A stretch of 64,000 bases of DNA. Origin: Sphingopyxis sp. JAI108. GTDB lineage: Bacteria; Pseudomonadota; Alphaproteobacteria; Sphingomonadales; Sphingomonadaceae. This document shows, in pieces, positions 1 to 64,000 of the stretch. Positions within the stretch are counted from its first letter, which is position 1; each line of letters opens with the position of its first letter. The translations under genes were made by a program, and so were the position numbers. The stretch covers positions 124,001 to 188,000 of the forward strand of contig NZ_JACCCJ010000002.1 of the NCBI RefSeq assembly GCF_013410105.1, given 5' to 3'. The notes under the pieces are model-generated. The model made no database searches, was not told the origin of the DNA, and was given only the letters and a program-made list of their open reading frames with translations.

Positions 1-1852
1 GGGCTGGGACGCCGAGCTCTATCGCAACGGGCAGCTGCTCGCCTTCACGAGCCCCAATGGCGACGGGCGCTATGAATTCATCGATGTGCCGCTGCAATAT
101 GGCGCGAACCGCTTCGAGATCGTGCTGTACGGGCCGCAGGGGCAGATCAGGCGCGAAATCCGGCAGGTGCAGGTAGGGATGGATTCGATCCCGCCGCAGC
201 AGACCTGGTATTGGGCGGGGTTCGCGCAGGAAAATGCCGACCTGATCGAATTCGGGGGGCGGCGCGGCGGCGCGTTCCGGCGCGGTTGGCGCGGCACCGC
301 GGGAATCGAGCGCGGGCTCGACACGCGCACGTCGGCGGCCGCTTATCTGCACAGCCTGCTGATCGAGAATGTCCGATATAATTATGGCGAAGTCGCGCTG
401 CGGCGATCGATCGGGCCGACCCTGCTGGAGGTGGGAGGCTCCTACGCGGACGCTTCAAGAGGTGGCGGGGGCGGTGTCGCGGCGCGCGCGAGCTGGCTTG
501 CGGCGTTCGGCGAAACCTATGTCCGTGCCGATGCGATGCGCGGCTGGGGCGGGTTCGTGTCCGACCGCCTGATCGGCAATATCAACGGCATCACGTCGGT
601 CTCGGTCGACCAGTCGGTGAAGCTGGGGCAGACGATCCTGCCGCTCCATTTCGATGTGCGCCACGTCGAGCGCTGGTCGGGCGTCGACAGTCTGGAAGCC
701 AGCGCACGCGCATCGGCAAGTTTCCGCGCGCTGACCTTCACCGGCCAGCTCGACTGGAGCCGGACCAAGGTGCCCGCCGGCCCCGACCCGCCCGACAATT
801 TTGCCGCGACCCTGCTTGCCAACGCGCGCATCGGTCGCGTCCGCGTCCGCGGCGAGGCGCGCTTCGCGCTGTCGGGCGATAATAGCGACACGCGCATGAC
901 GCTGATCGGCGAATGGGCGGGGAAGGGCAATGCGGAATGGCGAAGCGAGCTCGGCTATGATCGCGGGCTCGATCGCGCGCGCGCGGGCCTCGGATATACG
1001 CGCCGTTTCAACAGGCTACAGTTGACGGGATTCGGCGAGGTCGCGAGCGACGGGTCGCTCGCGGCGTCGCTCGCGCTCGCCTTCAGCTTCGGGCCCAAGG
1101 CGGGCGGCGGCTGGCGGGTGTCGAGCGAAAAGCTCGCGAGCCGCGGCCAGGTGATCGCCGATGTCTGGATGGACGAGAATGGCGACGGGGTGCGCCAGCC
1201 GGACGAGGCCGCGCTGCCCGATGTGCCGCTGACCGCAGGCAACGCCTTTGTCGATGCGGCGACCGACGTGGACGGGCGCGGAACGATCGATGGATTGGAA
1301 CCCTTCCGGCCGGTGATGATCGGGATCGACGCGGGCAGCCTGCCCGATCCCTATGTCCAACCCGCACTGCCGGGAGTTGTGGTCGCGCCGCGGCCCGGGG
1401 TAGCGACGCGCATTGCACTACCGATGGTCGCGGCAGGCGAGATCGAGGGAATAGTGCGACGCGACGGCGGCAATCCGGTTGAGGGGCTGCGCGTCGAGCT
1501 GGTCGACGCCGAAGGCCGCGTGCGTGCGACGACGCAGACGGAATTCGACGGCTATTTCCTGTTCGAAGGCGTGGCGTACGCGCGCTACACGGTGCGGCTG
1601 GACAAGGCGTCGGCGGCGGCGCTGCGGCTCGACGGCGATTTTGCGGTGAACGCGGCGCCCGGCAGGGCGACGCCGCGCGTGCGGCTGGGGACGCTGGTGC
1701 CGAAGCCGCTGCGGCGCGATGTGGTCGCGCAAGGCGGACCGTCGCCGCATGGCAACAGTCCGCGTGGGCCTCCGGGCGAAGGAGAAGCAGCGACGGACTC
1801 AAGGGCGCGATCATTGCGGATTGAATCGTCGTCTCCGCCTTCGCCGGGATGA
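1..1852 (+). CDS. Usher-like outer-membrane beta-barrel protein with SdrD-B-like domains, 5' truncated
   Basis: The frame is open from base 2, so the N-terminus lies upstream; about 616 residues are visible. It opens with a small beta-domain (GDGRYEFIDVPLQYG). A long stretch of alternating polar and hydrophobic residues (about bases 400-1110) follows and looks like outer-membrane strands. From about base 1144 there is an SdrD-B-like calcium-binding motif (DENGDGVRQPDE), then a carboxypeptidase-regulatory-like domain (bases 1435-1620). This order resembles fimbrial ushers and usher-like secretion pores; that role is inferred. The last ten residues are read from a dispersed intergenic repeat, so the C-terminus may have been extended by a lost stop codon or a frameshift. 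Function is uncertain because the N-terminal half is missing. Confidence 0.6.
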   Translation, partial: GWDAELYRNGQLLAFTSPNGDGRYEFIDVPLQYGANRFEIVLYGPQGQIRREIRQVQVGMDSIPPQQTWYWAGFAQENADLIEFGGRRGGAFRRGWRGTAGIERGLDTRTSAAAYLHSLLIENVRYNYGEVALRRSIGPTLLEVGGSYADASRGGGGGVAARASWLAAFGETYVRADAMRGWGGFVSDRLIGNINGITSVSVDQSVKLGQTILPLHFDVRHVERWSGVDSLEASARASASFRALTFTGQLDWSRTKVPAGPDPPDNFAATLLANARIGRVRVRGEARFALSGDNSDTRMTLIGEWAGKGNAEWRSELGYDRGLDRARAGLGYTRRFNRLQLTGFGEVASDGSLAASLALAFSFGPKAGGGWRVSSEKLASRGQVIADVWMDENGDGVRQPDEAALPDVPLTAGNAFVDAATDVDGRGTIDGLEPFRPVMIGIDAGSLPDPYVQPALPGVVVAPRPGVATRIALPMVAAGEIEGIVRRDGGNPVEGLRVELVDAEGRVRATTQTEFDGYFLFEGVAYARYTVRLDKASAAALRLDGDFAVNAAPGRATPRVRLGTLVPKPLRRDVVAQGGPSPHGNSPRGPPGEGEAATDSRARSLRIESSSPPSPG

Positions 1853-1855
1853 CGA
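1826..1855. repeat. Dispersed palindromic intergenic repeat, copy 1
   Basis: The sequence (TCGTCGTCTCCGCCTTCGCC followed by GGGATGACGA) matches, with few changes, the element at 3252-3281 and the common proteobacterial REP-like element around CCCGGCCTTCGCCGGG. This copy has a degenerate left arm. It forms the last codons and stop of the usher-like gene. Confidence 0.6.
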
Positions 1856-2028
1856 GCTATGAAAAATGATGTTTCAACCCAATTCGACCACGCTCCGGTC
1901 GCGATTGACTTCGTTCCGGCTTCGGATGATATCGGCGGCAACGGGCCGGCGCGGACGCCCGTTCAGGCGGGACTTCCGCCCAAGTTCCGCTCCATCAGCC
2001 GCATTCTCGCGGCGCCCGGAGCGTTATC

Positions 2029-3228
2029 ATGAATCCCGACCTCTACCAGACCCGCCCGTCGGACCTCAGCCTGACGGCGCTGTTCCTGAAATTCCTGCGC
2101 TTTGGCTTTCTCGCTTTCGGTGGCCCGGTCGCGCAGATCGCGATGATCCGGCAGGCGCTCATCGACGAGGAGCGCTGGATCGACCCGGCGCGTTTCAACC
2201 GCCTTCTCGCGGTGCTGCAAGTGCTGCCCGGGCCCGAAGCGCACGAGCTTTGCGTGCATCTGGGGATGGTCGCGCGCGGGCGGATTGGCGGCCTGCTCGC
2301 GGGGCTGGGGTTCATGCTGCCGGGGCTCGCGCTGATGCTGATCGCAGGCTGGCTCTATGTCGGCTGGGTCGCGGGCAAGGCCGGGCTCGCCGGCGTGTTG
2401 CTCGGCGTGCAGGTCGCGGTGCTCGCGATCATCCTGCGCGCCGTCGTGCGGATCGGCGAGCATATCGTCGAGGACCGGCACCTCGCATTCGTCGCCGCCG
2501 CGAGCCTGCTCGCGACGATTGCGGGCGTGCCCTTCTGGATTCCGCTTGTCGCCGGCGGGCTGGCCTATGCCGTTTCGCATCGTCCCGCGGCTGCGATCCT
2601 GATCGTGGTGGTAGCCCTCGGCTTGGCGACGACGATCCATCTGGCGCTGAGTCCAACTGATTCCGGGCCTGCCGCGATGGCGGCGGTACCCGTCACGCTC
2701 GCCGCCTTGTTTGTCGCCGGGCTGAAGGGTGGGCTGCTCACTTTCGGCGGCGCCTACACCGCGATCCCCTATGTCCGCGCGGACACGGTCGGGCGCGGCT
2801 GGATCGGCGACGGGACGTTCCTTGATGGTATTGCGCTCGCAGGGGTGATCCCAGCGCCGCTCGTCATTTTCGCGACCTTCGTCGGCTATGTGGCGGGCGG
2901 CGCGAGCGGCGCGCTGGCGATCACCGCGGGGATGTTCCTGCCTGCCTTCGCCTTCTCGCTGATCCTGTTCGAGCGGTTGGAGGCGATCGTGGAAAATCCG
3001 GCGTTGCACCGTCTTCTTTCGGGCGTTGCCGCCGCGGTCGTGGGGATTATCGCGGCGACTTTCGTTCAGCTGGGCCAGGCGACGGCCGAGCGGGTCGCGG
3101 AGCCATGGTTTGCGGCATTACTCTTTGCCGGGGCACTGGTGGTGGCGTGGCGCGTCAAGGGCGCGTGGGTGACGCCCGTTGTCGTGGCGGGCGGGGCGAT
3201 GGCGGGCTGGTGGGGAATGACGGTTTAA
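2029..3228 (+). CDS. chrA: Chromate efflux transporter, CHR family (ChrA)
   Basis: A 399-residue polytopic inner-membrane protein with the two-fold repeat of long-chain CHR transporters. Each half starts with a Phe-Gly-Gly motif: FGGPVAQIAMI near residue 27 and LLTFGGAYTAIPY near residue 240. The family exports chromate by proton-driven antiport; length and repeats match long-chain ChrA. The ATG at 2029 follows a GGAG (about 2016-2020). The gene stands alone between intergenic repeats, with no chrB-like regulator in view. Some CHR proteins have no demonstrated chromate activity, so the substrate rests on family membership. Confidence 0.85.
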   Translation: MNPDLYQTRPSDLSLTALFLKFLRFGFLAFGGPVAQIAMIRQALIDEERWIDPARFNRLLAVLQVLPGPEAHELCVHLGMVARGRIGGLLAGLGFMLPGLALMLIAGWLYVGWVAGKAGLAGVLLGVQVAVLAIILRAVVRIGEHIVEDRHLAFVAAASLLATIAGVPFWIPLVAGGLAYAVSHRPAAAILIVVVALGLATTIHLALSPTDSGPAAMAAVPVTLAALFVAGLKGGLLTFGGAYTAIPYVRADTVGRGWIGDGTFLDGIALAGVIPAPLVIFATFVGYVAGGASGALAITAGMFLPAFAFSLILFERLEAIVENPALHRLLSGVAAAVVGIIAATFVQLGQATAERVAEPWFAALLFAGALVVAWRVKGAWVTPVVVAGGAMAGWWGMTV

Positions 3229-3251
3229 GGGTGGGGTGGACGTTCCCTTAT

Positions 3252-3281
3252 CCGTCGTCCCGGCCTTCGCCGGGCTGACGA
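3252..3281. repeat. Dispersed palindromic intergenic repeat, copy 2; possible terminator
   Basis: It contains the perfect hairpin CCCGGC-CTTC-GCCGGG (3259-3274), flanked by CGTC and GACG. It lies between the convergent ends of chrA and the patatin gene. It is the same element as at 1826-1855 and probably forms an RNA stem-loop at transcript ends. Confidence 0.6.
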
Positions 3282-3332
3282 GATTGTGGAAGGCACCTTT
3301 CCGGTCGAAAGAAAGCGGACGTTCCGCCCGCC

Positions 3333-4295
3333 TCAGCTCAGCAGCGGCTCCAGCGCGTCCCATTCGCGGTCGACGGCGCGGCGGCCGGCGTCGATTGCGG
3401 CACGGATCCTGGCCGGGTCGAATTCGAGCGTTTCGGCGACTTCTTCCTCGGGTTCGATGATGCGGATCGGCGCGAAGCGGTAGCGCGCGATCTGGACGTC
3501 GAGCGGGCGGAGGATGCGCGCCGCCTGCGCCCCGCCGATGCCTTCATTCTGGAGCGCGCGAAGCTGGCCCTCGCGCGCGGCGATCAGGTCGTTGATCAGC
3601 GCGGCGCCCGACAGGTCGTTCGCCGAAACCTCCGATTGCAATATGTCGACCGCGCGCAGCCCGATCTTGATGAGGTTGGGGAAGGTGCGCACCGCACCCG
3701 GCCGCGGTGCGGGCGAGGCGCGCACCGCGATCACGCCGCGCGGGTTCATTTCGAGCGCCGAGCTCAAGGGGGTGACATCGCGCACCCCGCCATCGACCCA
3801 TTGTTCCTCGGTCCCGTCGCTCGCGCGCGTTTTGAGCGGATCGAAGAAGAGCGGCATTGCGCAGCTGGCATAGACCCAATTGTGGATGCCGGGCACGCTT
3901 TCGTCGATCGTGCGATAGGTGCCGGTGCCGAGATTGACGACGCCGAGCAGCAATTTGCGCCCGCTGGCGCCCAGTTTCGCTTCGTTCGCGAAGCCCTTGA
4001 GCAGGCGTTTGAGGGGCCCGGTGTCGTAGAGCGCGTCCTCGCCGAGCAAGCCCCCGACGACGCCGAGCGGGCGCGATTTATAGATCGAGCTGTTGCCGCG
4101 GATGCCGAGCCAGGCGTCGAGCAGGCCGGGGACGTCGTCCTGCGCGACGCCCAAGGCCTGAATCGCGCCGGTCGATACGCCCGCGACGATGTCGAGCCGG
4201 ACACCGCGATTGACGACGAGTTCGTGGACGACGCCGACCTGGAACGCGCCTTTCGCGCCGCCGCCGCTCAATACGATTGCCAGACCGCCTGCCAT
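3333..4295 (-). CDS. Patatin-like phospholipase family protein
   Basis: A 320-residue serine hydrolase. Visible motifs are the oxyanion-hole loop SGGGAKGAF (residues 10-18), the nucleophile elbow GVSTG with Ser41, and the catalytic DGG at 168-170, completing a Ser-Asp dyad. Patatin-fold enzymes release fatty acids from membrane lipids or other acyl esters; the substrate here is unknown. There is no obvious signal peptide, so a cytoplasmic or inner-face location is likely. The open frame extends 18 codons upstream, but the ATG at 4295 has a strong AGGAGG at about 4304-4309, which decides the start. It is a single gene, divergent from the FAD oxidoreductase. Confidence 0.85.
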   Translation of the reverse strand: MAGGLAIVLSGGGAKGAFQVGVVHELVVNRGVRLDIVAGVSTGAIQALGVAQDDVPGLLDAWLGIRGNSSIYKSRPLGVVGGLLGEDALYDTGPLKRLLKGFANEAKLGASGRKLLLGVVNLGTGTYRTIDESVPGIHNWVYASCAMPLFFDPLKTRASDGTEEQWVDGGVRDVTPLSSALEMNPRGVIAVRASPAPRPGAVRTFPNLIKIGLRAVDILQSEVSANDLSGAALINDLIAAREGQLRALQNEGIGGAQAARILRPLDVQIARYRFAPIRIIEPEEEVAETLEFDPARIRAAIDAGRRAVDREWDALEPLLS

Positions 4296-4430
4296 GCCGT
4301 GCGCCTCCTGGGCCTGTGCCGGTTTACAGCAATATGGCCGGCTTCCCAAGGCGCGAAGCGGCGTTACCGACAGAATCCCGATGCGGTGTTAACCAGTTTT
4401 TATCCATGATTGGCCACAGGGGTAGCGAGC

Positions 4431-5993
4431 ATGAATTTGCCTGTGGGGAATAACATAATGTCCGAAGCCTCTGGTTCGAAAAGCCGTCCGACGAGTGCCG
4501 ACGTCGCCATCATCGGCGCGGGGCCCGCGGGTCTGACCGCCGCCTATCTGCTGACCCAGCAGGGATATAGCGTGACGGTGATCGAGAAGGACCCGGTCTA
4601 TGTCGGCGGGATCAGCCGCACGGTCGAGCATGAGGGCTTTCGTTTCGACATCGGCGGGCACCGCTTCTTTTCGAAGAGCCGCGAAGTCGTCGACCTGTGG
4701 AACGAGATTCTTCCGCATGATTTCATCGAGCGCCCGCGGATGAGCCGCATCTATTATGAGGGCAAATTCTATTCCTATCCTTTGCGCGCGTTCGAGGCGC
4801 TGTGGAATCTCGGCATCGTGCGTTCGACGCTGTGCATGGTGAGCTATGCCAAGGCGAAGCTGCTGCCCAAAAAGACGGTGCGCAGCTTCGAGGACTGGAC
4901 GATCAACCAGTTCGGGCAGAAGCTCTATTCGATCTTTTTCAAGACCTATACCGAGAAGGTGTGGGGCATGCCGTGCGACGAAATGTCGGCCGACTGGGCG
5001 GCGCAGCGCATCAAGGGGCTGAGTCTCGGCGGTGCGGTGATCGACGGCCTGAAGCGCAGCCTCGGGCTCAACAAGCGCCCCAATGACGGCATGGCGACCA
5101 AGACCCTGCTCGAAACCTTCCGTTATCCGCGGCTTGGTCCCGGCATGATGTGGGACGCAGCGCGCGACAAGGTTGTCGCGGGCGGCAACCATGTGCTGAT
5201 GGGCCACAGCTTCAAGCAGCTGACGCAGGACCAGAAGACGGGCCGCTGGCGGATGACCGCGACCGGCCCCGACGGCGATGTCGTGATTGATGCCGCGCAT
5301 GTCATCAGCTCGGCGCCGATGCGCGAGCTGGCGGCGCGTATTCATCCGCTGCCCGCGTGCGCACTGAACGCCGCGCCGAACCTCAAATATCGCGACTTCC
5401 TGACCGTTGCGCTCAAGATACGCTCCGAGGACCTGTTCCCCGACAACTGGATCTATATCCACGACAGCAAGGTGCAGGTCGGCCGGGTACAGAATTTCCG
5501 CAGCTGGTCGCCCGAAATGGTGCCGGATCCGGCGATTGCATGCGTCGGCCTCGAATATTTCTGTTTCGAGGGCGACGGGCTCTGGGCGTCGAGCGACGAA
5601 AAACTGGTTGCGCTCGCGACGAAGGAAATGGAAATCCTGGGTCTTTGCGATCCGGAAGATGTGGTCGGCGGCGCGGTGGTGCGGCAGGAAAAGGCCTATC
5701 CGGTTTACGACGATGATTATGCCGCGCATGTCGACACGATGCGGTCGGAGCTTGAGGCGCGTTACCCGACGCTGCACATGGTCGGGCGCAACGGCATGCA
5801 CCGCTATAACAACCAGGATCATGCGATGATGACCGCGATGCTGACCGTGCGCAACATCGCGGCGGGCGAGAAGCTCTACGACATCTGGGGCGTCAACGAG
5901 GACGCCGAATATCATGAAAGCGGCACCGAGGGTGAACAGGCGGCGCTGGCGTCGGTCCGCGACGTGCCGTCGCGCGTCGCGAAGGCCGCCTGA
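4431..5993 (+). CDS. NAD(P)/FAD-dependent oxidoreductase (amine-oxidase/UDP-galactopyranose-mutase-like)
   Basis: About 520 residues. An N-terminal Rossmann fold binds FAD (GAGPAG, residues 29-34, then VIEKD at the end of strand 2) and is followed by GGISRT and FDIGGHRFFS, as in protoporphyrinogen oxidase, amine oxidase and UDP-galactopyranose mutase relatives. The substrate is not identifiable. The next genes are a GtrA protein and a GT-C type membrane protein, so a role in modifying a lipid-linked sugar or surface glycan is a reasonable inference. The ATG at 4431 follows AGGGG; an alternative ATG at 4458 follows GGGGA and is nearly as good. Confidence 0.7.
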   Translation: MNLPVGNNIMSEASGSKSRPTSADVAIIGAGPAGLTAAYLLTQQGYSVTVIEKDPVYVGGISRTVEHEGFRFDIGGHRFFSKSREVVDLWNEILPHDFIERPRMSRIYYEGKFYSYPLRAFEALWNLGIVRSTLCMVSYAKAKLLPKKTVRSFEDWTINQFGQKLYSIFFKTYTEKVWGMPCDEMSADWAAQRIKGLSLGGAVIDGLKRSLGLNKRPNDGMATKTLLETFRYPRLGPGMMWDAARDKVVAGGNHVLMGHSFKQLTQDQKTGRWRMTATGPDGDVVIDAAHVISSAPMRELAARIHPLPACALNAAPNLKYRDFLTVALKIRSEDLFPDNWIYIHDSKVQVGRVQNFRSWSPEMVPDPAIACVGLEYFCFEGDGLWASSDEKLVALATKEMEILGLCDPEDVVGGAVVRQEKAYPVYDDDYAAHVDTMRSELEARYPTLHMVGRNGMHRYNNQDHAMMTAMLTVRNIAAGEKLYDIWGVNEDAEYHESGTEGEQAALASVRDVPSRVAKAA

Positions 5994-6021
5994 GGCAGGG
6001 CCCGTCCGGGGGATCGGTGCG

Positions 6022-6453
6022 ATGCAACCCATCACCAAATTGATCGCGTCGGTGCGGCGCGGCGAAATTCGATGGCTCAACTACCTGCTCGCGAGCGTTC
6101 TCGCGCTCGGCAGCGATGCGGGGCTGTTTCTGCTGTTGCTAGACGCGGGACTGTCGCCGGTGACGGCGTCGGCGACCGGCTATTGCGCGGGTATCCTTGT
6201 CCACTGGGTGATTTCGAGCCGGCTCGTCTTCGCCGACGGCGCCGCGGCGCGCGGCACGGGTGAACGCCACCGCCAGAAACTGCTCTTCGTCGGGTCGGCG
6301 CTCGTCGGCCTTGCGGTCACGACCGCGATCGTCGGCGGCGGCAGCTCGCTGGGGCTCGACCCGCGGCTCGCGAAGCTCGCGGCGATCGTCGTGAGCTTCC
6401 AGACGACCTATCTGCTGCGCCGCCATATCGTATTTCGGGCCGCCGCGGCATGA
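6022..6453 (+). CDS. GtrA family membrane protein
   Basis: A 143-residue protein with four predicted transmembrane segments and the GtrA/DPMS pattern (RWLNYLLASVLALGSDAGLF near the N-terminus, TTYLLRRHIVF near the C-terminus). GtrA-like proteins are thought to help move polyprenyl-linked sugars across the inner membrane. The upstream frame is open for 36 more codons, but the ATG at 6022 gives the usual family length. Its end overlaps the start of the next gene by four bases (ATGA), suggesting coupled translation and a shared role with the GT-C protein. Confidence 0.8.
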   Translation: MQPITKLIASVRRGEIRWLNYLLASVLALGSDAGLFLLLLDAGLSPVTASATGYCAGILVHWVISSRLVFADGAAARGTGERHRQKLLFVGSALVGLAVTTAIVGGGSSLGLDPRLAKLAAIVVSFQTTYLLRRHIVFRAAAA

Positions 6454-8297
6454 ACGAAGCGGCGCCGCCATCCGTTTCGGATTCGGACGGCATCCAGCTC
6501 AGCCCCTGGTTCACGCCGGCGCGAATCGCGCTGATCGTCTGGGGATTGATGAGCCTGATCGCGATCGTCGCCAACTGGCAGGCGATCGGGGCGCTCGACC
6601 TTGCCGACACCGACGATGCGATGCGCATGGCGCAGGTGCGCGACCTTCTGGCGGGGCAGGGCTGGTGGGATCTTTCCCAATATCGCGTCAATCCGGCGGG
6701 CGGCGGCGTGCTGATGCACTGGTCGCGCATCGTCGATGCGCCATTGGCCGTGGGCATCCTGTTGCTGAAGCCGCTGTTCGGGCAGGCGATGGCCGAACGG
6801 ATCGTGATGGCGCTGTGGCCGCCGCTGCTCGGCGCGGCGCTGAGCGTCGCGTGCGCGCTCGGCTATCGCAACCTCTCCGACCGCCGCATCGCCTATATCG
6901 TGCCGCTGTTCCTGATCATGTCGGGCTATATCCTCGTCCAGTTCCGGCCGCTTCGCGTCGACCATCATGGCTGGCAGATCTTCCTTGCAATGCTGGTGAT
7001 GGCGCAGGCGCTGCGCCCCGCGAGCTGGCACGCGGGGCTGCTCGGCGGGCTGTTCGCGGCGGCGCTGCTTGCGGTGTCGATCGAGGGCCTGCCCATCGTC
7101 GCGCTGTTCGCGGGCCTCGCGGCGCTGCGCTGGGCGCTCGGGCGCGGCGGCGACGACCGCGCGCGGCTGTGCGGCTATCTGGGCGCGCTCGCGGGCGGCG
7201 CGATCCTCTTCCAGTTCGCGACCCGCGGCCCGGTGGGCCTCACCGGAAGCTGGTGCGATTCGCTCTCGGCCCCCTATATGGCGGCGTTCGTCGTGGCGGC
7301 GGCGGTCGTGTTCGCGTCGGCGCGCGCCAATCCGGCGGCGGTATGGGTCCGCTTTACGCTGCTCGCGCTCGCTGGCGTGGCGGCGGCGGGCGCGCTGGTG
7401 GCGACCGAACCGCAATGCGCGAACGGGCCGTTTGCCACGCTCGACCCGATCGTCGTGCAATTTTGGTATCGCAACGTCCTCGAAGGCCAGCCCTTGTGGG
7501 CCGCGAAGCCGCACGACATGGTTCATGTGCTCGTGCCGTCGCTCGTCGGTCTCGTCGGATCGCTCCTTGCGTGGCGCGGTTCGATCGAGGCGACCGATCG
7601 AAGGAATTGGGCGACGGTCATCGTCGCACTCGCCGGTGCGGCGGCGCTGTCGCTGCTCGTGTTCCGCGCCGTCTCGACCGCCCACCTCTTCGCCTTGCCA
7701 GGCTGCGCCTGGCTGGGCCTCCGCGCATGGGCATGGGCGCGCACCATCGCCTCGACCGTGCCGCGTATCCTCGCGTCGGCGATGGCGGCGCTCACGCTGC
7801 CGCTGCTCGGCAGCATGGCGGTCGCCGCAGCGCTGACGCCGGTTATCCCCGCGCTCAGGGACGAAGAGAAAAGGGCGGCCACCGAGAAGGCCGAGGCCAA
7901 TCGTTACAAGGCGAACTGCCTCGACCCGGCGGCGATCGCCGACCTTGATCGCCTGCCGGCGACGACGCTGCTGACGCCGATAGACCTCGGCGCGCCGCTG
8001 GTTTTCTGGACGCGGCACAGCCTGGTGGCGACGCCGCATCATCGCAACAGGTACGCGATGGCCGATACGATTCGCGCCTTTGCGGGCGATCCGGCCAAGG
8101 CCGAGGCGCTGGTGCGCGGGCAGCAGACGGCGCTGGTCGTCTTTTGCCGCACCGCCAATGATTTCACCAAATATCGCCGCGCGCGCAAGGACGGGCTGGC
8201 GGCGCAGCTCTATGCCGGAACGCCGCCCGCCTGGCTCGAAACGGTGCCGATCAGATCGCGCGCGGGGTTGGCGGTGTGGCGGGTGAAGCCCGAGTAG
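6450..8297 (+). CDS. Large polytopic membrane protein, probable GT-C fold glycosyltransferase
   Basis: A 615-residue, strongly hydrophobic protein with about 10-12 membrane segments and a soluble C-terminal tail. The acidic motif DTDDAMR (residues 53-59) sits just after the first membrane helix, where GT-C enzymes hold their catalytic aspartate. RVDHHGWQ (from about residue 169) recalls the second acidic/His loop of STT3-like proteins. The link with GtrA and an FAD enzyme supports transfer of a polyprenyl-linked sugar to a periplasmic acceptor. I did not recognise a named family, so donor and acceptor are unknown. Confidence 0.6.
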   Translation: MNEAAPPSVSDSDGIQLSPWFTPARIALIVWGLMSLIAIVANWQAIGALDLADTDDAMRMAQVRDLLAGQGWWDLSQYRVNPAGGGVLMHWSRIVDAPLAVGILLLKPLFGQAMAERIVMALWPPLLGAALSVACALGYRNLSDRRIAYIVPLFLIMSGYILVQFRPLRVDHHGWQIFLAMLVMAQALRPASWHAGLLGGLFAAALLAVSIEGLPIVALFAGLAALRWALGRGGDDRARLCGYLGALAGGAILFQFATRGPVGLTGSWCDSLSAPYMAAFVVAAAVVFASARANPAAVWVRFTLLALAGVAAAGALVATEPQCANGPFATLDPIVVQFWYRNVLEGQPLWAAKPHDMVHVLVPSLVGLVGSLLAWRGSIEATDRRNWATVIVALAGAAALSLLVFRAVSTAHLFALPGCAWLGLRAWAWARTIASTVPRILASAMAALTLPLLGSMAVAAALTPVIPALRDEEKRAATEKAEANRYKANCLDPAAIADLDRLPATTLLTPIDLGAPLVFWTRHSLVATPHHRNRYAMADTIRAFAGDPAKAEALVRGQQTALVVFCRTANDFTKYRRARKDGLAAQLYAGTPPAWLETVPIRSRAGLAVWRVKPE

Positions 8298-8300
8298 GGC

Positions 8301-8786
8301 CTAGGCGGCGCGGAAGCTGAGCGCGGCGCCGTTCATGCAATAACGTTTTCCCGTCGGCTTCGGCCCGTCGTTGAAGACATGGCCGAGGTGGCCGCCGCAG
8401 CGCCGGCAATGGACTTCGGTGCGCGCATATCCGAGGTCATGGTCGGTCGAGGTGCCGATCGCGCCCTTCAAAGGCGCCCAGAAGCTCGGCCAGCCGGTGC
8501 CGCTGTCATATTTGGTCTTGCTCGAATAGAGTGGCAGCGCGCAGCCGGCGCAGGCGAAAATGCCGGCGCGCTTTTCCTTGTCGAGCGGGCTGGTGAAGGG
8601 GCGTTCGGTCGCCGCCTCGCGAAGCACGCGATATTGGAGCGGCGACAGGCGCTTTTTCCATTCGGCGTCGGAAAGCTGCCAGCCCGCCTGCGCCTTGGGC
8701 CGCCCCGATTTGGCGAAGAGCATCGGCGCGCCGATGATGGCGCCGCCGAGCGCGAGTCCGCCGAGAAGGTAGCGACGTTCGATCAT
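8301..8786 (-). CDS. msrB: Peptide-methionine (R)-S-oxide reductase MsrB, Tat-exported
   Basis: A 161-residue protein. MsrB reduces methionine-R-sulfoxide in damaged proteins. The zinc site has both CxxC pairs (Cys79/Cys82 and Cys127/Cys130), and the catalytic cysteine is in RYCMNG (Cys150). The N-terminus reads ERRYLLGG followed by a hydrophobic stretch, a twin-arginine signal, so the enzyme probably works in the periplasm or on the membrane. No msrA is adjacent. Its stop is three bases from that of the convergent GT-C gene. Confidence 0.9.
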   Translation of the reverse strand: MIERRYLLGGLALGGAIIGAPMLFAKSGRPKAQAGWQLSDAEWKKRLSPLQYRVLREAATERPFTSPLDKEKRAGIFACAGCALPLYSSKTKYDSGTGWPSFWAPLKGAIGTSTDHDLGYARTEVHCRRCGGHLGHVFNDGPKPTGKRYCMNGAALSFRAA

Positions 8787-8829
8787 GTCTTCGATACGTA
8801 TGCCGTGGCCCGCGGGTTACAAGACCGCG

Positions 8830-10065
8830 TCAATATTTCTCGATCTGTACGGGCAACGCGCGGAAGCCGTGGACAAAACAGGCGTGGACGCGTTCGGGCT
8901 CGCCCGTGACCGTCACGCGCATCCGCCGCGCCGCCATCTCCTCGAGCAGGATGCGCAGCTGCAGCTCGGCGAGGCGCGCGCCGACGCAGCGGTGGACGCC
9001 ATAGCCAAAGGAGAGGTGCCGCCGCGCATTCTCGCGGTCGAGCCGCAGCGCATCGCCATCGTCGAAGACGCTCTCGTCGCGGTTTGCCGACAGGTACCAG
9101 AGGATGAGCTTGTCCCCCTTCTTGATCTGGTGCCCGAACAGGTCGGCATCGGCGAGCGCGGTGCGGCGCATATGCGCGAGCGGTGTCTGCCAGCGGATGA
9201 TCTCGCTCACCGCATTGGGGATCAGAGACGGATCGGCTTCGAGCTTGGCGCGCTCTTCGGGAAATTTGTCGAGTCCGTATGCGAGCCCCGACATGGTGTT
9301 GCGCGTGGTGTCGTTGCCGCCGACGATGAGGAGGACGAGGTTCCCGATGAACTCATATTTGTCCATGTTCCGCATCGCTTCGCTGTGCAGCATCATCGAG
9401 AGCAGGTCGGGCGTGGGTGGCTGGTCGAGCTTTTCCATCCACAATTTCTGGAAATAGACGAACGCCTCTTCGAGCACCGCGCGGCGCTGTTCCTTGAGCT
9501 CGACCTTTTGCGCGAGTTCGACGTCGCCCATCCAGTCGGACCATTCGGTGAGCTTGCGCCGGTCCTCCCACGGAAAATCGAAGAGCAAGGCGAGCATCTG
9601 CGTCGTCAGTTCCATCGAAACGCGATCGACCCAGTCGAACTTCTGACCCCACGGCAGGCCGTCGAGCACCTCGCCGGTGCGGCGGCGGATGTCGTCCGAA
9701 AGGCGCGTCATTTCGGCGGGAGTGAAGGCGGGGGCGACGGTGCGGCGCTGGTCGGTGTGCTGCGGCCGGTCCATCGCGATGAACATCGGCAGGCGGAAAT
9801 CCTCATCCTCGTCGCGTTCGAGGATCGTGATGCCGCCATATTCCCACGACGAACTGTAGATGTCGGGCAACGCCTCGACATGCTGGATCGCCTGATGGCT
9901 GGCGATATTCCAATAGGGTCCGTGGACGCTGTCCTCGCATTTGACGATGCCGCCGGCTTTGCGGATTTCGGCGAAAGGCGCTTGCCAGCGATCCTCCGAA
10001 TAGATGGCGGCGGGGCTCATGTCATAACGGTCGGTGACGGGCTGGGGCGCAGCTGCGGTCGCCAT
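8830..10065 (-). CDS. Cytochrome P450, CYP153-type alkane/fatty-acid terminal hydroxylase
   Basis: A 411-residue soluble P450. Visible motifs: the I-helix GGNDTTRN near residue 250, the ExxR region EIIRWQTP, the meander HMRRTA, and the heme loop [10 protein letters not shown] with its Cys near residue 358. GGNDTTRN with [15 protein letters not shown] is the hallmark of CYP153, whose characterised members hydroxylate the terminal carbon of medium-chain alkanes, alcohols or acids. It needs a ferredoxin and ferredoxin reductase; neither is adjacent. Upstream in-frame codons exist, but the ATG at 10065 follows a strong AGGAGGAGG, which decides the start. Confidence 0.88.
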
Positions 10066-10152
10066 CGGCATCCTCCTCCTCAAAAGGGACTCGCCGCAGC
10101 GTTTGCCGCCGTCGGCCAGATCAGTTGCAGGATGCCACTGTTTACAGCTTTG

Positions 10153-11442
10153 TCAATGAGGCTGGGATGAAGCAGCTTCGGCGACAGCCGCGGTGGCCGC
10201 AGCGCCTCTTGCGCGGCGCCAGAATTTCCAGCCGCTGCCGCTGCTGAGCACGCCGGCGCGGAACAGGCGCACCGAAATCCAGATGACGAGCGCGACCCAG
10301 AGTGCCTGCCAGCCGATCGCGAGCAGATGGATCGCTTTCGCATCGTCGGTCGCGGCGCGCGCCGCCATGGCGAGCGGTGACGAGAAGGGGAAGATTTGCG
10401 CGAAGCGGGCGAGGCTGCTTTCGGGCGCGCTCGCGGCGGCGGCGCACAAGCTGAACATGCCGACCTGGAAAATGGTGATCGGCAGGCTGAGCATCTGGAT
10501 CTCGCGCACCGTCGCCGCCTGGGCGCCGACGCCGAGGAAGACGGCGCCGAGCAGCAGGAAGGAGAGGACGAAATAGACGAAGCCGATGCCGAGGAAGAAG
10601 GGCCAGCCGGTCGCCGGCATCGCAGCGAGCGCCGCCGCCGCCTTGCTCGCGCCTTCGGTGGAGGTCAGCGCCGCGGGATCGGACAGCATCGCCGCGGCGA
10701 GCCCGCCGCCGACCGCCATCGCGACCCAGAAGGCGATGAACAGCACCGCGACGCCGAGGAAGCCGAGCAGCTTGCCCAGGAAGACGCTTTCGAGCGGAAC
10801 CGCGGCGGCGAGGATTTCGATGACCTTGTTGCCCTTTTCCTCGGCGAGCGAGCTTACCGTCTGGCCCGCAAGGAGCAGGGTGAGGAGGAAGATGACGAAC
10901 ACCGCGCCGAACCCCAGCGACTGCTGTACCGCGATACTGGTGCCGCCGCTCGACAAGGCCTCGAAACGGGGGGCGACGGGCGGGAGCGGTCCCGCCGCGC
11001 GCGCGCGTTGCACTTCGCCCGCGAGCAAGGCGAGATAGCGGCCCGAACCGCTGTCCTTTTCACGTTCGACGATGCGCGGCGCGGCGAGGTCGCCGCTCAT
11101 CACGGCATAGGTGTCGGCGCCCTTTTCGCGCGCGACGGCGATCGGATCGATGGCGGGGGTGGCGACGCGGAGTTCGAGCAGCGCGGGCTCGCGAGGCATG
11201 ACCGCGCGCAGCCGTGTATCGGCGGAGCGCAATGCCTCGATATCGGCGGGATCGGCAACCGCGACGATGCGGCCGGCGCCGCGCGCGCTGTCGGCGAGCT
11301 GCGACGCGCCCATGCCGCCCGCGAGCCCCATGCCGATCATGAACAGCGGCGCGAGCAGGAAGAGCAGGAAGGTCGGCGTCGCGACGATCGCGAGAAAGTC
11401 GCGCCGCGCAATCACGAACATGTTCCGGACGAAAGGGGTCAT
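10153..11442 (-). CDS. ABC-2 type transporter permease (NatB-like)
   Basis: A 429-residue permease: one N-terminal membrane helix (about residues 20-40), a periplasmic domain of roughly 130 residues, then about five helices. [20 protein letters not shown] just after the second helix is typical of NatB/YhaP-type ABC-2 exporters (sodium, peptide or drug export). The ATG at 11442 overlaps the stop of the ATP-binding gene (ATGA), so the two are coupled and form one transporter. The substrate cannot be told from sequence. It ends in a Pro/Ala-poor charged tail after the last helix. Confidence 0.85.
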
Positions 11443-12395
11443 GCGCTTGCCTCCTCGACGGCATCCTCGGTAGCGTCGGCGTCGAAGCCGGCGTCGACCT
11501 GGCGAACGATATGGACGAAAGCGTCGTGGAGCGCCGGGCGGCTGATCGACAGGCCGGTGACGCCATGACCGCTCGCGGTGATGCGCGCGAGCAACGGTTC
11601 GACGCCGCCGTCCTCGATCGCGAAATGCCACGCGTCGCCGCGCAATTCGGCGCCCGCGGGCAGATTCGCGGCGACCGCGGCGGGGTCGCTGGCGTCGCGC
11701 GGCGTGTAGCGCACCTGCATCGGCAGCAGCGCGCGCGCCTCGTCGACCGTGCCCTCGAAGCGCCGCGCCGAGCGCGCGATGATCGCGATGCGGTCGCAGA
11801 GACGCTCGGCATGCGCCATCACATGCGTCGAAAAGAGAATCGTCGCGCCGCGCTCCTGCTCGCGCCGGACGAGCGTTTCGAGCCGCTCCTGATTGACGGG
11901 GTCGAGCCCCGAGAAAGGCTCGTCGAGGACGATCAGGTCGGGGGCGTGGACGATCGAACCGATCAGCTGGACCATCTGCGCCATGCCCTTCGACATCTTG
12001 CGGATCTTTGCGTCGATGACGCGTTCGAGCCCGAGTTCGGTCATGAAGGTCGCGGCGCGGCGGCGCCCTTCGGACCAGTCGAGCCCGCGCAGCGCGCCCA
12101 TGAAGGCGATCGCCTCGCGCGCCTTCATGCCCGGATAAAGGCCGCGCTCCTCGGGAAGGTAGCCGATGCGGCTGCGCACGCTCTGCGGCTTGTGCCCGCC
12201 GAGCAACCGGCTCGTCCCTTCATCCGGATCGATGATGCCGAGCGTCATGCGGAGGCTGGTCGTCTTCCCTGCGCCATTGGGGCCGAGCACGCCATAGATA
12301 CTGCCCGCCGGCACCGCGAGGCTGACATGATCGACCGCCTTGTAATCGCCGAAATATTTGGTGAGGCCGTTCGCCTCGACGCTGTAATCGCTCAA
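11439..12395 (-). CDS. ABC transporter ATP-binding protein (NatA-like)
   Basis: A 318-residue ATPase with Walker A GPNGAGKT near residue 40, signature MSKGMAQ (a variant of LSGGQ), Walker B LIVLDEP and the H-loop STHVMAHAE. The extra C-terminal domain of about 90 residues (DUF4162-like) is common in NatA-type exporters. The frame runs 71 codons further upstream without a good start; the TTG at 12395 with a GGGGACCAGGG ribosome site fits the family N-terminus. It is coupled to the downstream permease. The 66 bases before queG hold the divergent promoters. Confidence 0.85.
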
Positions 12396-12461
12396 CCCTG
12401 GTCCCCAATCATTCGCATACCAAGCTATGGCACGGCGAGGCGGCTCGCGTATAGAGCGCCA

Positions 12462-13514
12462 ATGGTTGCCGAAGCCTTGCCTCCGCTGGAAGAACGCCTC
12501 GAAGCCGTCGCGCGCGCGCATGGGTTCGCGGCGTTCGGGATCGCAAATGCCGATGCGGCGCCGCAGACGGCGGCGCGGCTGAACCAGTGGCTTGCCGAGG
12601 GGCGCCACGGCGACATGATCTGGATGGAGAGCCGCGCCGAGCAGCGCGGATCGCCCAAAGGACTGTGGCCCGACGTAAAATCGGTGATCGCGCTGGGGAT
12701 GAGCTATGCGCCGGCGCTCGATCCGCTAGCGCTGGCCGAGCATCCGGACCGCGGGCGGATTTCGGTCTATGCGCAGGGCGGCGACTATCATGACGTCGTC
12801 AAGAAGGCGCTGAAGGCCGTCGCGCGATGGCTGGTCGGCGAAGCGAAAGACGCCGAGGTCAAGGTGTTCGTCGACACCGCGCCGGTGATGGAAAAGCCGC
12901 TGTCGGCAGCGGCGGGGCTCGGCTGGCAGGGCAAGCACACCAACCTCGTCAGCCGCGAACATGGCAGCTGGCTGTTCCTGGGCGCGATTTACACGACACT
13001 CGACCTAGAGCCGTCGATGGCGGGGCGCGATACGTGCGGCAGCTGCTCGGCGTGCCAGGATGCGTGCCCGACCGACGCCTTCCCCGCGCCGTACCGGCTC
13101 GATGCGCGGCGCTGCATCTCTTACCTCACGATCGAGCATAACGGCCCGATCCCGGTGGCGCTGCGGCGCGGGATCGGCAACCGCGTCTATGGGTGCGACG
13201 ATTGCCTCGCCGCCTGCCCGTGGAACAAATTCGCCGACACCGCGCATACGCACCGCGCCTTTCTGCCGCGCGCCGAATTGGCGGCGCCATCGATCGGCGA
13301 CCTGCTCGACCTCGACGATGCGGGGTTCCGGCAGGTCTTTGCCGGGTCGCCGATCAAGCGGATCGGGCGCGGGCGGATGGTGCGCAACGCCGCGATCGCG
13401 GCGGGGAACAGCGGGGACAGGGCGTTCGTTCCGGCGCTCGAAAGATTGGCGACGGATGAATCGCCGATGGTCGCCGATGCGGCTTTATGGGGGCTCGACG
13501 AACTGGCGTCGTGA
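12462..13514 (+). CDS. queG: Epoxyqueuosine reductase QueG
   Basis: A 350-residue cytoplasmic enzyme that converts epoxyqueuosine in tRNA to queuosine, the last step of queuosine synthesis, using cobalamin and two 4Fe-4S clusters. Both cluster motifs are present: [12 protein letters not shown] from residue 192 and CDDCLAACP from residue 245, with [12 protein letters not shown] between them. The C-terminal HEAT-like tail is complete. The frame is open far upstream, but the ATG at 12462 gives the normal N-terminus. It is divergent from the ABC transporter; no other queuosine gene is in the window. Confidence 0.93.
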
Positions 13515-13530
13515 CGTCGTTTGTCGGGGA

Positions 13531-13547
13531 AGCGGGCCGGTCCCGCT
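13531..13547. terminator. Possible bidirectional stem-loop between queG and the lipoprotein gene
   Basis: The hairpin AGCGGG-CCGGT-CCCGCT lies between the convergent ends of queG (13514) and the lipoprotein gene (13552). There is no clear T-run on either side, so it is a weak candidate. Confidence 0.3.
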
Positions 13548-13551
13548 CAGC

Positions 13552-13926
13552 CTAACGCCGCAGCGCCTGCGCGCAGCTGTTCACCTCGGCGTTGCGGCCG
13601 TCGGGGGTGCGCGCATCGACATGCGTCGCGACCGGGTCGGCGCCCGCGCGCGGGGCGTAGAAATAGACGTCGAGGATGCAGCTCGACCCGGCATATTGCA
13701 GCTTGCGGCCGGCGCCTTCGGTGACGTCAAGCCGCGGCTTGCCGAACATGCGGCCGATCGCGTCGGCGCTATTCCCGATCAGCGCATTATTCTGCACCGG
13801 TCGCACGACCGTCGGCGGGGGCGCGGTGGACCGCGGGGGTGTCGCGCGCGGAATCGCGGGACCGGCGCAGGCGCCGAGCGTCAGGCCGAGCAGCGCAATG
13901 GCGCCGAGGCGGCGGTTATCGATCAT
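13552..13926 (-). CDS. Small predicted lipoprotein
   Basis: A 124-residue protein with a signal peptide ending in a lipobox (LGLTLGAC, Cys near residue 20), so it is probably anchored in a membrane after export. A Pro/Thr-rich linker leads to a small domain with IGRMFGKP and two cysteines. The family is not recognised beyond 'sphingomonad lipoprotein'. Its start overlaps the stop of the EI24 gene (ATGA), so both are likely read from one transcript. Confidence 0.7.
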   Translation of the reverse strand: MIDNRRLGAIALLGLTLGACAGPAIPRATPPRSTAPPPTVVRPVQNNALIGNSADAIGRMFGKPRLDVTEGAGRKLQYAGSSCILDVYFYAPRAGADPVATHVDARTPDGRNAEVNSCAQALRR

Positions 13927-14606
13927 GTTTCGGGGTCCCCCTTGCCGAGATGCAGCATGTGGACCGCCATAGCGGCGCTCAATATCGGCGCCAACAAATT
14001 GGCGACGGGCACCACGAAGCTTGCGGCGGACAGCAGCCCGAGCGACCAGCGCGCCGGCCGGTCGAGGCGCGGGTGGTCCGGGTGGCGCGCAAGCACCATC
14101 GCCTCGAGGTCGCGGCCCAGCAGCAACGCGTTGACGAGGAGCGCGAAGATCGGCGTGCCGATCCCGGTGACGAGCAACACGATATAGACGGGGAGCGCGA
14201 GCAGGTTGCCGCCGATCAGCCGGGTGAGCGAGGCGAGGGCGAGGCGGATATTCTGCGGCCAGCCGACATCGACGGCGCGCCGCGCGGCAGCGGGATAGTG
14301 GCGCCCTTCGACATCGGCGACGATGCCGTCGGCGAAGAGGCCGATCACGACGATCGCGACGGCGCGAAAGAGCAGCCAGCTTCCCGCGACGATGAGGAGG
14401 ACGATCAGGACGCCAGCCATGTCGAGCGGCGCTCCGTCCAGCCATTGCCAATGGGCGAGCGCCCAGCGTGCGGCGAAAAAGATCGCGGCCCCCGAGGCGG
14501 CAAGCAGCAGCAGTGTGAGCGCGAGGCTTTGCGCGAGCACGCGCAGGACGCGCGGGTGGGGCAGGTCTCGCAGCGCGAGCAGGAAGGCGTGGGCGGCGCG
14601 GGTCAT
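13923..14606 (-). CDS. EI24 domain-containing membrane protein (CysZ-like)
   Basis: A 227-residue inner-membrane protein with four to five hydrophobic segments and the EI24/CysZ pattern (an amphipathic GNLLALPVYIVLLV region, then FALLVNALLLGRD near the C-terminal third). Relatives include the sulfate transporter CysZ. No cysteine or sulfate genes are nearby, so the substrate is unknown. The upstream frame is open, but the ATG at 14606 matches the family start. It is upstream of and coupled to the lipoprotein gene. Confidence 0.75.
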   Translation of the reverse strand: MTRAAHAFLLALRDLPHPRVLRVLAQSLALTLLLLAASGAAIFFAARWALAHWQWLDGAPLDMAGVLIVLLIVAGSWLLFRAVAIVVIGLFADGIVADVEGRHYPAAARRAVDVGWPQNIRLALASLTRLIGGNLLALPVYIVLLVTGIGTPIFALLVNALLLGRDLEAMVLARHPDHPRLDRPARWSLGLLSAASFVVPVANLLAPILSAAMAVHMLHLGKGDPET

Positions 14607-14715
14607 GGAGCGGGGATGTGGGTCGCCGCGTCCCGCGTCAAGCGCCCACGCTTGCCTTGGCGCGCCGCCGTCCCTAAAGCGCGCGCAGCTTTTTCCACCC
14701 AGCACAGGATTATCC

Positions 14716-15714
14716 ATGGCCTCCACCGCCCGTTTCGATGTCGTTGCCATCGGCAATGCGATCGTCGATGTTCTTGCCCGCGCCGACGATGCGCTGATCG
14801 AGGCCGAAGGCCTGACCAAGGGGTCGATGCGGCTGATCGACGCCGAAGAGGCCGAGCGACTCTATGCCGCGATGGGCCCGGCGGTCGAAGTGTCGGGCGG
14901 CAGCGCGGCGAACACCCTGGCGGGCATGGCGGCGCTCGGCGAACGCTGCGCCTTCATCGGGCAGGTCGCCGACGACCAGCTCGGCCATGTCTTCACGCAC
15001 GATTTGCGCGCATTGGGCGTCGCCTATGAGACCCCGGCGCTGAAGGAAGGCGCGCCGACCGCGCGCTGCCTGATCCTCGTCACCCCCGATGGCCAGCGCA
15101 CGATGAACACCTTTCTGGGGGCGAGCCACCTGCTCGAACAGGCGATGATCGACGAGGCATGGATCGCCGATTCGGAAATCCTCTATCTCGAAGGCTATTT
15201 GTGGGATCCGGAGCTGTCGCGCGCGGCGATGCGGCGCGCGATCGACGTGGCGCGCGCGGCGGGGCGCAAGGTCGCCTTCACCCTGTCGGACGCCTTCATC
15301 ATCGAGCGCCACGGCGCCGATTTCCGCCAACTGATCGCCGAAGGGCTGTTCGATATCCTGTTCGCGAACGAGGTCGAGATCCGGGCGCTCGCCGAAACCG
15401 ACGATTTCGAGGCGGCGGTCGCGGGCATCGCGCCCAAGGTGCCGCTGCTCGTCGTCACCCGCGGCGCGCATGGCGCGCTCGCGATCGAGGGCGGTGAACG
15501 CACCGAGGTCGGCGCCGAGCCGATCGACCAGGTCGTCGACACCACCGGCGCGGGCGACCTGTTCGCCGCGGGCTTCCTTGCGGGGCACGCCGAAGGCCGG
15601 TCGATGCGTGACTGCCTGACGATGGGCGCGGTGTGCGCGCGCGAGATCATCGCGCAGGTCGGCCCGCGCGCGCAGACCGACCTCAAGGCGAAGGTCGCGG
15701 CGCGCCTCGCGTAG
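14716..15714 (+). CDS. PfkB-family carbohydrate kinase, adenosine kinase-like
   Basis: A 332-residue ribokinase-fold kinase. The N-terminal substrate loop has SGGSAANTLAGMAALG (from about residue 55), and the anion-hole and catalytic base motif DTTGAGD lies at about 275-281. Alphaproteobacterial proteins of this type are usually annotated as adenosine kinase, which phosphorylates adenosine to AMP; ribose or fructose kinase cannot be excluded. The upstream open frame is a shadow; the ATG at 14716 fits the family. Divergent from the EI24 gene. Confidence 0.85.
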   Translation: MASTARFDVVAIGNAIVDVLARADDALIEAEGLTKGSMRLIDAEEAERLYAAMGPAVEVSGGSAANTLAGMAALGERCAFIGQVADDQLGHVFTHDLRALGVAYETPALKEGAPTARCLILVTPDGQRTMNTFLGASHLLEQAMIDEAWIADSEILYLEGYLWDPELSRAAMRRAIDVARAAGRKVAFTLSDAFIIERHGADFRQLIAEGLFDILFANEVEIRALAETDDFEAAVAGIAPKVPLLVVTRGAHGALAIEGGERTEVGAEPIDQVVDTTGAGDLFAAGFLAGHAEGRSMRDCLTMGAVCAREIIAQVGPRAQTDLKAKVAARLA

Positions 15715-15809
15715 CGATCCTTTTCCGCTTTCGTGGGGGAGCGGATCGGTGCCGGAACTTTCGCCGGCGTTGAAGCGTCCTATGCGCCATCAGCATGGGA
15801 GAGATTCTT

Positions 15810-16067
15810 ATGGCCGACGAAATCCACACGACGCGCGATCCCGACGGGACCACGCATACCACTACGGTCATCGACCGCGAACCGCGCCGCGGCGGCGGGA
15901 TCGGCATGGGGCTGATCTTCCTCGTCGTGATCCTGGTCGCGGCCTTTTTCGCCTTTCAATTCCTTGCGAGCGAAAAGGCGGAAAGCGGTGCGATCACCGA
16001 AGCCGCGCAGCAGGTCGGCGATGCCGCGCAGGATGTCGGCGACGCGGCGCAGCGCGCGGTCGATTAG
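15810..16067 (+). CDS. Small single-pass membrane protein
   Basis: An 85-residue protein with a short Thr/His-rich N-terminus, one transmembrane helix (about residues 33-56) and an Ala/Gln-rich amphipathic tail with repeated VGDAAQ units (at least three). The GGGAGA at 15796-15801 places the start at ATG 15810 rather than 15795. No family is recognised. It stands alone, with its stop three bases from that of the convergent flippase. Confidence 0.65.
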   Translation: MADEIHTTRDPDGTTHTTTVIDREPRRGGGIGMGLIFLVVILVAAFFAFQFLASEKAESGAITEAAQQVGDAAQDVGDAAQRAVD

Positions 16068-16070
16068 GCG

Positions 16071-17606
16071 TCAGTTCGCAGCCGCCGGATCGGGGTGCCT
16101 CCGGAACAATTCGCGGTCGGCGGGCCCGAAACCGCGCGTCCAGATCAGCCAGCCATAGATGCCGAGGATGAAGGGCACGCCGATCAAGAGCTCGGCCCAT
16201 TCGGGCAGCTGCGTCGCGCCCCAGCCGAGCACCGCGGCGCCCGCCGTCGCCCAGACGAGCGCCCAGCGCAGGCTGTTCACCGGGGCGCCGAGGATATGCG
16301 CGAGTAGCCGTGCCTTGACGAGCGAGGCGAAACCGAGCGCGAGCAGCAGCGCGAGCGCGACTGCGGCGGCGTAATAGATCGTCGGCAAGCCCATCGATTG
16401 CGCGATCAGGATCAGCGCGACGCTGAGGACCGCCTGGAGCGCGAGTGTCGCCATGCTGATCAGCAGGTTGCGGTGGCGCGCGACATAGACAAGTGCCGCT
16501 TCGCTGACGACGGCGGTTGCGGCGACGACTTCGGCGGCGAGCAGGAAGGCGAGCGCGGCGGTGCCGCTGACGAATTCGGGGCCGACGAGGCCCATCACCG
16601 CCTCGCCCGGAATACCGAGCGCGAGCGCGACGCCCGCCTGCGCCGCGATGATCCAGAAACCGACCTGGCTGACCTGTGCCGCCACGGCGCCAAGCCGCTT
16701 TTCGGCAAGGTTGCGCGTGATCACCGGACCCAGGATCGGCTCGAAGCTGGTCTTCAGCTTTTGCGGCAGCGAGGCGACCTGCTGCGCCATATAATAGATG
16801 CCGTAGATCGTCGGCGAGGTGAACTGGCCGAGGATGAAGAGGTCGAGCCGCCGCGTGCCCCATTCGATCGCGTCGGCGGCGGCGAGCGGGGCGTTGCGCC
16901 GGGCGAGCAGGATCAGGTGCGCCGGATGCGGGCGCCATACGCCGGGGCCGCCATAATGGCGGATCATCGGAACGAGCGCGGTGAGAAAGGCGCCGACCAT
17001 CGCGGCGGCATAGGACAGCATCAGCCCGTCGCGCGCCGAAACGAACCAGAAACCCGCGGCGGCGACGCTGATCACCCAGGGCTCGACGATCGCGCGCGCG
17101 CGCACCGTCGCGCCGACGTCGAATTTATAGGCGCAAGCGGCGAGCGCGATGTCGGTCCCCGCGATCGCGAAGACGAGCAGCGCCATCCAGCGATCGGCGC
17201 TGTCGACGCCACCCGCCGGATACATCAGCTGCGGCAAGAAGAAGAGGAGCGCCGATCCCGCCGCCGAGACGACGAAGGCGACGAACATGCCGTCCCATAC
17301 GACGATGCGCTGGTCGGCTTCGGGCGCGCTCAATTGCTCGGCGAGGCCGCGCTTGAGGCCCAAGGTCGCAAGCTGCGCGACGAGTTCGATGACGAGCACG
17401 GCAAAGGCGAAGCGGCCGACCGCCTCGGGCCCGTACCAGCGGCCCGCCACATAGAGGAAGGGCAGGCGCGCGACGAGGCGGAGGATGAATCCGAAGAAAT
17501 TGGTACGACCGCCCTTGGCAAGCGCCGCCGTGTCGGCATCGTGCGAGGGTGCGTCGGGCGATGGGCCGGGTAATGGGGGCGCAGCCGCGCTGTCGGTTTG
17601 GCTCAA
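16071..17606 (-). CDS. Polysaccharide flippase (Wzx/MATE-like, lipopolysaccharide biosynthesis protein)
   Basis: A 511-residue polytopic protein with about 12-14 membrane segments spaced as in Wzx-type flippases of the MOP superfamily, which move undecaprenyl-linked oligosaccharides to the periplasm. The motif LKRGLAEQLS in the N-terminal third is usual in this family. The first plausible start is TTG 17606, preceded by an AGAAGGGG; the next Met is far inside the first helices, so a non-ATG start is likely. No glycosyltransferase cluster surrounds it. Confidence 0.75.
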   Translation of the reverse strand: MSQTDSAAAPPLPGPSPDAPSHDADTAALAKGGRTNFFGFILRLVARLPFLYVAGRWYGPEAVGRFAFAVLVIELVAQLATLGLKRGLAEQLSAPEADQRIVVWDGMFVAFVVSAAGSALLFFLPQLMYPAGGVDSADRWMALLVFAIAGTDIALAACAYKFDVGATVRARAIVEPWVISVAAAGFWFVSARDGLMLSYAAAMVGAFLTALVPMIRHYGGPGVWRPHPAHLILLARRNAPLAAADAIEWGTRRLDLFILGQFTSPTIYGIYYMAQQVASLPQKLKTSFEPILGPVITRNLAEKRLGAVAAQVSQVGFWIIAAQAGVALALGIPGEAVMGLVGPEFVSGTAALAFLLAAEVVAATAVVSEAALVYVARHRNLLISMATLALQAVLSVALILIAQSMGLPTIYYAAAVALALLLALGFASLVKARLLAHILGAPVNSLRWALVWATAGAAVLGWGATQLPEWAELLIGVPFILGIYGWLIWTRGFGPADRELFRRHPDPAAAN

Positions 17607-17682
17607 GCCTGGCGCCCCTTCTGCTTTGCCTTGATGCGCAGTTTAGCGCGGCCCGGGGGAGCAGGCAATCGTGTGCGGCAAT

Positions 17683-18675
17683 TCATCGTCCTTCGGATCG
17701 CAGCGGACGGCTGAGCAGGGCCTGAATGGCGTCGGCGACGCGCACTTCGCCGGCGACGAGGCGCGCGACCGTATCGGTGATCGGCATGTCGATCCCGTCG
17801 ACGCGTGCGGCGGCGGCGACGACCGGCGCGCTGAAGGCGCCTTCGGCGACGGTGCGGCGATCGGCCATCAGAGTCTCCGCCGCTTCGCCGCGGCCGAGCC
17901 CCTGGCCGAGCGCGAAATTGCGCGAATTGGACGAGGTGCAGGTGAGCACGAGGTCGCCGAGCCCGGCGAGCCCGGCGAGCGTTTCGGCTTGGGCGCCGCG
18001 GGCGAGGCCGAATCGCGTCATTTCGGCGAAACCGCGGCTGATCAGCGCCGCGCGCGCGTTGAGCCCGAGCCCGGCGCCGTCGACGATTCCGCACGCGATC
18101 GCGAGGATATTCTTGACCGCGCCGCCAACCTCCGCGCCGATCACATCGGTCGAGACATAGGGCCGGAAATGCGGGCGGGCGAGCGCGCGCGCGAGGTCAC
18201 CGGCGACGTCCGCATCGGCGGCGGCGAGGGTGATCGCGGTCGGTAGCCCGGCGGCGACCTCGTGCGCGAAGGTGGGACCCGAGAGCACCGCGTGCGGGCG
18301 CCGCGGCGCCAGATCGCGTGCCATGTCGATCGGGAAGGCGAAGCTGTCCGCCTCCATGCCCTTGCTGCAGAAAATCAGCGGGGCGTCGCCCGCAGGCAGC
18401 TCGCCAAGCACCGCGCGCAGGAAGGGGACGGGGACGACGACGAGCAGCGCGTCGAGAGCGACCATTTCGGCCAGCGAACCGGTCGCGGTCAGCGAGGGCG
18501 AGAGGATCGCGCCGGGGAGGAAGGCGGGATTGCGATGCTCGGCGTTGATCGCGGCGACGACGTCGGGTTCGCGCGCCCAGAGGCGCACCGGCGCGCCGTC
18601 GGCGGCCAGAAGCTGCGCCAGCGCGGTGCCCCAGGCGCCGCCGCCGACAACGCCGAATTGCTTGTATGACGTCAT
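17683..18675 (-). CDS. gpsA: NAD(P)-dependent glycerol-3-phosphate dehydrogenase
   Basis: A 330-residue cytoplasmic enzyme that reduces dihydroxyacetone phosphate to sn-glycerol-3-phosphate for phospholipid synthesis. Visible: the Rossmann loop [10 protein letters not shown] (residues 11-20), FCSKGMEA, the SGPTFAHEV substrate loop and the GGAVKN catalytic lysine region. Length is normal. Its ATG overlaps the tsaD stop (ATGA), and the tsaD-gpsA pair is a common proteobacterial arrangement. Confidence 0.95.
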
Positions 18676-19706
18676 GCTTTCACTCCGGCTCCGCGCACCG
18701 CCTCGGCTGCCGGATCGAGCGGCCAGCGCGGGCGGGCGGGCGTGTCAAGCGGGTCGGTCAGCCCCGCGGCAAAGCGTTCGGCGCCCGCCCATGCGATCAT
18801 CGCGCCATTGTCGGTGCAGAGCCAGAGCGGCGGCGCGACAAAGGCCTTGTCGAAGCGCGCGGCGAGCTCGGTGAGCGCGGCGCGGATCGCGCCATTGGCC
18901 GCGACGCCGCCCGCGACGACGAAGGCGGTCGCATCGGGACACGCGGCGAGCGCGATGCGGCTGCGGTCGATGAGGCAGTCGACGACCGCGTGCTGAAAGG
19001 ATGCCGCGAGGTCGGGAATGCTGTGCTCTCCACTTGCGGCGGCGCGCGCGACTGCGCTTTTCAGGCCGGCGAACGAGAAATGCGGCTCGGCGCTGCCGAC
19101 GAGCGGGCGGGGGAGCGGAACGGCTTGGCCGTCGCCATCCTGCGCGACGCGCTCGACCGCGGGGCCGCCGGGATAGCCGAGGCCGAGCAGCTTCGCGGTC
19201 TTGTCGAACGCTTCGCCCGCGGCATCGTCGATCGTGGTGGCGAGGCGGCGATAGTCGCCGACGCCCTTGACCAGCAGCAGCTGGCAATGGCCGCCCGAGA
19301 CGAGCAGCAACAGATAGGGAAAGGCCAGGGTCGCATCGGTGAGGCGCGGGCTGAGCGCATGACCCTCGAGATGGTTGACCGCGATCAGCGGCTTGTTCGC
19401 CGCGTGCGCGAGCGCCTTGCCGGTGACGAGCCCGACCATGACCCCGCCGATGAGGCCGGGGCCCGCGGTCGCAGCGATCGCGTCGACATCGGCGAGCGAT
19501 ACGCCGGCGTCGGCGAGCACGCCCTCGACGATCGGCGCAAGCCGGTCGACATGCGCGCGCGCGGCGATTTCAGGGACGACGCCGCCATAGGGGCTGTGCT
19601 CGGCCTCCTGCCCCGCGACGCGATGCGCCAAAATGCGCCGCTCGCTGTCGACGAGCGCCGCCGCGGTTTCGTCGCAGCTCGATTCAAGGCCGAGGATCAG
19701 GGTCAT
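18672..19706 (-). CDS. tsaD: tRNA N6-adenosine threonylcarbamoyltransferase TsaD
   Basis: A 344-residue protein that transfers the threonylcarbamoyl group to A37 of ANN-decoding tRNAs, with TsaB and TsaE encoded elsewhere. It carries ESSCDET (residues 8-14), the metal-binding HLEGH (His112 and His116), the SGGHCQL loop and GGVAANG. It is the first gene of a coupled pair with gpsA and diverges from hemC across a 143-base region that holds a dispersed hairpin. Confidence 0.96.
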
Positions 19707-19789
19707 TTATTGCGCGCTCCTTTACCCGCCCCTTTATCGACAGGGCAAGCCGCAGCGGAGCCTTGGAAACGGCTCCTTGTGATGTCTTG

Positions 19790-19835
19790 AGCATTTCCGG
19801 TCGAAAAACCGGTTCCCACTTTTTCCGGAAATGCT
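19790..19835. repeat. Dispersed hairpin repeat between tsaD and hemC
   Basis: Perfect 11-base arms AGCATTTCCGG (19790-19800) and CCGGAAATGCT (19825-19835) flank a loop that includes AAACCGGTTCCCACTTT. This element type recurs in intergenic DNA of many alphaproteobacteria. It lies 15 bases before the hemC ATG, so it would form a large stem in the hemC leader. Confidence 0.75.
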
Positions 19836-19849
19836 CTAGCACCGCGGCG

Positions 19850-20797
19850 ATGATTGAACTCCCGACCCCCGAAAACCCGTTTCGCATCGGCACGCGTGCC
19901 TCGCCGCTGGCGATGGCCCAAGCGCATATGGCGATGGCGGCGCTGATTGCTACCCACGGCATCGATGTGGCGGCGCTCGAAATTGTGCCGATGACCGCGA
20001 CCGGCGACCGGATCCAGGACCGCGCGCTCGCCGAGGTCGGGGGCAAGGCGCTGTGGACGCGCGAGCTCGACGCCGCGCTCGACGCGGGGAGGATCGATAT
20101 CGCGGTTCATTCGCTGAAGGACGTCGAAACGCTGCGCGATGCGCGCTTTTTCCTGGGAGCGATGCTCGACCGCGCCGATCCGCGCGACCGGCTGGTGGTA
20201 CGCGAGGGGATCGAGGCTGCGACGATCGCCGACCTGCCCCGGCGCGCGCGGATGGGTACGAGCAGCCCGCGCCGCGCGGCGCAGGTGAAGCGGATCCGCC
20301 CCGACCTCGAAACCGTGCTGCTGCGCGGCAATGTCGCGACGCGGCTCGCGAAGATCGCGGGGGGCGACGCCGATGCGACGCTGCTCGCCGCCGCAGGGCT
20401 CGAACGGCTCGGGATGCACGATGTCGGGACGGTGCAGGACGCGGCGTTGCTGCTTCCGGCGGCATCGCAGGGCGCGATCGGGATCGAATGCCGCGCCGAC
20501 GATGCCAGGGCGATCGCGCTGATCGGCGCGGTCGATCATGCGCCGACGCACTGCGCGGTGGCCGCCGAGCGCGCCTTCCTCGCCGCACTGGGCGGCGATT
20601 GCCGCTCGCCGGTGGCGGCGCATGCCCGCTGGCAGGAGGATGGCGCGCTGCGCCTCGACGCCGAGATTTTTTCGGAGGACGGGGCGGAGCATGCCGCCGG
20701 GCATGTGATCGTGACGCAGCCCGAAGCGCCCGCCGCGCTGGCGCGCCGGCTGCTCGCCGACGCACCGGACGGCGTCCGGGCATTGTTCGCACCATGA
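19850..20797 (+). CDS. hemC: Hydroxymethylbilane synthase (porphobilinogen deaminase)
   Basis: A 315-residue enzyme that joins four porphobilinogens into hydroxymethylbilane for heme, siroheme and cobalamin. Motifs: RIGTRASPLA at the start, AVHSLKDVE, GTSSPRRAAQ, LLRGNVATRL, and GGDCRSPV, where Cys251 would bind the dipyrromethane cofactor. The frame is open upstream through the hairpin repeat, but the ATG at 19850 gives the normal N-terminus. The end overlaps hemD (ATGA). Confidence 0.95.
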   Translation: MIELPTPENPFRIGTRASPLAMAQAHMAMAALIATHGIDVAALEIVPMTATGDRIQDRALAEVGGKALWTRELDAALDAGRIDIAVHSLKDVETLRDARFFLGAMLDRADPRDRLVVREGIEAATIADLPRRARMGTSSPRRAAQVKRIRPDLETVLLRGNVATRLAKIAGGDADATLLAAAGLERLGMHDVGTVQDAALLLPAASQGAIGIECRADDARAIALIGAVDHAPTHCAVAAERAFLAALGGDCRSPVAAHARWQEDGALRLDAEIFSEDGAEHAAGHVIVTQPEAPAALARRLLADAPDGVRALFAP

Positions 20798-21483
20798 CGG
20801 GCGGATTGCCGCTGATCGTCACTCGGCCCGAACCGGGAAATGCCGCAACGGTCGAGCGTGCAACGGCGATGGGGTTCGATGTCCATGCAACGCCGCTTTT
20901 CGCGGCGCGTCCGGTCGAGTGGCGCGCTCCGGCGGCCGGAGATTTCGATGCCCTGCTGCTGACCAGCGCCTTCGCCCCGCGGCTCGCCGGGGCGGGGATT
21001 GCCGGCCTTTCCGCCCTCCCCGCCTATGCGGTGGGCACCGCGACCGCGCGCGCCGCCGGGGCGGCAGGCTTGACGGTGGCGATGACCGGAACGGCGGATG
21101 CGCAGCGCCTTCTTGATGCCATGACGTCAGCGAATATCCGCCGGATTCTGTGGCTTTGCGGCCGCGAACGGTCGGAATTCGACGCGCGCGGCGCGGCCAT
21201 CGTGCCATTGCCCTGCTATGCCGTCGATCCCGTTCCGCCGCCGGCGGGATGGGCCGAACTGATCGCCGCGCCCGCAGTGCTGCTTGCGCACTCCCCGCGC
21301 GCGGCAACGCGCCTGGCGAGCCTCGTCGGCGCGGCGCGCGCACACCTGTCACTCGCCGCGATCAGCCCTGCTGTAGCGGCGGCGGCGGGGGAGGGGTGGC
21401 GCGAAGTCGCGGTAGCGGAACGGCCCGACGATGTCGCCATATTGGCACAGGCGCGTGCTTTGTGGCACAAGGGTACGAAATAG
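20794..21483 (+). CDS. hemD: Uroporphyrinogen-III synthase
   Basis: A 229-residue protein with the weakly conserved HemD fold: TRPEPGNAATVE at the start, LLLTSAFAPR, AVGTATARAA, LCGRERSEF and LLAHSPRAATRLASL. HemD cyclises hydroxymethylbilane with ring-D inversion, acting directly after HemC. Position and four-base overlap with hemC strengthen the call. The next gene starts 20 bases downstream and is probably cotranscribed. Confidence 0.9.
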   Translation: MTGGLPLIVTRPEPGNAATVERATAMGFDVHATPLFAARPVEWRAPAAGDFDALLLTSAFAPRLAGAGIAGLSALPAYAVGTATARAAGAAGLTVAMTGTADAQRLLDAMTSANIRRILWLCGRERSEFDARGAAIVPLPCYAVDPVPPPAGWAELIAAPAVLLAHSPRAATRLASLVGAARAHLSLAAISPAVAAAAGEGWREVAVAERPDDVAILAQARALWHKGTK

Positions 21484-21502
21484 GGTCGTTCGAAAGAGAA
21501 AC

Positions 21503-22411
21503 ATGGCAATCGACAGCTTCGAAACCTCCCCGGCTGCGGACGGGGCGGTCCCGGCGAAGGGGCTATCGTTCCGCGCCCTCGTCATCGGGGCCTTCCTGCT
21601 GCTGCTGATCGGGATCGTCGGCGGCGGATGGGCGGTGAACCGCTGGCTGACCGGCAGCAATGTGCCGCCGCCCGCCAAGACGGTCACGGCACCGGGCGGC
21701 ACTGCCAGCCCGTTGCTGACGGACGGGACGGCGAAGGGGGCCGCCGCGGCGGCCCCGCTGGTCGTGGCGCCGGTCGACGGTGCGAACGCGCTCGCGGCGC
21801 GCGTCGCCGAGCTCGAACAGCGACTGTCGCGGATCACGCTTCAGGCCGAATCGGCGTCGGGCAACGCCTCGCGCGCCGAAGGGCTGCTCGTCGCCTTCGC
21901 GGTGCGCCGCGCGCTCGATCGCGGGTTGTCGCTCGGCTATCTCGACGCGCAGCTGCGGCTACGCTTCGGCGACGACCAGCCGAACGCGGTCAAGACGATC
22001 ATCGATACGTCGCGCGACCCGGTGACGCTCGAACGGCTTCGCACCGAACTCGACGCGATGGCACCGCAACTCGTCGGGCGGAACGGCGAAGGAGATGGCA
22101 GCCTGTGGACCGGGCTTCGTCGCGAACTGGGCGAATTGTTCGTCGTGCGTGCGGCCGGCACCAAGTCGCCGCGCGCGTCCGAACGGCTCGACCGCGCGCG
22201 GCGCTACCTCGCGGCGGGGCAGGCCGACCAGGCGATCGCCGAGGTCGAAGCGATGCCGGGGTCGGACATCGCGAGCGAATGGCTCATGGATGCACGGCGC
22301 TATCATGAGGCGCGGCGCGCGCTTGACCTGATCGAGACGGCGGCGATATTGGAGCCGCGCGACAGCCCGGCTGCCGCATTGGCCCGCAAAACGGCCGAAG
22401 AGACCCCTTAG
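21503..22411 (+). CDS. HemX/mitofilin-like inner-membrane protein of the hem operon
   Basis: A 302-residue protein: a short cytoplasmic N-terminus, one transmembrane helix (about residues 22-45), an Ala/Pro/Thr linker, a coiled-coil-like segment with ELEQRLSRITLQ (about 105-125), and a helical C-terminal domain. This order matches the alphaproteobacterial genes downstream of hemD often called mitofilin- or HemX-like. No enzymatic motif is visible. The function is unknown; a link to heme synthesis is inferred from the operon. A terminator-like hairpin starts at its stop codon. Confidence 0.7.
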   Translation: MAIDSFETSPAADGAVPAKGLSFRALVIGAFLLLLIGIVGGGWAVNRWLTGSNVPPPAKTVTAPGGTASPLLTDGTAKGAAAAAPLVVAPVDGANALAARVAELEQRLSRITLQAESASGNASRAEGLLVAFAVRRALDRGLSLGYLDAQLRLRFGDDQPNAVKTIIDTSRDPVTLERLRTELDAMAPQLVGRNGEGDGSLWTGLRRELGELFVVRAAGTKSPRASERLDRARRYLAAGQADQAIAEVEAMPGSDIASEWLMDARRYHEARRALDLIETAAILEPRDSPAAALARKTAEETP

Positions 22412-22436
22412 CGACCCGGGCCCATGGGTCGCTTCT
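22411..22436 (+). terminator. Stem-loop terminator after the hem operon
   Basis: GCGACCC (22411-22417) and GGGTCGC (22426-22432) form a perfect 7-base stem with an 8-base loop, followed by TTCTT. It begins at the last base of the upstream stop codon and ends before gcdH at 22453. Confidence 0.6.
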
Positions 22437-22452
22437 TGAAGAAAGCTGACCC

Positions 22453-23655
22453 ATGGCCCTTGCCGATCCGCAGCGCATCGAAGCGCTCGACCCGCTCGAT
22501 CCCCTCCAGCTCGACGCCGAACTGAGCGAAGAGGAGCGGATGGTGCGCGACACGGCGCGCTCCTATGCGACCGATGCGTTGTTGCCGCGTGTGACCTCGG
22601 CGTTTCTCGACGAGCGTTTCGACCGCGAGATCATGTCGGAAATGGGCGCGCTCGGCCTGCTCGGCGCGACGATCGATCCCGAATATGGCGGCGCTGGCCT
22701 AAATTATGTCAGCTACGGGCTGATCGCGCGTGAGGTCGAGCGCATCGATTCGGGATACCGGTCGGCCTGTTCGGTGCAGAGCAGCCTCGTGATCCACCCG
22801 ATCAACGCTTATGGCAGCGAGGAGCAGAAGCGCAAATTTCTGCCCGGGCTGACGTCGGGCGAACTCGTCGGCTGTTTCGGCCTGACCGAGCCCGACGCGG
22901 GCAGCGACCCGGGCGGGATGCGCACGCGCGCCGAAAAGATCGAAGGCGGCTATCGCCTCAAGGGTGCGAAGATGTGGATCACCAATTCGCCGATCGCCGA
23001 CGTGTTCGTCGTGTGGGCGAAATCGGACGCGCATGACGGCGCGATCCGCGGATTCGTGCTCGAAAAGGGGATGAAGGGGCTGTCGGCGCCGAAGATCGAG
23101 GGCAAGGTGAGCCTGCGCGCCTCGGTCACCGGCGAAATTGTGATGGACGGCGTCGAGGTTGGCGAGGACGCGCTGTTGCCGCATGTGTCGGGGCTGAAAG
23201 GGCCGTTCGGCTGCCTCAACCGCGCGCGTTACGGCATCGGTTGGGGCGCGATGGGCGCGGCCGAATTCTGTTATGAGGCGGCGCGCAATTACACCGGCGA
23301 GCGCAAGCAATTCGGGCGTCCGCTCGCGGCAAACCAGATCGTGCAATTGAAGCTCGCCAACATGCTCACCGAAATCGCGCTGGGCACGCAGGCGGCGCTG
23401 CGCGTCGGCCGGTTGATCGATGAAGGCCGGCTCATTCCCGACGCGATCAGCCTGCTCAAGCGCAACAATTGCGGCAAGGCGCTCGATATCGCCCGCGTCG
23501 CGCGCGATATGCACGGCGGCAACGGGATTTCGGCCGACTATCATGTGATCCGCCATGCGGTGAACCTCGAAACGGTGAACACCTATGAGGGCACGCACGA
23601 CGTCCATGCGCTGATCCTCGGCCGCGCAATTACAGGCATCAGCGCCTTTGCCTAG
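22453..23655 (+). CDS. gcdH: Glutaryl-CoA dehydrogenase
   Basis: A 400-residue acyl-CoA dehydrogenase. GcdH oxidises and decarboxylates glutaryl-CoA to crotonyl-CoA in lysine and tryptophan breakdown. The family marks are clear: [31 protein letters not shown], the FAD-binding WITNSP region, and [19 protein letters not shown] with the catalytic Glu379. The downstream type III CoA-transferase overlaps its stop, consistent with a pair that activates glutarate to glutaryl-CoA and then degrades it. A GAAGAAAG lies before the ATG. Confidence 0.93.
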
Positions 23656-24781
23656 GCCCTTGGAAGGCATCCGCGTCGTCGAACTGGCGCGGGTGCTCGC
23701 GGGGCCGTGGTGCGGGCAATTGCTCGCCGATCTGGGCGCCGAGGTGTTCAAGGTCGAGCGACCGGGTGCGGGCGACGATACGCGCGAATGGGGGCCGCCC
23801 TTCGTGACGGGCCCTCAAGGCGACAATCTGGGCGCGGCTTATTATCATAGCTGCAATCGCGGCAAGCGCAGCATCGCGATCGACATCGCCAGCCCGGATG
23901 GGCAGGCGAAGGTGCGCGCGCTGCTCGCCGACGCCGATGTCGTGATCGAAAATTACAAGGTCGGGGGTCTCGCCAAATATGGGCTCGACCCGGCGCGGCT
24001 GCGCGCCGATTTTCCGCGGCTGGTCGTCTGTTCGATCACCGGCTTCGGTCAGACCGGGCCCTATGCGCATCGCGCCGGCTATGACTATATCGTGCAGGCG
24101 ATGAGCGGCTTCATGTCGCTGACCGGCGAGCCCGACGGGGCCCCGCAAAAGGCGGGAATCGCCTATGCAGATATCTTTACCGGCATGTATTCGGCGGTCG
24201 CGATCCTCGCCGCGCTGCGACGTCGTGACGTCACGGGCGACGACAAGGGTGGCGGCGCGCATATCGACATGGCCTTGCTCGATTCGCAGGTTGCGGTGCT
24301 CGCCAACCAGGCGGCCAATTATCTGGCGAGCGGCGTCGCGCCGAAGCGGATGGGCAACGCGCATGTCAATGTCGTCCCCTATCAGGTGTTTGCGACCGCC
24401 GACGGCCAGCTGGTGATCGCGGTCGGCAATGACCGCCAATACCGCAAGCTCTGCGGCATATTGGGGGTGCCCGAATGGGCGGACGATCCGCGTTTCGTCA
24501 ACAATGCCGCGCGGCTCGCGAACCGCGCCGAGCTGATCCCGTTGCTCGCGGCGAAGATCGCCGCATGGGACGCGCAGCCGCTGGCGCTGGCGCTCGAGGC
24601 CGAGGGCGTGCCCGCGGGGCCGATCAACGACCTCGCGCAGGTATTCGCCGACCCGCAGGTGATTGCGCGCGGGATGCGCTTTCGCCCCGAAGGCGCGTCG
24701 ATCGACGGCGTCGCGAGCCCGATCGTCATCGACGGGGAGCGCATGGTTGCGCGCACGGGGGCGCCGCCGCTGGGCGCATAG
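23648..24781 (+). CDS. Type III (CaiB/BaiF) CoA-transferase, probably glutarate-activating
   Basis: A 377-residue CoA-transferase: [20 protein letters not shown] at the N-terminus, [10 protein letters not shown], and the catalytic aspartate in [10 protein letters not shown] (Asp175). Its position directly after gcdH matches the pair in which a succinate/HMG-CoA:glutarate CoA-transferase (the SUGCT type) makes glutaryl-CoA; the substrate is inferred from context. The first usable start is TTG 23648, eight bases inside the end of gcdH; an alternative TTG is at 23660. The gene ends just before a strong hairpin. Confidence 0.85.
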
Positions 24782-24783
24782 AA

Positions 24784-24820
24784 AAGGGGCGCCGCAGCGG
24801 ACGCCCCTTCTCCCCCCCCT
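24784..24820. terminator. Bidirectional terminator
   Basis: AAGGGGCG (24784-24791) and CGCCCCTT (24802-24809) make a perfect 8-base stem with a 10-base loop, followed by a C/T-rich run and TTTG. It separates the convergent CoA-transferase and TonB receptor genes. Confidence 0.75.
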
Positions 24821-24830
24821 TTGTCTCAGA

Positions 24831-27173
24831 TCAGAATTTGACCGTTCCGGTGACGAAGACCTGGCGCGGGTTGCCGTAGAAGGCGGTCAGCGTGCCCTCG
24901 GTGCCGAGCGCCGAGACCGGCAGGCCGTTGGCGCCGAGCGCGGGGACGCCGGTGACCGGGTCGACGACGATGAACGTATAGCCGGAGGTCTTATACTCCT
25001 TGTCGAGGATGTTCTTGCCGAACACCCCCAGGCTCCAGCGGTCGTCGGGCGCGGTGTAAACGATGCTCGCGTCCCACAGCGCAAAGCCCTTCTGGTCGAT
25101 ATAGGGGTTCGGAATTTCGAACTGATAGGTCTTGCTGCGATAGGAGAGCGTCGTCGCGAAGCTGAGGTCGCCGTCGCCGACGGGGGTCGAATAGGCGAGC
25201 GTTCCGCTGGCGGTCCATTTCGGTGTGTTCTGCACCTCGCGGAAATCGGCGACATCGGTCGGCACCCCACCGATATTGGTGATATATTCCCTATATTCGG
25301 CGTCGATATAGCCCAGCGCGGTCGACAGCGTCAGCCGGTCGCCGACGGCGGCGATATCCTCGCCCAGCCGCGCGCGGCCTTCGAACTCGATGCCCTTGAA
25401 GGTCGCCTTGCCCGCGTTGGACACGACGCCGCAGAAGCTCGGCAGGCCTTGCACCGTGCAGGCGACCGAGCCGGGGATCTGGACGTCGGTATAATCGGCG
25501 TAGAAGCCCGCGAGCGCGACATTGAGCGCGCCGTCGAGCAGGCTGCCTTTATAGCCGATTTCATAGCTGTCGACCTGTTCGGGACGGAAGCTCAGGAAGG
25601 CGGCAACCTCGTCATCGGACGGCATGCCGGGGGTTGTGGCGGGCGCGTTGACGCCGACGCCGCGCGGGTCGAATCCGCCGCCCTTGAAGCCTTGCGAATA
25701 GCTTGCGTAGAGCGTGTGGTCGGGCGTCGGCTTGAACGACAGCGAAGCGCGCGGCGTGAATTTTTCAAAGCTGCGGCTACCCTCGAAATCGGTGCCCGGC
25801 GCGCCGAAGGGCACGCCGGCGCCGCCGAATACCGGCGACCCGCCGCCGAGATAATTCTGCCGCAGGATCGAGGCCTCCCGCTTGTCCCAGGTATAGCGGC
25901 CGCCGATTGACAGGCTGAGCCGGTCGGTGAAGTCAAAGGTCGCATCGCCGAACAGGGCAAAGGTCGTGGTATCGACGTCGGCTTCGGTAAAGGCGGTCAG
26001 CCCGGCGAAGGTGTTGAAGATGCGGACGTCGAAGAGCGTATCGGCGGTCGCATCGAGATAATAGAAGCCGAGCAGGCCCTTGAGCCGGTCGCCTTCGTAC
26101 AGCAGCTGGAATTCCTGGCTGATCTGCTCGTTGAAGTAGAAGCCGGGGACATCGACGTCGACCGCGGGCAGCGCGTCGAAATCGATCGGTGTGGCCGACT
26201 TGTCCTTGCGCCACGCGCTGATCGAGCGGAGCGTCACGGTGTCGCTGAGCTCGGCGGTGACGTTCATCGCGAGGCCATAGGCCTCGATATCCTGTTTCGG
26301 GTCGTTGAGACCGCCGCGCGAATCGAAGACGTCGTCAAGGACGGGCGCGCCGGTGGCGAGCGAGGGGATCAGGCGGTGGCCGCCGCGCGGATCGCTCTTG
26401 TCCTTCGAATAATCGCCGGTGATACGGATCAGCACGGGGGCGTCATAACCGCCGAGCTCGACGGTGCCGCGGCCGGCCCAGACGTCCTTGTTGTAATTTT
26501 CGGTGCCGGTGGTGAGATTGTCGCCGAAACCGCCGCGCGACAGGCGCGCGACCGAGCCGCCGACGCGCACGAGGTCGCCGATCGGCGCGCTCGCGGTGAC
26601 GACGAGGTCGGCCTGGTCATAGGTGCCGAGCGTGCCCTTGATCTTGAGCGAGAATTCCTCCGGCAGCGGCTTGGTCACATATTTGACCGCGCCGCCGATC
26701 GTGTTGCGGCCGTAAAGCGTGCCCTGCGGCCCGCGCAGGATTTCGATGCGCTCGACGTCGTAGATGTCGAGCACCGCTGCCTGCGGCCGGTTCAGATAGA
26801 CGTCGTCGAGATAGATGCCGACGCCCTGTTCGAAGCCCGACACCGGATCCTGCTGACCGACGCCGCGGATGAAGGCGCTCAGCGTCGAGTTCGAGCCGCG
26901 CGACACTTCGAGTGTCGTGTTGGGCGTCGTCGCGCCGATGTCGGTGATGTCGATTGCGCCGGCCTTTTCGAGCGCTTCGCCCGAGTAAGCGGTGATCGCG
27001 ACGGGGACGTCGATCAGCCGCTCGTCGCGGCGGCGTGCCGTCACGATGATCTCGTTATCGCCGGCGTCGGTGACACCCTCTTCCTGCGCAAGGGCGGGCG
27101 GGGCAAAGGCGATCATCGAAAGCGCGCTGGTGGCAAGGATGGCACGGCGCAGCGGACGGGCGAAAGGACGCAT
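24831..27173 (-). CDS. TonB-dependent outer-membrane receptor
   Basis: A 780-residue receptor: signal peptide (about residues 1-30, ending APPALAQ), TonB-box region NEIIVTARRRDERL, plug domain with VPVAITAYSG and GPQGTLYGRNTIGGAVKYV, then a 22-strand barrel ending in the aromatic VFVTGTVKF. Such receptors import large or scarce nutrients by TonB energy. The ligand is unknown. The ATG at 27173 follows GGGAGAG. The divergent TetR gene and the palindrome between them suggest local control of this receptor. Confidence 0.9.
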   Translation of the reverse strand: MRPFARPLRRAILATSALSMIAFAPPALAQEEGVTDAGDNEIIVTARRRDERLIDVPVAITAYSGEALEKAGAIDITDIGATTPNTTLEVSRGSNSTLSAFIRGVGQQDPVSGFEQGVGIYLDDVYLNRPQAAVLDIYDVERIEILRGPQGTLYGRNTIGGAVKYVTKPLPEEFSLKIKGTLGTYDQADLVVTASAPIGDLVRVGGSVARLSRGGFGDNLTTGTENYNKDVWAGRGTVELGGYDAPVLIRITGDYSKDKSDPRGGHRLIPSLATGAPVLDDVFDSRGGLNDPKQDIEAYGLAMNVTAELSDTVTLRSISAWRKDKSATPIDFDALPAVDVDVPGFYFNEQISQEFQLLYEGDRLKGLLGFYYLDATADTLFDVRIFNTFAGLTAFTEADVDTTTFALFGDATFDFTDRLSLSIGGRYTWDKREASILRQNYLGGGSPVFGGAGVPFGAPGTDFEGSRSFEKFTPRASLSFKPTPDHTLYASYSQGFKGGGFDPRGVGVNAPATTPGMPSDDEVAAFLSFRPEQVDSYEIGYKGSLLDGALNVALAGFYADYTDVQIPGSVACTVQGLPSFCGVVSNAGKATFKGIEFEGRARLGEDIAAVGDRLTLSTALGYIDAEYREYITNIGGVPTDVADFREVQNTPKWTASGTLAYSTPVGDGDLSFATTLSYRSKTYQFEIPNPYIDQKGFALWDASIVYTAPDDRWSLGVFGKNILDKEYKTSGYTFIVVDPVTGVPALGANGLPVSALGTEGTLTAFYGNPRQVFVTGTVKF

Positions 27174-27272
27174 GAAAACTCTCCCATGTGATGGGCGACC
27201 CCTCGCCGCCCTGTTTGCTTTTCTTGGGCCGGTGCTTGCCAAGCCGCGCCGCTTCCAATAATGAAAGGTGAA

Positions 27273-27288
27273 CCAAGTTTCAACTTGG
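27273..27288. promoter_or_regulatory. Perfect palindrome, probable TetR operator
   Basis: CCAAGTT-TC-AACTTGG is a 16-base perfect palindrome in the 205-base divergent region between the TonB receptor (ATG 27173) and the TetR gene (ATG 27379). A further half-site AAGTTGG follows at 27289-27295. Size and placement suit a TetR dimer that controls both genes. Confidence 0.6.
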
Positions 27289-27378
27289 AAGTTGGCTTCG
27301 TCGTTTTTTGCTTGCCAGTGGTGCGGAAATGCCACGATGCAGGCGGAGCCGGACGGAGGGGGAGACGGAAGGGCAGCC

Positions 27379-28044
27379 ATGGATCAGCCGCAAACCGACA
27401 CGGGGCAGGGCGAAGAGGCCCAAGACGATATGGGGGCGGGCGCCGGCGACGCGCGCGACAAGACGCCGCGCACCGAGCGCGGGCGGCGAACGCTGCGCAA
27501 GCTGCTCGACGCGGCGGCGGTCGAATTCGGCGAGCGGGGTTTCCACGAAGCCTCGATCAGCGCGATCACCCGCCGCGCCGGAACCGCGCTCGGCAGCTTC
27601 TACACCTATTTTGATTCGAAGGAGGAAATCTTCCAGGCGCTCGTTCGCTATATGAGCGAGCAATTGCGCGACCATGTCACGCCGCTGGTTCAGGCCGCGC
27701 CCGACGAGATCAGCGCCGAACGCATCGGGCTCGAATCCTATCTCGGTTTCGTGCGCGAGCATAAGGAGATTTACCGCATCATCGACGAGGCCGAGTTCGT
27801 CGATTACGCAAGCTATCGCCGTCACTATGAAACGACCGTCGCGCGCGTGCGCCAGCGGCTCGAGGGCGGCGCGGCGCGCGGTGAAATCCGCGATGACGTC
27901 AGCGAGATCCACGCTTGGGCGATCGGCGGGATGAACGTGTTTCTCGGGATGCGTTATGGGTTGTGGGATACCGACAGCGACATTTCCGAAATTGCGCGGA
28001 TTGCGAATGACTTTCTGGCGAATGGGCTGAAAAAGCCGGATTGA
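27379..28044 (+). CDS. TetR/AcrR family transcriptional regulator
   Basis: A 221-residue regulator. After a flexible acidic N-terminus comes the TetR helix-turn-helix (FGERGFHEASISAITRRAG, then GSFYTYFDSKEEIF). The C-terminal ligand domain is TetR_C-like with IYRIIDEAEFVDY. The frame opens at GTG 27268 inside the palindrome, but the ATG at 27379 has a GGAAGGG five bases upstream and leaves the operator outside the gene. It probably represses the divergent TonB receptor and itself through the palindrome at 27273-27288. The effector is unknown. Confidence 0.85.
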   Translation: MDQPQTDTGQGEEAQDDMGAGAGDARDKTPRTERGRRTLRKLLDAAAVEFGERGFHEASISAITRRAGTALGSFYTYFDSKEEIFQALVRYMSEQLRDHVTPLVQAAPDEISAERIGLESYLGFVREHKEIYRIIDEAEFVDYASYRRHYETTVARVRQRLEGGAARGEIRDDVSEIHAWAIGGMNVFLGMRYGLWDTDSDISEIARIANDFLANGLKKPD

Positions 28045-28088
28045 TGGCCTTTTACCGTGTTGGGCGGGCGGTTCCTTCTTTCGTCTTT

Positions 28089-28148
28089 CCGGACTTGATC
28101 CGCGATCCACTTCGGCACTGAAATCATGGACCCCCGGATCAAGTCCGG
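28089..28148. repeat. Dispersed inverted repeat with 14-base arms
   Basis: CCGGACTTGATCCG (28089-28102) and CGGATCAAGTCCGG (28135-28148) are perfect inverted copies 32 bases apart, in the gap between the convergent TetR and metW genes. The unit CCGGACTTGATCCGG is common in intergenic DNA of many proteobacteria. The pair may also act as a transcription terminator. Confidence 0.7.
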
Positions 28149-28200
28149 CGCGACGAGAATTTGTTGGCTGCTTTCCGTTAGCGGTCGCAAATCTGGTGGA

Positions 28201-28788
28201 TCAGCCCCGCGCGATCAAGAAGATCGCATGTTCGGCGCGCCAGGTTGCGGCGGCGGCGCTGGTCGGTTTGTCGCCCGACAGATACCAGGCCGCCTCGACG
28301 GCAATCCCCTTGGCGCGCAGCAAGTCACGAAAATCGCTGACCGTGACATGGTGGATGTTGGGCGTTTCATACCACGCGACGGGGAGCAGCCGCGTCACCG
28401 GCATCCGTCCGCCCCACAGCAGGTCTAGCCGGACGCGCCAATGCGCGAAATTGGGGAAGCTGACGAAGGCGCGCGGGGCGATGCGCAGCAGTTCATCGAC
28501 AATCTTGTCCGGACGCTCGGTCGTCTGCAGCGTCTGCGACAGGATCGCATAGTCGAACGCGTCGTCGGGATAGTCGGCGAGGTCGCGGTTCGCATCGCCC
28601 TGCACCACCGACTGGCCGCGCGCGATCGCCGCGGTGACGTTCGCCGGGTCGATTTCCAGCCCGCGCGCATCGACGCCCTTGTTGCGCAGCGCAACCATCA
28701 ACTCGCCGTCGCCGCAGCCGACGTCGAGGACGCGTGACGTCGCCGGCACGGCATCGGCAATGATCGCAAGGTCGGGACGCAGCGCCAT
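28201..28788 (-). CDS. metW: Methionine biosynthesis protein MetW
   Basis: A 195-residue methyltransferase-fold protein with the SAM motif VLDVGCGDGEL (about residues 22-32) and the MetW-typical PDDAFDYAILSQTLQ and SFPNFAHWRVR. MetW is needed with MetX for the acylation of homoserine in several proteobacteria. It follows metX with a one-base stop/start overlap (TGATG), as is usual. It has no partner-independent activity that can be read from sequence. Confidence 0.93.
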   Translation of the reverse strand: MALRPDLAIIADAVPATSRVLDVGCGDGELMVALRNKGVDARGLEIDPANVTAAIARGQSVVQGDANRDLADYPDDAFDYAILSQTLQTTERPDKIVDELLRIAPRAFVSFPNFAHWRVRLDLLWGGRMPVTRLLPVAWYETPNIHHVTVSDFRDLLRAKGIAVEAAWYLSGDKPTSAAAATWRAEHAIFLIARG

Positions 28789-29909
28789 CAGAAACCCGAT
28801 CCGAGCGCGCCCGCAACGAGCCGGTCGAGCGCGGGGACGTCGAGCAGGAAGCTGTCGTGGCCGAAGGGCGCTGACAGTTCGACGAAGCTCGCCGCCGCGC
28901 CGACGCTTTGCAGCGCCTGAACGACACGCCGCGATTCGGACGTCGGATAGAGCCAGTCGGTGTCGAAGCTGACGAGGGTGAAGCGCACGTCCTTCGCCGC
29001 CGCAAACGCGCCGGCAAGGCGGCCGTCGTGCGGGTCGGCGAGGTCGAAATAATCCATCGCGCGCGTGATATAGAGATAGGCGTTGGCGTCGAAGCGGTCG
29101 GTGAAGGCGAGCCCCTGATGCCGGAGATAGGATTCGACCTGGAAATCGGCGTCGAAGCCGAAGCTCTTGATGTCGCGCGCCTGCAGGCGGCGGCCGAATT
29201 TCTCGGTCAGCCCTTCCTCGGACAGATAGGTGATATGCGCCGCCATGCGCGCGACCGCGAGGCCCTTGGTGGGCGCGCGCGCGCTGCCATAATATTGGCC
29301 GTCCTGCCAGTCGGGGTCGGCCATGATTGCCTGTCGCCCGACCTCGTGGAATGCTATATTCTGCGCCGAATGGCGCGCCGCGCTGGCGATGACGAGCGCC
29401 GAGGCGAGGCGATCCGGATAAGTCGTCGCCCAGGCGAGCGTCTGCATCCCGCCCATCGAACCGCCAACGACGGCGTGAAGCCGCGATATGCCGAGATGGT
29501 CGAGCAGCATCGCCTGCGCGCGGACCATGTCGGTGATGGTGATGACGGGAAAGGCCATGCCGAGTGGCGCGCCGGTCGCGGCGTCGGGGGTGGCGGGGCC
29601 ACTCGTCCCCATGCAGCTGCCGAGCACATTGGCGCAGATCACGTGGAAGCGGTCGGTGTCGATCGGCTTGCCGGGGCCGACCATGCGCGCCCACCAGCCG
29701 GGCTTGCCCGTCGCCGGATGGTCGCTCGCGACATATTGGTCGCCGGTGAGCGCGTGGCAGATCAGCACCGCGTTCGACTTGTCGGCGTCGAGCGCGCCAT
29801 AGCTTTGCCAGGCGATCGTCACCGACGGCAACGCCTGCCCGCTGTCGAGCGGCAGCGGCTTCGCGATCGTGACGCTCTGGTGTTGGATCTGGTGGAGAAG
29901 GCTCGCCAT
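28788..29909 (-). CDS. metX: Homoserine O-acyltransferase MetX
   Basis: A 373-residue alpha/beta hydrolase-fold enzyme that acylates homoserine in methionine synthesis. Visible: [14 protein letters not shown], the nucleophile elbow GGSMGGMQ near residue 150, and the late His in FGHDSFLLD. Annotation is usually acetyltransferase; some MetX proteins use succinyl-CoA instead, and sequence alone does not settle this. The upstream frame is open, but ATG 29909 gives the family N-terminus ([11 protein letters not shown]). Coupled to metW. Confidence 0.93.
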
Positions 29910-29988
29910 GGTGCGCGCGGGGCTAAGCGGGTGCGCGGGGCGTGTCAACGTGCTGGACTCGCGCGTCCCAGCCGTTAAACGGCGCGGC

Positions 29989-31104
29989 ATGACCGACACC
30001 AGCGCCACTCTCGCCCCCAAGCCCTGGATCAGCGGCATCGCCCCCTATGTGCCCGGCAAGTCCGCCGGCGCCGACGGGCGTCCGCTGATCAAATTGAGTG
30101 CGAACGAAAATCCGCTCGGAACCGGCGAAAAGGCGCGCGCGGCGTTCGCGGCGGCGCAGGGCGCGTCCGACGCGCTGTCGCGTTATCCCGATCCGGGTTC
30201 GGTCGAATTGCGCGAGACGATCGCGGCGAAGTTCGGGCTCGATCCGGCGCGGATCATCTGCGGCAACGGGTCGGACGAGCTGCTCCATCTCGCGGCGGGA
30301 ACCTACGCGGGCGTCGGCGACGAGATTCTCTATGTTCGCTACGGCTTTGCGGTCTACGAGATCGCGGCGCGCCGGGTCGGCGCGGTGCCGGTCGAGGCCG
30401 ATGATCGCGACTATGCGACCGACGTCGATGCGCTGCTCGCGGCGGTGACCGACAAGACGCGCGTCGTCTATCTTGCCAACCCGAACAATCCGACCGGCAC
30501 GCTCGCAACGCGCGAGGAAGTCGCGCGGCTCTATGCCGGGCTGCCGAAGACTGTGCTGTTCGTGATCGACCAGGCCTATAGCGAATATCTGTCCGAAGCC
30601 GAGGATGACGGAGGGCTCGAACTCGCGAAGACACAGCCGAACGTGTTCATCACGCGCACCTTTTCGAAGATCCACGGGCTTGCCGCCGAGCGCATCGGCT
30701 GGGGCTATGCCGCCGCCGAGGTGATTTCGGCGCTGCACCGCATCCGCCTGCCGTTCAACGTCACCCGCGCGGGCCAGGCGGCGGCGGTCGCGGCGCTCGG
30801 CGACGAGGATTTCGTGAAGCACAGCCGCGAGCATAATGCCCAATGGCGCGCCTGGCTGGCGGGCGAACTCGAAAGCCTCGGCAATCATGGCGTGCGCGTC
30901 GTGCCGTCGGCGTGCAACTTCCTGCTCGTGCTGTTCGAGGGCGATGTGAGCGCCGAGACGGTCTATAACCGTCTGATGGAGGCCGGCTATATCGTGCGCT
31001 GGCTGCCGGGGCAGGGGCTTCCCAATGCGCTGCGTATGACGATCGGCACCGAGGACGAAACCCGCGGGCTGGCCGCGGCGATCCGCGGCGCGCTGAACGG
31101 CTGA
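29989..31104 (+). CDS. hisC: Histidinol-phosphate/aromatic aminotransferase
   Basis: A 371-residue class I/II aminotransferase using PLP. Motifs: [32 protein letters not shown], and [16 protein letters not shown] with the Schiff-base Lys near residue 227. It forms histidinol phosphate and, in many alphaproteobacteria, also transaminates phenylpyruvate or 4-hydroxyphenylpyruvate. The downstream prephenate dehydrogenase gene, coupled by TGATG, supports an aromatic role. Confidence 0.92.
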
Positions 31105-32006
31105 TGGGAATAGAACGCGTCGCGATTATCGGACTGGGCCTGATCGGCTCGTCGATTGCGCGCGCGATCAAGGAACGGCTGCCGCAGGTGGCGGTCACCG
31201 GCCATGACGCCAAGGCCGAGGTCCGCGACATCGCGCGCGAACTCGATTTTTGCGACGCGATTGTCGGCGACCCGGCCGGCGCGGTGGCGGACGCCGACCT
31301 TGTCATCCTCGCCGTGCCCGTCGGGCGCATGGCCGACGCGGCTGCGGCGATCGCGCCGGGGCTAAAGGCGGAGGCGATCATTTCGGACGTCGGCTCGTCG
31401 AAGGCCGGGGTGGCCGACGCGCTGGCAAAGGCGCTACCCGATCACGTCGTCATTCCAGCGCATCCTGTCGCGGGGACCGAGAATAGCGGACCGGCAGCGG
31501 GCTTTGCGACGCTGTTCGAGGGCCGCTGGTGCATCGTCACGCCGGATGCAAGCGCGTCCGAAGACGCCGTGACGGTGGTGACGTCCTTCTGGCAGGCGCT
31601 CGGCGCACGGGTCGAGACGATGGACGCCGCGCATCACGACATGGTGCTCGCGGTGACCAGCCATCTGCCGCACCTGATCGCCTATACGATCGTCGGAACC
31701 GCGAGCGAGCTCGAGGAAGTGACCGAGAGCGAGGTAATCAAATATTCGGCGGGCGGTTTCCGCGACTTCACGCGCATCGCGGCGAGCGATCCGGTGATGT
31801 GGCGCGATGTGTTCCTGTCGAACAGGGACGCCGTGCTTGCGACCCTGCAGCGCTTCAACGAAGACCTGACCGTGCTCCAGCAGGCGATCCGCCGCGGCGA
31901 CGCCGCAAAGCTCGAGGACTGGTTCACGCGCACGCGCGCGATCCGGCGGTCGATCATCGAACAGGGCCAGGATGATGCCGCGCCCGATTTCGGGCGCAAG
32001 CACTGA
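31104..32006 (+). CDS. Prephenate/cyclohexadienyl dehydrogenase (TyrA family)
   Basis: A 300-residue NAD(P)-dependent dehydrogenase for tyrosine synthesis: Rossmann motif IIGLGLIGSS (residues 8-17), DVGSSKAGV, HPVAGTENSGP and the catalytic His in SHLPHLIAY. It converts prephenate to 4-hydroxyphenylpyruvate or arogenate to tyrosine. It is the second gene of the hisC pair with a one-base overlap. There is no ACT or chorismate-mutase domain, so no obvious fused feedback control. Confidence 0.9.
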   Translation: MGIERVAIIGLGLIGSSIARAIKERLPQVAVTGHDAKAEVRDIARELDFCDAIVGDPAGAVADADLVILAVPVGRMADAAAAIAPGLKAEAIISDVGSSKAGVADALAKALPDHVVIPAHPVAGTENSGPAAGFATLFEGRWCIVTPDASASEDAVTVVTSFWQALGARVETMDAAHHDMVLAVTSHLPHLIAYTIVGTASELEEVTESEVIKYSAGGFRDFTRIAASDPVMWRDVFLSNRDAVLATLQRFNEDLTVLQQAIRRGDAAKLEDWFTRTRAIRRSIIEQGQDDAAPDFGRKH

Positions 32007-32016
32007 ATTCCAACCT

Positions 32017-32034
32017 CTCCCCTCGATGGGGGAG
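32017..32034. terminator. Stem-loop between convergent tyrosine and plsC genes
   Basis: CTCCCC-TCGATG-GGGGAG forms a 6-base GC stem in the 28-base gap between the two convergent stop codons. No T-run is present; similar CTCCCC/GGGGAG elements are scattered in sphingomonad intergenic DNA. Confidence 0.4.
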
Positions 32035-32754
32035 TCAGCCTTCCAGCAGCGCTTCGGGAGGGTTCAGCGCGTTGATCGCGGCGCGCACGCGTGCCTCGGC
32101 CTCTTCGCGTGGCAGGCCGGCGGGGATGGTTTCGCCGACCTTGTAGGTGATCGTGCCGGGCCATTTGACCCAGCGGCGCGGCGGATAGGCGATGCCGCTG
32201 TTGACCGCGACCGGGATCACATCGATTCCCAACAAGCGGTACATGCCGGCAAAGCCGGGGCGCAGTTCGGGCGCCTGGCCATGCGGGACGCGCGTGCCTT
32301 CGGCAAAGAGACACAAGGGCCGCCCCGCCGCGAGCGCCGCCTTCGCCGCGCCGAGCATCGCGCGCATCGCCTTGCCGCCGCCGTCGCGGTCGACGGGGAT
32401 CAGTCCGTAGAAACGCGCCGCCTGTCCCCAGACGGGGATCGAGAACAGTTCTTCCTTCGCGAACACGGCGGGATGTTTGAACAGCATCGGCTGCTCGATC
32501 GTCTCGAACGCCGATTCATGCTTGAAGACGTAAAGTACCGGCGCGTCGGGCATCTTGCCCTCTACGACGATCCGCTGGCCGAGGACGAAGCGGCAAAACA
32601 GGCGGTGGGACTGCGCCCAGATGCGCACGAACCAGATTGTCACGCGATGCGAGAGCGGCAGCGAGATCACCGCGCCGATCGAGCTGATGCTGCTCATCAG
32701 GACGAACAGCAGCCAGAAGAGGATCGAGCGGACAAGGGCGACGGCGTAGCGCAT
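32035..32754 (-). CDS. plsC: 1-acyl-sn-glycerol-3-phosphate acyltransferase
   Basis: A 239-residue membrane enzyme that acylates lysophosphatidate to phosphatidate. There is an N-terminal membrane helix (about 8-34), the acyltransferase HX4E motif HESAFE (residues 79-84; Glu replaces the more usual Asp, as in a known subset), PVDRD and FAEGTR (150-155). It is the last gene of the ftsE-ftsX-ydcF-plsC run; the ATG at 32754 is 11 bases after the ydcF stop. Confidence 0.92.
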   Translation of the reverse strand: MRYAVALVRSILFWLLFVLMSSISSIGAVISLPLSHRVTIWFVRIWAQSHRLFCRFVLGQRIVVEGKMPDAPVLYVFKHESAFETIEQPMLFKHPAVFAKEELFSIPVWGQAARFYGLIPVDRDGGGKAMRAMLGAAKAALAAGRPLCLFAEGTRVPHGQAPELRPGFAGMYRLLGIDVIPVAVNSGIAYPPRRWVKWPGTITYKVGETIPAGLPREEAEARVRAAINALNPPEALLEG

Positions 32755-32765
32755 GGGCGCTGGTC

Positions 32766-33296
32766 TTAGAGACCCAGAACGCCGCCCGCCAGTCCCGCGA
32801 GATATTTATGATATTCGCGGAACAACGTCGCGAAATTGGGCTGGCTGCGTACCGCGTCGGGCAGGATCGTCACCGTGTCGCCGACCGCGCGGCCGATTTC
32901 ATATTCGGCGCGGCGCATGTGCCAGTCGGTCGTGACCAGCCGGATGCTCTTATATTTGCGGCGCTGCGCCCAGGTAGCGACCTCGGTCGCGTTCGAGCGC
33001 GTATCCTCGGCCTCGAACCCCAATGCGATGCAGCAGTCGAACAGGCTGACGGGACGTTTATATTCGGCGGCGAGCTCGCGCGGCTTCACCTCGCGCGCGA
33101 CGCCGCTGATCAGCAGGCGCTTGGCGTCGCCGGCCTCGAGCCGTTCGAGCGCGCGGTCGATGCGGCCGGGCCCGCCGGTCAGCACGACGATCGCGTCGGT
33201 CTTTTGCGCTTCGGCGGGCAGCGGCAACAGCAGCGCAAACCATGCGAAGCCAAGGACCCAGGCCAGAAACAACAGGGAAATCAGGCGCTTGATCAT
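32766..33296 (-). CDS. YdcF/ElyC/SanA family (DUF218) membrane protein
   Basis: A 176-residue protein with one N-terminal membrane helix (about 5-25), then a DUF218 domain: DAIVVLTGGPGRIDRALE, LLISGVAREV, EDTRSNATEV and RLVTTDWHMRRAEYE. ElyC and SanA affect envelope integrity and peptidoglycan precursors; the biochemical role here is unknown. The start overlaps the ftsX stop (ATGA), so it belongs to the ftsEX transcript. Confidence 0.88.
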   Translation of the reverse strand: MIKRLISLLFLAWVLGFAWFALLLPLPAEAQKTDAIVVLTGGPGRIDRALERLEAGDAKRLLISGVAREVKPRELAAEYKRPVSLFDCCIALGFEAEDTRSNATEVATWAQRRKYKSIRLVTTDWHMRRAEYEIGRAVGDTVTILPDAVRSQPNFATLFREYHKYLAGLAGGVLGL

Positions 33297-34210
33297 AAAA
33301 TCTTCTTGAGCGCCGCGAGCAAGGTCTGCCGCGCGGTCAGGGCAGCCAGCGCGATAGCCAATAGCGGCAGCGCCAGCAAGAGCGCCCAGCCCGCAGGACC
33401 GAGCGACGCGGTTGCGGCCAGACCGGCGGTGACCCCCGACCATTGCCAACCGATCAGCAGCAGGATCGCCGCGGCGACCGTGCTGCCGAGCGCGATGCCA
33501 TAAGCGGTGTCGATCGCGATCCGGCGCTGGAACAGCCGCGTGATCTGGCGATCGGTCGCGCCGATCAGGTGGAGCATCTCGATCGTCGGAAAATGGGTGG
33601 CGAGCGCGGCGCGCGCCGTCATGATCACCACCGCGGCGCTCGCCGCCGCCATCAGCAGCACGAGTCCGCCCGCGATCCACGCGAGCGAGCGGATGAGCCG
33701 CGCGACGGGACCCAGCCATTCGGCGTGCGGGATGATCCGCGCGCCCGGCGCCTCGCGCGCGACGAGCGCGCCGAGCGCCTCGATATGGCCGGCGCGATCC
33801 TCGCCGACGAAATCCACATCGACCAGTGCCGGCAGAGGAAGCGATTTCAGCACCGGGTCGTCGCCCCCCTGGCCGCTCCCCTCGCTGCCGAACCACTGGC
33901 CGAGCGTCGCCTGCAATTCCTCGCGTTCGACCGAACGCGCCGACAGCACAAAGGGCTGCGCGGCGGCCGCGCGGCGGAGGGCGGCCGCCTGCTCGGCGCG
34001 CGTCACCGGGTTGGCGGTCACGATCTGGACGGTGACGCGCCCCGCGATCGCTTCGCCGATCGCATTCGCCGACCGCGCGAACCCGACGCCGGCAGCGGCG
34101 GCGAGCAGGGTCAGCATCATCAGGATCGCGACGACCCACGGCGTCGGCCCCGACAGGCGGCGATCGGGTAGCAGGCGGCGATGCTGGACGGGGACGCGCG
34201 GGATGATCAT
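33293..34210 (-). CDS. ftsX: Cell division protein FtsX
   Basis: A 305-residue membrane protein of the FtsEX complex, which links divisome signals to peptidoglycan hydrolases. Four membrane segments are visible (about 25-48, 170-195, 225-250, 268-290), with an extracytoplasmic domain between the first two and MLHLIGATDRQITRLFQRR before the third. It follows ftsE by 10 bases. The N-terminus is short, as in other alphaproteobacterial FtsX. Confidence 0.88.
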   Translation of the reverse strand: MIIPRVPVQHRRLLPDRRLSGPTPWVVAILMMLTLLAAAAGVGFARSANAIGEAIAGRVTVQIVTANPVTRAEQAAALRRAAAAQPFVLSARSVEREELQATLGQWFGSEGSGQGGDDPVLKSLPLPALVDVDFVGEDRAGHIEALGALVAREAPGARIIPHAEWLGPVARLIRSLAWIAGGLVLLMAAASAAVVIMTARAALATHFPTIEMLHLIGATDRQITRLFQRRIAIDTAYGIALGSTVAAAILLLIGWQWSGVTAGLAATASLGPAGWALLLALPLLAIALAALTARQTLLAALKKIL

Positions 34211-34220
34211 GCCCGGCCCA

Positions 34221-34964
34221 TCAGGCTCTGTTCGCCGGCGGATAGCGCAGCGCGCCGGTGGGGTCGGAGAGGCGCCCCTTTTCGAGGCGCATCATCTGCG
34301 CATTTTCGATGCGGCTGATCAGGTGGATGTCGTGGGTCGCGACGACGACGGTGGTGCCCAGGCGGTTGAGCGCCTCGAACAGTCCCAGCAAACGCATCGC
34401 CATTTCGGGATCGACGTTGCCCGTCGGCTCGTCGGCGACGAGCAGTTGCGGGCGCGCGATCACCGCGCGCGCGATCGCGACGCGCTGCTGTTCGCCGCCC
34501 GACAGCGTTGCCGGGCGCGCCTCGGCGCGGTCGCCGAGCCCGATCCAGCTCAGCATCTCGCCGACCGGGCCCGCGAGATCCTCTTCGCTGACCCCCGCGA
34601 TGCGCAGCGGCAGCGCGATATTGTCGCGTGCGCTCAAGTGCGGGATCAGTCGGAAGTCCTGGAAGACGACGCCGATGCGGCGGCGAAAGCCGGGCAGGCG
34701 GTGGCGCGGCATCGCGACGAGATCCTCGCCGAACAGGCGAACGATGCCGCGGCTCGGGCGCTGCGCGAGGTAGAGCATCTTCAGAAGCGAGGTCTTGCCG
34801 GCGCCCGACGCGCCGGTGAGGAAATAGAAGCTGCCGGGCTGGAGGTTGAAGCTGATGTCGGAGAGTATCTCGGCATCGGGGCCGTAGCGCAGGCCGACGC
34901 CGTCGAATTCGACCATCGCCCCGCCGGGGCGCGCGGGAGCGGGATCCGTCATGGCTTCACGCAT
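34221..34964 (-). CDS. ftsE: Cell division ATP-binding protein FtsE
   Basis: A 247-residue ABC ATPase: Walker A GASGAGKT (51-58), Q-loop [12 protein letters not shown], signature [14 protein letters not shown], Walker [13 protein letters not shown] and the H-loop THD. The pattern DEPTGNVD is typical of FtsE. It powers FtsX. Three in-frame Met codons (34964, 34952, 34916) are possible starts; none has a decisive ribosome site, and the two upstream ones add a short Pro/Ala leader. First gene of the ftsEX-ydcF-plsC operon. Confidence 0.92.
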
Positions 34965-35110
34965 GGGCAGCCATGTGCCTGCACGGGGCCTGGGAACAGG
35001 GGCGCTGGTCCGCTCATCCGCCTGCCTGTCGCACGGCTATGCACCAAGGACAAGGTGCGAGTGGAACGCGGCGCTTGCAACACCGCGAATCAGCGTGTTT
35101 AGAGGACGCC

Positions 35111-35887
35111 ATGATCCTTGCCTGCCCGTCCTGCCACACCCGCTATGTCGTGCCCGATACGGCGATCGGACCGACGGGGCGCACGGTGCGCTGCGCCAAT
35201 TGCCGCCATAGCTGGTTTCAGGAACCCGCGGCGGCACCCGCCGCGCCGATCGCGCCGTCCGCGACGGTGCCGACGCCGGCGGCCGAGCCTGCCCCTGCAC
35301 CAGTTTCCACGCCCGGTTATCCGGACGTTACGGAGACTTCGCCCGAGCCCGAGCCCGAGCCCGCGCCGGCGCCGCCGGCCTTTGCCGCCGCCGCGGAGCC
35401 GGCGCCGCGCGCGACGCCCGCCGCTGCCGACGCGCCGTTGCCGTTCCGCCGCCCGCGGCGCAATCCCGCGAAACGCTGGACGGCGATTGCCGCGAGCGCC
35501 GCCGTGCTGATGATCGCCGCGACGGCGGGGCTTGTCTATTTCGGCCTGCCGGGATGGGCGCAGGGGCTGGGCTTGCCGGGCGGGGTCGACGAGCCCGACC
35601 TGGTGATCGAGTTGCCGCCGAACCAGGATCACCGCGAGCTGGCCGACGGCACCATCTATTTCGCGGCGTCGGGGATGATCATCAACCCGACCGACCGCGA
35701 ACAGCGCGTGCCGCCGATCCTCGCCGAATTGCGCGATGCGCAGGGGACCATCGTCTACAGCTGGACGATCAAGCCGCCGGTGCGGATGCTGCCGCCCAAT
35801 GAAAAGGTCAACTTCAGCGAGGCGAAGCTCGACATTCCGCGCCGCGCGACGCAGCTGACGGTGAGCTGGGCGCTACCAAAAGGCTGA
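35111..35887 (+). CDS. Zinc-ribbon (MJ0042) and DUF3426 membrane protein
   Basis: A 258-residue protein. An N-terminal zinc ribbon has CPSC (Cys5, Cys8) and CANC (Cys28, Cys31) and ends [14 protein letters not shown] Pro/Ala/Glu-rich linker (about 40-115) leads to one membrane helix (about 127-150) and a beta-rich C-terminal DUF3426-like domain. The family is common in alphaproteobacteria, often beside ftsE as here; its job is unknown. The ATG at 35111 starts directly at the ribbon. It diverges from ftsE. Confidence 0.85.
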
Positions 35888-35918
35888 ATTTACAATCTAT
35901 TGAGGTGACGCCACGGCG

Positions 35919-36986
35919 TCATAAGCAGAGCGCGGCCGCCAGCGACAACAGGAAGCTGGTCAGCGTCGCCACGATGATCGGCGCGAAGCTTTGCCACCCC
36001 TGGTCGAGCAGCAGATGAAGTCGCGCTTTCATCGCGGTGGCGACGATGGCGAGGAGGAGCAAGGCCGAGGCGGCGGTAGCAGCCGCATCGTCGACTGGCT
36101 TCGGAACGGCAACCAGCGAATTGATCGCGGCAACGATGAGGAAGCCGAGGATGAACCAGGGCAGGCGCAGCGGAATACGGGTCTTGCTTTCGGCCTCGCC
36201 GCTCCGGCCGAGCCAGAGCGCGACGAGCATCAGCATCGGCGCCAGCAGGGTGACGCGCGTCAGTTTGACAATTGTTGCGACCTCGCCGGCGGCAGGCGAA
36301 TAGGAAAAGCCGCCGCCGATCGCCTGCGCGACATCGTGGATCGACGCCCCGATCAGGAACCCCGCCTGCGCATCCGACAGTCCGAATTGCGCGGCGAGCA
36401 CCGGATAGAGCGTCATTGCGAGCGCACTCGCGACGGTGATGCCGACGAGCGTTAAGGTGAAACGCGCCTGATCGACGCGTTTGTCGCCGATCAGCGAATA
36501 GAGCGCGAGCGCTGCGCTGGCGCCGCAGATCGCGGTCGCGCCGCCCGCAAGGAGGCCCGCGTCGCGGCTTTGCCCGAACAGCTTCGCGCTCGCGACCGTG
36601 ATCAGGATGACCATGACCATGATCAGCGCCAGCAAAGCGAAGGGCAGGGGGCCAAGGTCGGCGAGCTGCTGCGCCGTGATCCGCGCGCCGATGAGAACGA
36701 TGCCGGTGCGGAGTGCGGTCTGCGACATCAGGTCGAGCCCGGCATGCGTGCGCCGGTCCTGCGATAGAAAGGAAAGGGCAAGGCCGATCAGCAGCCCCAT
36801 CAACACGATCGGCACGGCATAATGATCGGCCAGCCAGCCCGCCGCGAGCGCCGCGATCGCGGTAACGAGAACACCGGGGAAATAGGCCTGCCAGCGATGC
36901 CGCGCGGGCGGGTTCGCCTCGAGCTGCATCTCGCCATAAAGGTCGGCAGCCATCGGCCAGCTCTGTTCGGATGGTTTCACCAACAT
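35919..36986 (-). CDS. YeiH/UPF0324 family putative sulfate exporter
   Basis: A 355-residue membrane protein with about 10 helices and the family motifs LRTGIVLIGARIT, GGATAICGASAALAL and GASIHDVAQAIGGGFSYS. Members are annotated as putative sulfate exporters, mostly without direct proof. The ATG at 36986 is used; an alternative at 36953 would shorten a variable leader. It diverges from tRNA-Arg. Confidence 0.85.
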   Translation of the reverse strand: MLVKPSEQSWPMAADLYGEMQLEANPPARHRWQAYFPGVLVTAIAALAAGWLADHYAVPIVLMGLLIGLALSFLSQDRRTHAGLDLMSQTALRTGIVLIGARITAQQLADLGPLPFALLALIMVMVILITVASAKLFGQSRDAGLLAGGATAICGASAALALYSLIGDKRVDQARFTLTLVGITVASALAMTLYPVLAAQFGLSDAQAGFLIGASIHDVAQAIGGGFSYSPAAGEVATIVKLTRVTLLAPMLMLVALWLGRSGEAESKTRIPLRLPWFILGFLIVAAINSLVAVPKPVDDAAATAASALLLLAIVATAMKARLHLLLDQGWQSFAPIIVATLTSFLLSLAAALCL

Positions 36987-37086
36987 TCCCCGTCCTCGTT
37001 GCGGGGCCCGCTTCGCATATCCGTGCGCCCCGGTCGATAGGCCATTGCTGGCGCGGCGCGGGCTTGCTAGAGGCCGCGCTCTATCA

Positions 37087-37163
<77 letters not shown>

Positions 37164-37215
37164 GATAGAATTCTGCGGCGGAAGACGCCGGGACTTCGCG
37201 GGAGACAGGCGCCAG

Positions 37216-38424
37216 ATGTACGACCTGCTGGCCGGCCTCTCGGTGATCGAAGCGTCCTCCTTCGTCGCCTCTCCAACCGCCGGGCTCTATTGCGCGCAAA
37301 TGGGCGCCGAGGTGATCCGCGTCGATCAGATCGGCGGCGGCCCCGATTTCCGGCGCTGGCCGGTGACCGCGGCCAATGACTCACTCTATTGGGAAAATCT
37401 GAACCGCGCGAAAAAGTCGGTCGCGCTTGATCTCGGCCGGCCCGAAGGGCGCGAAATCCTGCAGGAACTGGTGCGCGCGACGGGGCAGTTCATCACCAAT
37501 TTCCCGGTGGGCGGCTTCCTGTCGCACGAAAAGCTCGCCGACGGGCGCGCCGACCTGATCACCGTGCGCGTGATGGGCTGGGCCGATGGCTCGCCCGCGC
37601 TCGATTATACGGTGAACAACAGCGTCGGTTATCCGATGCTGACCGGCGCGGGCCCCGACCCGGTCAATCATGTGCTGCCCGCGTGGGACTTGCTCACCGG
37701 CGCCTATGCCGCTTTCGCGTTGCTCGCGGCGATCCAGCGGCGGAGCGCGAGCGGCGAAGGCGGCGAGGTGCGGATTCCGCTTTCCGACGTCGCGATCGGG
37801 ACCGTCGCCAATTTGGGCGGGGTCGCCGAGATGCTCTATTCGGGCGCGAACCGGCCGCGGCTCGGCAATGCGGTTTACGGGCTGTTCGGGCGCGATTTCG
37901 TGACGCGCGACGGACAGCGAACGATGATCGTCGTCGTGACCCCGCGCCAATGGGCGAACCTCGTCGCCGCGCTCGGCCTCGGCGAGGCGGTCGCACGAAT
38001 CGAGGCGGCGCGCGGCGTGTCCTTCGCGGCCGACGACGGGCTCCGCTTCGACCACCGCGATGCGCTCTATCCGCTGTTCGAGGCGGCGATCGCGAAGCGC
38101 GACCATGCAGACCTCGCCGCGGCTTTCGACGCCGGCGGGATCGTCCATTCGCCCTATCGCACCATGTATGAAGCGGTGCAGGACCCGGCGCTCGTCGCCG
38201 ACAATCCGATCTTCGGGAGCGCCGACAACCCCAGCGGTTTCGCCTATCCCGCCGCAGGCGCCTTTGCGACGTTGCCGCAGCAGGAGCGCCGGCCGCCGCG
38301 CACCGCGCCGCGCAACGGCGAGCATAGCGAGGAAATATTGGCGGACCGCCTGTCGCTTTCGAGCGCCGAGCTTGCCCGCCTGATCGATGCCGGTATCGTC
38401 GGCGTCGCCAAAAGTGGAGATTGA
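37216..38424 (+). CDS. CaiB/BaiF CoA-transferase family protein, 2-methylfumaryl-CoA isomerase (Mct)-like
   Basis: A 402-residue type III CoA-transferase-fold protein. The N-terminus (LAGLSVIEASSFVASPTAG, then QIGGGPDFRRWPVT and LNRAKKSVALDL) resembles mesaconyl-CoA C1-C4 CoA transferase (2-methylfumaryl-CoA isomerase) more than formyl- or carnitine-type enzymes; this is from memory of the family, not an alignment. The ATG at 37216 follows GGGAGA. The next two genes encode a thiolase and a methylsuccinyl-CoA-dehydrogenase-like enzyme, which fits C5 branched-acid metabolism. A generic CoA-transferase is the alternative. Confidence 0.72.
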   Translation: MYDLLAGLSVIEASSFVASPTAGLYCAQMGAEVIRVDQIGGGPDFRRWPVTAANDSLYWENLNRAKKSVALDLGRPEGREILQELVRATGQFITNFPVGGFLSHEKLADGRADLITVRVMGWADGSPALDYTVNNSVGYPMLTGAGPDPVNHVLPAWDLLTGAYAAFALLAAIQRRSASGEGGEVRIPLSDVAIGTVANLGGVAEMLYSGANRPRLGNAVYGLFGRDFVTRDGQRTMIVVVTPRQWANLVAALGLGEAVARIEAARGVSFAADDGLRFDHRDALYPLFEAAIAKRDHADLAAAFDAGGIVHSPYRTMYEAVQDPALVADNPIFGSADNPSGFAYPAAGAFATLPQQERRPPRTAPRNGEHSEEILADRLSLSSAELARLIDAGIVGVAKSGD

Positions 38425-38427
38425 ACA

Positions 38428-39642
38428 ATGACCCTGCGCCGCGCCGCCATCGTCGCCCCGATCCGCACCGCCGTCGGCAAGTTCGGGGGCGCGCTTTCGT
38501 CAATGACCGCGGGCGAGCTTGGCGCGGTGATATTGAAGGCGCTGGTCGAGCGGACGAAGATCGACCCGGCGCGCGTCGACGACGTCGTCTTTTCGCAGGG
38601 CTATGGCAATGGCGAGGCGCCGAGCATCGGCCACTGGTCGTGGCTCGCCGCGGGCCTGCCGCTCGAGGTGCCAGGCTACCAGCTCGACCGCCGCTGCGGA
38701 TCGGGGCTGCAGGCGGTGATCAACGCCGCGATGATGGTGCAGACGGGCATGTCCGACGTCGTCGCCGCGGGGGGCGTCGAGTCGATGTCGAACGTCGAAC
38801 ATTATTCGACCGATATTCGCAAAGGGGTTCGCGCGGGCAACCTCACGCTCCACGACCGGCTGACGCGCGGCCGGCTGATGTCGCAGCCGGTCGAACGCTT
38901 CGGCGTCATCACCGGGATGATCGAGACCGCCGAAAATCTGGCGAAGGACTATGGCATCACGCGCGAGGCGGCCGACGCCTATGCGGTGCAGAGCCACCAG
39001 CGCGCGGCGGCGGCGTGGGCGAAGGGGCTGTTCGACGACGAGCTGGTGCCGGTCAGCGTGCCGCAGAAGAAGGGCGATCCGGTGATCTTCGCGCACGATG
39101 AGGGCTATCGCGCCGACGCGACGATGGAATCGCTCGGCAAGCTGCGTCCACTCGAAGGCGGGGTCGTGACGGCGGGCAACGCGAGCCAGCAAAACGATGC
39201 CGCGGCGGCGTGCCTCGTCGTCGCCGAGGACAAGCTCGAAGAACTCGGGCTCGAGCCAATCGCCTGGTATCACAGCGCGGCGGCGGCGGGCTGCGACCCG
39301 AGCCGGATGGGGATCGGCCCGGTGCCCGCGGCCGAGCGGCTGTTCGCGCGCAGCGGGCTCGGCTGGGGCGACATCGACCTCGTCGAGCTCAACGAAGCCT
39401 TCGCGCCGCAGGTACTCGCGGTGTTGAAGGGCTGGGGCTGGTCGGAAGACGACAGCCGGAACGAGATTTTGAACGTCAACGGGTCGGGCATCTCGCTCGG
39501 TCACCCGATCGGCGCGACCGGCGGGCGTATTCTCGCCAATTTGACGCGCGAGCTGGTGCGCCGCGACGGCCGTTACGGGCTTGAGACGATGTGCATCGGC
39601 GGCGGGCAGGGCATCGCCGCGATCTTCGAGCGCGCCGCCTGA
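38428..39642 (+). CDS. Thiolase (acetyl-CoA C-acetyltransferase family)
   Basis: A 404-residue thiolase with both catalytic cysteines and the histidine: DRRCGSG (Cys90), GHPIGATGG (His359) and CIGGGQG (Cys389). It condenses or cleaves acyl-CoA; the chain length is not readable. It lies three bases after the Mct-like gene and two bases before the large acyl-CoA dehydrogenase gene, so the three are one operon. PhbA-like synthesis or beta-oxidation-like cleavage are both possible. Confidence 0.9.
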   Translation: MTLRRAAIVAPIRTAVGKFGGALSSMTAGELGAVILKALVERTKIDPARVDDVVFSQGYGNGEAPSIGHWSWLAAGLPLEVPGYQLDRRCGSGLQAVINAAMMVQTGMSDVVAAGGVESMSNVEHYSTDIRKGVRAGNLTLHDRLTRGRLMSQPVERFGVITGMIETAENLAKDYGITREAADAYAVQSHQRAAAAWAKGLFDDELVPVSVPQKKGDPVIFAHDEGYRADATMESLGKLRPLEGGVVTAGNASQQNDAAAACLVVAEDKLEELGLEPIAWYHSAAAAGCDPSRMGIGPVPAAERLFARSGLGWGDIDLVELNEAFAPQVLAVLKGWGWSEDDSRNEILNVNGSGISLGHPIGATGGRILANLTRELVRRDGRYGLETMCIGGGQGIAAIFERAA

Positions 39643-39644
39643 GC

Positions 39645-41237
39645 ATGGCCGATTTGCGGGAGGCCCTCGCCGCCGCGCGGAGCTATCGCGGCGCCGCGCA
39701 AACGGCGCTCGGCGAGCGGCTGGCGTCGCGGCCGATCGACGCCGAGCAGCGCGCGGCGCACGGTTTCGCGTGGGTCGCGACGACGGTCGCGGCGCTCGAA
39801 GCGACGCTGGACTGGTGCGAGTCCGGCCGGGACTCGAACCCGCTCGATGCGAAGATCGCCACGCTCGCCTTCGCCGAAGGGATCGGACAGCTCGCCGGCG
39901 GGCTGCCGATGGGGCAGAACGAGATTTTCCGCCCCGCCGACCTCGGCATTGCCGCCGCCGGGTGCAACCTTGCCAATGCCTGCGCCGACTTGCTCGACGC
40001 CGACCACGCGGCAACCCGCGCCGAGGTCGCCGCTGCGCTCGCCGGGGGTCACTGGCCGAGCGAGACGCTCCACGACGCCGACCTCGACGCGATCCGCGAT
40101 CAATATCGCCGCTTCACCGACGCCGCGATCATTCCGCATGCGCATGGCTGGCACCTCGCCAACGCGCTGATCCCCGATGTCACCGTTCGGGCGATGGCCG
40201 ACCTCGGCACCTTCGGCGTCTGCATCCCTGAAGCGTTCGGCGGGCTGGGCCTCGGTAAGCTCGTCATGTGCATCGTCACCGAGGAGCTGTCGCGCGGCTG
40301 GATCGGCGCGGGGTCGCTCGGCACGCGGTCGGAGATCGCAGGCGAGCTGATCGCGATGGGCGGCACCGACGCGCAAAAGGCGGAATGGCTGCCGAAGATC
40401 GCAAGCGGGGAGGTGTTGCCGACCGCCGTGTTCACCGAACCCGACGTCGGGTCGGACCTCGGCTCGCTCCAGACGCGCGCGCGGCGCGCCGACGATCATT
40501 GGGTGATCGACGGCGCGAAAAACTGGATCACCCACGCCGCGCGCTCGGACCTGATGACCCTGCTGGCGCGCACCGTCCCCGACGCGAAGGGCTATGCCGG
40601 CCTCTCGATGCTGCTCGTCCCGAAACCGCGCGGGACCGACGCTGATCCCTTTCCGGCGGCGGGCATGGGCGGCAGCGAGATCGAAGTGCTCGGCTATCGC
40701 GGGATGCGCGAATATGCGTTGCAGTTTGACGGCATGACGGCGCCCGCCGACGCGCTGCTCGGCGGCGAGGAGGGGCAGGGCTTCAAGCAATTGATGCGGA
40801 CCTTCGAGGGCGCGCGCATACAGACCGCCGCGCGCGCGGTCGGCGTCGCGCGGCGCGCGCTCGAACTCGGGCTCGACTATGCGCTCGCCCGCAAGCAGTT
40901 CGGCAAGGCGATCGTCCATTTCCCGCGCGTCGCCGACAAGCTCGCGATGAGCCTCGTCGATTTCGTCGTGGCGCGCGAGCTGAGCTATGCCGCCGCGCGC
41001 GCCAAGGACAGCGGCAAGCGCTGCGACATCGAGGCGGGCATGGCGAAGCTGCTCGGTGCGCGGGCCGCCTGGTCGAACGCCGACGCCAGCCTGCAGATCC
41101 ACGGCGGCAACGGCTATGCGCTCGAATATGAAATCAGCCGCGTGCTGTGCGATGCGCGCATCCTCAATATCTTCGAGGGCGCGGCGGAGATTCAGGCGCA
41201 GGTGATCGCGCGCGGGCTGATCGAAGGGCGAAACTAG
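39645..41237 (+). CDS. Large acyl-CoA dehydrogenase, methylsuccinyl-CoA dehydrogenase (Mcd)-like
   Basis: A 530-residue protein, about 150 residues longer than usual acyl-CoA dehydrogenases because of an N-terminal helical extension. Core motifs start near residue 150: FGVCIPEAFGGLGLG, FTEPDVGSDLGSL, NWITHAARSD, and NIFEGAAEIQAQVIARGL with the catalytic Glu511. The extension plus FEGAAEIQAQ resembles (2S)-methylsuccinyl-CoA dehydrogenase of the ethylmalonyl-CoA pathway. No ccr, ecm or mch gene is in the window, so the pathway is unproven. Its last four bases overlap the convergent lyase gene. Confidence 0.78.
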   Translation: MADLREALAAARSYRGAAQTALGERLASRPIDAEQRAAHGFAWVATTVAALEATLDWCESGRDSNPLDAKIATLAFAEGIGQLAGGLPMGQNEIFRPADLGIAAAGCNLANACADLLDADHAATRAEVAAALAGGHWPSETLHDADLDAIRDQYRRFTDAAIIPHAHGWHLANALIPDVTVRAMADLGTFGVCIPEAFGGLGLGKLVMCIVTEELSRGWIGAGSLGTRSEIAGELIAMGGTDAQKAEWLPKIASGEVLPTAVFTEPDVGSDLGSLQTRARRADDHWVIDGAKNWITHAARSDLMTLLARTVPDAKGYAGLSMLLVPKPRGTDADPFPAAGMGGSEIEVLGYRGMREYALQFDGMTAPADALLGGEEGQGFKQLMRTFEGARIQTAARAVGVARRALELGLDYALARKQFGKAIVHFPRVADKLAMSLVDFVVARELSYAAARAKDSGKRCDIEAGMAKLLGARAAWSNADASLQIHGGNGYALEYEISRVLCDARILNIFEGAAEIQAQVIARGLIEGRN

Positions 41238-42397
41238 AGCCAGAGCAAAGGCTGGCGCACGGGAAAGTTGCGCACGACCTCGCCGACAACGGGATCGGGG
41301 TCGAGCCTTTGCCAGAGGGTCAGCCAGTCGCCGCGTTGCTGCGCGAGACCGCCGAAGAGCAGGTTCGGCTGGCGCACCGGGAAGCCGTCCCAATATTCGA
41401 CATCGGGCGCGCGCGGCCATTTACCCTTGCCGGCGATATAGGGGGCCATCCATGCGATCGCGCCGGCGATCGAGCGACCGTCGGCGGTCTTCCAGCCGAT
41501 CAGTTCGCCGCCGCCGAGCAGCCACGCCGATGCCGCGAGCACGTCGAGGTTGAAGAGCGAATAGGCATAAGGCTTGGTGCGCGCGAGTTCGAGCGGCTGG
41601 CGACCGTCGGGGGCGATCTGTGTCGGGACGATGATCGTCTTGAGCCGGGTTCGGGCGTCGGCGAGAATGTCGGCGCGGCCGAGCAGCGCGGCGAAGCTCG
41701 CCGCCTGCAGCAGCCAGCAGCTGCCGTGGTTGTTCTTCTCGTCGCGTTCCTCGATGCCGAAGGGTGAGGTGGTGAGCCAGCCCAGATAGGATGCGAACCA
41801 GTCCTCGACGTCGGTGCGGATCGCGGCATAGCCCGGCGCGTTCCGCCGCGCGAACAGCGTCGCGGCGCGCGCGACCTCGACGATCTGCAGCGTGTCGATC
41901 ACCCCGATCGCGCGGCCGCTGTTGACGCCGATGATCGCTTGCGCATGGTCGAGGTTAGGATTCATTCGCGTTTTCGGATCGACGAACCATGCGTGGAGGT
42001 GGCGCATCGCAGCATCGGCAAAGCGCGCGTCGGCGGTGAGGTTCCACAGCGCCGCGAGCGCGGGGACGGTACGCCCGAACGCGATCAGCGCGTCGCGGTG
42101 GCCGTCGAACTTGTCGGGGTTCGAGCGGCCGTCGCGGCGGACATAGGGGCCGCCGGGGCTCGCCGGGTCGGGCCACCAATAATCGCCCTCCGAATAATAA
42201 TCCTGCCGCCCGGCGGGACTGCGCGGCGCCGGGACCGCGGCGACGGTGCGCGGTTCGGCGGCGAGCAGCGCTTCGGCCTGCGGCAGCAGGCGGCGGCGCT
42301 CGATCGCACGGACATCGATCGTCGCGGCGCCCGGCCGCGCCCATGCCGCAGGCGCGGCGAGAAGCGTGGCGAGGAGCAGGGTGCGGCGGGCGATCAT
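41234..42397 (-). CDS. Alginate-lyase-fold polysaccharide lyase (PF05426-type), second copy
   Basis: A 387-residue secreted protein: signal peptide (RRTLLLATLLAAPAAWA), then an alpha/alpha-toroid lyase domain. Conserved features: the DYYSEGDYWWPDP N-terminal motif, TRMNPNLDHAQAI, the catalytic NNHG near residue 220, and RTKPYAYSLFNL, which holds the Arg and Tyr positions of PL5-type enzymes. It should cut a uronic-acid polymer by beta-elimination, leaving unsaturated ends. PL5-, PL38- and related families share this fold, so alginate is not certain. Third gene of the TonB-lyase-lyase unit, coupled by ATGA. Confidence 0.8.
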   Translation of the reverse strand: MIARRTLLLATLLAAPAAWARPGAATIDVRAIERRRLLPQAEALLAAEPRTVAAVPAPRSPAGRQDYYSEGDYWWPDPASPGGPYVRRDGRSNPDKFDGHRDALIAFGRTVPALAALWNLTADARFADAAMRHLHAWFVDPKTRMNPNLDHAQAIIGVNSGRAIGVIDTLQIVEVARAATLFARRNAPGYAAIRTDVEDWFASYLGWLTTSPFGIEERDEKNNHGSCWLLQAASFAALLGRADILADARTRLKTIIVPTQIAPDGRQPLELARTKPYAYSLFNLDVLAASAWLLGGGELIGWKTADGRSIAGAIAWMAPYIAGKGKWPRAPDVEYWDGFPVRQPNLLFGGLAQQRGDWLTLWQRLDPDPVVGEVVRNFPVRQPLLWL

Positions 42398-43650
42398 CGT
42401 TCGTCCTTTACGGCGATGCGGTGGCGCAACAACAGGTCGCCGTCGACAGCGCGCGGATAGGCGCCCGGACCCCACGCGTCGTCGGCGCGCACGAGCAGTT
42501 CGTCCAGCATGGCGGCGGGCCAGCCCCGCTCCCGATAGCGCCAGTCGGACGCGCGCCCGCGAAAGGCGGCGACATAATCGGTCGCCTTGCGCAGCGAGCG
42601 GCCCTTTTCCTCGACGTGATAAAGGTCGCTGCCAAGGCATGCCGCGCTGTCGGCGACTGTGTAGGCGGCGGAGAGCGCATAGAGCGAATAATGGAAGCTG
42701 CGCGTCCGGGTCAGCTCCTTCGGTAGCGCGCCGGATGGATCGACTTGTCGCGCGAGGCGCTTCGCGGGAAAGGCGGCGACGATCCGGCGCGCGACATCGG
42801 GGCGCCGCGCAAACAGCGCGAAACGCGCGACCTGCGCATCGTACCAGAGACCGTGATTGTTGGATGCCTTGCCTTCGGCCCTGCCGTTCGGGCTTGTCAG
42901 CATCCAGTCGGTGTAGCGCGAAAACCAGCTTTCGAGCGCCTCTGTCTCGGCGGGCGTCAGCGCGCCCGAGGGTGCGATCAGGCCGACGGCGTCGATCGCC
43001 GCGATGAAGCCGGCGCCGTCGAGCACGCCTTCGGCGCGGCCGTTCGACACGCCGGGCACGGCCTGCGCGAAGTTCATGTTCGGGTTCATGCGCGTCGCGG
43101 GGTCGAGAAACCACGCGCGGATGGCGCGCGCGGCGCCGTCGGCATATGATCGCTCGCCGCTGTAATAATAAGCGAGCGCGAGCGTATCGGCGTCGCGCAC
43201 CATGCGCGCGAGCGCGGCGCGGTCGAAGCGGTCGCTTTCAATGTCCGGGTTGGTGTCGCCGTCGCGGCGCCGATAGGGACCCCTCGGATTCGCGGGATCG
43301 GGCCACCAATAGCGCGCGAGGCTGACATAGTCGTGGCGGTCGCCCGACACGGGGGTGCTGCGCTTGTCGATCACCGACCCGGGTTTCGCCGCAAGCGCCT
43401 TGTCGGCGCGGACGGTCAGGTCGCGATATGCGGCGCCGATCGCGGGGTTGGTCGGCAGCGCCGCCTTGATCGCTTCGAGATCGGCGGGGCGCAACGCGAA
43501 GGTGCGGCGACCGTCGAACGAAGCCGAATAGCCTTCGCTCGCGTCGCAGACGGGCGCCGCCGGGGACAGGGAAAAAGCCGCCGCCGCGGACGGAGTCGCG
43601 GCGGCGGCCAGGATAGCCCAAGGGAGTCGGGCTAAACTCGATGGCGTCAC
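42394..43650 (-). CDS. Alginate-lyase-fold polysaccharide lyase, first copy
   Basis: A 418-residue secreted lyase with signal peptide (about residues 1-25), DYVSLARYWWPDP, TRMNPNMNFAQA, the catalytic NNHG near residue 264, and RTRSFHYSLYAL. It is a diverged paralogue of the next gene with the same core motifs, so the two may cut different linkages or polymer lengths. The start is GTG 43650, which overlaps the TonB receptor stop (GTGA) and is the only start near the signal peptide. The stop overlaps the downstream lyase start. Confidence 0.8.
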   Translation of the reverse strand: MTPSSLARLPWAILAAAATPSAAAAFSLSPAAPVCDASEGYSASFDGRRTFALRPADLEAIKAALPTNPAIGAAYRDLTVRADKALAAKPGSVIDKRSTPVSGDRHDYVSLARYWWPDPANPRGPYRRRDGDTNPDIESDRFDRAALARMVRDADTLALAYYYSGERSYADGAARAIRAWFLDPATRMNPNMNFAQAVPGVSNGRAEGVLDGAGFIAAIDAVGLIAPSGALTPAETEALESWFSRYTDWMLTSPNGRAEGKASNNHGLWYDAQVARFALFARRPDVARRIVAAFPAKRLARQVDPSGALPKELTRTRSFHYSLYALSAAYTVADSAACLGSDLYHVEEKGRSLRKATDYVAAFRGRASDWRYRERGWPAAMLDELLVRADDAWGPGAYPRAVDGDLLLRHRIAVKDER

Positions 43651-46568
43651 AGGCGGACCCGGAAGCCGAAGAAATATTGCGTGCCGCTGCGCGACACCTC
43701 GGCGATGCTGTCGTATCCGCCCTTGTACATGACGTCGTTCGTGCCGGTGACGTTCAGCGCCTGCAGCTTCACCTGGACATTCTCGGTCAGGTTGTACTGC
43801 GCCGAAAGATTGACGTAGGTGGCGCCGCGAATCTCGCGATTGGTGCCGCTGTTCGGCTTGTAATAGCCCGAGCGGTAGCGGAGGTTGGCGCGCAGCGAGA
43901 GGCCCCATTTCTCGAACCATACCGATCCGCTCGCGGTCCATTTCGACAGGCCGATCAGGTTCGCCGGGTTGACATAGTCGGCGATCGGCGAGGTGTCGGG
44001 ATATTCGAAATTGGCGAAGGCGCGGTTGACCGACCCCTGGATGCCGAGCCCGTCGAGCGGGTCGGGAAGCCAGGTGAAGGCGTGGCTCGCGGTCGCCTCG
44101 ATCCCGTAGAGGTGCCGCGTCTCGCTGTCGTTCGTCGGGGCCACCGGCGAAATGGTGACGGTCTCGGTTACCGGCGCGCCGCCGTCGCGGATCGTCGTGA
44201 TCGTGACATCGGTCGGGATCGGCTCCTCGGCGCTGATCACCGTGCCCTTCGCCCATTTATAATAGCCCGCGATCGAGAGCAGCGTATCTTGCGAAGCGTA
44301 AAGTTCGAGGCTCGCGTCGAGGTTCCACGCGCGTAGCGGCTTGAGGTTCGGGTTGCCGGTGGTGGCGTCGAAGATGATATTGTCGAGCCCGGTCCCCGCT
44401 GAGGGGTTGAGCCGGATGCCCGCGCCGAAGCTTTCGATCCCCGACCGCGCGATCGCGCGATAGGCGGCGAAGCGCAACTTGACCTCTTGCAACAGGTCGA
44501 ACGCGATATTCGCGCTCGGCAGGAAGTAATTATAGCTGCCTTTGGCGCGGTTCGTCTGGAGTTCGCCATTCGGGTCGGGGTCGACGCTATAGCTGTCGCC
44601 GGCGGTGTCGATCGTGATCACATAGGGCTGGCGATAGCCGATCGAGGTGATCTCGGTCTTGACCCAGCGCAGCCCGATATTGCCGCTGAACGGCACGCTG
44701 CCCGCCTGCGATTCGAAATTGGCGAGGCCGTAGAGCGCATAGATGCGCTCGGTGACGTCGATGTCGCTCGGATCGCGCCCGTCGGTTGGATAGGGAAGCG
44801 CATCGTCGCCGCCGGTGAAGGTGCGGAACAGGCAGTCGTTGTCGAAGGTCGCCCAACGCGTGACGTTGGTGCCCATGCCCTGTATGTAGCTGGTGGTGGT
44901 AAAGGGCACGCGGCATAGCTGGTTCGCCTGCGCGATCAGCTCGGCTGGGGTAGCGCCGTCGATTTCAGCGAGCGTGTTGAGGTCGTTGTTGCGCGCATTG
45001 TCGTTGGTGCGGTGATGGTCCGAATAGCGGCCGCCGACCTTGACCGAGGTGATGAAGCCGTCGAGTTCGCGCTCGATATCGAGCCGTCCGGCCCAGATGC
45101 GGTCGCGGCGGTCGGTGACGAAGCGGTTGCGCGCATAGACCGAATTGGGCGCGGTGGTCAGGAACAGGTCGTGGTCGGTGATGTCGAAATCCTCGAACTC
45201 GACATTCGGCACGACATCGTCGTCCAGATAGGTCAGCGTATAGCCGACGCGGCGGTTCGAACGCATGCGCGTCGCTTTCTGCGTCTCGGTGCGGTGGCTG
45301 TCCGAATAGGAGCCGTCGAAGCTGACCGTCCAGCGGTCGGGCGTCCAGATCAGGCCCAGGCCCCCGCCCTTGTAGGTTTCGTTGCGCTGGCGCGTTTCGA
45401 GCTGGTTCTCGATATTCGAATTGCCGCGATAGCTGATCAGCGCGCCGGGTGAGTAGCCATTGCTGCCGTCGCCGATGATCAGCGGCTCGAGTCCGCGCAG
45501 GCTTTCGGGAATGCCCAGCACATTGCGGTCCTCGCGGCTGCGGCGCTTCGAATATTGGCCGTCGATCGCGACCTCGAATTCGGGCGATGGACGCCATTGG
45601 ATCGAGCCGATCAGCCCGTCGCGCACTTCCGACGTCTTTTGGGTGCGGAAGCTGCGCGATGAGGTCGGGAAATAAGTGTCGCCGATCGTCTCGCCGACGG
45701 TGACGCCATTGGCGGTGCGCGGTCCCTCGGCGAAGGTGCAGTTGATATTGGCGCCGGCGGCGGCCTGCGCCGCGGCATTGCCGGTCAGCTGCCAGGGATT
45801 GTCGGCCGACGTGTTGCAGAGCTGAAAGGTCGAATTGCCGTTGTAATAATCCTCGGGCGCGCTTGTGTCCTGCCGCTGGTAACCGATCGACACGCCGATG
45901 TCGCCGAGCCCGGTTTCATATTGGTCGGTATAGGCGAAATTGGCGCGATAGCCGAGCCCGTCGTGCTGATAGACATCGTTGTCCTGCGGCTGGAAATCGC
46001 CGCGCACCTCGAACTGGATGCGCCGCCTGCCATAGTCGAGGGGCTTCATCGAGCGGAGTTCGATCACCCCGCCGACGCCGCCTTCGAGGAAGTCGGCGCG
46101 CTGTGATTTATAAACGAGGACGCCGTTCACCAGCTCCGACGGGAATTGCTGGAAGGCGACCGAACGGTCGGGTCCCGCCGTCGACACCTCGCGGCCGTTG
46201 AAGGTCGAGAAGCTGAGCGTCGGCCCGAGGCCGCGTACCGACAGCTCGTTGGCATTGCCCTTGAAGCGGTCGGCCGAAACGCCGGCGATGCGTTCGAGCG
46301 TGTCGCCGACCGAATTGTCGGGCGTGGCGCCGATCTCGTCGCTGACAAGGCCGTCGACGACGACGTCGGCGGCGCGCTTGAACTCGATCGAACTGCGCTG
46401 CGTCGCGCGCGTTCCGGTGACGAGGATTTCGTCATCGCCATCGACCGCCGGAACCTGCTCGCCTTCGATGTCGGCGGGCGCTTCCTGTGCCCACAGGGGC
46501 GTGGCGGCGAACAGCGCGGCCGACGCCAGCAACGCGGCGCGAGTCGGCAAGACCGATGATGACTTCAT
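43647..46568 (-). CDS. TonB-dependent receptor, Xanthomonas/Caulobacter type
   Basis: A 973-residue receptor. Signal peptide (about 1-28, ending ATPLWAQ), TonB box DEILVTGTRA, a plug with VSADRFKGNANELSVRGLG and FLEGGVGGVIELRS, then a long barrel ending FFGFRVRL. The size and plug motifs match the TonB-Xanth-Caul group that imports oligosaccharides. The ATG at 46568 follows GGAGAGGGAAA. Together with two coupled lyase genes it makes an uptake-and-cleavage operon. Two GntR-like sites and one LacI-like site lie 48-100 bases upstream. Confidence 0.9.
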   Translation of the reverse strand: MKSSSVLPTRAALLASAALFAATPLWAQEAPADIEGEQVPAVDGDDEILVTGTRATQRSSIEFKRAADVVVDGLVSDEIGATPDNSVGDTLERIAGVSADRFKGNANELSVRGLGPTLSFSTFNGREVSTAGPDRSVAFQQFPSELVNGVLVYKSQRADFLEGGVGGVIELRSMKPLDYGRRRIQFEVRGDFQPQDNDVYQHDGLGYRANFAYTDQYETGLGDIGVSIGYQRQDTSAPEDYYNGNSTFQLCNTSADNPWQLTGNAAAQAAAGANINCTFAEGPRTANGVTVGETIGDTYFPTSSRSFRTQKTSEVRDGLIGSIQWRPSPEFEVAIDGQYSKRRSREDRNVLGIPESLRGLEPLIIGDGSNGYSPGALISYRGNSNIENQLETRQRNETYKGGGLGLIWTPDRWTVSFDGSYSDSHRTETQKATRMRSNRRVGYTLTYLDDDVVPNVEFEDFDITDHDLFLTTAPNSVYARNRFVTDRRDRIWAGRLDIERELDGFITSVKVGGRYSDHHRTNDNARNNDLNTLAEIDGATPAELIAQANQLCRVPFTTTSYIQGMGTNVTRWATFDNDCLFRTFTGGDDALPYPTDGRDPSDIDVTERIYALYGLANFESQAGSVPFSGNIGLRWVKTEITSIGYRQPYVITIDTAGDSYSVDPDPNGELQTNRAKGSYNYFLPSANIAFDLLQEVKLRFAAYRAIARSGIESFGAGIRLNPSAGTGLDNIIFDATTGNPNLKPLRAWNLDASLELYASQDTLLSIAGYYKWAKGTVISAEEPIPTDVTITTIRDGGAPVTETVTISPVAPTNDSETRHLYGIEATASHAFTWLPDPLDGLGIQGSVNRAFANFEYPDTSPIADYVNPANLIGLSKWTASGSVWFEKWGLSLRANLRYRSGYYKPNSGTNREIRGATYVNLSAQYNLTENVQVKLQALNVTGTNDVMYKGGYDSIAEVSRSGTQYFFGFRVRL

Positions 46569-46615
46569 TTTCCCTCTCCTTTTCCTGCCGCCCCTGATCT
46601 GCGGCGATGACCCGG

Positions 46616-46631
46616 TTGATACCGGTGTCAA
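46616..46631. promoter_or_regulatory. Putative LacI-family operator upstream of the TonB receptor
   Basis: TTGATACCGGTGTCAA is a near-perfect palindrome that fits the general LacI/CcpA-type consensus TGNNANCGNTNNCA. A second match lies before the GH88-like gene at 47924-47939. No LacI gene is in the window. Confidence 0.5.
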
Positions 46632-46636
46632 TCTTA

Positions 46637-46668
46637 GATGTCATACAACTTATGAAATGTATTACAAC
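46637..46668. promoter_or_regulatory. Two tandem GntR-like sites upstream of the TonB receptor
   Basis: GATGT-CAT-ACAAC (46637-46649) and AATGT-ATT-ACAAC (46656-46668) are repeats 19 bases apart, near two helical turns. They share the NNTGT-N3-ACAAC pattern with the perfect palindrome GTTGT-CAC-ACAAC at 47972-47984. They lie where the promoter of the receptor operon is expected. Confidence 0.5.
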
Positions 46669-46731
46669 TTTGATGGGGGAAGTCAATCGTTCGCGTGGCG
46701 GGTCGGTCCGGTGGAGTATATCCGCCAGATA

Positions 46732-47883
46732 TCAAGACCTTCCGCGTTTTCTCGCCAAGTCGTACATGGCCGTCCCGGCGAGCAGATAGGCGCCGCTGCC
46801 ATAGAATTGCGTCTCCTTCGCCGACACGCTGTCGGGACGGTCGCCGACCTGCTGAACCCAGCCGAGCATCCCGTCGGGCTGCACCGCGCGGCCGAGCGCA
46901 GCCCAGCCGCGCACCGCGGCGGGCTCGTAAGTCGCGCGGTCGAGCAAGCCATTGTCGACCCCCCACGCAAAGGCATAGGTGAAGAAGGCGGTGCCGCTCG
47001 ATTCGGGCGGCGTGCCGCGATCATCGTCAAGCAGCGAGGCGGGCCAGTATCCGTCGGCCTTTTGCAGCGTCACCAGCTTCGTGGCCATGTTCTTGAACAG
47101 CTTCTCGTAATAGGGGCGCTCGGGGTCCTTTTCGTCGAGCACCTGCAGCACGCGGACGAGCCCGCCCATCACCCAGCCATTGCCGCGGCTCCAGAACAGC
47201 TTGCGCCCCTTGGCGTCGCGCATGTCGAAAAAGCGGCTGTCGCGGAAATAGAGCTGCTCCGACGGGTCGAAGAGATAATCGGTCGTCGCCTTCCACTCCT
47301 CGTGCACGAAATCGGCATAACGCTTGTCACCCGTCGCCTTGGCGAGGCGCAGCATGGTCGGGGGCGCCATGAACAAGGCGTCGCACCAGCACCAGCGGTC
47401 GGTGCAGGTCGATGTGCCCTTGCCCGGCGCGACGGGAATGAATTCGAGCCCGATCGTCGGGCGGTTGGCGAGCACATGGTCGAAATAGGTTCGCATCGGC
47501 GTGATGGCCTGCCTGCCAGCGCCATTTTGCGCCGCCCACAGCCACGCCTGCCCGATCAGCTGGTCGTCGGCGTGGAAGGGAAGGTCGCCCATCTGCCATT
47601 TCTCGGCGCGGCCGAGATCGAGCAGCGGTTTGGCGTATCGCCTGTCGCGATTCGCAAGTTCGGTGAGCGCGACCCAGAAGGTTGCCTGCTGCCAGTCGCG
47701 CACCTCCTGCACGCTCTTGCGCGCGGCGGGCATCGTCGCCCAGTTGGTTCGGTTCGCGAGCTGCCAGTCCGCGACGCGGCGCGTTTCGGCGAGGATCGCG
47801 GCGGGCTGCGGCATCGCGGGCTGGGCGGGCGCCGCCACCGCGGCGGGCGCCGTCATCATCATGGAAAACAGGCTCAGCGACAT
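46732..47883 (-). CDS. GH88/GH105-type unsaturated glycuronyl hydrolase
   Basis: A 383-residue alpha/alpha-barrel hydrolase with a signal peptide (MSLSLFSMMMTAPAAVAA). Family motifs: WQMGDLPFHADDQ, WCWCDALFMAPP with the catalytic-type Asp, LFWSRGNGWVMGGL, and SSGTAFFTYAFAWGV. These enzymes remove the unsaturated uronic residue left by polysaccharide lyases, which fits the two lyases next door. GGGAGAGG places the start at ATG 47883. It is transcribed leftwards from the control region shared with manD. Confidence 0.85.
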   Translation of the reverse strand: MSLSLFSMMMTAPAAVAAPAQPAMPQPAAILAETRRVADWQLANRTNWATMPAARKSVQEVRDWQQATFWVALTELANRDRRYAKPLLDLGRAEKWQMGDLPFHADDQLIGQAWLWAAQNGAGRQAITPMRTYFDHVLANRPTIGLEFIPVAPGKGTSTCTDRWCWCDALFMAPPTMLRLAKATGDKRYADFVHEEWKATTDYLFDPSEQLYFRDSRFFDMRDAKGRKLFWSRGNGWVMGGLVRVLQVLDEKDPERPYYEKLFKNMATKLVTLQKADGYWPASLLDDDRGTPPESSGTAFFTYAFAWGVDNGLLDRATYEPAAVRGWAALGRAVQPDGMLGWVQQVGDRPDSVSAKETQFYGSGAYLLAGTAMYDLARKRGRS

Positions 47884-47923
47884 GGCATATCCTCTCCCTT
47901 TCAAGCCGGCCCGGCTTTTCGCC

Positions 47924-47939
47924 TTGACACCGGTGACAT
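47924..47939. promoter_or_regulatory. Putative LacI-family operator upstream of the GH88-type gene
   Basis: TTGACACCGGTGACAT matches TGNNANCGNTNNCA at every fixed position, as does the site at 46616-46631. It lies 41-56 bases before the ATG at 47883. Confidence 0.5.
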
Positions 47940-47971
47940 ACCTCTTTCCTTTTCTCGCAAGTGTCAATAAT

Positions 47972-47984
47972 GTTGTCACACAAC
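47972..47984. promoter_or_regulatory. Perfect palindrome, probable GntR operator between GH88-type gene and manD
   Basis: GTTGT-CAC-ACAAC is a 13-base perfect palindrome of the FadR-subfamily style, 28 bases before the manD ATG (48012) and about 90 before the GH88-type ATG. The GntR regulator is encoded two genes downstream of manD. Confidence 0.6.
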
Positions 47985-48011
47985 TAGCCCATATTGGCCA
48001 GAGGGGATGGA

Positions 48012-49223
48012 ATGCCGAAGATCGTGTCAGCCCGGGTGATATCGACGTCGCCGGGCCGCAATTTCACGACGCTGAAGATCGAATGCGACGACGGCACGAC
48101 CGGCGTTGGCGATGCGACGCTCAACGGCCGCGAACTGGCCGTCGCGCACTATCTGTCCGAGCATGTCGCCCCCTGCCTGATCGGGCGCGACGCGCACCGG
48201 ATCGAGGATATCTGGCAATTTCTCTACAAGGGCGCCTATTGGCGGCGCGGCCCGGTGACGATGACGGCGATCGCGGCGGTCGACATGGCGTTGTGGGACA
48301 TCAAGGGCAAGGTCGCGGGGCTGCCGGTCTATCAATTGCTCGGCGGCGCGGCGCGCGAGGGCTGCATGGTCTATGGCCATGCCAACGGGGCGACGATCGC
48401 CGATACGATCGAGGCGGCGCTCGACTACCAGCGGCAGGGATATAAGGCGATTCGCCTGCAATGCGGCGTGCCGGGGATGGCGTCGACCTATGGCGTCAGC
48501 AAGGACCGCTACTTCTACGAGCCTGCCGACAATGACCTGCCGACCGAGAATGTCTGGTCGACGGCGAAATATATGCGCGTCGTCCCCGAATTATTCGCTG
48601 CGGCGCGCGAGGCGCTCGGCTGGGACGTCCATCTGCTCCACGACATCCATCACCGGCTCACCCCGATCGAGGCGGCGCGGCTCGGCAAGGATCTGGAGCC
48701 TTACCGCCCCTTCTGGATCGAGGATGCGACCCCGGCGGAAGATCAGGATGCGTTCCGCCTGATCCGCCAGCATACGACGACGCCGCTCGCCGTCGGCGAA
48801 ATCTTCTCGTCGGTGTGGGACTGCAAGGCGCTGATCGAAAACCGGCTGATCGACTATATCCGCGCGACCGTGCTCCACGCGGGCGGCATCACCCATATGC
48901 GCCAGATCGCTTCGCTCGCCGACCTGCACCAGGTCCGCACCGGCTGTCACGGCGCGACCGACCTGTCGCCGGTGACGATGGCCGCGGCGCTGCACCTGGG
49001 GCTCGCCATTCCCAATTTCGGAATCCAGGAATATATGCGCCACACGGCGGAGACCGACGCGGTCTTCCCGCATGCCTATCGCTTTGCTGACGGCATGCTT
49101 CATCCCGGCGACGCGCCCGGTCTCGGCGTCGATATCGACGAGGCGCTCGCCGGAACCTTTCCTTATACCCGTGCCTTTCTGCCGGTGAATCGGCTTGAGG
49201 ACGGCACAATGTGGAGCTGGTGA
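48012..49223 (+). CDS. manD: D-mannonate dehydratase (enolase superfamily, ManD type)
   Basis: A 403-residue enolase-superfamily enzyme that dehydrates D-mannonate to 2-keto-3-deoxy-D-gluconate. Metal and catalytic positions are visible: DIHHRLTP with Asp211 and His213, WIEDATP with Glu237, and GEIF with Glu263, one position off the numbering of the characterised Novosphingobium enzyme. Some ManD-like proteins have weak or different dehydratase activity. GAGGGG precedes the ATG. It heads a manD-DUF4861-gntR operon beside the lyase genes and links the polymer to central metabolism. Confidence 0.9.
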
Positions 49224-50149
49224 TGCGAAACCTATTTCTTGTTCTTGCCCTGTTCGCGACCCCGGCGGGCGCGCAGGAGCATAAGCCGATCCGCCCCGCC
49301 ACCGTCGAAGAGCAAGGCGCGCGCGCCGCGGTCACGATCGCGGACTATCGTTTCGACGACCTGCTCTGGGAAAATGACCGGATCGCGTTTCGCATCTATG
49401 GCCGCGCGCTGGAGGCGGCCGAACCGCCGTCGTCGTCGGGGATCGACGCGTGGGGCAAGCGCGTGCGCTGGCCTTATATGGACCGGCAATTGCGCACCGG
49501 CGACCAGCATGCCGACCATGGCGAGGGGGTCGATTTCTATAATGTCGGCACGGGGCGCGGCGCTGGCGGGCTTGGCATCTGGCACGACAACAAGCTGTGG
49601 ACCTCGCGCAACTATGTGCGGCCGCGCATCCTGCGATCGGGACCGGACGTCGCCGACTTCGCCGTCGATTACGAACCCTGGCCCGTTGATACGCAGCGCA
49701 CGGTGCGCGAGACGCGACGCTTCACCTTGCCCGCGGGCACGAATTTCACGCGGTTGAACTCGACGATCATGTCGAGCAGCGATGCCGAGCTGATCGTCGG
49801 CATCGGCATCTCCAAGCGGCCGATCGGGGGCGCGAAGCTGGGTGACATCAGGAAGGACGAAGCGGCGGCCCGCATGAGCTGGTGGGGGCCCGCCGACGGC
49901 GACAAGGGGCGGATGGCGGCGGCGGTGATCGTCGATCCGGCGGCCTTTGCTGGTTTCGCCGAGGACGCCGACAATTATCTGATCCTCGTTCGCGTCCAGC
50001 CGGGGCGGCCCTTCGTCTATTACAGCGGCGCGGCATGGGACAAGGGTGGCGATTTTGCGACCGAGGCCGACTGGAATCGCTATGTCGATGCACAGCGCCC
50101 CGATTTCCGGCCCGAGGCCTTGACCCTAGCCAGCTTCGCGGCGCGATGA
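49223..50149 (+). CDS. DUF4861 secreted protein
   Basis: A 308-residue protein with a signal peptide (RNLFLVLALFATPAGAQ), then a beta-rich DUF4861 domain: YRFDDLLWENDRIAFRIYG, DFYNVGTGRGAGGLGIW and FVYYSGAAWDKGGDF. DUF4861 is often found near GH88/GH105 and pectin, ulvan or alginate genes, and may be a periplasmic enzyme on uronic oligosaccharides; no activity is established that I can name. The start codon overlaps the manD stop (TGATG) and follows GTGGAG. Confidence 0.82.
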   Translation: MRNLFLVLALFATPAGAQEHKPIRPATVEEQGARAAVTIADYRFDDLLWENDRIAFRIYGRALEAAEPPSSSGIDAWGKRVRWPYMDRQLRTGDQHADHGEGVDFYNVGTGRGAGGLGIWHDNKLWTSRNYVRPRILRSGPDVADFAVDYEPWPVDTQRTVRETRRFTLPAGTNFTRLNSTIMSSSDAELIVGIGISKRPIGGAKLGDIRKDEAAARMSWWGPADGDKGRMAAAVIVDPAAFAGFAEDADNYLILVRVQPGRPFVYYSGAAWDKGGDFATEADWNRYVDAQRPDFRPEALTLASFAAR

Positions 50150-50162
50150 TAACGCAGCATCC

Positions 50163-50870
50163 ATGGCGGTAACCAAGGCGGCATCGCTGGCAGACGATCT
50201 GGTCCAGCGTTTCGAGGAACAGATCGAGACGGGCGAAATGCCCGTCGGATCGCGTTTTCCGACCGAAAAGGACATCACCGAGACGTTCGGCGTCAGCCGC
50301 ACCGTCGTGCGCGAGGCCTATTCGCGGCTCGCGGCGCGCGGCCTTCTGGTCTCGCGGCGCGGATCGGGCGCCTATGTTCCCGACGGCGCGCAATATCGCG
50401 CCTTTCAGGTTACCGCCGAGGAAATCGGCGAAATCGACGATGTGCTGAGGCTCCTCGAAATGCGCATGGGGTTCGAGGCCGAGATGGCCGATCTCGCCGC
50501 GCGCCGGCGGACCGACGCCGACCTTGCGGCGCTGCGCCGCACGCTCGACGCGATGGAGGAAAGCCGCGACGTCGATGCGTCGGTCGCCGCCGACGCCGCC
50601 TTTCACGCCGCGATCGCCAGCGCGACCGGCAACCCCTATTTCCTGCGGTTCACCCAGTTTCTCGGCGTCCGGCTCGTGCCATCGCGGCGGCTCTATCTGC
50701 AGGGCGACGATCCGGTCCGGCATCAGCGCTACGCGCACACGATCAACCGCGACCATGAAGCGATCGTCGTCGCGATCGAGGCGGGCGATCCGGTCGCCGC
50801 GCGCCGCGCCGCGCGCCGGCACATCGAAAAGTCGATCCAGCGCTATCGCGGTCTGAAGGAGAGCCGATAG
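50163..50870 (+). CDS. GntR family regulator (FadR subfamily, FCD domain)
   Basis: A 235-residue regulator. The N-terminal winged helix-turn-helix (about 10-75) reads FPTEKDITETFGVSRTVVREA and ends GLLVSRRGSGAYV. The all-helical FCD ligand domain has metal-site histidines in FHAAIASATGN, NRDHEAIV and ARRHIEKS. FadR-type proteins sense acidic metabolites; by context mannonate, a uronate or KDG is a likely effector. The likely DNA targets are the three TGT-N3-ACA palindromes before manD/GH88 and the TonB receptor. Third gene of the manD operon. Confidence 0.87.
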   Translation: MAVTKAASLADDLVQRFEEQIETGEMPVGSRFPTEKDITETFGVSRTVVREAYSRLAARGLLVSRRGSGAYVPDGAQYRAFQVTAEEIGEIDDVLRLLEMRMGFEAEMADLAARRRTDADLAALRRTLDAMEESRDVDASVAADAAFHAAIASATGNPYFLRFTQFLGVRLVPSRRLYLQGDDPVRHQRYAHTINRDHEAIVVAIEAGDPVAARRAARRHIEKSIQRYRGLKESR

Positions 50871-50954
50871 CGGGGCGAATCGGACGCAGAGGGGATGGCC
50901 GAATGTGGGTCAGGCAGGAAATTAGCTAGCTACCGACCTTGATTTCGACTCGTG

Positions 50955-51452
50955 ATGCTCTATTCCAACCCCGTGCAAGGCGACCCCGACAATTACCTCA
51001 GCCTGCTGTCCGCCGCGCAGATTGAAACGTTGCGGCACGTTTACGAGCACAAAAATTCCAAGCAGATCGCCCGCCTGATGAACGTTTCACCGCACACGGT
51101 CGATGAACGGGTTCGGCGGGTGTTGAAAAAGCTTAATGTTTCGAACAGGATAGAGGCAGCGCGAATCCTGGCGGTTAACGGTGTCTTCGATGATGTTACC
51201 CCTTATCAGCCTTTGACATATCAATTGATCGACCTAGGCGACGTTGCTCCGCCCGCCGATGCCGAAGCGGGGCGCAGTTCGTTTCGGCGAATTTTCGATA
51301 TTGGTTCGCCATTTCCTACCGCGTCCCAGCCGGCCAACCGGCATGGGTTGATGGAAAGGATAATCTGGCCAATCCTGATCGCGTTCGCGACGATTTTGGC
51401 TTTCTCCGCCCTCTATTCGATCCTTGTCGGACTTGGTCGCGTTCTGACCTGA
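50955..51452 (+). CDS. LuxR-type HTH protein with C-terminal membrane anchor
   Basis: A 165-residue protein of unusual design. A LuxR/FixJ-type HTH is near the N-terminus (about residues 18-75: LSAAQIETLRHVYEHKNSKQ, VSPHTVDERVRRVLKKLNVS). A 60-residue linker leads to one membrane helix (WPILIAFATILAFSALYSIL, about 138-158). There is no receiver or autoinducer domain, so it would be a membrane-tethered DNA-binding protein. An in-frame GTG precedes the ATG by three bases. It heads four rightward genes of unknown role. The family is not recognised by name. Confidence 0.75.
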   Translation: MLYSNPVQGDPDNYLSLLSAAQIETLRHVYEHKNSKQIARLMNVSPHTVDERVRRVLKKLNVSNRIEAARILAVNGVFDDVTPYQPLTYQLIDLGDVAPPADAEAGRSSFRRIFDIGSPFPTASQPANRHGLMERIIWPILIAFATILAFSALYSILVGLGRVLT

Positions 51453-51510
51453 TGTTCGAACGAATGCTGCGGGGGGGAACCGGTAGCATTCTTTTTCAAG
51501 GAAAAAGATA

Positions 51511-51885
51511 ATGCTGAATCAACGAGTTTCTGCGGCGAAGAAGATCGCTTCCGAGCTGCATCTGGCCGAAGACGCCATCGACGAAGTGATGATCCGCATC
51601 GCCCAGCTCGCCGCGACGCTGCCCACCGCGCGCCGCGAGACGAACATGTCGGCGATCGTCGGCCAGGAAGCGATGGCGAAGGTCGCACAGGCGCTGGCCG
51701 CCGCCGGCGATGTCCGCCAGCTCCTCACCGACGCGCATCTGGCGCTGACGGTGACGCAGAAGGAAGTCGGCCTCGGCACGCGCATGTTCGGCGCGGGCGT
51801 GAAGCCGGCCGCTGCGAAGCTGGTCGACGAAGGCAGCAACGACCGTCAGGGCGCAGACGCGCCGACGTTCGCGAAGGCCGGTTGA
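51511..51885 (+). CDS. Conserved hypothetical small helical protein
   Basis: A 124-residue, Ala-rich, mostly helical protein: SAAKKIASELHLAEDAIDE and VGQEAMAKVAQALAAAGDVR give two amphipathic helices, followed by a Gly/Asp-rich tail. There is no signal peptide or membrane segment. An AAGGAAAAAGATA precedes the ATG. It lies 58 bases after the membrane-anchored HTH gene. Not recognised; a soluble partner of that protein is only a guess from position. Confidence 0.65.
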   Translation: MLNQRVSAAKKIASELHLAEDAIDEVMIRIAQLAATLPTARRETNMSAIVGQEAMAKVAQALAAAGDVRQLLTDAHLALTVTQKEVGLGTRMFGAGVKPAAAKLVDEGSNDRQGADAPTFAKAG

Positions 51886-51910
51886 TCCGCAAGAAAGGTT
51901 GACTGCCACA

Positions 51911-52324
51911 ATGTGGTCCGTGGCGATCTATTATGCCGTTCTGCTCATCACCGTGGCCGTCGCGATCCGACGCGGCGGACCGTTTGAACGCTGGGCAGCC
52001 TATACGGCATTGATCGCCTCGGTCCTCACGACGGCCGTGACGCCTTTTCCGACCTGGACCAACATCGAGGTCAATATCTTCATCATCGACGTGCTGGTTC
52101 TGATGAGCTTCTGGTTCATCGCCATGCGGACGCAGAGTTTCTGGCCTTACTGGATCACCGGATGGCAGCTGATCGCCATTTTCGGGCATATCCAGAAGCT
52201 CATGTTCTCGGAGATATTGGCGCGGCCCTATTCGCTGCTCTCGGTGTATATATCCTATCCGATCCTGTTGCTGATCATCTACGCATCGGGATCCTACAGT
52301 CGGCGGAATGACGTCACGGCCTGA
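51911..52324 (+). CDS. Four-helix membrane protein of unknown function
   Basis: A 137-residue protein with about four membrane helices (residues 4-20, 28-45, 52-75, 105-128) and an unusual Trp/Tyr-rich loop (FWPYWITGWQ). A TTG at 51899 could extend it by four residues; the ATG at 51911 is preferred. It is between the small helical protein and the MarR gene, all in one direction with short gaps. No family is recognised. Confidence 0.65.
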   Translation: MWSVAIYYAVLLITVAVAIRRGGPFERWAAYTALIASVLTTAVTPFPTWTNIEVNIFIIDVLVLMSFWFIAMRTQSFWPYWITGWQLIAIFGHIQKLMFSEILARPYSLLSVYISYPILLLIIYASGSYSRRNDVTA

Positions 52325-52351
52325 AATGTGGCTCCCCAGGGGCATCGTCAC

Positions 52352-52855
52352 ATGCAGCCGTTTTCGAACGAAGAAATTGCCGAGCTGAAATCGCGGGTCG
52401 ATCAGATCCACGAACTGCTCGCGAGCCGCGGCGAGGAATCGCCGCCCGCCGCCGTGCGCGGAGTCGAGGCGGCGCGCGACAGCGCTCCGTCCGATGCCGG
52501 GCTGCTCGACCAATTGTCGCTCAGCATCCAGATCAGGCGCATCCGCCGCAGCCATTTCGGCGACACCGAAATATCGGGACCCGTCTGGGACATGATGCTC
52601 GACCTGATGCTCGCGGGCGCGCACGGCCGCGTGCTCAGCGCCAGCGATCTCGCGACCGGCGCGGGGGTTCCGCTGTCGTCAGGGCTGCGCATGATCGCAT
52701 CGCTCGAACGGCGCGGGCTGGTGCATCGCTCGATCGACGAGCGTGATCGCCGCCGCACGATCGTGCGGCTGAGCGACCACGGGACCGAGCGCATGGCCAG
52801 CTATTTCGAAAGGGTCGGCGGCGTCCGTCAGGCCATGCTGCAGCTGGCAGCCTAG
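52352..52855 (+). CDS. MarR-like winged-helix regulator
   Basis: A 167-residue protein with an N-terminal coiled-coil-like helix (SNEEIAELKSRVDQIHELLA) and a C-terminal winged helix: ASDLATGAGVPLSSGLRMIA, GLVHRSIDERDRRRTIVRLS. The dimerisation helices are reduced compared with classical MarR. AGGGG precedes ATG 52352, so the upstream GTG at 52328 is less likely. Convergent with fliA, whose stop is 13 bases away. The target genes are unknown; the three upstream genes are candidates. Confidence 0.72.
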   Translation: MQPFSNEEIAELKSRVDQIHELLASRGEESPPAAVRGVEAARDSAPSDAGLLDQLSLSIQIRRIRRSHFGDTEISGPVWDMMLDLMLAGAHGRVLSASDLATGAGVPLSSGLRMIASLERRGLVHRSIDERDRRRTIVRLSDHGTERMASYFERVGGVRQAMLQLAA

Positions 52856-52868
52856 CTGCGCCAATCGC

Positions 52869-53615
52869 CTATTCGGTCATGTCCTTCATCATGCGATCGA
52901 CCTTGGCCATCGCCTCGCGCTTGATCTGGCAGATGCGCGCCGCGCTGACGTCGAGCGTCAGCCCGATTTCGTGCAGGTTGAGCTCTTCGAAGAAATAGAG
53001 CTGGAGCACCATCTGCTCGCGCTCGGACAGGCGGCCGACGCACTGGCGCAGCGCGCCCATCAAATCTTCCTGCTCGCAGCGATCGTCGGCGCCGGCATCC
53101 TCATCAGCCGCAAGGAAGGCGCCGATATCGGTCAGCTCGTCGAGCGAGGTCGAGCGGCCGTGCGTCGCATTGCGTTCGAGCGCGAAATAATCCTCCGCCG
53201 ACATGTCGAAGGCGACCGCCATCTCGGCCGTGGTCGGCGCGCGCATCAGCTGCTGTTCGAGCGTGCTGCGCATCGCCTGGATCCGCTTCGCGGCGACCAT
53301 CGCCGAACGGCCGACGTCGGCTTCGCGGCGCAGCTGGTCGATCATCGCGCCGCGGATGCGCGTCGTGGCATAGGTCGCAAAGGCGAATCCGCGCTCCTCA
53401 TAATGGCGGCTTGCTTCGATCAGCGCGATCAACCCGGTCTGGATCAGGTCGTCGAGCTCGCTCGTCCGCGACACGCGCGAAAAGACCTGCCAGGCGATCT
53501 TGCGCGCCAGCGGCGCATATTCCTCGACCAGCGCCTCGGCGCTCTCGCCATAGCCGCGCGCTCGCGGCGCGCGGCCGCCGCTCGCGGCAAACTGCTCGGC
53601 GGGCTCAATTCTCAT
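52869..53615 (-). CDS. fliA: Flagellar RNA polymerase sigma factor FliA (sigma-28)
   Basis: A 248-residue sigma-70 family factor with regions 2 (EERGFAFATYATTRIRGAMI), 3 and 4 (LSEREQMVLQLYFFEELNLHEIG). FliA directs late flagellar genes and is held by FlgM until the hook is complete; flgM lies 3.3 kb away. The upstream frame is open, but ATG 53615 follows GGAGG by eight bases. It overlaps the end of flhA by 11 bases and is the last gene of the operon started by the lytic transglycosylase. Confidence 0.93.
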   Translation of the reverse strand: MRIEPAEQFAASGGRAPRARGYGESAEALVEEYAPLARKIAWQVFSRVSRTSELDDLIQTGLIALIEASRHYEERGFAFATYATTRIRGAMIDQLRREADVGRSAMVAAKRIQAMRSTLEQQLMRAPTTAEMAVAFDMSAEDYFALERNATHGRSTSLDELTDIGAFLAADEDAGADDRCEQEDLMGALRQCVGRLSEREQMVLQLYFFEELNLHEIGLTLDVSAARICQIKREAMAKVDRMMKDMTE

Positions 53616-55728
53616 GCGGTTGGTCCTCCATATGGGCCCCCGGCCCGGCCGCGAGGCGCGGCACTTCGGCGCCGATCGTCGCGACAATTTCGGTCTGCTT
53701 GGTCGCCGGAATCTCGAGATAGGAGATGACGGCGACGTCGGGGAAAGTGGCGCGCACGAGGCGCGAGAGGGCGGAGCGGCAGATCGGCGAGGCGACGAGC
53801 GCGAAGCTGCGCGTCTGGAGCAGCAGCGGTTCGGCCGCCTGACCGACCTGTTCGATGATCGTCATCGCCAGGCCGTGTTCGAACGGCCATTCGGCGGCGG
53901 GATTGGCGCGAACCGCCTGATTGAGCAGCATCTCGATCTCGGGGCTGAAGGTGACGACGGGCAGCGGCATCCGGCTCGGCACGATCGTCTGGACGATCAG
54001 CGCGCCGATGCGCTGGCGCACCGCTTCGACAAGGTCGATCTCGCCGAACTGCTGCGCCGCCAGCGCGACCATCGCTTCGGCGATCTTGCGGAAATCGCGC
54101 AGCGGCACGCGCTCGACGAGCAACGATTTGCAGAGGCTCGCGACGCGCGGCAGCGCATAGCCCTGGGGGCTCAGATTCTGGGCCAGCTGCGGATAACGGG
54201 TCTTGAGATTGTCGATCAGCGCCTGCGCGTCGTCGATGCCGAACAGCTCGGCGGCCGAACCGACGATGCTGTTGTTGAGGTGCGTCGCGACGACGGTGGC
54301 GGGATCGACGACGGTATAGCCCGCCGCGATCGCGTCATTCTGCATCGCCTTCGGAATCCACAGCGCGTCGAGGCCGAAGGTCGGATCCTTGCACGGGCGG
54401 CCGACGACCTTGGTGACGAGGTCGCCCGAATCGAGCGCGAGCATTTCGTTGGGAAAGACCTCATCCTCGCCGACGATCACCCCGGCGACCGAGATGCGAT
54501 AGACGTTGCCGGGGAGCGAAAGGTCGTCGCTGACCTTCACGGGCGGAACGACGAAGCCGAGTTCCTTCGACAACTGGCGGCGGATGCCGGTGATGCGCGT
54601 CATCAGCGGCGACCCCTTGCGTTCGTCGACGAGGGTGACGAGCGCATAGCCGATCTCGAGCTGGCACGCGCTCGCGTCGCTGACATCGGACCATTCGATA
54701 TGCGACGGGTCGGGCGCGGGGGCTACGGGCTCGGGCAGGTCGGCGACCGCCGCCTCGGCGCGGCGGAGCTGCCAGCCGATCGCGAAGGCAAGCGCGGACG
54801 CGGGCAGGATCAAGAGCTGCGGCATCGCGGGGACGAGGCCGAGGATGAGGAGGATGCCGCCGACCGCCATCCAGATCACGGGCGAGGAGAATTGGCTGCC
54901 GATCTGGCCGCTGAGGTCGAAGGGCGAGGCGACGCGGGTGACGATCGCGGCGGCGGCGATCGATAGCAGCAGCGCCGGGATCTGCGCGACGAGCGCGTCG
55001 CCGATCGCGAGCGTGATATAGGTGCTGCCGGCTTCGGACAGGCTGAGCCCGTGGCTGAAGATGCCGAGAATCAGCCCGCCGATGATATTGACGAACAGGA
55101 TGAGCAGCCCCGCGACTGCGTCGCCCTTCACGAATTTCGATGCACCGTCCATCGAGCCGTAGAAATCGGCTTCGGTGCCGACCTCGACGCGGCGCGCCTT
55201 GGCCTCTTCAGGGGTGAGCAGCCCGGCGTTGAGGTCGGCGTCGATCGCCATCTGCTTGCCGGGAAGCGCGTCGAGGGTGAAGCGCGCGGACACTTCGGAC
55301 ACGCGGCCCGCGCCCTTGGTGATCACGATCAGATTGATGATCATCAGCACGAAAAAGACGAACAGGCCGACGACATAGTCGCCGCCGATCAGGACCTGGC
55401 CGAACGCCTCGATGACATGGCCTGCCGCTGAGGTGCCCTCGTGGCCGTGGACGAGCACGACGCGTGTCGAGGCGACGTTGAGCGCGAGCCGGAACAGCGT
55501 CGCGAGGAGCAACACGGTCGGGAAGGCCGAGAAATCGAGCGGTTTCGAGGCCTGCAGCGCGACCATCAGGATCAGGAGGCTGATCATGATGTTCGCGACG
55601 AAGCTGATGTCGAGAATCAGCGGCGAGACCGGGATCACCATCAGCCCGACGAGGATCAGCATCCCCGCCGGCAGTGCCGAGATGCTGGCGAAACGCGCGA
55701 CGTTGCGGAGGTTGAAGTCCGCGGTCAT
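53605..55728 (-). CDS. flhA: Flagellar biosynthesis protein FlhA
   Basis: A 707-residue export-gate protein of the flagellar type III secretion system. The N-terminal half has seven to eight membrane helices with RLALNVASTRVVLVHG and the FHIPEP-type charged loops; the C-terminal half is the cytosolic ring domain (from about residue 340) that binds chaperone-substrate complexes. Length is normal. The start overlaps the stop of the transglycosylase gene (ATGA). FlhB and other export genes are outside the window. Confidence 0.96.
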   Translation of the reverse strand: MTADFNLRNVARFASISALPAGMLILVGLMVIPVSPLILDISFVANIMISLLILMVALQASKPLDFSAFPTVLLLATLFRLALNVASTRVVLVHGHEGTSAAGHVIEAFGQVLIGGDYVVGLFVFFVLMIINLIVITKGAGRVSEVSARFTLDALPGKQMAIDADLNAGLLTPEEAKARRVEVGTEADFYGSMDGASKFVKGDAVAGLLILFVNIIGGLILGIFSHGLSLSEAGSTYITLAIGDALVAQIPALLLSIAAAAIVTRVASPFDLSGQIGSQFSSPVIWMAVGGILLILGLVPAMPQLLILPASALAFAIGWQLRRAEAAVADLPEPVAPAPDPSHIEWSDVSDASACQLEIGYALVTLVDERKGSPLMTRITGIRRQLSKELGFVVPPVKVSDDLSLPGNVYRISVAGVIVGEDEVFPNEMLALDSGDLVTKVVGRPCKDPTFGLDALWIPKAMQNDAIAAGYTVVDPATVVATHLNNSIVGSAAELFGIDDAQALIDNLKTRYPQLAQNLSPQGYALPRVASLCKSLLVERVPLRDFRKIAEAMVALAAQQFGEIDLVEAVRQRIGALIVQTIVPSRMPLPVVTFSPEIEMLLNQAVRANPAAEWPFEHGLAMTIIEQVGQAAEPLLLQTRSFALVASPICRSALSRLVRATFPDVAVISYLEIPATKQTEIVATIGAEVPRLAAGPGAHMEDQPHEN

Positions 55729-56552
55729 GCGGCGCCTCCCGAAAGCGAGGCGAGCCGCCGGTAGGCATCGGCGGCAAAGCCCATCGAGAGCGTCTTGGGC
55801 ATGGGCTGGATATCCATCATCTGGAGCGGCGGACGGCCTCCGCCGGCGCCCGCGAGCCCGCTCGAACTGCTCGCCTGCGCGTGCCAGCCCGAGGGGGGGA
55901 AGGGTTTCATATTTTCGACCTTGCCGCCCTCTTCGAGCTTCACGCGAAAGCGTTCGCGGATCTCGCCAAGGCTGCGCATGCTGCCGTCGGCGGCGTAAAA
56001 GACCGAACGATTGGCGGCGGCGGCCTCGGGCATCATCGATGCGCCGGGCTGGTCGGGGTTGGCTGCGAGCGCCGTCAGGAATTTGGCGGCACCGCCGCTC
56101 CCGAGGAAATGCGCGAGATAGAGATCGACCGGCTCGGCGGCGCGGCCGATCCGGCTTTCGAGATAGGTGCGATTGTCACCGGTCAGCGCGGCCGCCATGT
56201 TCGAAGACGCCGTCGGATCGTCGCGCAGATCGAAAATCTGCTGGCGGAGCGCGGGGTCGGCGACGGTCAGCCGGCCCGACGCGTCGCGGCCGATCGCATC
56301 GGCAGCCCACGCTAGGCCATGGTTCGCGCCGTGGCGGTCGAGCGTTGCAAGCCAGGTCTGTCTGGTGAACTGATAAAGGCCGCGCGCCGATGAGGTCTGG
56401 GCCTGCGCGGCCGGATTATAGCCGCTCTCGACGCGGGCGACGTCGAACAGATAGTCGAAATCGATTCCCGACCGCGCCGACGCGTTCTGCACCGCATCGA
56501 GCACGGGTGCGGCGATGCGGCCGGCGCCTAGGGGATTGTTGATTGCGTTCAT
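55725..56552 (-). CDS. Flagellar lytic transglycosylase (SLT domain), without signal peptide
   Basis: A 275-residue protein with an SLT domain at residues 25-170: DVARVESGYNP with the catalytic Glu, ARGLYQFTRQTW and YLAHFLGSGGAAKFL. A Gly/Ser/Pro-rich C-terminal region follows. There is no Sec signal, so export through the flagellar apparatus is possible. The FlgJ of this cluster has only the rod-binding part, so this enzyme likely supplies the cell-wall opening step, as SltF does in Rhodobacter. First gene of the slt-flhA-fliA operon, 32 bases after a sigma-54 promoter. Confidence 0.82.
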   Translation of the reverse strand: MNAINNPLGAGRIAAPVLDAVQNASARSGIDFDYLFDVARVESGYNPAAQAQTSSARGLYQFTRQTWLATLDRHGANHGLAWAADAIGRDASGRLTVADPALRQQIFDLRDDPTASSNMAAALTGDNRTYLESRIGRAAEPVDLYLAHFLGSGGAAKFLTALAANPDQPGASMMPEAAAANRSVFYAADGSMRSLGEIRERFRVKLEEGGKVENMKPFPPSGWHAQASSSSGLAGAGGGRPPLQMMDIQPMPKTLSMGFAADAYRRLASLSGGAA

Positions 56553-56583
56553 GGCTCTGGTTCCGCTTGTTCAGCAGACCAAA

Positions 56584-56599
56584 AGCAATCATCGTGCCA
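56584..56599 (-). promoter_or_regulatory. Sigma-54 promoter of the slt-flhA-fliA operon
   Basis: On the minus strand it reads TGGCACGATGATTGCT, matching TGGCAC-N5-TTGC with the correct GG-N10-GC spacing. Transcription would start about 12 bases downstream, near 56573, 20 bases before the ATG at 56552. Confidence 0.85.
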
Positions 56600-56631
56600 T
56601 TTCTCGAAAGTCTAGGAAAATTATCTGGTTA

Positions 56632-56937
56632 TCAGTAGCTTAAAGCCGCACCCCGCGGTCGCGTGCCGCGGATTTCGTGATTCTTGTCAATCCTCTGACG
56701 CGTCCAGTTCTTCAAGATATTGACGCGCACCGCCGCGGCCTCAAGCTGGTTCAGCGTCTGCCCGATCAGCGCGCGCGCGCGATGTTCGCTGCCCGCGGGG
56801 ATCGCCGCGCCGCGAAACAGGATTACCGCAGTGGCGAGTTCCTCGGTCGCCGCGATGATCGCGCCGGCGTCGTGGCCGTCGAGCGCGCCGACGAGCGTGT
56901 TGAGCCGCGACTGAACCTCGTCCATCTGCGCCAGCAT
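56632..56937 (-). CDS. Small helical protein after flgM, FlgN-like position
   Basis: A 101-residue all-helical protein with MDEVQSRLNTLVGALDGHD and RALIGQTLNQLEAAAVRVNIL. Position directly after flgM (start/stop overlap TGATG) is where the FlgN chaperone for FlgK/FlgL is usually found, and size and helicity suit it, though similarity is too low for me to be sure. Confidence 0.6.
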   Translation of the reverse strand: MLAQMDEVQSRLNTLVGALDGHDAGAIIAATEELATAVILFRGAAIPAGSEHRARALIGQTLNQLEAAAVRVNILKNWTRQRIDKNHEIRGTRPRGAALSY

Positions 56938-57233
56938 CAGTCGGTCCCGCGGCCGTGGAAATCGAGCATGGCGCTCGCGATGATCGCCGGGTGGACGCCA
57001 TAGCTGCCATTCGCGATCGCCGTGCGCAGCGAGGCGACGCGTGCGACATCGACAGGCGGCGACTGGTCGGCCAGGCTGTTAGCGAGGCGCGTCAGCTTTG
57101 CGGTCGGTAGATTCTCCTGCGCCGGCTGGAGCTGCGCGGGCGCGCGCGCCGCGACATTGTCGCTGGCGACCCGCCGCAACGGGCCGGTGCGGCCGACGCC
57201 GCCAACGGGTCCGATCTTGCTGTCACCCGACAT
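56937..57233 (-). CDS. flgM: Anti-sigma-28 factor FlgM
   Basis: A 98-residue protein. The N-terminal half is disordered; the C-terminal part (VDVARVASLRTAIANGSYGV and IIASAMLDF) is the FliA-binding helix region of FlgM. It binds FliA until exported through the finished hook-basal body. GGAGG five bases upstream selects ATG 57233 over the in-frame codon four residues earlier. A candidate sigma-28 promoter lies at 57263-57289. Confidence 0.9.
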   Translation of the reverse strand: MSGDSKIGPVGGVGRTGPLRRVASDNVAARAPAQLQPAQENLPTAKLTRLANSLADQSPPVDVARVASLRTAIANGSYGVHPAIIASAMLDFHGRGTD

Positions 57234-57250
57234 AAAAGCCTCCATCCGGT

Positions 57251-57270
57251 GCCGTCAGAAAAGTGACGGC
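57251..57270. promoter_or_regulatory. FleQ-box-like palindrome before flgM
   Basis: GCCGTCA-GAAAAG-TGACGGC has perfect 7-base arms. Its core GTCA-N6-TGAC fits the FleQ box GTCA-NTAAAT-TGAC of Pseudomonas and matches the site at 58008-58025. Confidence 0.5.
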
Positions 57271-57289
57271 GCGGTTCACGAAGGCTTTA
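57263..57289 (-). promoter_or_regulatory. Candidate sigma-28 promoter of flgM
   Basis: On the minus strand TAAA is followed after exactly 15 bases by GCCGTCAC, near the sigma-28 consensus TAAA-N15-GCCGATAA (five of eight in the -10 part). The promoter overlaps the palindrome at 57251-57270. Confidence 0.4.
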
Positions 57290-57325
57290 ACGGACGCGAT
57301 CCGCGGCGATTAAGGCCGCCGATCA

Positions 57326-57376
57326 CAAAAAACAAAAGAAAGGCCCGGCGCCGTCGGAAAGCCGACAGCCCGGGCC
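57326..57376 (-). terminator. Rho-independent terminator of flgA
   Basis: GGCCCGG (57342-57348) pairs with CCGGGCC (57370-57376), with an inner GTCGG/CCGAC stem. In the direction of flgA the stem is followed by a T-rich run (57326-57341). This separates flgA from flgM. Confidence 0.8.
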
Positions 57377-57401
57377 CGGTGGATGGGTAAGCAGGCGAAA
57401 A

Positions 57402-57911
57402 TCAGTCTTGCAGCACCGCGCGTCCGGGGCCTGTGACGGTGGCGCTGAGCGACGACCGGGTGTCGTTGCCCTTGAGCGCGATCGTTTCGCCGACGCGCCC
57501 GTCCTCGGCGGCGATCGCGGCATAGCTGATCGAATAGCTGTCGGTGTCGATCGTCACGCGAACATTGTCGCCGCGGCGGATCACCGGGGCGCTTGCCGCG
57601 GGACGGGCATAGTTTGCCGCCGCGGGGGCCGCGCCGGCGGGGCCCGTCATCGGGACGCGCAGGCGCCAGCCGAGCGGGGCGCAGCGCACCGCGAGCGTGC
57701 GCGCGTCGATGGCGGTGATCGACGCCTGTTCGGGACAGCGCGCAAGCTTGATGCGGCGGTCGATCGGGGTCGCGGTGCGACCCAGGGCGCTGGCGATCGT
57801 TGCGGTCAGCGCATCGATCGATTGCCAGTCCTCGGTTGCCTGCTGGGCCCCGGCGATATGCGGGACGACGGTGGCGCAGGCGGCGAGGCCGGCGAGAATT
57901 TTGCGGGACAA
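57402..57911 (-). CDS. flgA: Flagellar P-ring assembly chaperone FlgA
   Basis: A 169-residue periplasmic protein with a signal peptide (SRKILAGLAACATVVPHIAGAQ). The C-terminal SAF-like domain shows VIRRGDNVRVTIDTDSYSI and LKGNDTRSSLSATVTGPG. FlgA helps FlgI assemble the P ring. The start is TTG 57911, chosen for the AAGGAGAT six bases upstream; a GTG at 57971 lies in the promoter. It has its own sigma-54 promoter and terminator and diverges from flgB. Confidence 0.87.
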   Translation of the reverse strand: MSRKILAGLAACATVVPHIAGAQQATEDWQSIDALTATIASALGRTATPIDRRIKLARCPEQASITAIDARTLAVRCAPLGWRLRVPMTGPAGAAPAAANYARPAASAPVIRRGDNVRVTIDTDSYSISYAAIAAEDGRVGETIALKGNDTRSSLSATVTGPGRAVLQD

Positions 57912-57950
57912 GGTCGATCTCCTTCGATCCGATAGGCTCGCCCGATATTG

Positions 57951-57966
57951 TGCAGGAAGCGTGCCA
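57951..57966 (-). promoter_or_regulatory. Sigma-54 promoter of flgA
   Basis: On the minus strand it reads TGGCACGCTTCCTGCA, with correct GG-N10-GC spacing; the -12 element is CTGC rather than TTGC. The expected start is near 57940, 15 bases before the flgA ribosome site. Confidence 0.7.
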
Positions 57967-58007
57967 GTCACGGTTTGACGCGCGGTTCCGCCGGACGCGA
58001 CCGCGCG

Positions 58008-58025
58008 TCGTCAGATTTTTGACGA
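58008..58025. promoter_or_regulatory. FleQ-box-like palindrome between flgA and flgB promoters
   Basis: TCGTCA-GATTTT-TGACGA is a perfect palindrome with 6-base arms and a 6-base spacer. Core GTCA-N6-TGAC is the same as before flgM (57251-57270). Its position about 80 bases upstream of the rightward sigma-54 promoter suits an enhancer. Confidence 0.55.
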
Positions 58026-58087
58026 GCCGCTCGGCGTCGTTTGCATGATCTTATATAAATAGCTGAAATAATGAGAAAAATCATGTT

Positions 58088-58103
58088 TGGCACGGCCATT
58101 GCA
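58088..58103 (+). promoter_or_regulatory. Sigma-54 promoter of the flgBCDEFGHIJK operon
   Basis: TGGCACGGCCATTGCA is a near-consensus sigma-54 element (TGGCACG-N4-TTGCA) with GG-N10-GC spacing. The expected start is near 58115, leaving a leader of about 137 bases before flgB. Confidence 0.9.
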
Positions 58104-58251
58104 TTATGCCTTGGTGTTTTTCCGCGCGTCCGTGCCAGCCGGCCGGACCCCGGCGAACGGCTCCGACGCCGGAGGGCGGCAACCGAAGGCCTGCCGCTGG
58201 ATGGCGGGATTGGAAGGCCCGCCGCCGGATGGCGGAAATGGAAGGAATGTG

Positions 58252-58593
58252 ATGATGGCATCCGAGAAACTCTTTGGCCTGCATGCGACGGCACTCCAGC
58301 TTCGCAGCCAGCGCATGATGATGCTCGCGTCGAACATCGCGAATGCCGCGACGCCGGGTTACAAGGCGCGCGATCTCGACTTCGCCAAGGCGCTGGACCT
58401 CGCGCAGCAAGGTGCCTCGACCGAAAGCGCGGAGTCGTACCGGGTGCCCGTCCAGGCGTCGCTTGACGGCAATACCGTCGAGATGGCGACCGAGCAGACC
58501 GCCTATGCCGAAAACGCGCTCGCCTATCGTTCGAGCCTCGCTTTCCTCAGCGGCCGCATCAACACGCTGTCGCGCGCGCTGAAGGGCGAATGA
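58252..58593 (+). CDS. flgB: Flagellar basal-body rod protein FlgB
   Basis: A 113-residue proximal rod subunit with the flagellar N-terminal motif LASNIANAATPGYKARDLDF (residues 28-47) and a C-terminal helix (YAENALAYRSSLAFLSGRIN). It is exported by the flagellar type III system. GAAGGA precedes two adjacent ATGs (58252, 58255); either may be used. First gene of the operon; its end overlaps flgC (ATGA). Confidence 0.92.
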   Translation: MMASEKLFGLHATALQLRSQRMMMLASNIANAATPGYKARDLDFAKALDLAQQGASTESAESYRVPVQASLDGNTVEMATEQTAYAENALAYRSSLAFLSGRINTLSRALKGE

Positions 58594-59000
58594 CGATGAA
58601 CGGCAATTTCTCCGTCTTCGACATCAGCGGTCGCGCCATGTCGGCGCAGCTCGTCCGGCTGAACACCACCGCCTCGAACCTCGCCAACGCGGGGACGGTC
58701 GCGGGCAGCGAAGCGGGCGCCTTCCGCTCGCTGAAGCCCGTCTTTCGCACTGTGATGGACGACCATGGCCGCGCGACGGTGCAGATCGACCAGGTCACGA
58801 CCTCGAAAATGGCGCCTTCGAAGCGCCACGATCCGTCGAACCCGCTCGCCGACGCCGACGGCAACGTCTGGGAAGCCGCGGTCGATAGCGCCGCCGAGCT
58901 CGTCGAGATGGTCGAGACCGCGCGCCAGTATCAGAACAATGTCCAGGTCCTCGAAACCGCGAAGGGCCTGATCAACGAAACCCTCAGGATGGGACAGTAA
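58590..59000 (+). CDS. flgC: Flagellar basal-body rod protein FlgC
   Basis: A 136-residue rod protein: VFDISGRAMSAQLVRLNTTA and SNLANAGTV at the N-terminus, then VDSAAELVEMVETARQYQNN and KGLINETLRMGQ at the C-terminus. It builds the proximal rod with FlgB and FlgF. One base separates it from flgD. Confidence 0.95.
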   Translation: MTMNGNFSVFDISGRAMSAQLVRLNTTASNLANAGTVAGSEAGAFRSLKPVFRTVMDDHGRATVQIDQVTTSKMAPSKRHDPSNPLADADGNVWEAAVDSAAELVEMVETARQYQNNVQVLETAKGLINETLRMGQ

Positions 59001-59001
59001 G

Positions 59002-59301
59002 ATGGGCGTCTACAGCATCACGAACAACAATCCGGTGATCCAGCCGAAAGGCAGCAGTCAGCAGATGGACCAGAGCGATTTCCTTCGCCTGATGACCGCG
59101 CAGCTGTCGCAGCAGGATCCTTTCAACCCCGTCGATAACACCGAGATGGTCGCGCAGATGGCGCAATTCTCGAGCCTCGCGGGGATCAGCGAAACCAACA
59201 CGGTGCTCGCGCAGATTTCGGAGCAGCTCGCCGCGCAGACGCAGCTGCTTCAGGACATCAAGGCCGCAACGCCCTCGACCCCCACCACCCAGGAAGGATA
59301 A
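59002..59301 (+). CDS. flgD: Flagellar hook-capping protein FlgD, short form
   Basis: A 99-residue FlgD with the conserved N-terminal region (MDQSDFLRLMTAQLSQQDPF, VDNTEMVAQMAQFS) needed for hook assembly, but without the C-terminal Tudor/FnIII-like part of the 230-residue enteric protein. There is a clean stop and flgE starts four bases later, so it is not a frameshift. Short FlgD proteins occur in other alphaproteobacteria. It caps the growing hook. Confidence 0.9.
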   Translation: MGVYSITNNNPVIQPKGSSQQMDQSDFLRLMTAQLSQQDPFNPVDNTEMVAQMAQFSSLAGISETNTVLAQISEQLAAQTQLLQDIKAATPSTPTTQEG

Positions 59302-59305
59302 GTCC

Positions 59306-60133
59306 ATGTCATTCTTTACCTCGCTTTCGGGCCTCAAGGCCTCGCAAACCGACATGTCGGTCATCTCGAACAATATCGCCAACGCGGGCTCGGTCGGCTT
59401 CAAGCGCAGCAAGGCGCAGTTCGGCGACATTTTCGCTTCGTCGCCGACGCAGTCGACGAAGACGATCGCGGGCCAGGGCACGCGCCTCAATGGCATCACC
59501 CAGCAGTTCACGCAGGGATCGTACGAAGCGAGCGAAAAGACGCTCGACATGGCGATCGTCGGCGAGGGCATGTTCATCGTGAAGGGCAATCCCCCGACCG
59601 AGGCGATCACCTATACGCGCAACGGTTCGTTCGAACCGACGCCCGATGGCTATGTCATCGACACGACGGGCGCAAAGCTCCAGCTCCTGCCCGTTGACGC
59701 CAACGGCAACGTCACCAACAACACGCTCGCCGGCGCCTATGACCTGCAACTGCCCACGGGCGCGCCGTCCGATCCGACCTCGTCGCTGGTCAATGTGTCG
59801 ATCGGCCTCGACGGCCTCGTCACGGCGACCTTCGCCAATGGCGAGGACCAGATGCTCGGCAAGGTCGCGATGGCAACCTTCCCGACGATGTCGGGCCTGC
59901 GCCCGACCGGCGACGCGCACTGGCAGTCGACGGGCGAAAGCGGCGCGCCGACGATCGACGGTCCGACCAGCGGCTCGATGGGCGCGGTTCGTTCGGGGGC
60001 GCTCGAACGGTCGAACGTCGATATCACCGAGGAACTGGTGATGCTGATGTCGGCGCAACGCAATTTCCAGGCCAATGCCAAAGCGATCGAGGGCGCGTCG
60101 CAGCTGACCCAGACGATCATCGGCATGCGCTGA
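59306..60133 (+). CDS. flgE: Flagellar hook protein FlgE, short form
   Basis: A 275-residue hook subunit. The N-terminal MSVISNNIANAGSVGFKRSK and C-terminal VDITEELVMLMSAQRNFQAN / IEGASQLTQTIIGMR are canonical. It is much shorter than the 400-residue enteric FlgE, so the outer D2 region is likely missing. The flgF gene follows 35 bases later. Exported by the flagellar type III system; assembles under the FlgD cap. Confidence 0.92.
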   Translation: MSFFTSLSGLKASQTDMSVISNNIANAGSVGFKRSKAQFGDIFASSPTQSTKTIAGQGTRLNGITQQFTQGSYEASEKTLDMAIVGEGMFIVKGNPPTEAITYTRNGSFEPTPDGYVIDTTGAKLQLLPVDANGNVTNNTLAGAYDLQLPTGAPSDPTSSLVNVSIGLDGLVTATFANGEDQMLGKVAMATFPTMSGLRPTGDAHWQSTGESGAPTIDGPTSGSMGAVRSGALERSNVDITEELVMLMSAQRNFQANAKAIEGASQLTQTIIGMR

Positions 60134-60168
60134 CGCAGCCCTGACCGCCGCCTGCCGGGAGTATCCAG

Positions 60169-60912
60169 ATGGACCGCCTCATCTATACCAGCCTTACCGC
60201 GATGCGGGGCAGCATGTCCCGGCAGACGGCGATCGCCAACAATCTGGCGAACGCGCAGACGCCCGGCTTCCGCGCCGATATGGCCAATGCCCAGTCGTTG
60301 TGGCTCGACGGCAGCGGGCTCGACGCGCGCGCGATGTCGTCGGAAGAAGTGCTCGGCGCCGACATGCGCGCCGGCACCGTCACCCAGACGGGCCGCGACC
60401 TCGACATCGCGATGCAGGGCGACGCTTTGCTGGTCGTGCAGGCGAAGGATGGCGAAGAAGCTTATACGCGGCGCGGCGACCTGCAGGTCGCGCCGAGCGG
60501 GCTCTTGACCACCGGGGACGGCAATCCCGTCCAGGGCACGCAGGGCCCGGTGACGATCCCGCCCGCCGACGCGATCACCATCGACCAGGAAGGTCGTGTG
60601 TGGATCGTGCCGCAGGGAGGCGACGCCGAGAATCCGCAGGAAGTCGACCGGCTGCGGCTCGCGACGCCGGCGGGGTCGGAGATCGCCAAGGGGCTCGACG
60701 GCCTGTTCCGCGTGAAGGGCGGCGGCATCCTGCCCGACGATCCCGAAGCGCGCCTCCTCACCCGCTCGATCGAAGGATCGAACGTCACCGCCACCAGCGC
60801 GCTCGTCGAGATGATCGAGGCGAGCCGCAGCTGGGACACGCAATTGAAGATGATCGGCGACGTGCGCGACATGGACAGCGCGACCGCCAATCTGATGCAG
60901 CTCCCCCGTTAA
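60169..60912 (+). CDS. flgF: Flagellar basal-body rod protein FlgF
   Basis: A 247-residue proximal rod protein: YTSLTAMRGSMSRQTAIANN and LANAQTPGFRADM at the N-terminus, the SRSIEGSNV-like TRSIEGSNVTATSALVEMIE and SRSWDTQLKMI at the C-terminus. A GGGAG lies seven bases before the ATG. Twelve bases separate it from flgG. Confidence 0.93.
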   Translation: MDRLIYTSLTAMRGSMSRQTAIANNLANAQTPGFRADMANAQSLWLDGSGLDARAMSSEEVLGADMRAGTVTQTGRDLDIAMQGDALLVVQAKDGEEAYTRRGDLQVAPSGLLTTGDGNPVQGTQGPVTIPPADAITIDQEGRVWIVPQGGDAENPQEVDRLRLATPAGSEIAKGLDGLFRVKGGGILPDDPEARLLTRSIEGSNVTATSALVEMIEASRSWDTQLKMIGDVRDMDSATANLMQLPR

Positions 60913-60924
60913 GGAGAATTTGAA

Positions 60925-61710
60925 ATGAGTATCGGTGCCTTGCACGTCGCGCGGACCGGTCTGGATGCCCAGGGCTTCCGGATGCAGGTGATCGCCAACA
61001 ACCTCGCCAACGTCAACACGACGGGTTTCAAGCGCGACCGCGCGAGCTTCGAGACGCTGAGTTATCAGATGATGACGCAGGCGGGCGCGCAATCGACCGC
61101 CGAAAACCGCTATGCGACAGGGCTCAACCTCGGCACCGGCGTCGCCTTGAACGGCACCGCGCGCATCGATACGCAGGGCAGCTTCCAGACGACGGGCAAC
61201 GGCCTCGACGTCGCGATCGACGGCGCCGGCTATTTCCAGGTCGAAATGCCCGACGGGCGTATCGGCTATACCCGCGCCGGCAATTTCGGCCGCTCGCCCG
61301 ACGGGACGATCGTGACCTCGGACGGGAAGCCGCTGACCCCCGCGATCCAGATCCCCGAAGACGCGAGCAATGTGACGATCGGACTCGACGGCACCGTGTC
61401 GGCGACCGCCGCCGACGGCACCGCGCTCGAGCTCGGCCGGATGGAGATCGCGCGCTTTGCCAACCCGGCGGGGCTGCAGGCGATCGGCGGCAACATGCTC
61501 GTCGAGACGCAGGCCTCGGGCGCCCCGCTCGTCGGCGGTGCGGGCGAGGAAGGTCGCGGATCCTTGCGCGGCGGCATGCTCGAGGGATCGAATGTCAATG
61601 TGGTCGAGGAACTCGTCGACATGATCGAGACGCAGCGCGCTTATGAGGTCAATTCGAAGATGATTTCGGCCACCGACGAGATGATGAAAAATGCGTCGCA
61701 GACTCTCTAG
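60925..61710 (+). CDS. flgG: Flagellar distal rod protein FlgG
   Basis: A 261-residue distal rod protein with IANNLANVNTTGFKRDRASF, YFQVEMPDGRIGYTRAGNF and the C-terminal GSNVNVVEELVDMIETQRAY / EVNSKMISATDEMM. Length matches the family (about 260). AAGGAGAA precedes the ATG. The last 20 bases overlap flgH in another frame, so translation is probably coupled. Confidence 0.97.
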   Translation: MSIGALHVARTGLDAQGFRMQVIANNLANVNTTGFKRDRASFETLSYQMMTQAGAQSTAENRYATGLNLGTGVALNGTARIDTQGSFQTTGNGLDVAIDGAGYFQVEMPDGRIGYTRAGNFGRSPDGTIVTSDGKPLTPAIQIPEDASNVTIGLDGTVSATAADGTALELGRMEIARFANPAGLQAIGGNMLVETQASGAPLVGGAGEEGRGSLRGGMLEGSNVNVVEELVDMIETQRAYEVNSKMISATDEMMKNASQTL

Positions 61711-62350
61711 GCTGGCGCTGCTGGCCCTCGCGCTTGCGCCCATGGGGGCGCAGGCGAAGGACAAGCTGCCGCCCGACGCCTTTGCGGTGTCGATGCCGCT
61801 GCCCCCGCCGCCGCCGCCCGCGAACGGCTCGATCTTTCAAGGCGCCTATGTGCCGCTCACCTCGGGCGGGCGCGCGGGCGCCATCGGCGACATCATCACG
61901 ATCCAGCTCGTCGAGCGCACCGCCGCGACAAAGAGCAACGCCGCGGGTACGCAGCGCGACGGCGATATCGGCCTCAGCCCGCCGACCACCGGTCCGCTGT
62001 CGCTTTTCAACCCCAGCGATATCGCGATGGGGGGCGGCCAGCAGTTCAAGGGCAAGGGTGAGGCGTCGCAGTCGAACGCGCTGTCGGGCGAGGTCAGCGT
62101 GACTGTCGCCGCCGTCTATCCCAACGGCACGATGCTCGTGAAGGGCGAGAAATTCCTGACGCTCAATCGCGGCGACGAGCGCGTCCAGATTTCGGGGATC
62201 GTGCGCGCGATCGACATCAGCCCCGACAACCGCATCCTGTCGACGCGCGTCGCCAATGCGAACATCCGCTACGTCGGCAAGGGCGAGATCGCCCGCGCCA
62301 GCCGGCAAGGCTGGCTGCAGCGCTTCTTCTCGATCATCAGCCCCTTCTAA
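61691..62350 (+). CDS. flgH: Flagellar L-ring protein FlgH without lipobox cysteine
   Basis: A 219-residue L-ring protein: a Sec-type signal peptide (RRRLSRLALLALALAPMGAQA), then GSIFQGAYVPL, RAGAIGDIITIQLVERTAA, GEVSVTVAAVYPNGTMLVKG and ISPDNRILSTRVANANIRY. FlgH is normally an outer-membrane lipoprotein, but this protein has no cysteine at all, so it cannot be lipidated in the usual way. The start at ATG 61691 overlaps flgG; no upstream extension could add a lipobox because it would lie inside flgG. The rest of the protein looks complete. Confidence 0.93.
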   Translation: MRRRLSRLALLALALAPMGAQAKDKLPPDAFAVSMPLPPPPPPANGSIFQGAYVPLTSGGRAGAIGDIITIQLVERTAATKSNAAGTQRDGDIGLSPPTTGPLSLFNPSDIAMGGGQQFKGKGEASQSNALSGEVSVTVAAVYPNGTMLVKGEKFLTLNRGDERVQISGIVRAIDISPDNRILSTRVANANIRYVGKGEIARASRQGWLQRFFSIISPF

Positions 62351-62364
62351 CCGAGGAATTTGAA

Positions 62365-63474
62365 GTGACCCAGCGTCCGACCCTGTTCACCTTTCTTGCG
62401 CTTCTGTTCGCGAGCCTCGCCTTCGCGGCGCCCGCGCACGCCGAGCGCATCAAGGATATGGGCCAGTTCCAGGGCCTGCGTGCGAACCAGCTGACGGGCT
62501 ATGGCCTGGTCGTCGGGCTCGCGGGCACGGGCGACGACAGCCTCGATTATTCGACGCTGGGCATGCGCGGCGCGGTATCGCGCTTCGGCCTGACCTTGCC
62601 CCCGGGCGTGAACCCGGCGCTCAAAAACGCTGCGGCCGTGATGATCACCGCCGAGCTGCCGCCCTTCGCCAAGCCCGGCCAGCGCCTCGACGTCACCGTG
62701 TCGGCGATCGGCAAGGCGAAAAGCCTGCGCGGCGGCACGCTCGTGCTCGCGCCGCTCTATGGCGCCGATGGACAGATTTACGCGATGGTGCAGGGCAATC
62801 TGGTGATCGGCGGGCTCGGCGTCGATGCCGCCGACGGGTCGAAGCTGACGGTCAATGTGCCGTCGAGCGGGCGCATCGCGGGCGGTGCGACGGTCGAACG
62901 CGCAGTCGACACCGGCTTCGCCTCGGCGAGCTACCTCACCTTCAACCTGCATCAGTTCGACGCGACCAATGCCAAGCGCGTCACCGACGCGATCAACGCC
63001 GCGATCCCCGGCACCGCGTCGATGATCGACGGCGCCAGCATCGCGATCCGCGCCGGCGGAAACGGGGACGACCGGATGCGGCTGATGTCGCAGATCGAGA
63101 ATCTGGGCGTCACGCGCTCGGAGCCGCCGGCGAAGGTGATCGTCAACGCGCGCACGGGCACGGTAGTGATCAACGGCGCGGTCCGCGTCGGCACCGCAGC
63201 GGTCAGCCACGGCAAGCTCACCGTCTCGATCAAGGAAGCGCCGATGGTCGTCCAGCCGGCGCCGTTCAGCCGCGGTCAGACCGCGATCGAACCGTCGAGC
63301 GAAATCGAGGTGTCCGAAGACTATCGCCCGGCCTTCCTGATGCAACCCAATGCCTCGCTTTCCGAGCTGGTCGATTCGATCAACCGGCTGGGCGTTCCTC
63401 CCGGCGACCTCGTCGCCATCCTCGAGGCGCTGAGCCAGGCCGGCGCGCTCACTGCGGAACTGGTGATCATATGA
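62365..63474 (+). CDS. flgI: Flagellar P-ring protein FlgI
   Basis: A 369-residue periplasmic P-ring protein: signal peptide to about residue 26 (LFASLAFAAPAHA), then RIKDMGQFQGLRANQLTGYG, VVGLAGTGDDS, AAVMITAELPPFAKPGQRLD and the C-terminal GVPPGDLVAILEALSQAGAL. The start is GTG 62365 with a GAGGAA upstream. It overlaps flgJ by four bases. It works with FlgA, encoded divergently. Confidence 0.96.
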   Translation: MTQRPTLFTFLALLFASLAFAAPAHAERIKDMGQFQGLRANQLTGYGLVVGLAGTGDDSLDYSTLGMRGAVSRFGLTLPPGVNPALKNAAAVMITAELPPFAKPGQRLDVTVSAIGKAKSLRGGTLVLAPLYGADGQIYAMVQGNLVIGGLGVDAADGSKLTVNVPSSGRIAGGATVERAVDTGFASASYLTFNLHQFDATNAKRVTDAINAAIPGTASMIDGASIAIRAGGNGDDRMRLMSQIENLGVTRSEPPAKVIVNARTGTVVINGAVRVGTAAVSHGKLTVSIKEAPMVVQPAPFSRGQTAIEPSSEIEVSEDYRPAFLMQPNASLSELVDSINRLGVPPGDLVAILEALSQAGALTAELVII

Positions 63475-63791
63475 CGAGCCCCATTTCTTCCGTTTCGGCG
63501 ACGCCGACCCCTGCGGCTGCGGCGGGCGGCGACGGCGGGCTGCGCAAGGCGGCCGAGGCGTTCGAGGCCGTGATCCTGCGCCAGCTGATGGCGTCGATGC
63601 GCCAGGCGAAGCTCGGCGACGATATCCTCGGATCGAGCGCGACCGACAATTTCCGCGAAATGGCCGACGCGCGCACCGCCGACAGCCTCGCCGCGATGCG
63701 CCAGTTCGGCATCGCCGACATGGTCGAACGCCAGTTCCGCGGCCTCGCCGGCGGCGCGGCGGCCGGCGGTTCCGGGGGAGGCGTGCAATGA
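63471..63791 (+). CDS. flgJ: Rod-binding protein FlgJ, N-terminal domain only
   Basis: A 106-residue protein with the rod-binding domain alone: KAAEAFEAVILRQLMASMRQ, then DNFREMADARTADSLA. Enteric FlgJ has a second muramidase domain that is absent here; the stop is clean and overlaps flgK (ATGA). The SLT protein at 55725-56552 probably supplies the missing activity. The ends are Ala/Gly/Pro-rich. Confidence 0.9.
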   Translation: MTSPISSVSATPTPAAAAGGDGGLRKAAEAFEAVILRQLMASMRQAKLGDDILGSSATDNFREMADARTADSLAAMRQFGIADMVERQFRGLAGGAAAGGSGGGVQ

Positions 63792-64000
63792 GCGACCTGC
63801 TCGGCATCGGCTATAGCGGGCTCAAGGCCTATTCACGCGCGCTTTCGACGATCGGCGACAATATCGCCAATGCCCAGACGCCCGGTTACGCGCGGCGCCG
63901 GCTTGAGATGATGGAAGCCGTCGGCGGCGGCAATTCGATCTTCTATCGCGGCAACACCAACCCGGGGGGCGTCGATATCCGCGGCCTCGACCGTTCGGTC
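63788..64000 (+). CDS. flgK: Flagellar hook-associated protein FlgK, 3' truncated by window edge
   Basis: The first 71 residues are visible: LLGIGYSGLKAYSRALSTIG and DNIANAQTPGYARRR, the conserved N-terminal helix of FlgK/HAP1, followed by the start of the next domain. FlgK joins hook and filament. The ATG overlaps the flgJ stop. The gene continues past base 64000. Confidence 0.9.
   Translation, partial: MSDLLGIGYSGLKAYSRALSTIGDNIANAQTPGYARRRLEMMEAVGGGNSIFYRGNTNPGGVDIRGLDRSV

What the first reader, a model, noticed from the sequence alone, without database searches (positions are those of the whole stretch)
41234..50870. Polysaccharide-utilisation locus with two lyases, GH88/105, DUF4861 and D-mannonate dehydratase
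Seen: a TonB receptor and two diverged alginate-lyase-fold genes are translationally coupled; a GH88/GH105-type gene, manD, a DUF4861 gene and a GntR regulator lie beside them. Known: lyase plus unsaturated glycuronyl hydrolase releases an unsaturated uronate that does not need ManD; ManD handles mannonate derived from saturated glucuronate. Inference: the polymer probably contains glucuronate as well as lyase-cleavable uronate (glucuronan- or ulvan-like, or a bacterial exopolysaccharide) rather than plain alginate. No uxaC, uxuB, KDG kinase or KDG aldolase is in the window.
Basis: partly seen in the sequence, partly recalled or inferred. Interest (0 to 1): 0.72.

Follow-up and report, generated by a model that had tools for sequence, protein, structure and literature searches.

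The report
Split regulon for eating polyglucuronate
A Sphingopyxis-type bacterium carries a tight cluster of seven genes (an outer-membrane receptor, two lyases, a hydrolase, D-mannonate dehydratase, a protein of unknown function and a regulator) that is predicted to take up and cut a glucuronic-acid-rich polysaccharide other than alginate, and a shared DNA motif likely switches it on together with sugar-acid genes found tens of kilobases away.

Summary
In detail: seven genes at the stated places, with TBDR-lyaseA-lyaseB and ManD-DUF4861 overlapping. Both lyases are PL38-like and keep the catalytic residues; they fall on opposite sides of a deep split, and three Verrucomicrobiota loci encode the pair as one protein. 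A separate PL6/PL17 alginate locus exists. The glucuronate genes missing from the window lie elsewhere: uxaC, a uxuB-like gene, an MFS, kduI, an SDR, a PfkB kinase and KDPG aldolase; UxuA was not found. Of 80 congeneric genomes, all 30 with lyase A have UxaC and ManD. A WTGTN3ACAW motif sits in the GH88|ManD gap in 21 of 21 relatives and, in the own genome, also before uxaC-uxuB and a second receptor. Best reading: a GntR regulon for a glucuronate-rich, unsulfated polyuronide, most simply beta-1,4-glucuronan; inferred, not tested. Against it: lyase A also co-occurs with PL17, and two relatives lack ManD beside the lyases. Ulvan is not supported. DUF4861 is a predicted beta-sandwich, fused to GH88 in one relative. 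New variant of a known kind.

The parts
41234..42397 (-). Lyase B (PL38-like, PF05426), N-terminal RR-containing signal-like stretch by eye; catalytic N/H/R/Y kept; in a deep clade that holds neither of the two solved structures in the tree
   Evidence: start from the ATGA overlap
42394..43650 (-). Lyase A (PL38-like, PF05426); H266 and Y321 correspond to BoPL38 H243 and Y298
   Evidence: BoPL38 residues from passages of PMC13169297
43647..46631 (-). TonB-dependent receptor (TIGR01782, 521.5 bits); likely start 46568
46638..46670 (.). Tandem predicted GntR operators ATGTCATACAA and ATGTATTACAA, starts 19 bp apart, upstream of the TBDR
   Evidence: counterpart before the receptor in at least 15 of 21 relatives
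46732..47979 (-). GH88/GH105-type unsaturated glycuronyl hydrolase with signal-like N terminus (by eye); likely start 47883; shares WCDALFMAPP with 4ce7
47973..47983 (.). Predicted GntR operator TTGTCACACAA in the divergent GH88|ManD region
   Evidence: counterpart in 21 of 21 relatives
47994..49223 (+). D-mannonate dehydratase ManD; likely start 48012; the only match of its kind at E <= 1e-120 in the genome
49211..50149 (+). DUF4861 protein, exported by inspection; likely start 49223; predicted beta-sandwich
50163..50870 (+). FCD-type GntR regulator, presumed to bind the operators

Best explanation
The cluster is likely a polysaccharide-utilisation locus whose receptor, two PL38-like lyases and GH88-type hydrolase are predicted to capture and cut a glucuronate-rich, unsulfated polyuronide, most simply beta-1,4-glucuronan, and whose ManD would finish the catabolism of the glucuronate released. 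Proposed flow: lyases A and B, probably exported, cut the chain by beta-elimination; the TBDR imports oligomers; GH88 removes the unsaturated end residue, giving 5-keto-4-deoxyuronate plus saturated glucuronate; an MFS encoded before uxaC carries uronate inward. Saturated glucuronate goes UxaC -> UxuB-like -> ManD -> KDG; the unsaturated residue goes KduI -> KduD-like SDR -> KDG; a PfkB kinase and KDPG aldolase finish. Shown by calls: gene content, overlaps, conserved catalytic residues, the lyase fusion, presence of the pathway genes, motif conservation. Inferred: substrate, export, enzyme roles, that this GntR binds these sites, and that DUF4861 acts on the released uronate or oligouronide.
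For: (1) Both lyases match the solved lyases 3nfv and 8bdq best; N242, H243, R292, Y298 of 8bdq numbering are kept in 111 of 111 aligned rows, both window lyases included. (2) Known PL38 substrates include beta-1,4-glucuronan (CUL-I, TpPL38A) besides alginate, HA and CS (PMC13027841 passages). (3) Separate alginate-type locus: PL6-type, PL17, MFS, SDR, two TBDRs, GntR. (4) UxaC; a dehydrogenase closer to fructuronate reductase (322 bits) than to tagaturonate reductase (174); KduI-SDR-PfkB; KDPG aldolase; UxuA: no match. (5) 80 genomes of the genus: UxaC in 30 of 30 lyase-A carriers vs 30 of 50 others (p 2.3e-5); ManD 30 of 30 vs 10 of 50 (p 1.9e-13); UxaC in 40 of 40 ManD carriers vs 20 of 40. 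(6) UxuA with KduI, GH88 and lyase B, and no ManD hit, in the G175 and AAP38 loci. (7) WTGTNNNACAACTW: 3 hits in the window, all at the two promoter regions, shuffles expect 0.00; in 21 relatives 48 sites of WTGTN3ACAW in 13,020 bp of the two regions vs 12 in 418,938 bp elsewhere; own genome also C2:238,906 at the MFS-uxaC-uxuB operon and C2:219,761 before TBDR2-beta-helix. (8) Lyases A and B in one ORF in L049, L051, L058. (9) No sulfatase, hexosaminidase or neutral-sugar hydrolase in the seven genes or ten neighbour ORFs scanned.
Against: Lyase A also co-occurs with PL17 (24 of 30 vs 15 of 50, p 2.1e-5), so an alginate link is not excluded, though 6 carriers lack PL17; phylogeny was not controlled. 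PL38 is polyspecific. CUL-I, the characterised alphaproteobacterial glucuronan lyase, could not be placed; its strain has one PF05426 gene (PMC5477187). Sphingomonas L032 and L071 hold GH88 and both lyases but show no ManD or UxuA in the fetched stretch; L027, L029, L032 and L071 show no DUF4861. ManD occurs in 10 genomes without lyase A. The receptor-side motif was found in 15 of 21 by the rule used; the window also holds two motif copies inside other reading frames, at 21460 and 48291. The uxaC stretch also holds a pectate-lyase-like gene and a galactarate-dehydratase-like gene, so its motif may serve galacturonate. The UxuB-like gene (cut-off 603) and the MFS (231 bits, cut-off 395) are under their NCBIfam cut-offs. 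In G271 the same core stands without any PL38 in 20 kb. Verrucomicrobial A-B fusions sit beside sulfatases and GH2 in L049, so the pair does not imply one polymer everywhere.
Confidence: 0.5

Rival explanations
1. The polymer is a GlcA-containing heteropolysaccharide (sphingan-like exopolysaccharide, hyaluronan/chondroitin-like, or a plant or algal chain); lyases cut at GlcA and GH88 strips the unsaturated cap, while other glycosidases are encoded elsewhere.
For: PL38 enzymes cut HA and CS, and Akkermansia pairs a PL38 with a GH105 on GAGs. GH88 is nearest to a rhamnoglycuronyl hydrolase, 4ce7. A paralogous GH88-DUF4861 fusion in G175 sits with GH28 and GH2.
Against: No other glycosidase or sulfatase in the seven genes or ten scanned neighbours; the rest of the genome was not searched for them. 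With one GlcA per repeat, as in gellan, the GlcA would leave as the unsaturated form and ManD would not be needed (reasoning).
Confidence: 0.28
2. It is a second alginate system for M-rich or acetylated alginate that acts beside the PL6/PL17 locus.
For: BoPL38 and Aly38A cut alginate; lyase A co-occurs with PL17, 24 of 30 vs 15 of 50; 3nfv and 8bdq fall on the lyase-A side of the tree.
Against: ManD, GH88 and UxaC have no part in the usual DEH route (pathway knowledge); 6 of 30 carriers have no PL17; no such motif in the 20 kb around the own alginate genes.
Confidence: 0.12
3. It serves pectin or rhamnogalacturonan: the motif-linked loci elsewhere (beta-helix protein, pectate-lyase-like gene, galactarate-dehydratase-like gene, KduI) mark a galacturonate regulon.
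For: A motif site lies between the dehydratase-like gene and the MFS-uxaC-uxuB operon; the beta-helix protein matches Pect-lyase_RHGA_epim weakly in G175.
Against: ManD acts on mannonate, which derives from glucuronate, not galacturonate (pathway knowledge); the dehydrogenase is closer to fructuronate reductase; no pectin activity of PL38 in the passages seen.
Confidence: 0.1

Closest known systems
Brevundimonas sp. SH203 cellouronate (beta-1,4-glucuronan) system, lyases CUL-I (PL38) and CUL-II
   Same: Alphaproteobacterium; PL38-family lyase; two lyases reported for one polyglucuronate (PMC5477187 whole text; CUL-I as PL38 in PMC13027841 passages)
   Different: That paper reports one PF05426 gene, so CUL-II is presumably another family; it describes no locus, receptor, GH88, ManD or DUF4861; CUL-I sequence not placed here
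BoPL38 of Bacteroides ovatus (taken to be 8bdq, since H243 and Y298 fall in place) and 3nfv
   Same: PF05426 lyase; H243 and Y298 kept in lyases A and B
   Different: BoPL38 lies in a Bacteroides alginate PUL (passages of PMC11381880); 8bdq and 3nfv sit on the lyase-A side of the tree on long branches
Akkermansia muciniphila Amuc_0778 PL38 with Amuc_0863 GH105
   Same: PL38 lyase followed by a GH105-type hydrolase on unsaturated uronyl ends (passages of PMC11790493; one legend there writes Amuc_0771)
   Different: Acts on GAGs; no TBDR-linked locus in the passages read
Formosa agariphila ulvan pathway with oligosaccharide dehydratase P29_PDnc
   Same: A helper enzyme prepares uronyl ends for GH105 (passages of PMC8511951)
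   Different: Putative dehydratases were predicted with the PL37 family there, not DUF4861; that pathway has sulfatases and GH78, not seen here

Membership tests
PL38 polysaccharide lyases | Alginate_lyase (PF05426) domain most similar to PL38-type solved enzymes rather than PL5 | tested here: met
   8bdq/3nfv at 125-258 bits; PL5 A1-III at most 33 bits for lyase A, none at E <= 1e-3 for lyase B
PL38 polysaccharide lyases | Catalytic His and Tyr (H243, Y298) with N242 and R292 | tested here: met
   Kept in both lyases and in 111 of 111 rows
PL38 polysaccharide lyases | Beta-elimination on a uronan | not testable with these tools
   Needs assay
PL38 polysaccharide lyases | CAZy family model match | not tested
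   No CAZy/dbCAN library at hand
GH88/GH105 unsaturated glycuronyl hydrolases | PF07470 domain with the catalytic Asp motif (YteR D143, role recalled) | tested here: met
   228.3 bits against cut-off 26.6; D200 aligns with YteR 143
D-mannonate dehydratase ManD | NCBIfam equivalog cut-off | tested here: met
   722.8 bits against 550; nearest solved chain 3thu, 799.9 bits
FCD-type GntR regulator | GntR and FCD domains over cut-off | tested here: met
   65.4 and 96.8 bits
BT3233 family (NCBIfam NF058564) | Curated cut-off of 320 bits | tested here: not met
   203.4 bits; a DUF4861 relative, not a BT3233 equivalog
Galactose mutarotase-like beta-supersandwich | Fold match of the predicted model | tested here: inconclusive
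Alginate utilisation locus (PL6/PL17/DEH reductase) | PL17 or PL6 plus DEH reductase in the locus | tested here: not met
   None among the seven genes and ten neighbours; PL17 and a PL6-type gene lie on contig C3
Ulvan PUL | Sulfatases, rhamnosidase, PL24/25/28/40 | tested here: not met
   None among the seven genes and ten neighbour ORFs; the rest of the genome was not searched

The most novel reading that the evidence does not exclude
A dedicated polyglucuronate regulon: one GntR controls two receptor modules (TBDR1-lyaseA-lyaseB here; TBDR2-beta-helix protein 50 kb away, joined to lyase B in six relatives) plus the glucuronate pathway; lyase B founds an uncharacterised PL38 subfamily that works as partner of lyase A; the beta-helix protein is a third, new lyase; and DUF4861 is a new uronate mutarotase/epimerase family tied to GH88.
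Probability: 0.3. Interest if true: 0.68.

Novelty: new variant of a known kind. Interest (0 to 1): 0.52.

Why it matters
Bacterial glucuronan breakdown is known, in the papers seen, from a few purified lyases. This gives a whole candidate system with import, cutting, sugar release, both catabolic branches and regulation, frequent in one genus (lyase A in 30 of 80 genomes), with parts shared with Caulobacter, Niveispirillum and, for the lyases, Verrucomicrobiota and Bacteroidota. It ties a domain of unknown function (DUF4861) and a PL38 clade without a solved structure in the tree to concrete, cheap assays, and it warns that the 'alginate lyase' names of these proteins may mislead.

Tried and rejected
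Plain alginate locus: demoted because a PL6/PL17 locus exists elsewhere and ManD/GH88 do not fit; not excluded because lyase A and PL17 co-occur. Ulvan: no sulfatase or rhamnosidase in the locus. DUF4861 as the P29_PDnc dehydratase: the paper predicted such enzymes with the PL37 family; a sequence link was not tested. DUF4861 in print: two searches of the held library found 0 papers. A described glucuronan locus in Sphingopyxis: none seen in the listings; these cover only the held open-access library, and searches listed 20 of 70 and 20 of 25 papers. TGGT...ACCA (UxuR/ExuR-like, recalled) operator: no match in 18 of 18 stretches. Beta-helix protein model: pLDDT 47, not used. A search of solved structures with the G175 beta-helix protein gave only two weak alpha-galactosidase rows over some 60 residues. 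CUL-I placement: the one genome-contig scan kept the best 80 of 190 relatives, none titled Brevundimonas.

Rows dropped and soft spots: the tree script left out segments with a stop or under 240 residues, for example lyase A of L026; the tree is the quick method, with long branches, 37 of 108 inner branches open, and L077/L078, best-hit A, on the B side. The residue-297 contrast was grouped by best hit with two labels set by hand. The gene caller for flanks is a home-made GC-codon script, so some gene ends in fetched loci are approximate. In one search the receptor test looked 400 bp past the tblastn end of GH88; it misses the two sites of L025 at 5745 and 5764 and one of L044 at 5732 seen, so 15 of 21 is a lower bound. 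Two papers disagree on CUL-I and alginate: inactive in PMC9029943, active in PMC9227215 (passages). Ten neighbour ORFs were scanned, not the whole window.
Full report
WHAT IS THERE. The window is C2:124001-188000 of a 4.05 Mb, 99.98% complete genome; the named best matches of its lyases are Sphingopyxis proteins. Between CoA-transferase, thiolase and acyl-CoA dehydrogenase genes on one side and a sigma factor and FlhA-family flagellar gene on the other lie seven genes: lyase B, lyase A, TonB receptor and GH88-type hydrolase on the minus strand; ManD, DUF4861 and an FCD-GntR regulator on the plus strand. TBDR-lyase A-lyase B overlap by four bases each and ManD-DUF4861 by one. The N termini of both lyases, GH88 and DUF4861 look like signal peptides by eye; no predictor was run.

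THE LYASES. Both are nearest to the solved lyases 3nfv and 8bdq, far from PL5. In BoPL38, Y298 and H243 abstract the proton for syn and anti elimination (passages of PMC13169297). In the 8bdq numbering these positions are Tyr and His; with N242 and R292 they are kept in 111 of 111 aligned rows, including both window lyases. Residue 297 differs: His in 43 of 50 A-type rows, Ala/Gly/Ser in 60 of 61 B-type rows (grouped by best hit, two labels set by hand). A tree of 111 rows splits A from B with SH-aLRT 100, with both solved structures on the A side and long branches noted. Most striking, three Verrucomicrobiota loci (L049, L051, L058) encode one protein of 768-770 residues whose first half groups with A and second half with B (two PF05426 stretches confirmed in L049). 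So the pair is old and probably works on one substrate. Among the 80 fetched loci I count 21 Sphingomonadales loci with A and B side by side.

NOT THE ALGINATE LOCUS. Contig C3 carries a TBDR, a PL6-type gene (Chondroitinas_B), PL17, MFS, SDR, a second TBDR and a GntR gene. PL17 also includes glucuronan and hyaluronan lyases (passages of PMC5966431), so the alginate label of that locus is an inference from its whole make-up. Across 80 genomes of the genus, lyase A is in 30 and PL17 in 39; 6 lyase-A carriers lack PL17 and 15 PL17 carriers lack lyase A, yet the two are associated (24 of 30 vs 15 of 50), which counts against a clean separation.

THE GLUCURONATE ROUTE. Candidates for all four exist elsewhere: UxaC (NCBIfam 578 bits, cut-off 387) at C2:241 kb, with an MFS before it (TIGR00893, 231 bits, under its cut-off; 47% identical to the MFS of the G175 locus) and after it a dehydrogenase closer to fructuronate reductase (322 bits) than to tagaturonate reductase (174), though under the cut-off of 603; KduI, an SDR and a PfkB kinase at C2:225.6-228.4 kb; a KDPG aldolase on C1. 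UxuA gave no match and ManD one match at E <= 1e-120. All 30 lyase-A carriers have UxaC and ManD; all 40 ManD carriers have UxaC. For 19 carriers whose positions I compared, lyase A and UxaC are on one contig, 74-77 kb apart in 14. In the AAP38 and G175 loci UxuA, an unrelated mannonate dehydratase, stands near GH88, KduI and lyase B. Two unrelated mannonate dehydratases thus turn up beside the same lyase and GH88 genes, as expected if saturated glucuronate is released. Against this, the Sphingomonas loci L032 and L071 hold GH88 and both lyases without ManD or UxuA in the fetched stretch.

A SHARED SWITCH. The motif WTGTN3ACAW occurs at 46638 and 46657 (19 bp apart, before the TBDR) and at 47973 (GH88|ManD gap); two more copies in the window lie inside reading frames, at 21460 and 48291. 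The longer WTGTNNNACAACTW hits only the three promoter places; shuffles expect 0.00. In 21 of 21 relatives with both ManD and GH88 in the fetched stretch the motif is in the GH88|ManD gap; at least 15 of 21 have it before the receptor, 12 as a tandem 17-20 bp apart. Density is 48 in 13,020 bp against 12 in 418,938 bp elsewhere in the same loci; six of the elsewhere sites lie just after lyase B, before TBDR2 (L025, L030, L035, L037, L039, L043). In 160 kb of other own-genome sequence there are three sites: before TBDR2 (C2:219,761), between the dehydratase-like gene and the MFS-uxaC-uxuB operon (C2:238,906; counted as inside an ORF by the gene caller, whose start is probably too early), and one inside a called gene in a control stretch. 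The stretch C2:190-210 kb and two of three control stretches have none. TBDR2 is 81-82% identical to the receptor of the Niveispirillum, AAP38, G175 and G271 loci and is followed by a beta-helix protein 77% identical to that of G175. In six Sphingopyxis loci TBDR2 and the beta-helix protein follow lyase B. The window genome therefore looks like a split version of one regulon. That the window GntR is the binder is inference; that FCD regulators favour TnGTnnnACnA is recalled, not from a call.

SUBSTRATE. PL38 precedent spans beta-1,4-glucuronan, alginate, HA and CS. A glucuronate homopolymer needs no more than lyases, a GH88-type enzyme and the two branches to KDG, which is what is present; no sulfatase, hexosaminidase or neutral-sugar hydrolase is among the seven genes or the ten neighbour ORFs scanned. 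Hence glucuronan, or glucuronate blocks, is my first choice at about 0.5; a GlcA heteropolymer is second. The verrucomicrobial fusion of L049 sits with sulfatases and GH2, so the lyase pair has other uses elsewhere.

VERDICT. Observation confirmed; interpretation partly supported and sharpened; a new variant of a known kind with an untested substrate.

Noticed in passing
G000 C1:913.5-920.4 kb (L100:9563-16397): Another candidate uronate locus: KduI homolog, a 718-residue ORF with no Pfam hit at 1e-8, TonB receptor and an FCD-GntR 43% identical to the window regulator.
   Followed up: partly
L013:5054-6763, L015:5021-6670, L101 about 12741-14312: Beta-helix-type protein conserved with TBDR2 and DUF4861 or lyase B; in L013 no PL38 hit lies within the 20 kb, so it may itself be a lyase of a family not in Pfam; its model failed.
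   Followed up: partly
G404, G411, G454: ManD paralogs (68%, and 86% in one place of G454) start about 2.7-2.8 kb from an additional UxaC gene.
   Followed up: no
L079, L080, L081, L083, L084, L085, L087, L089-L094, L097: Single A-side PL38 genes in Enterobacterales (Pantoea, Erwinia, Dickeya, Pectobacterium and others); no other window-locus homolog was hit there, but PL17-like neighbours appear in L080 and L090.
   Followed up: no
L096:8419-11077: Paraglaciecola MAG with a DUF4861 protein (26% identical to the window's) divergent from a PL38 gene: an independent DUF4861-PL38 pairing.
   Followed up: partly
L046:7687-14594: Bacteroidetes locus lyase A - esterase-like (BD-FAE) - lyase B - GH88-like - GH2, an unfused counterpart of the verrucomicrobial A-B fusion.
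   Followed up: partly
G427 and G431, lyase A: The lyase A matches carry one TAA inside the scored span, so the gene may be decaying or the stop is the terminal one.
   Followed up: no
window 37087-37163: tRNA-Arg (ccg), the only tRNA in the window, left of the cluster's neighbours.
   Followed up: no
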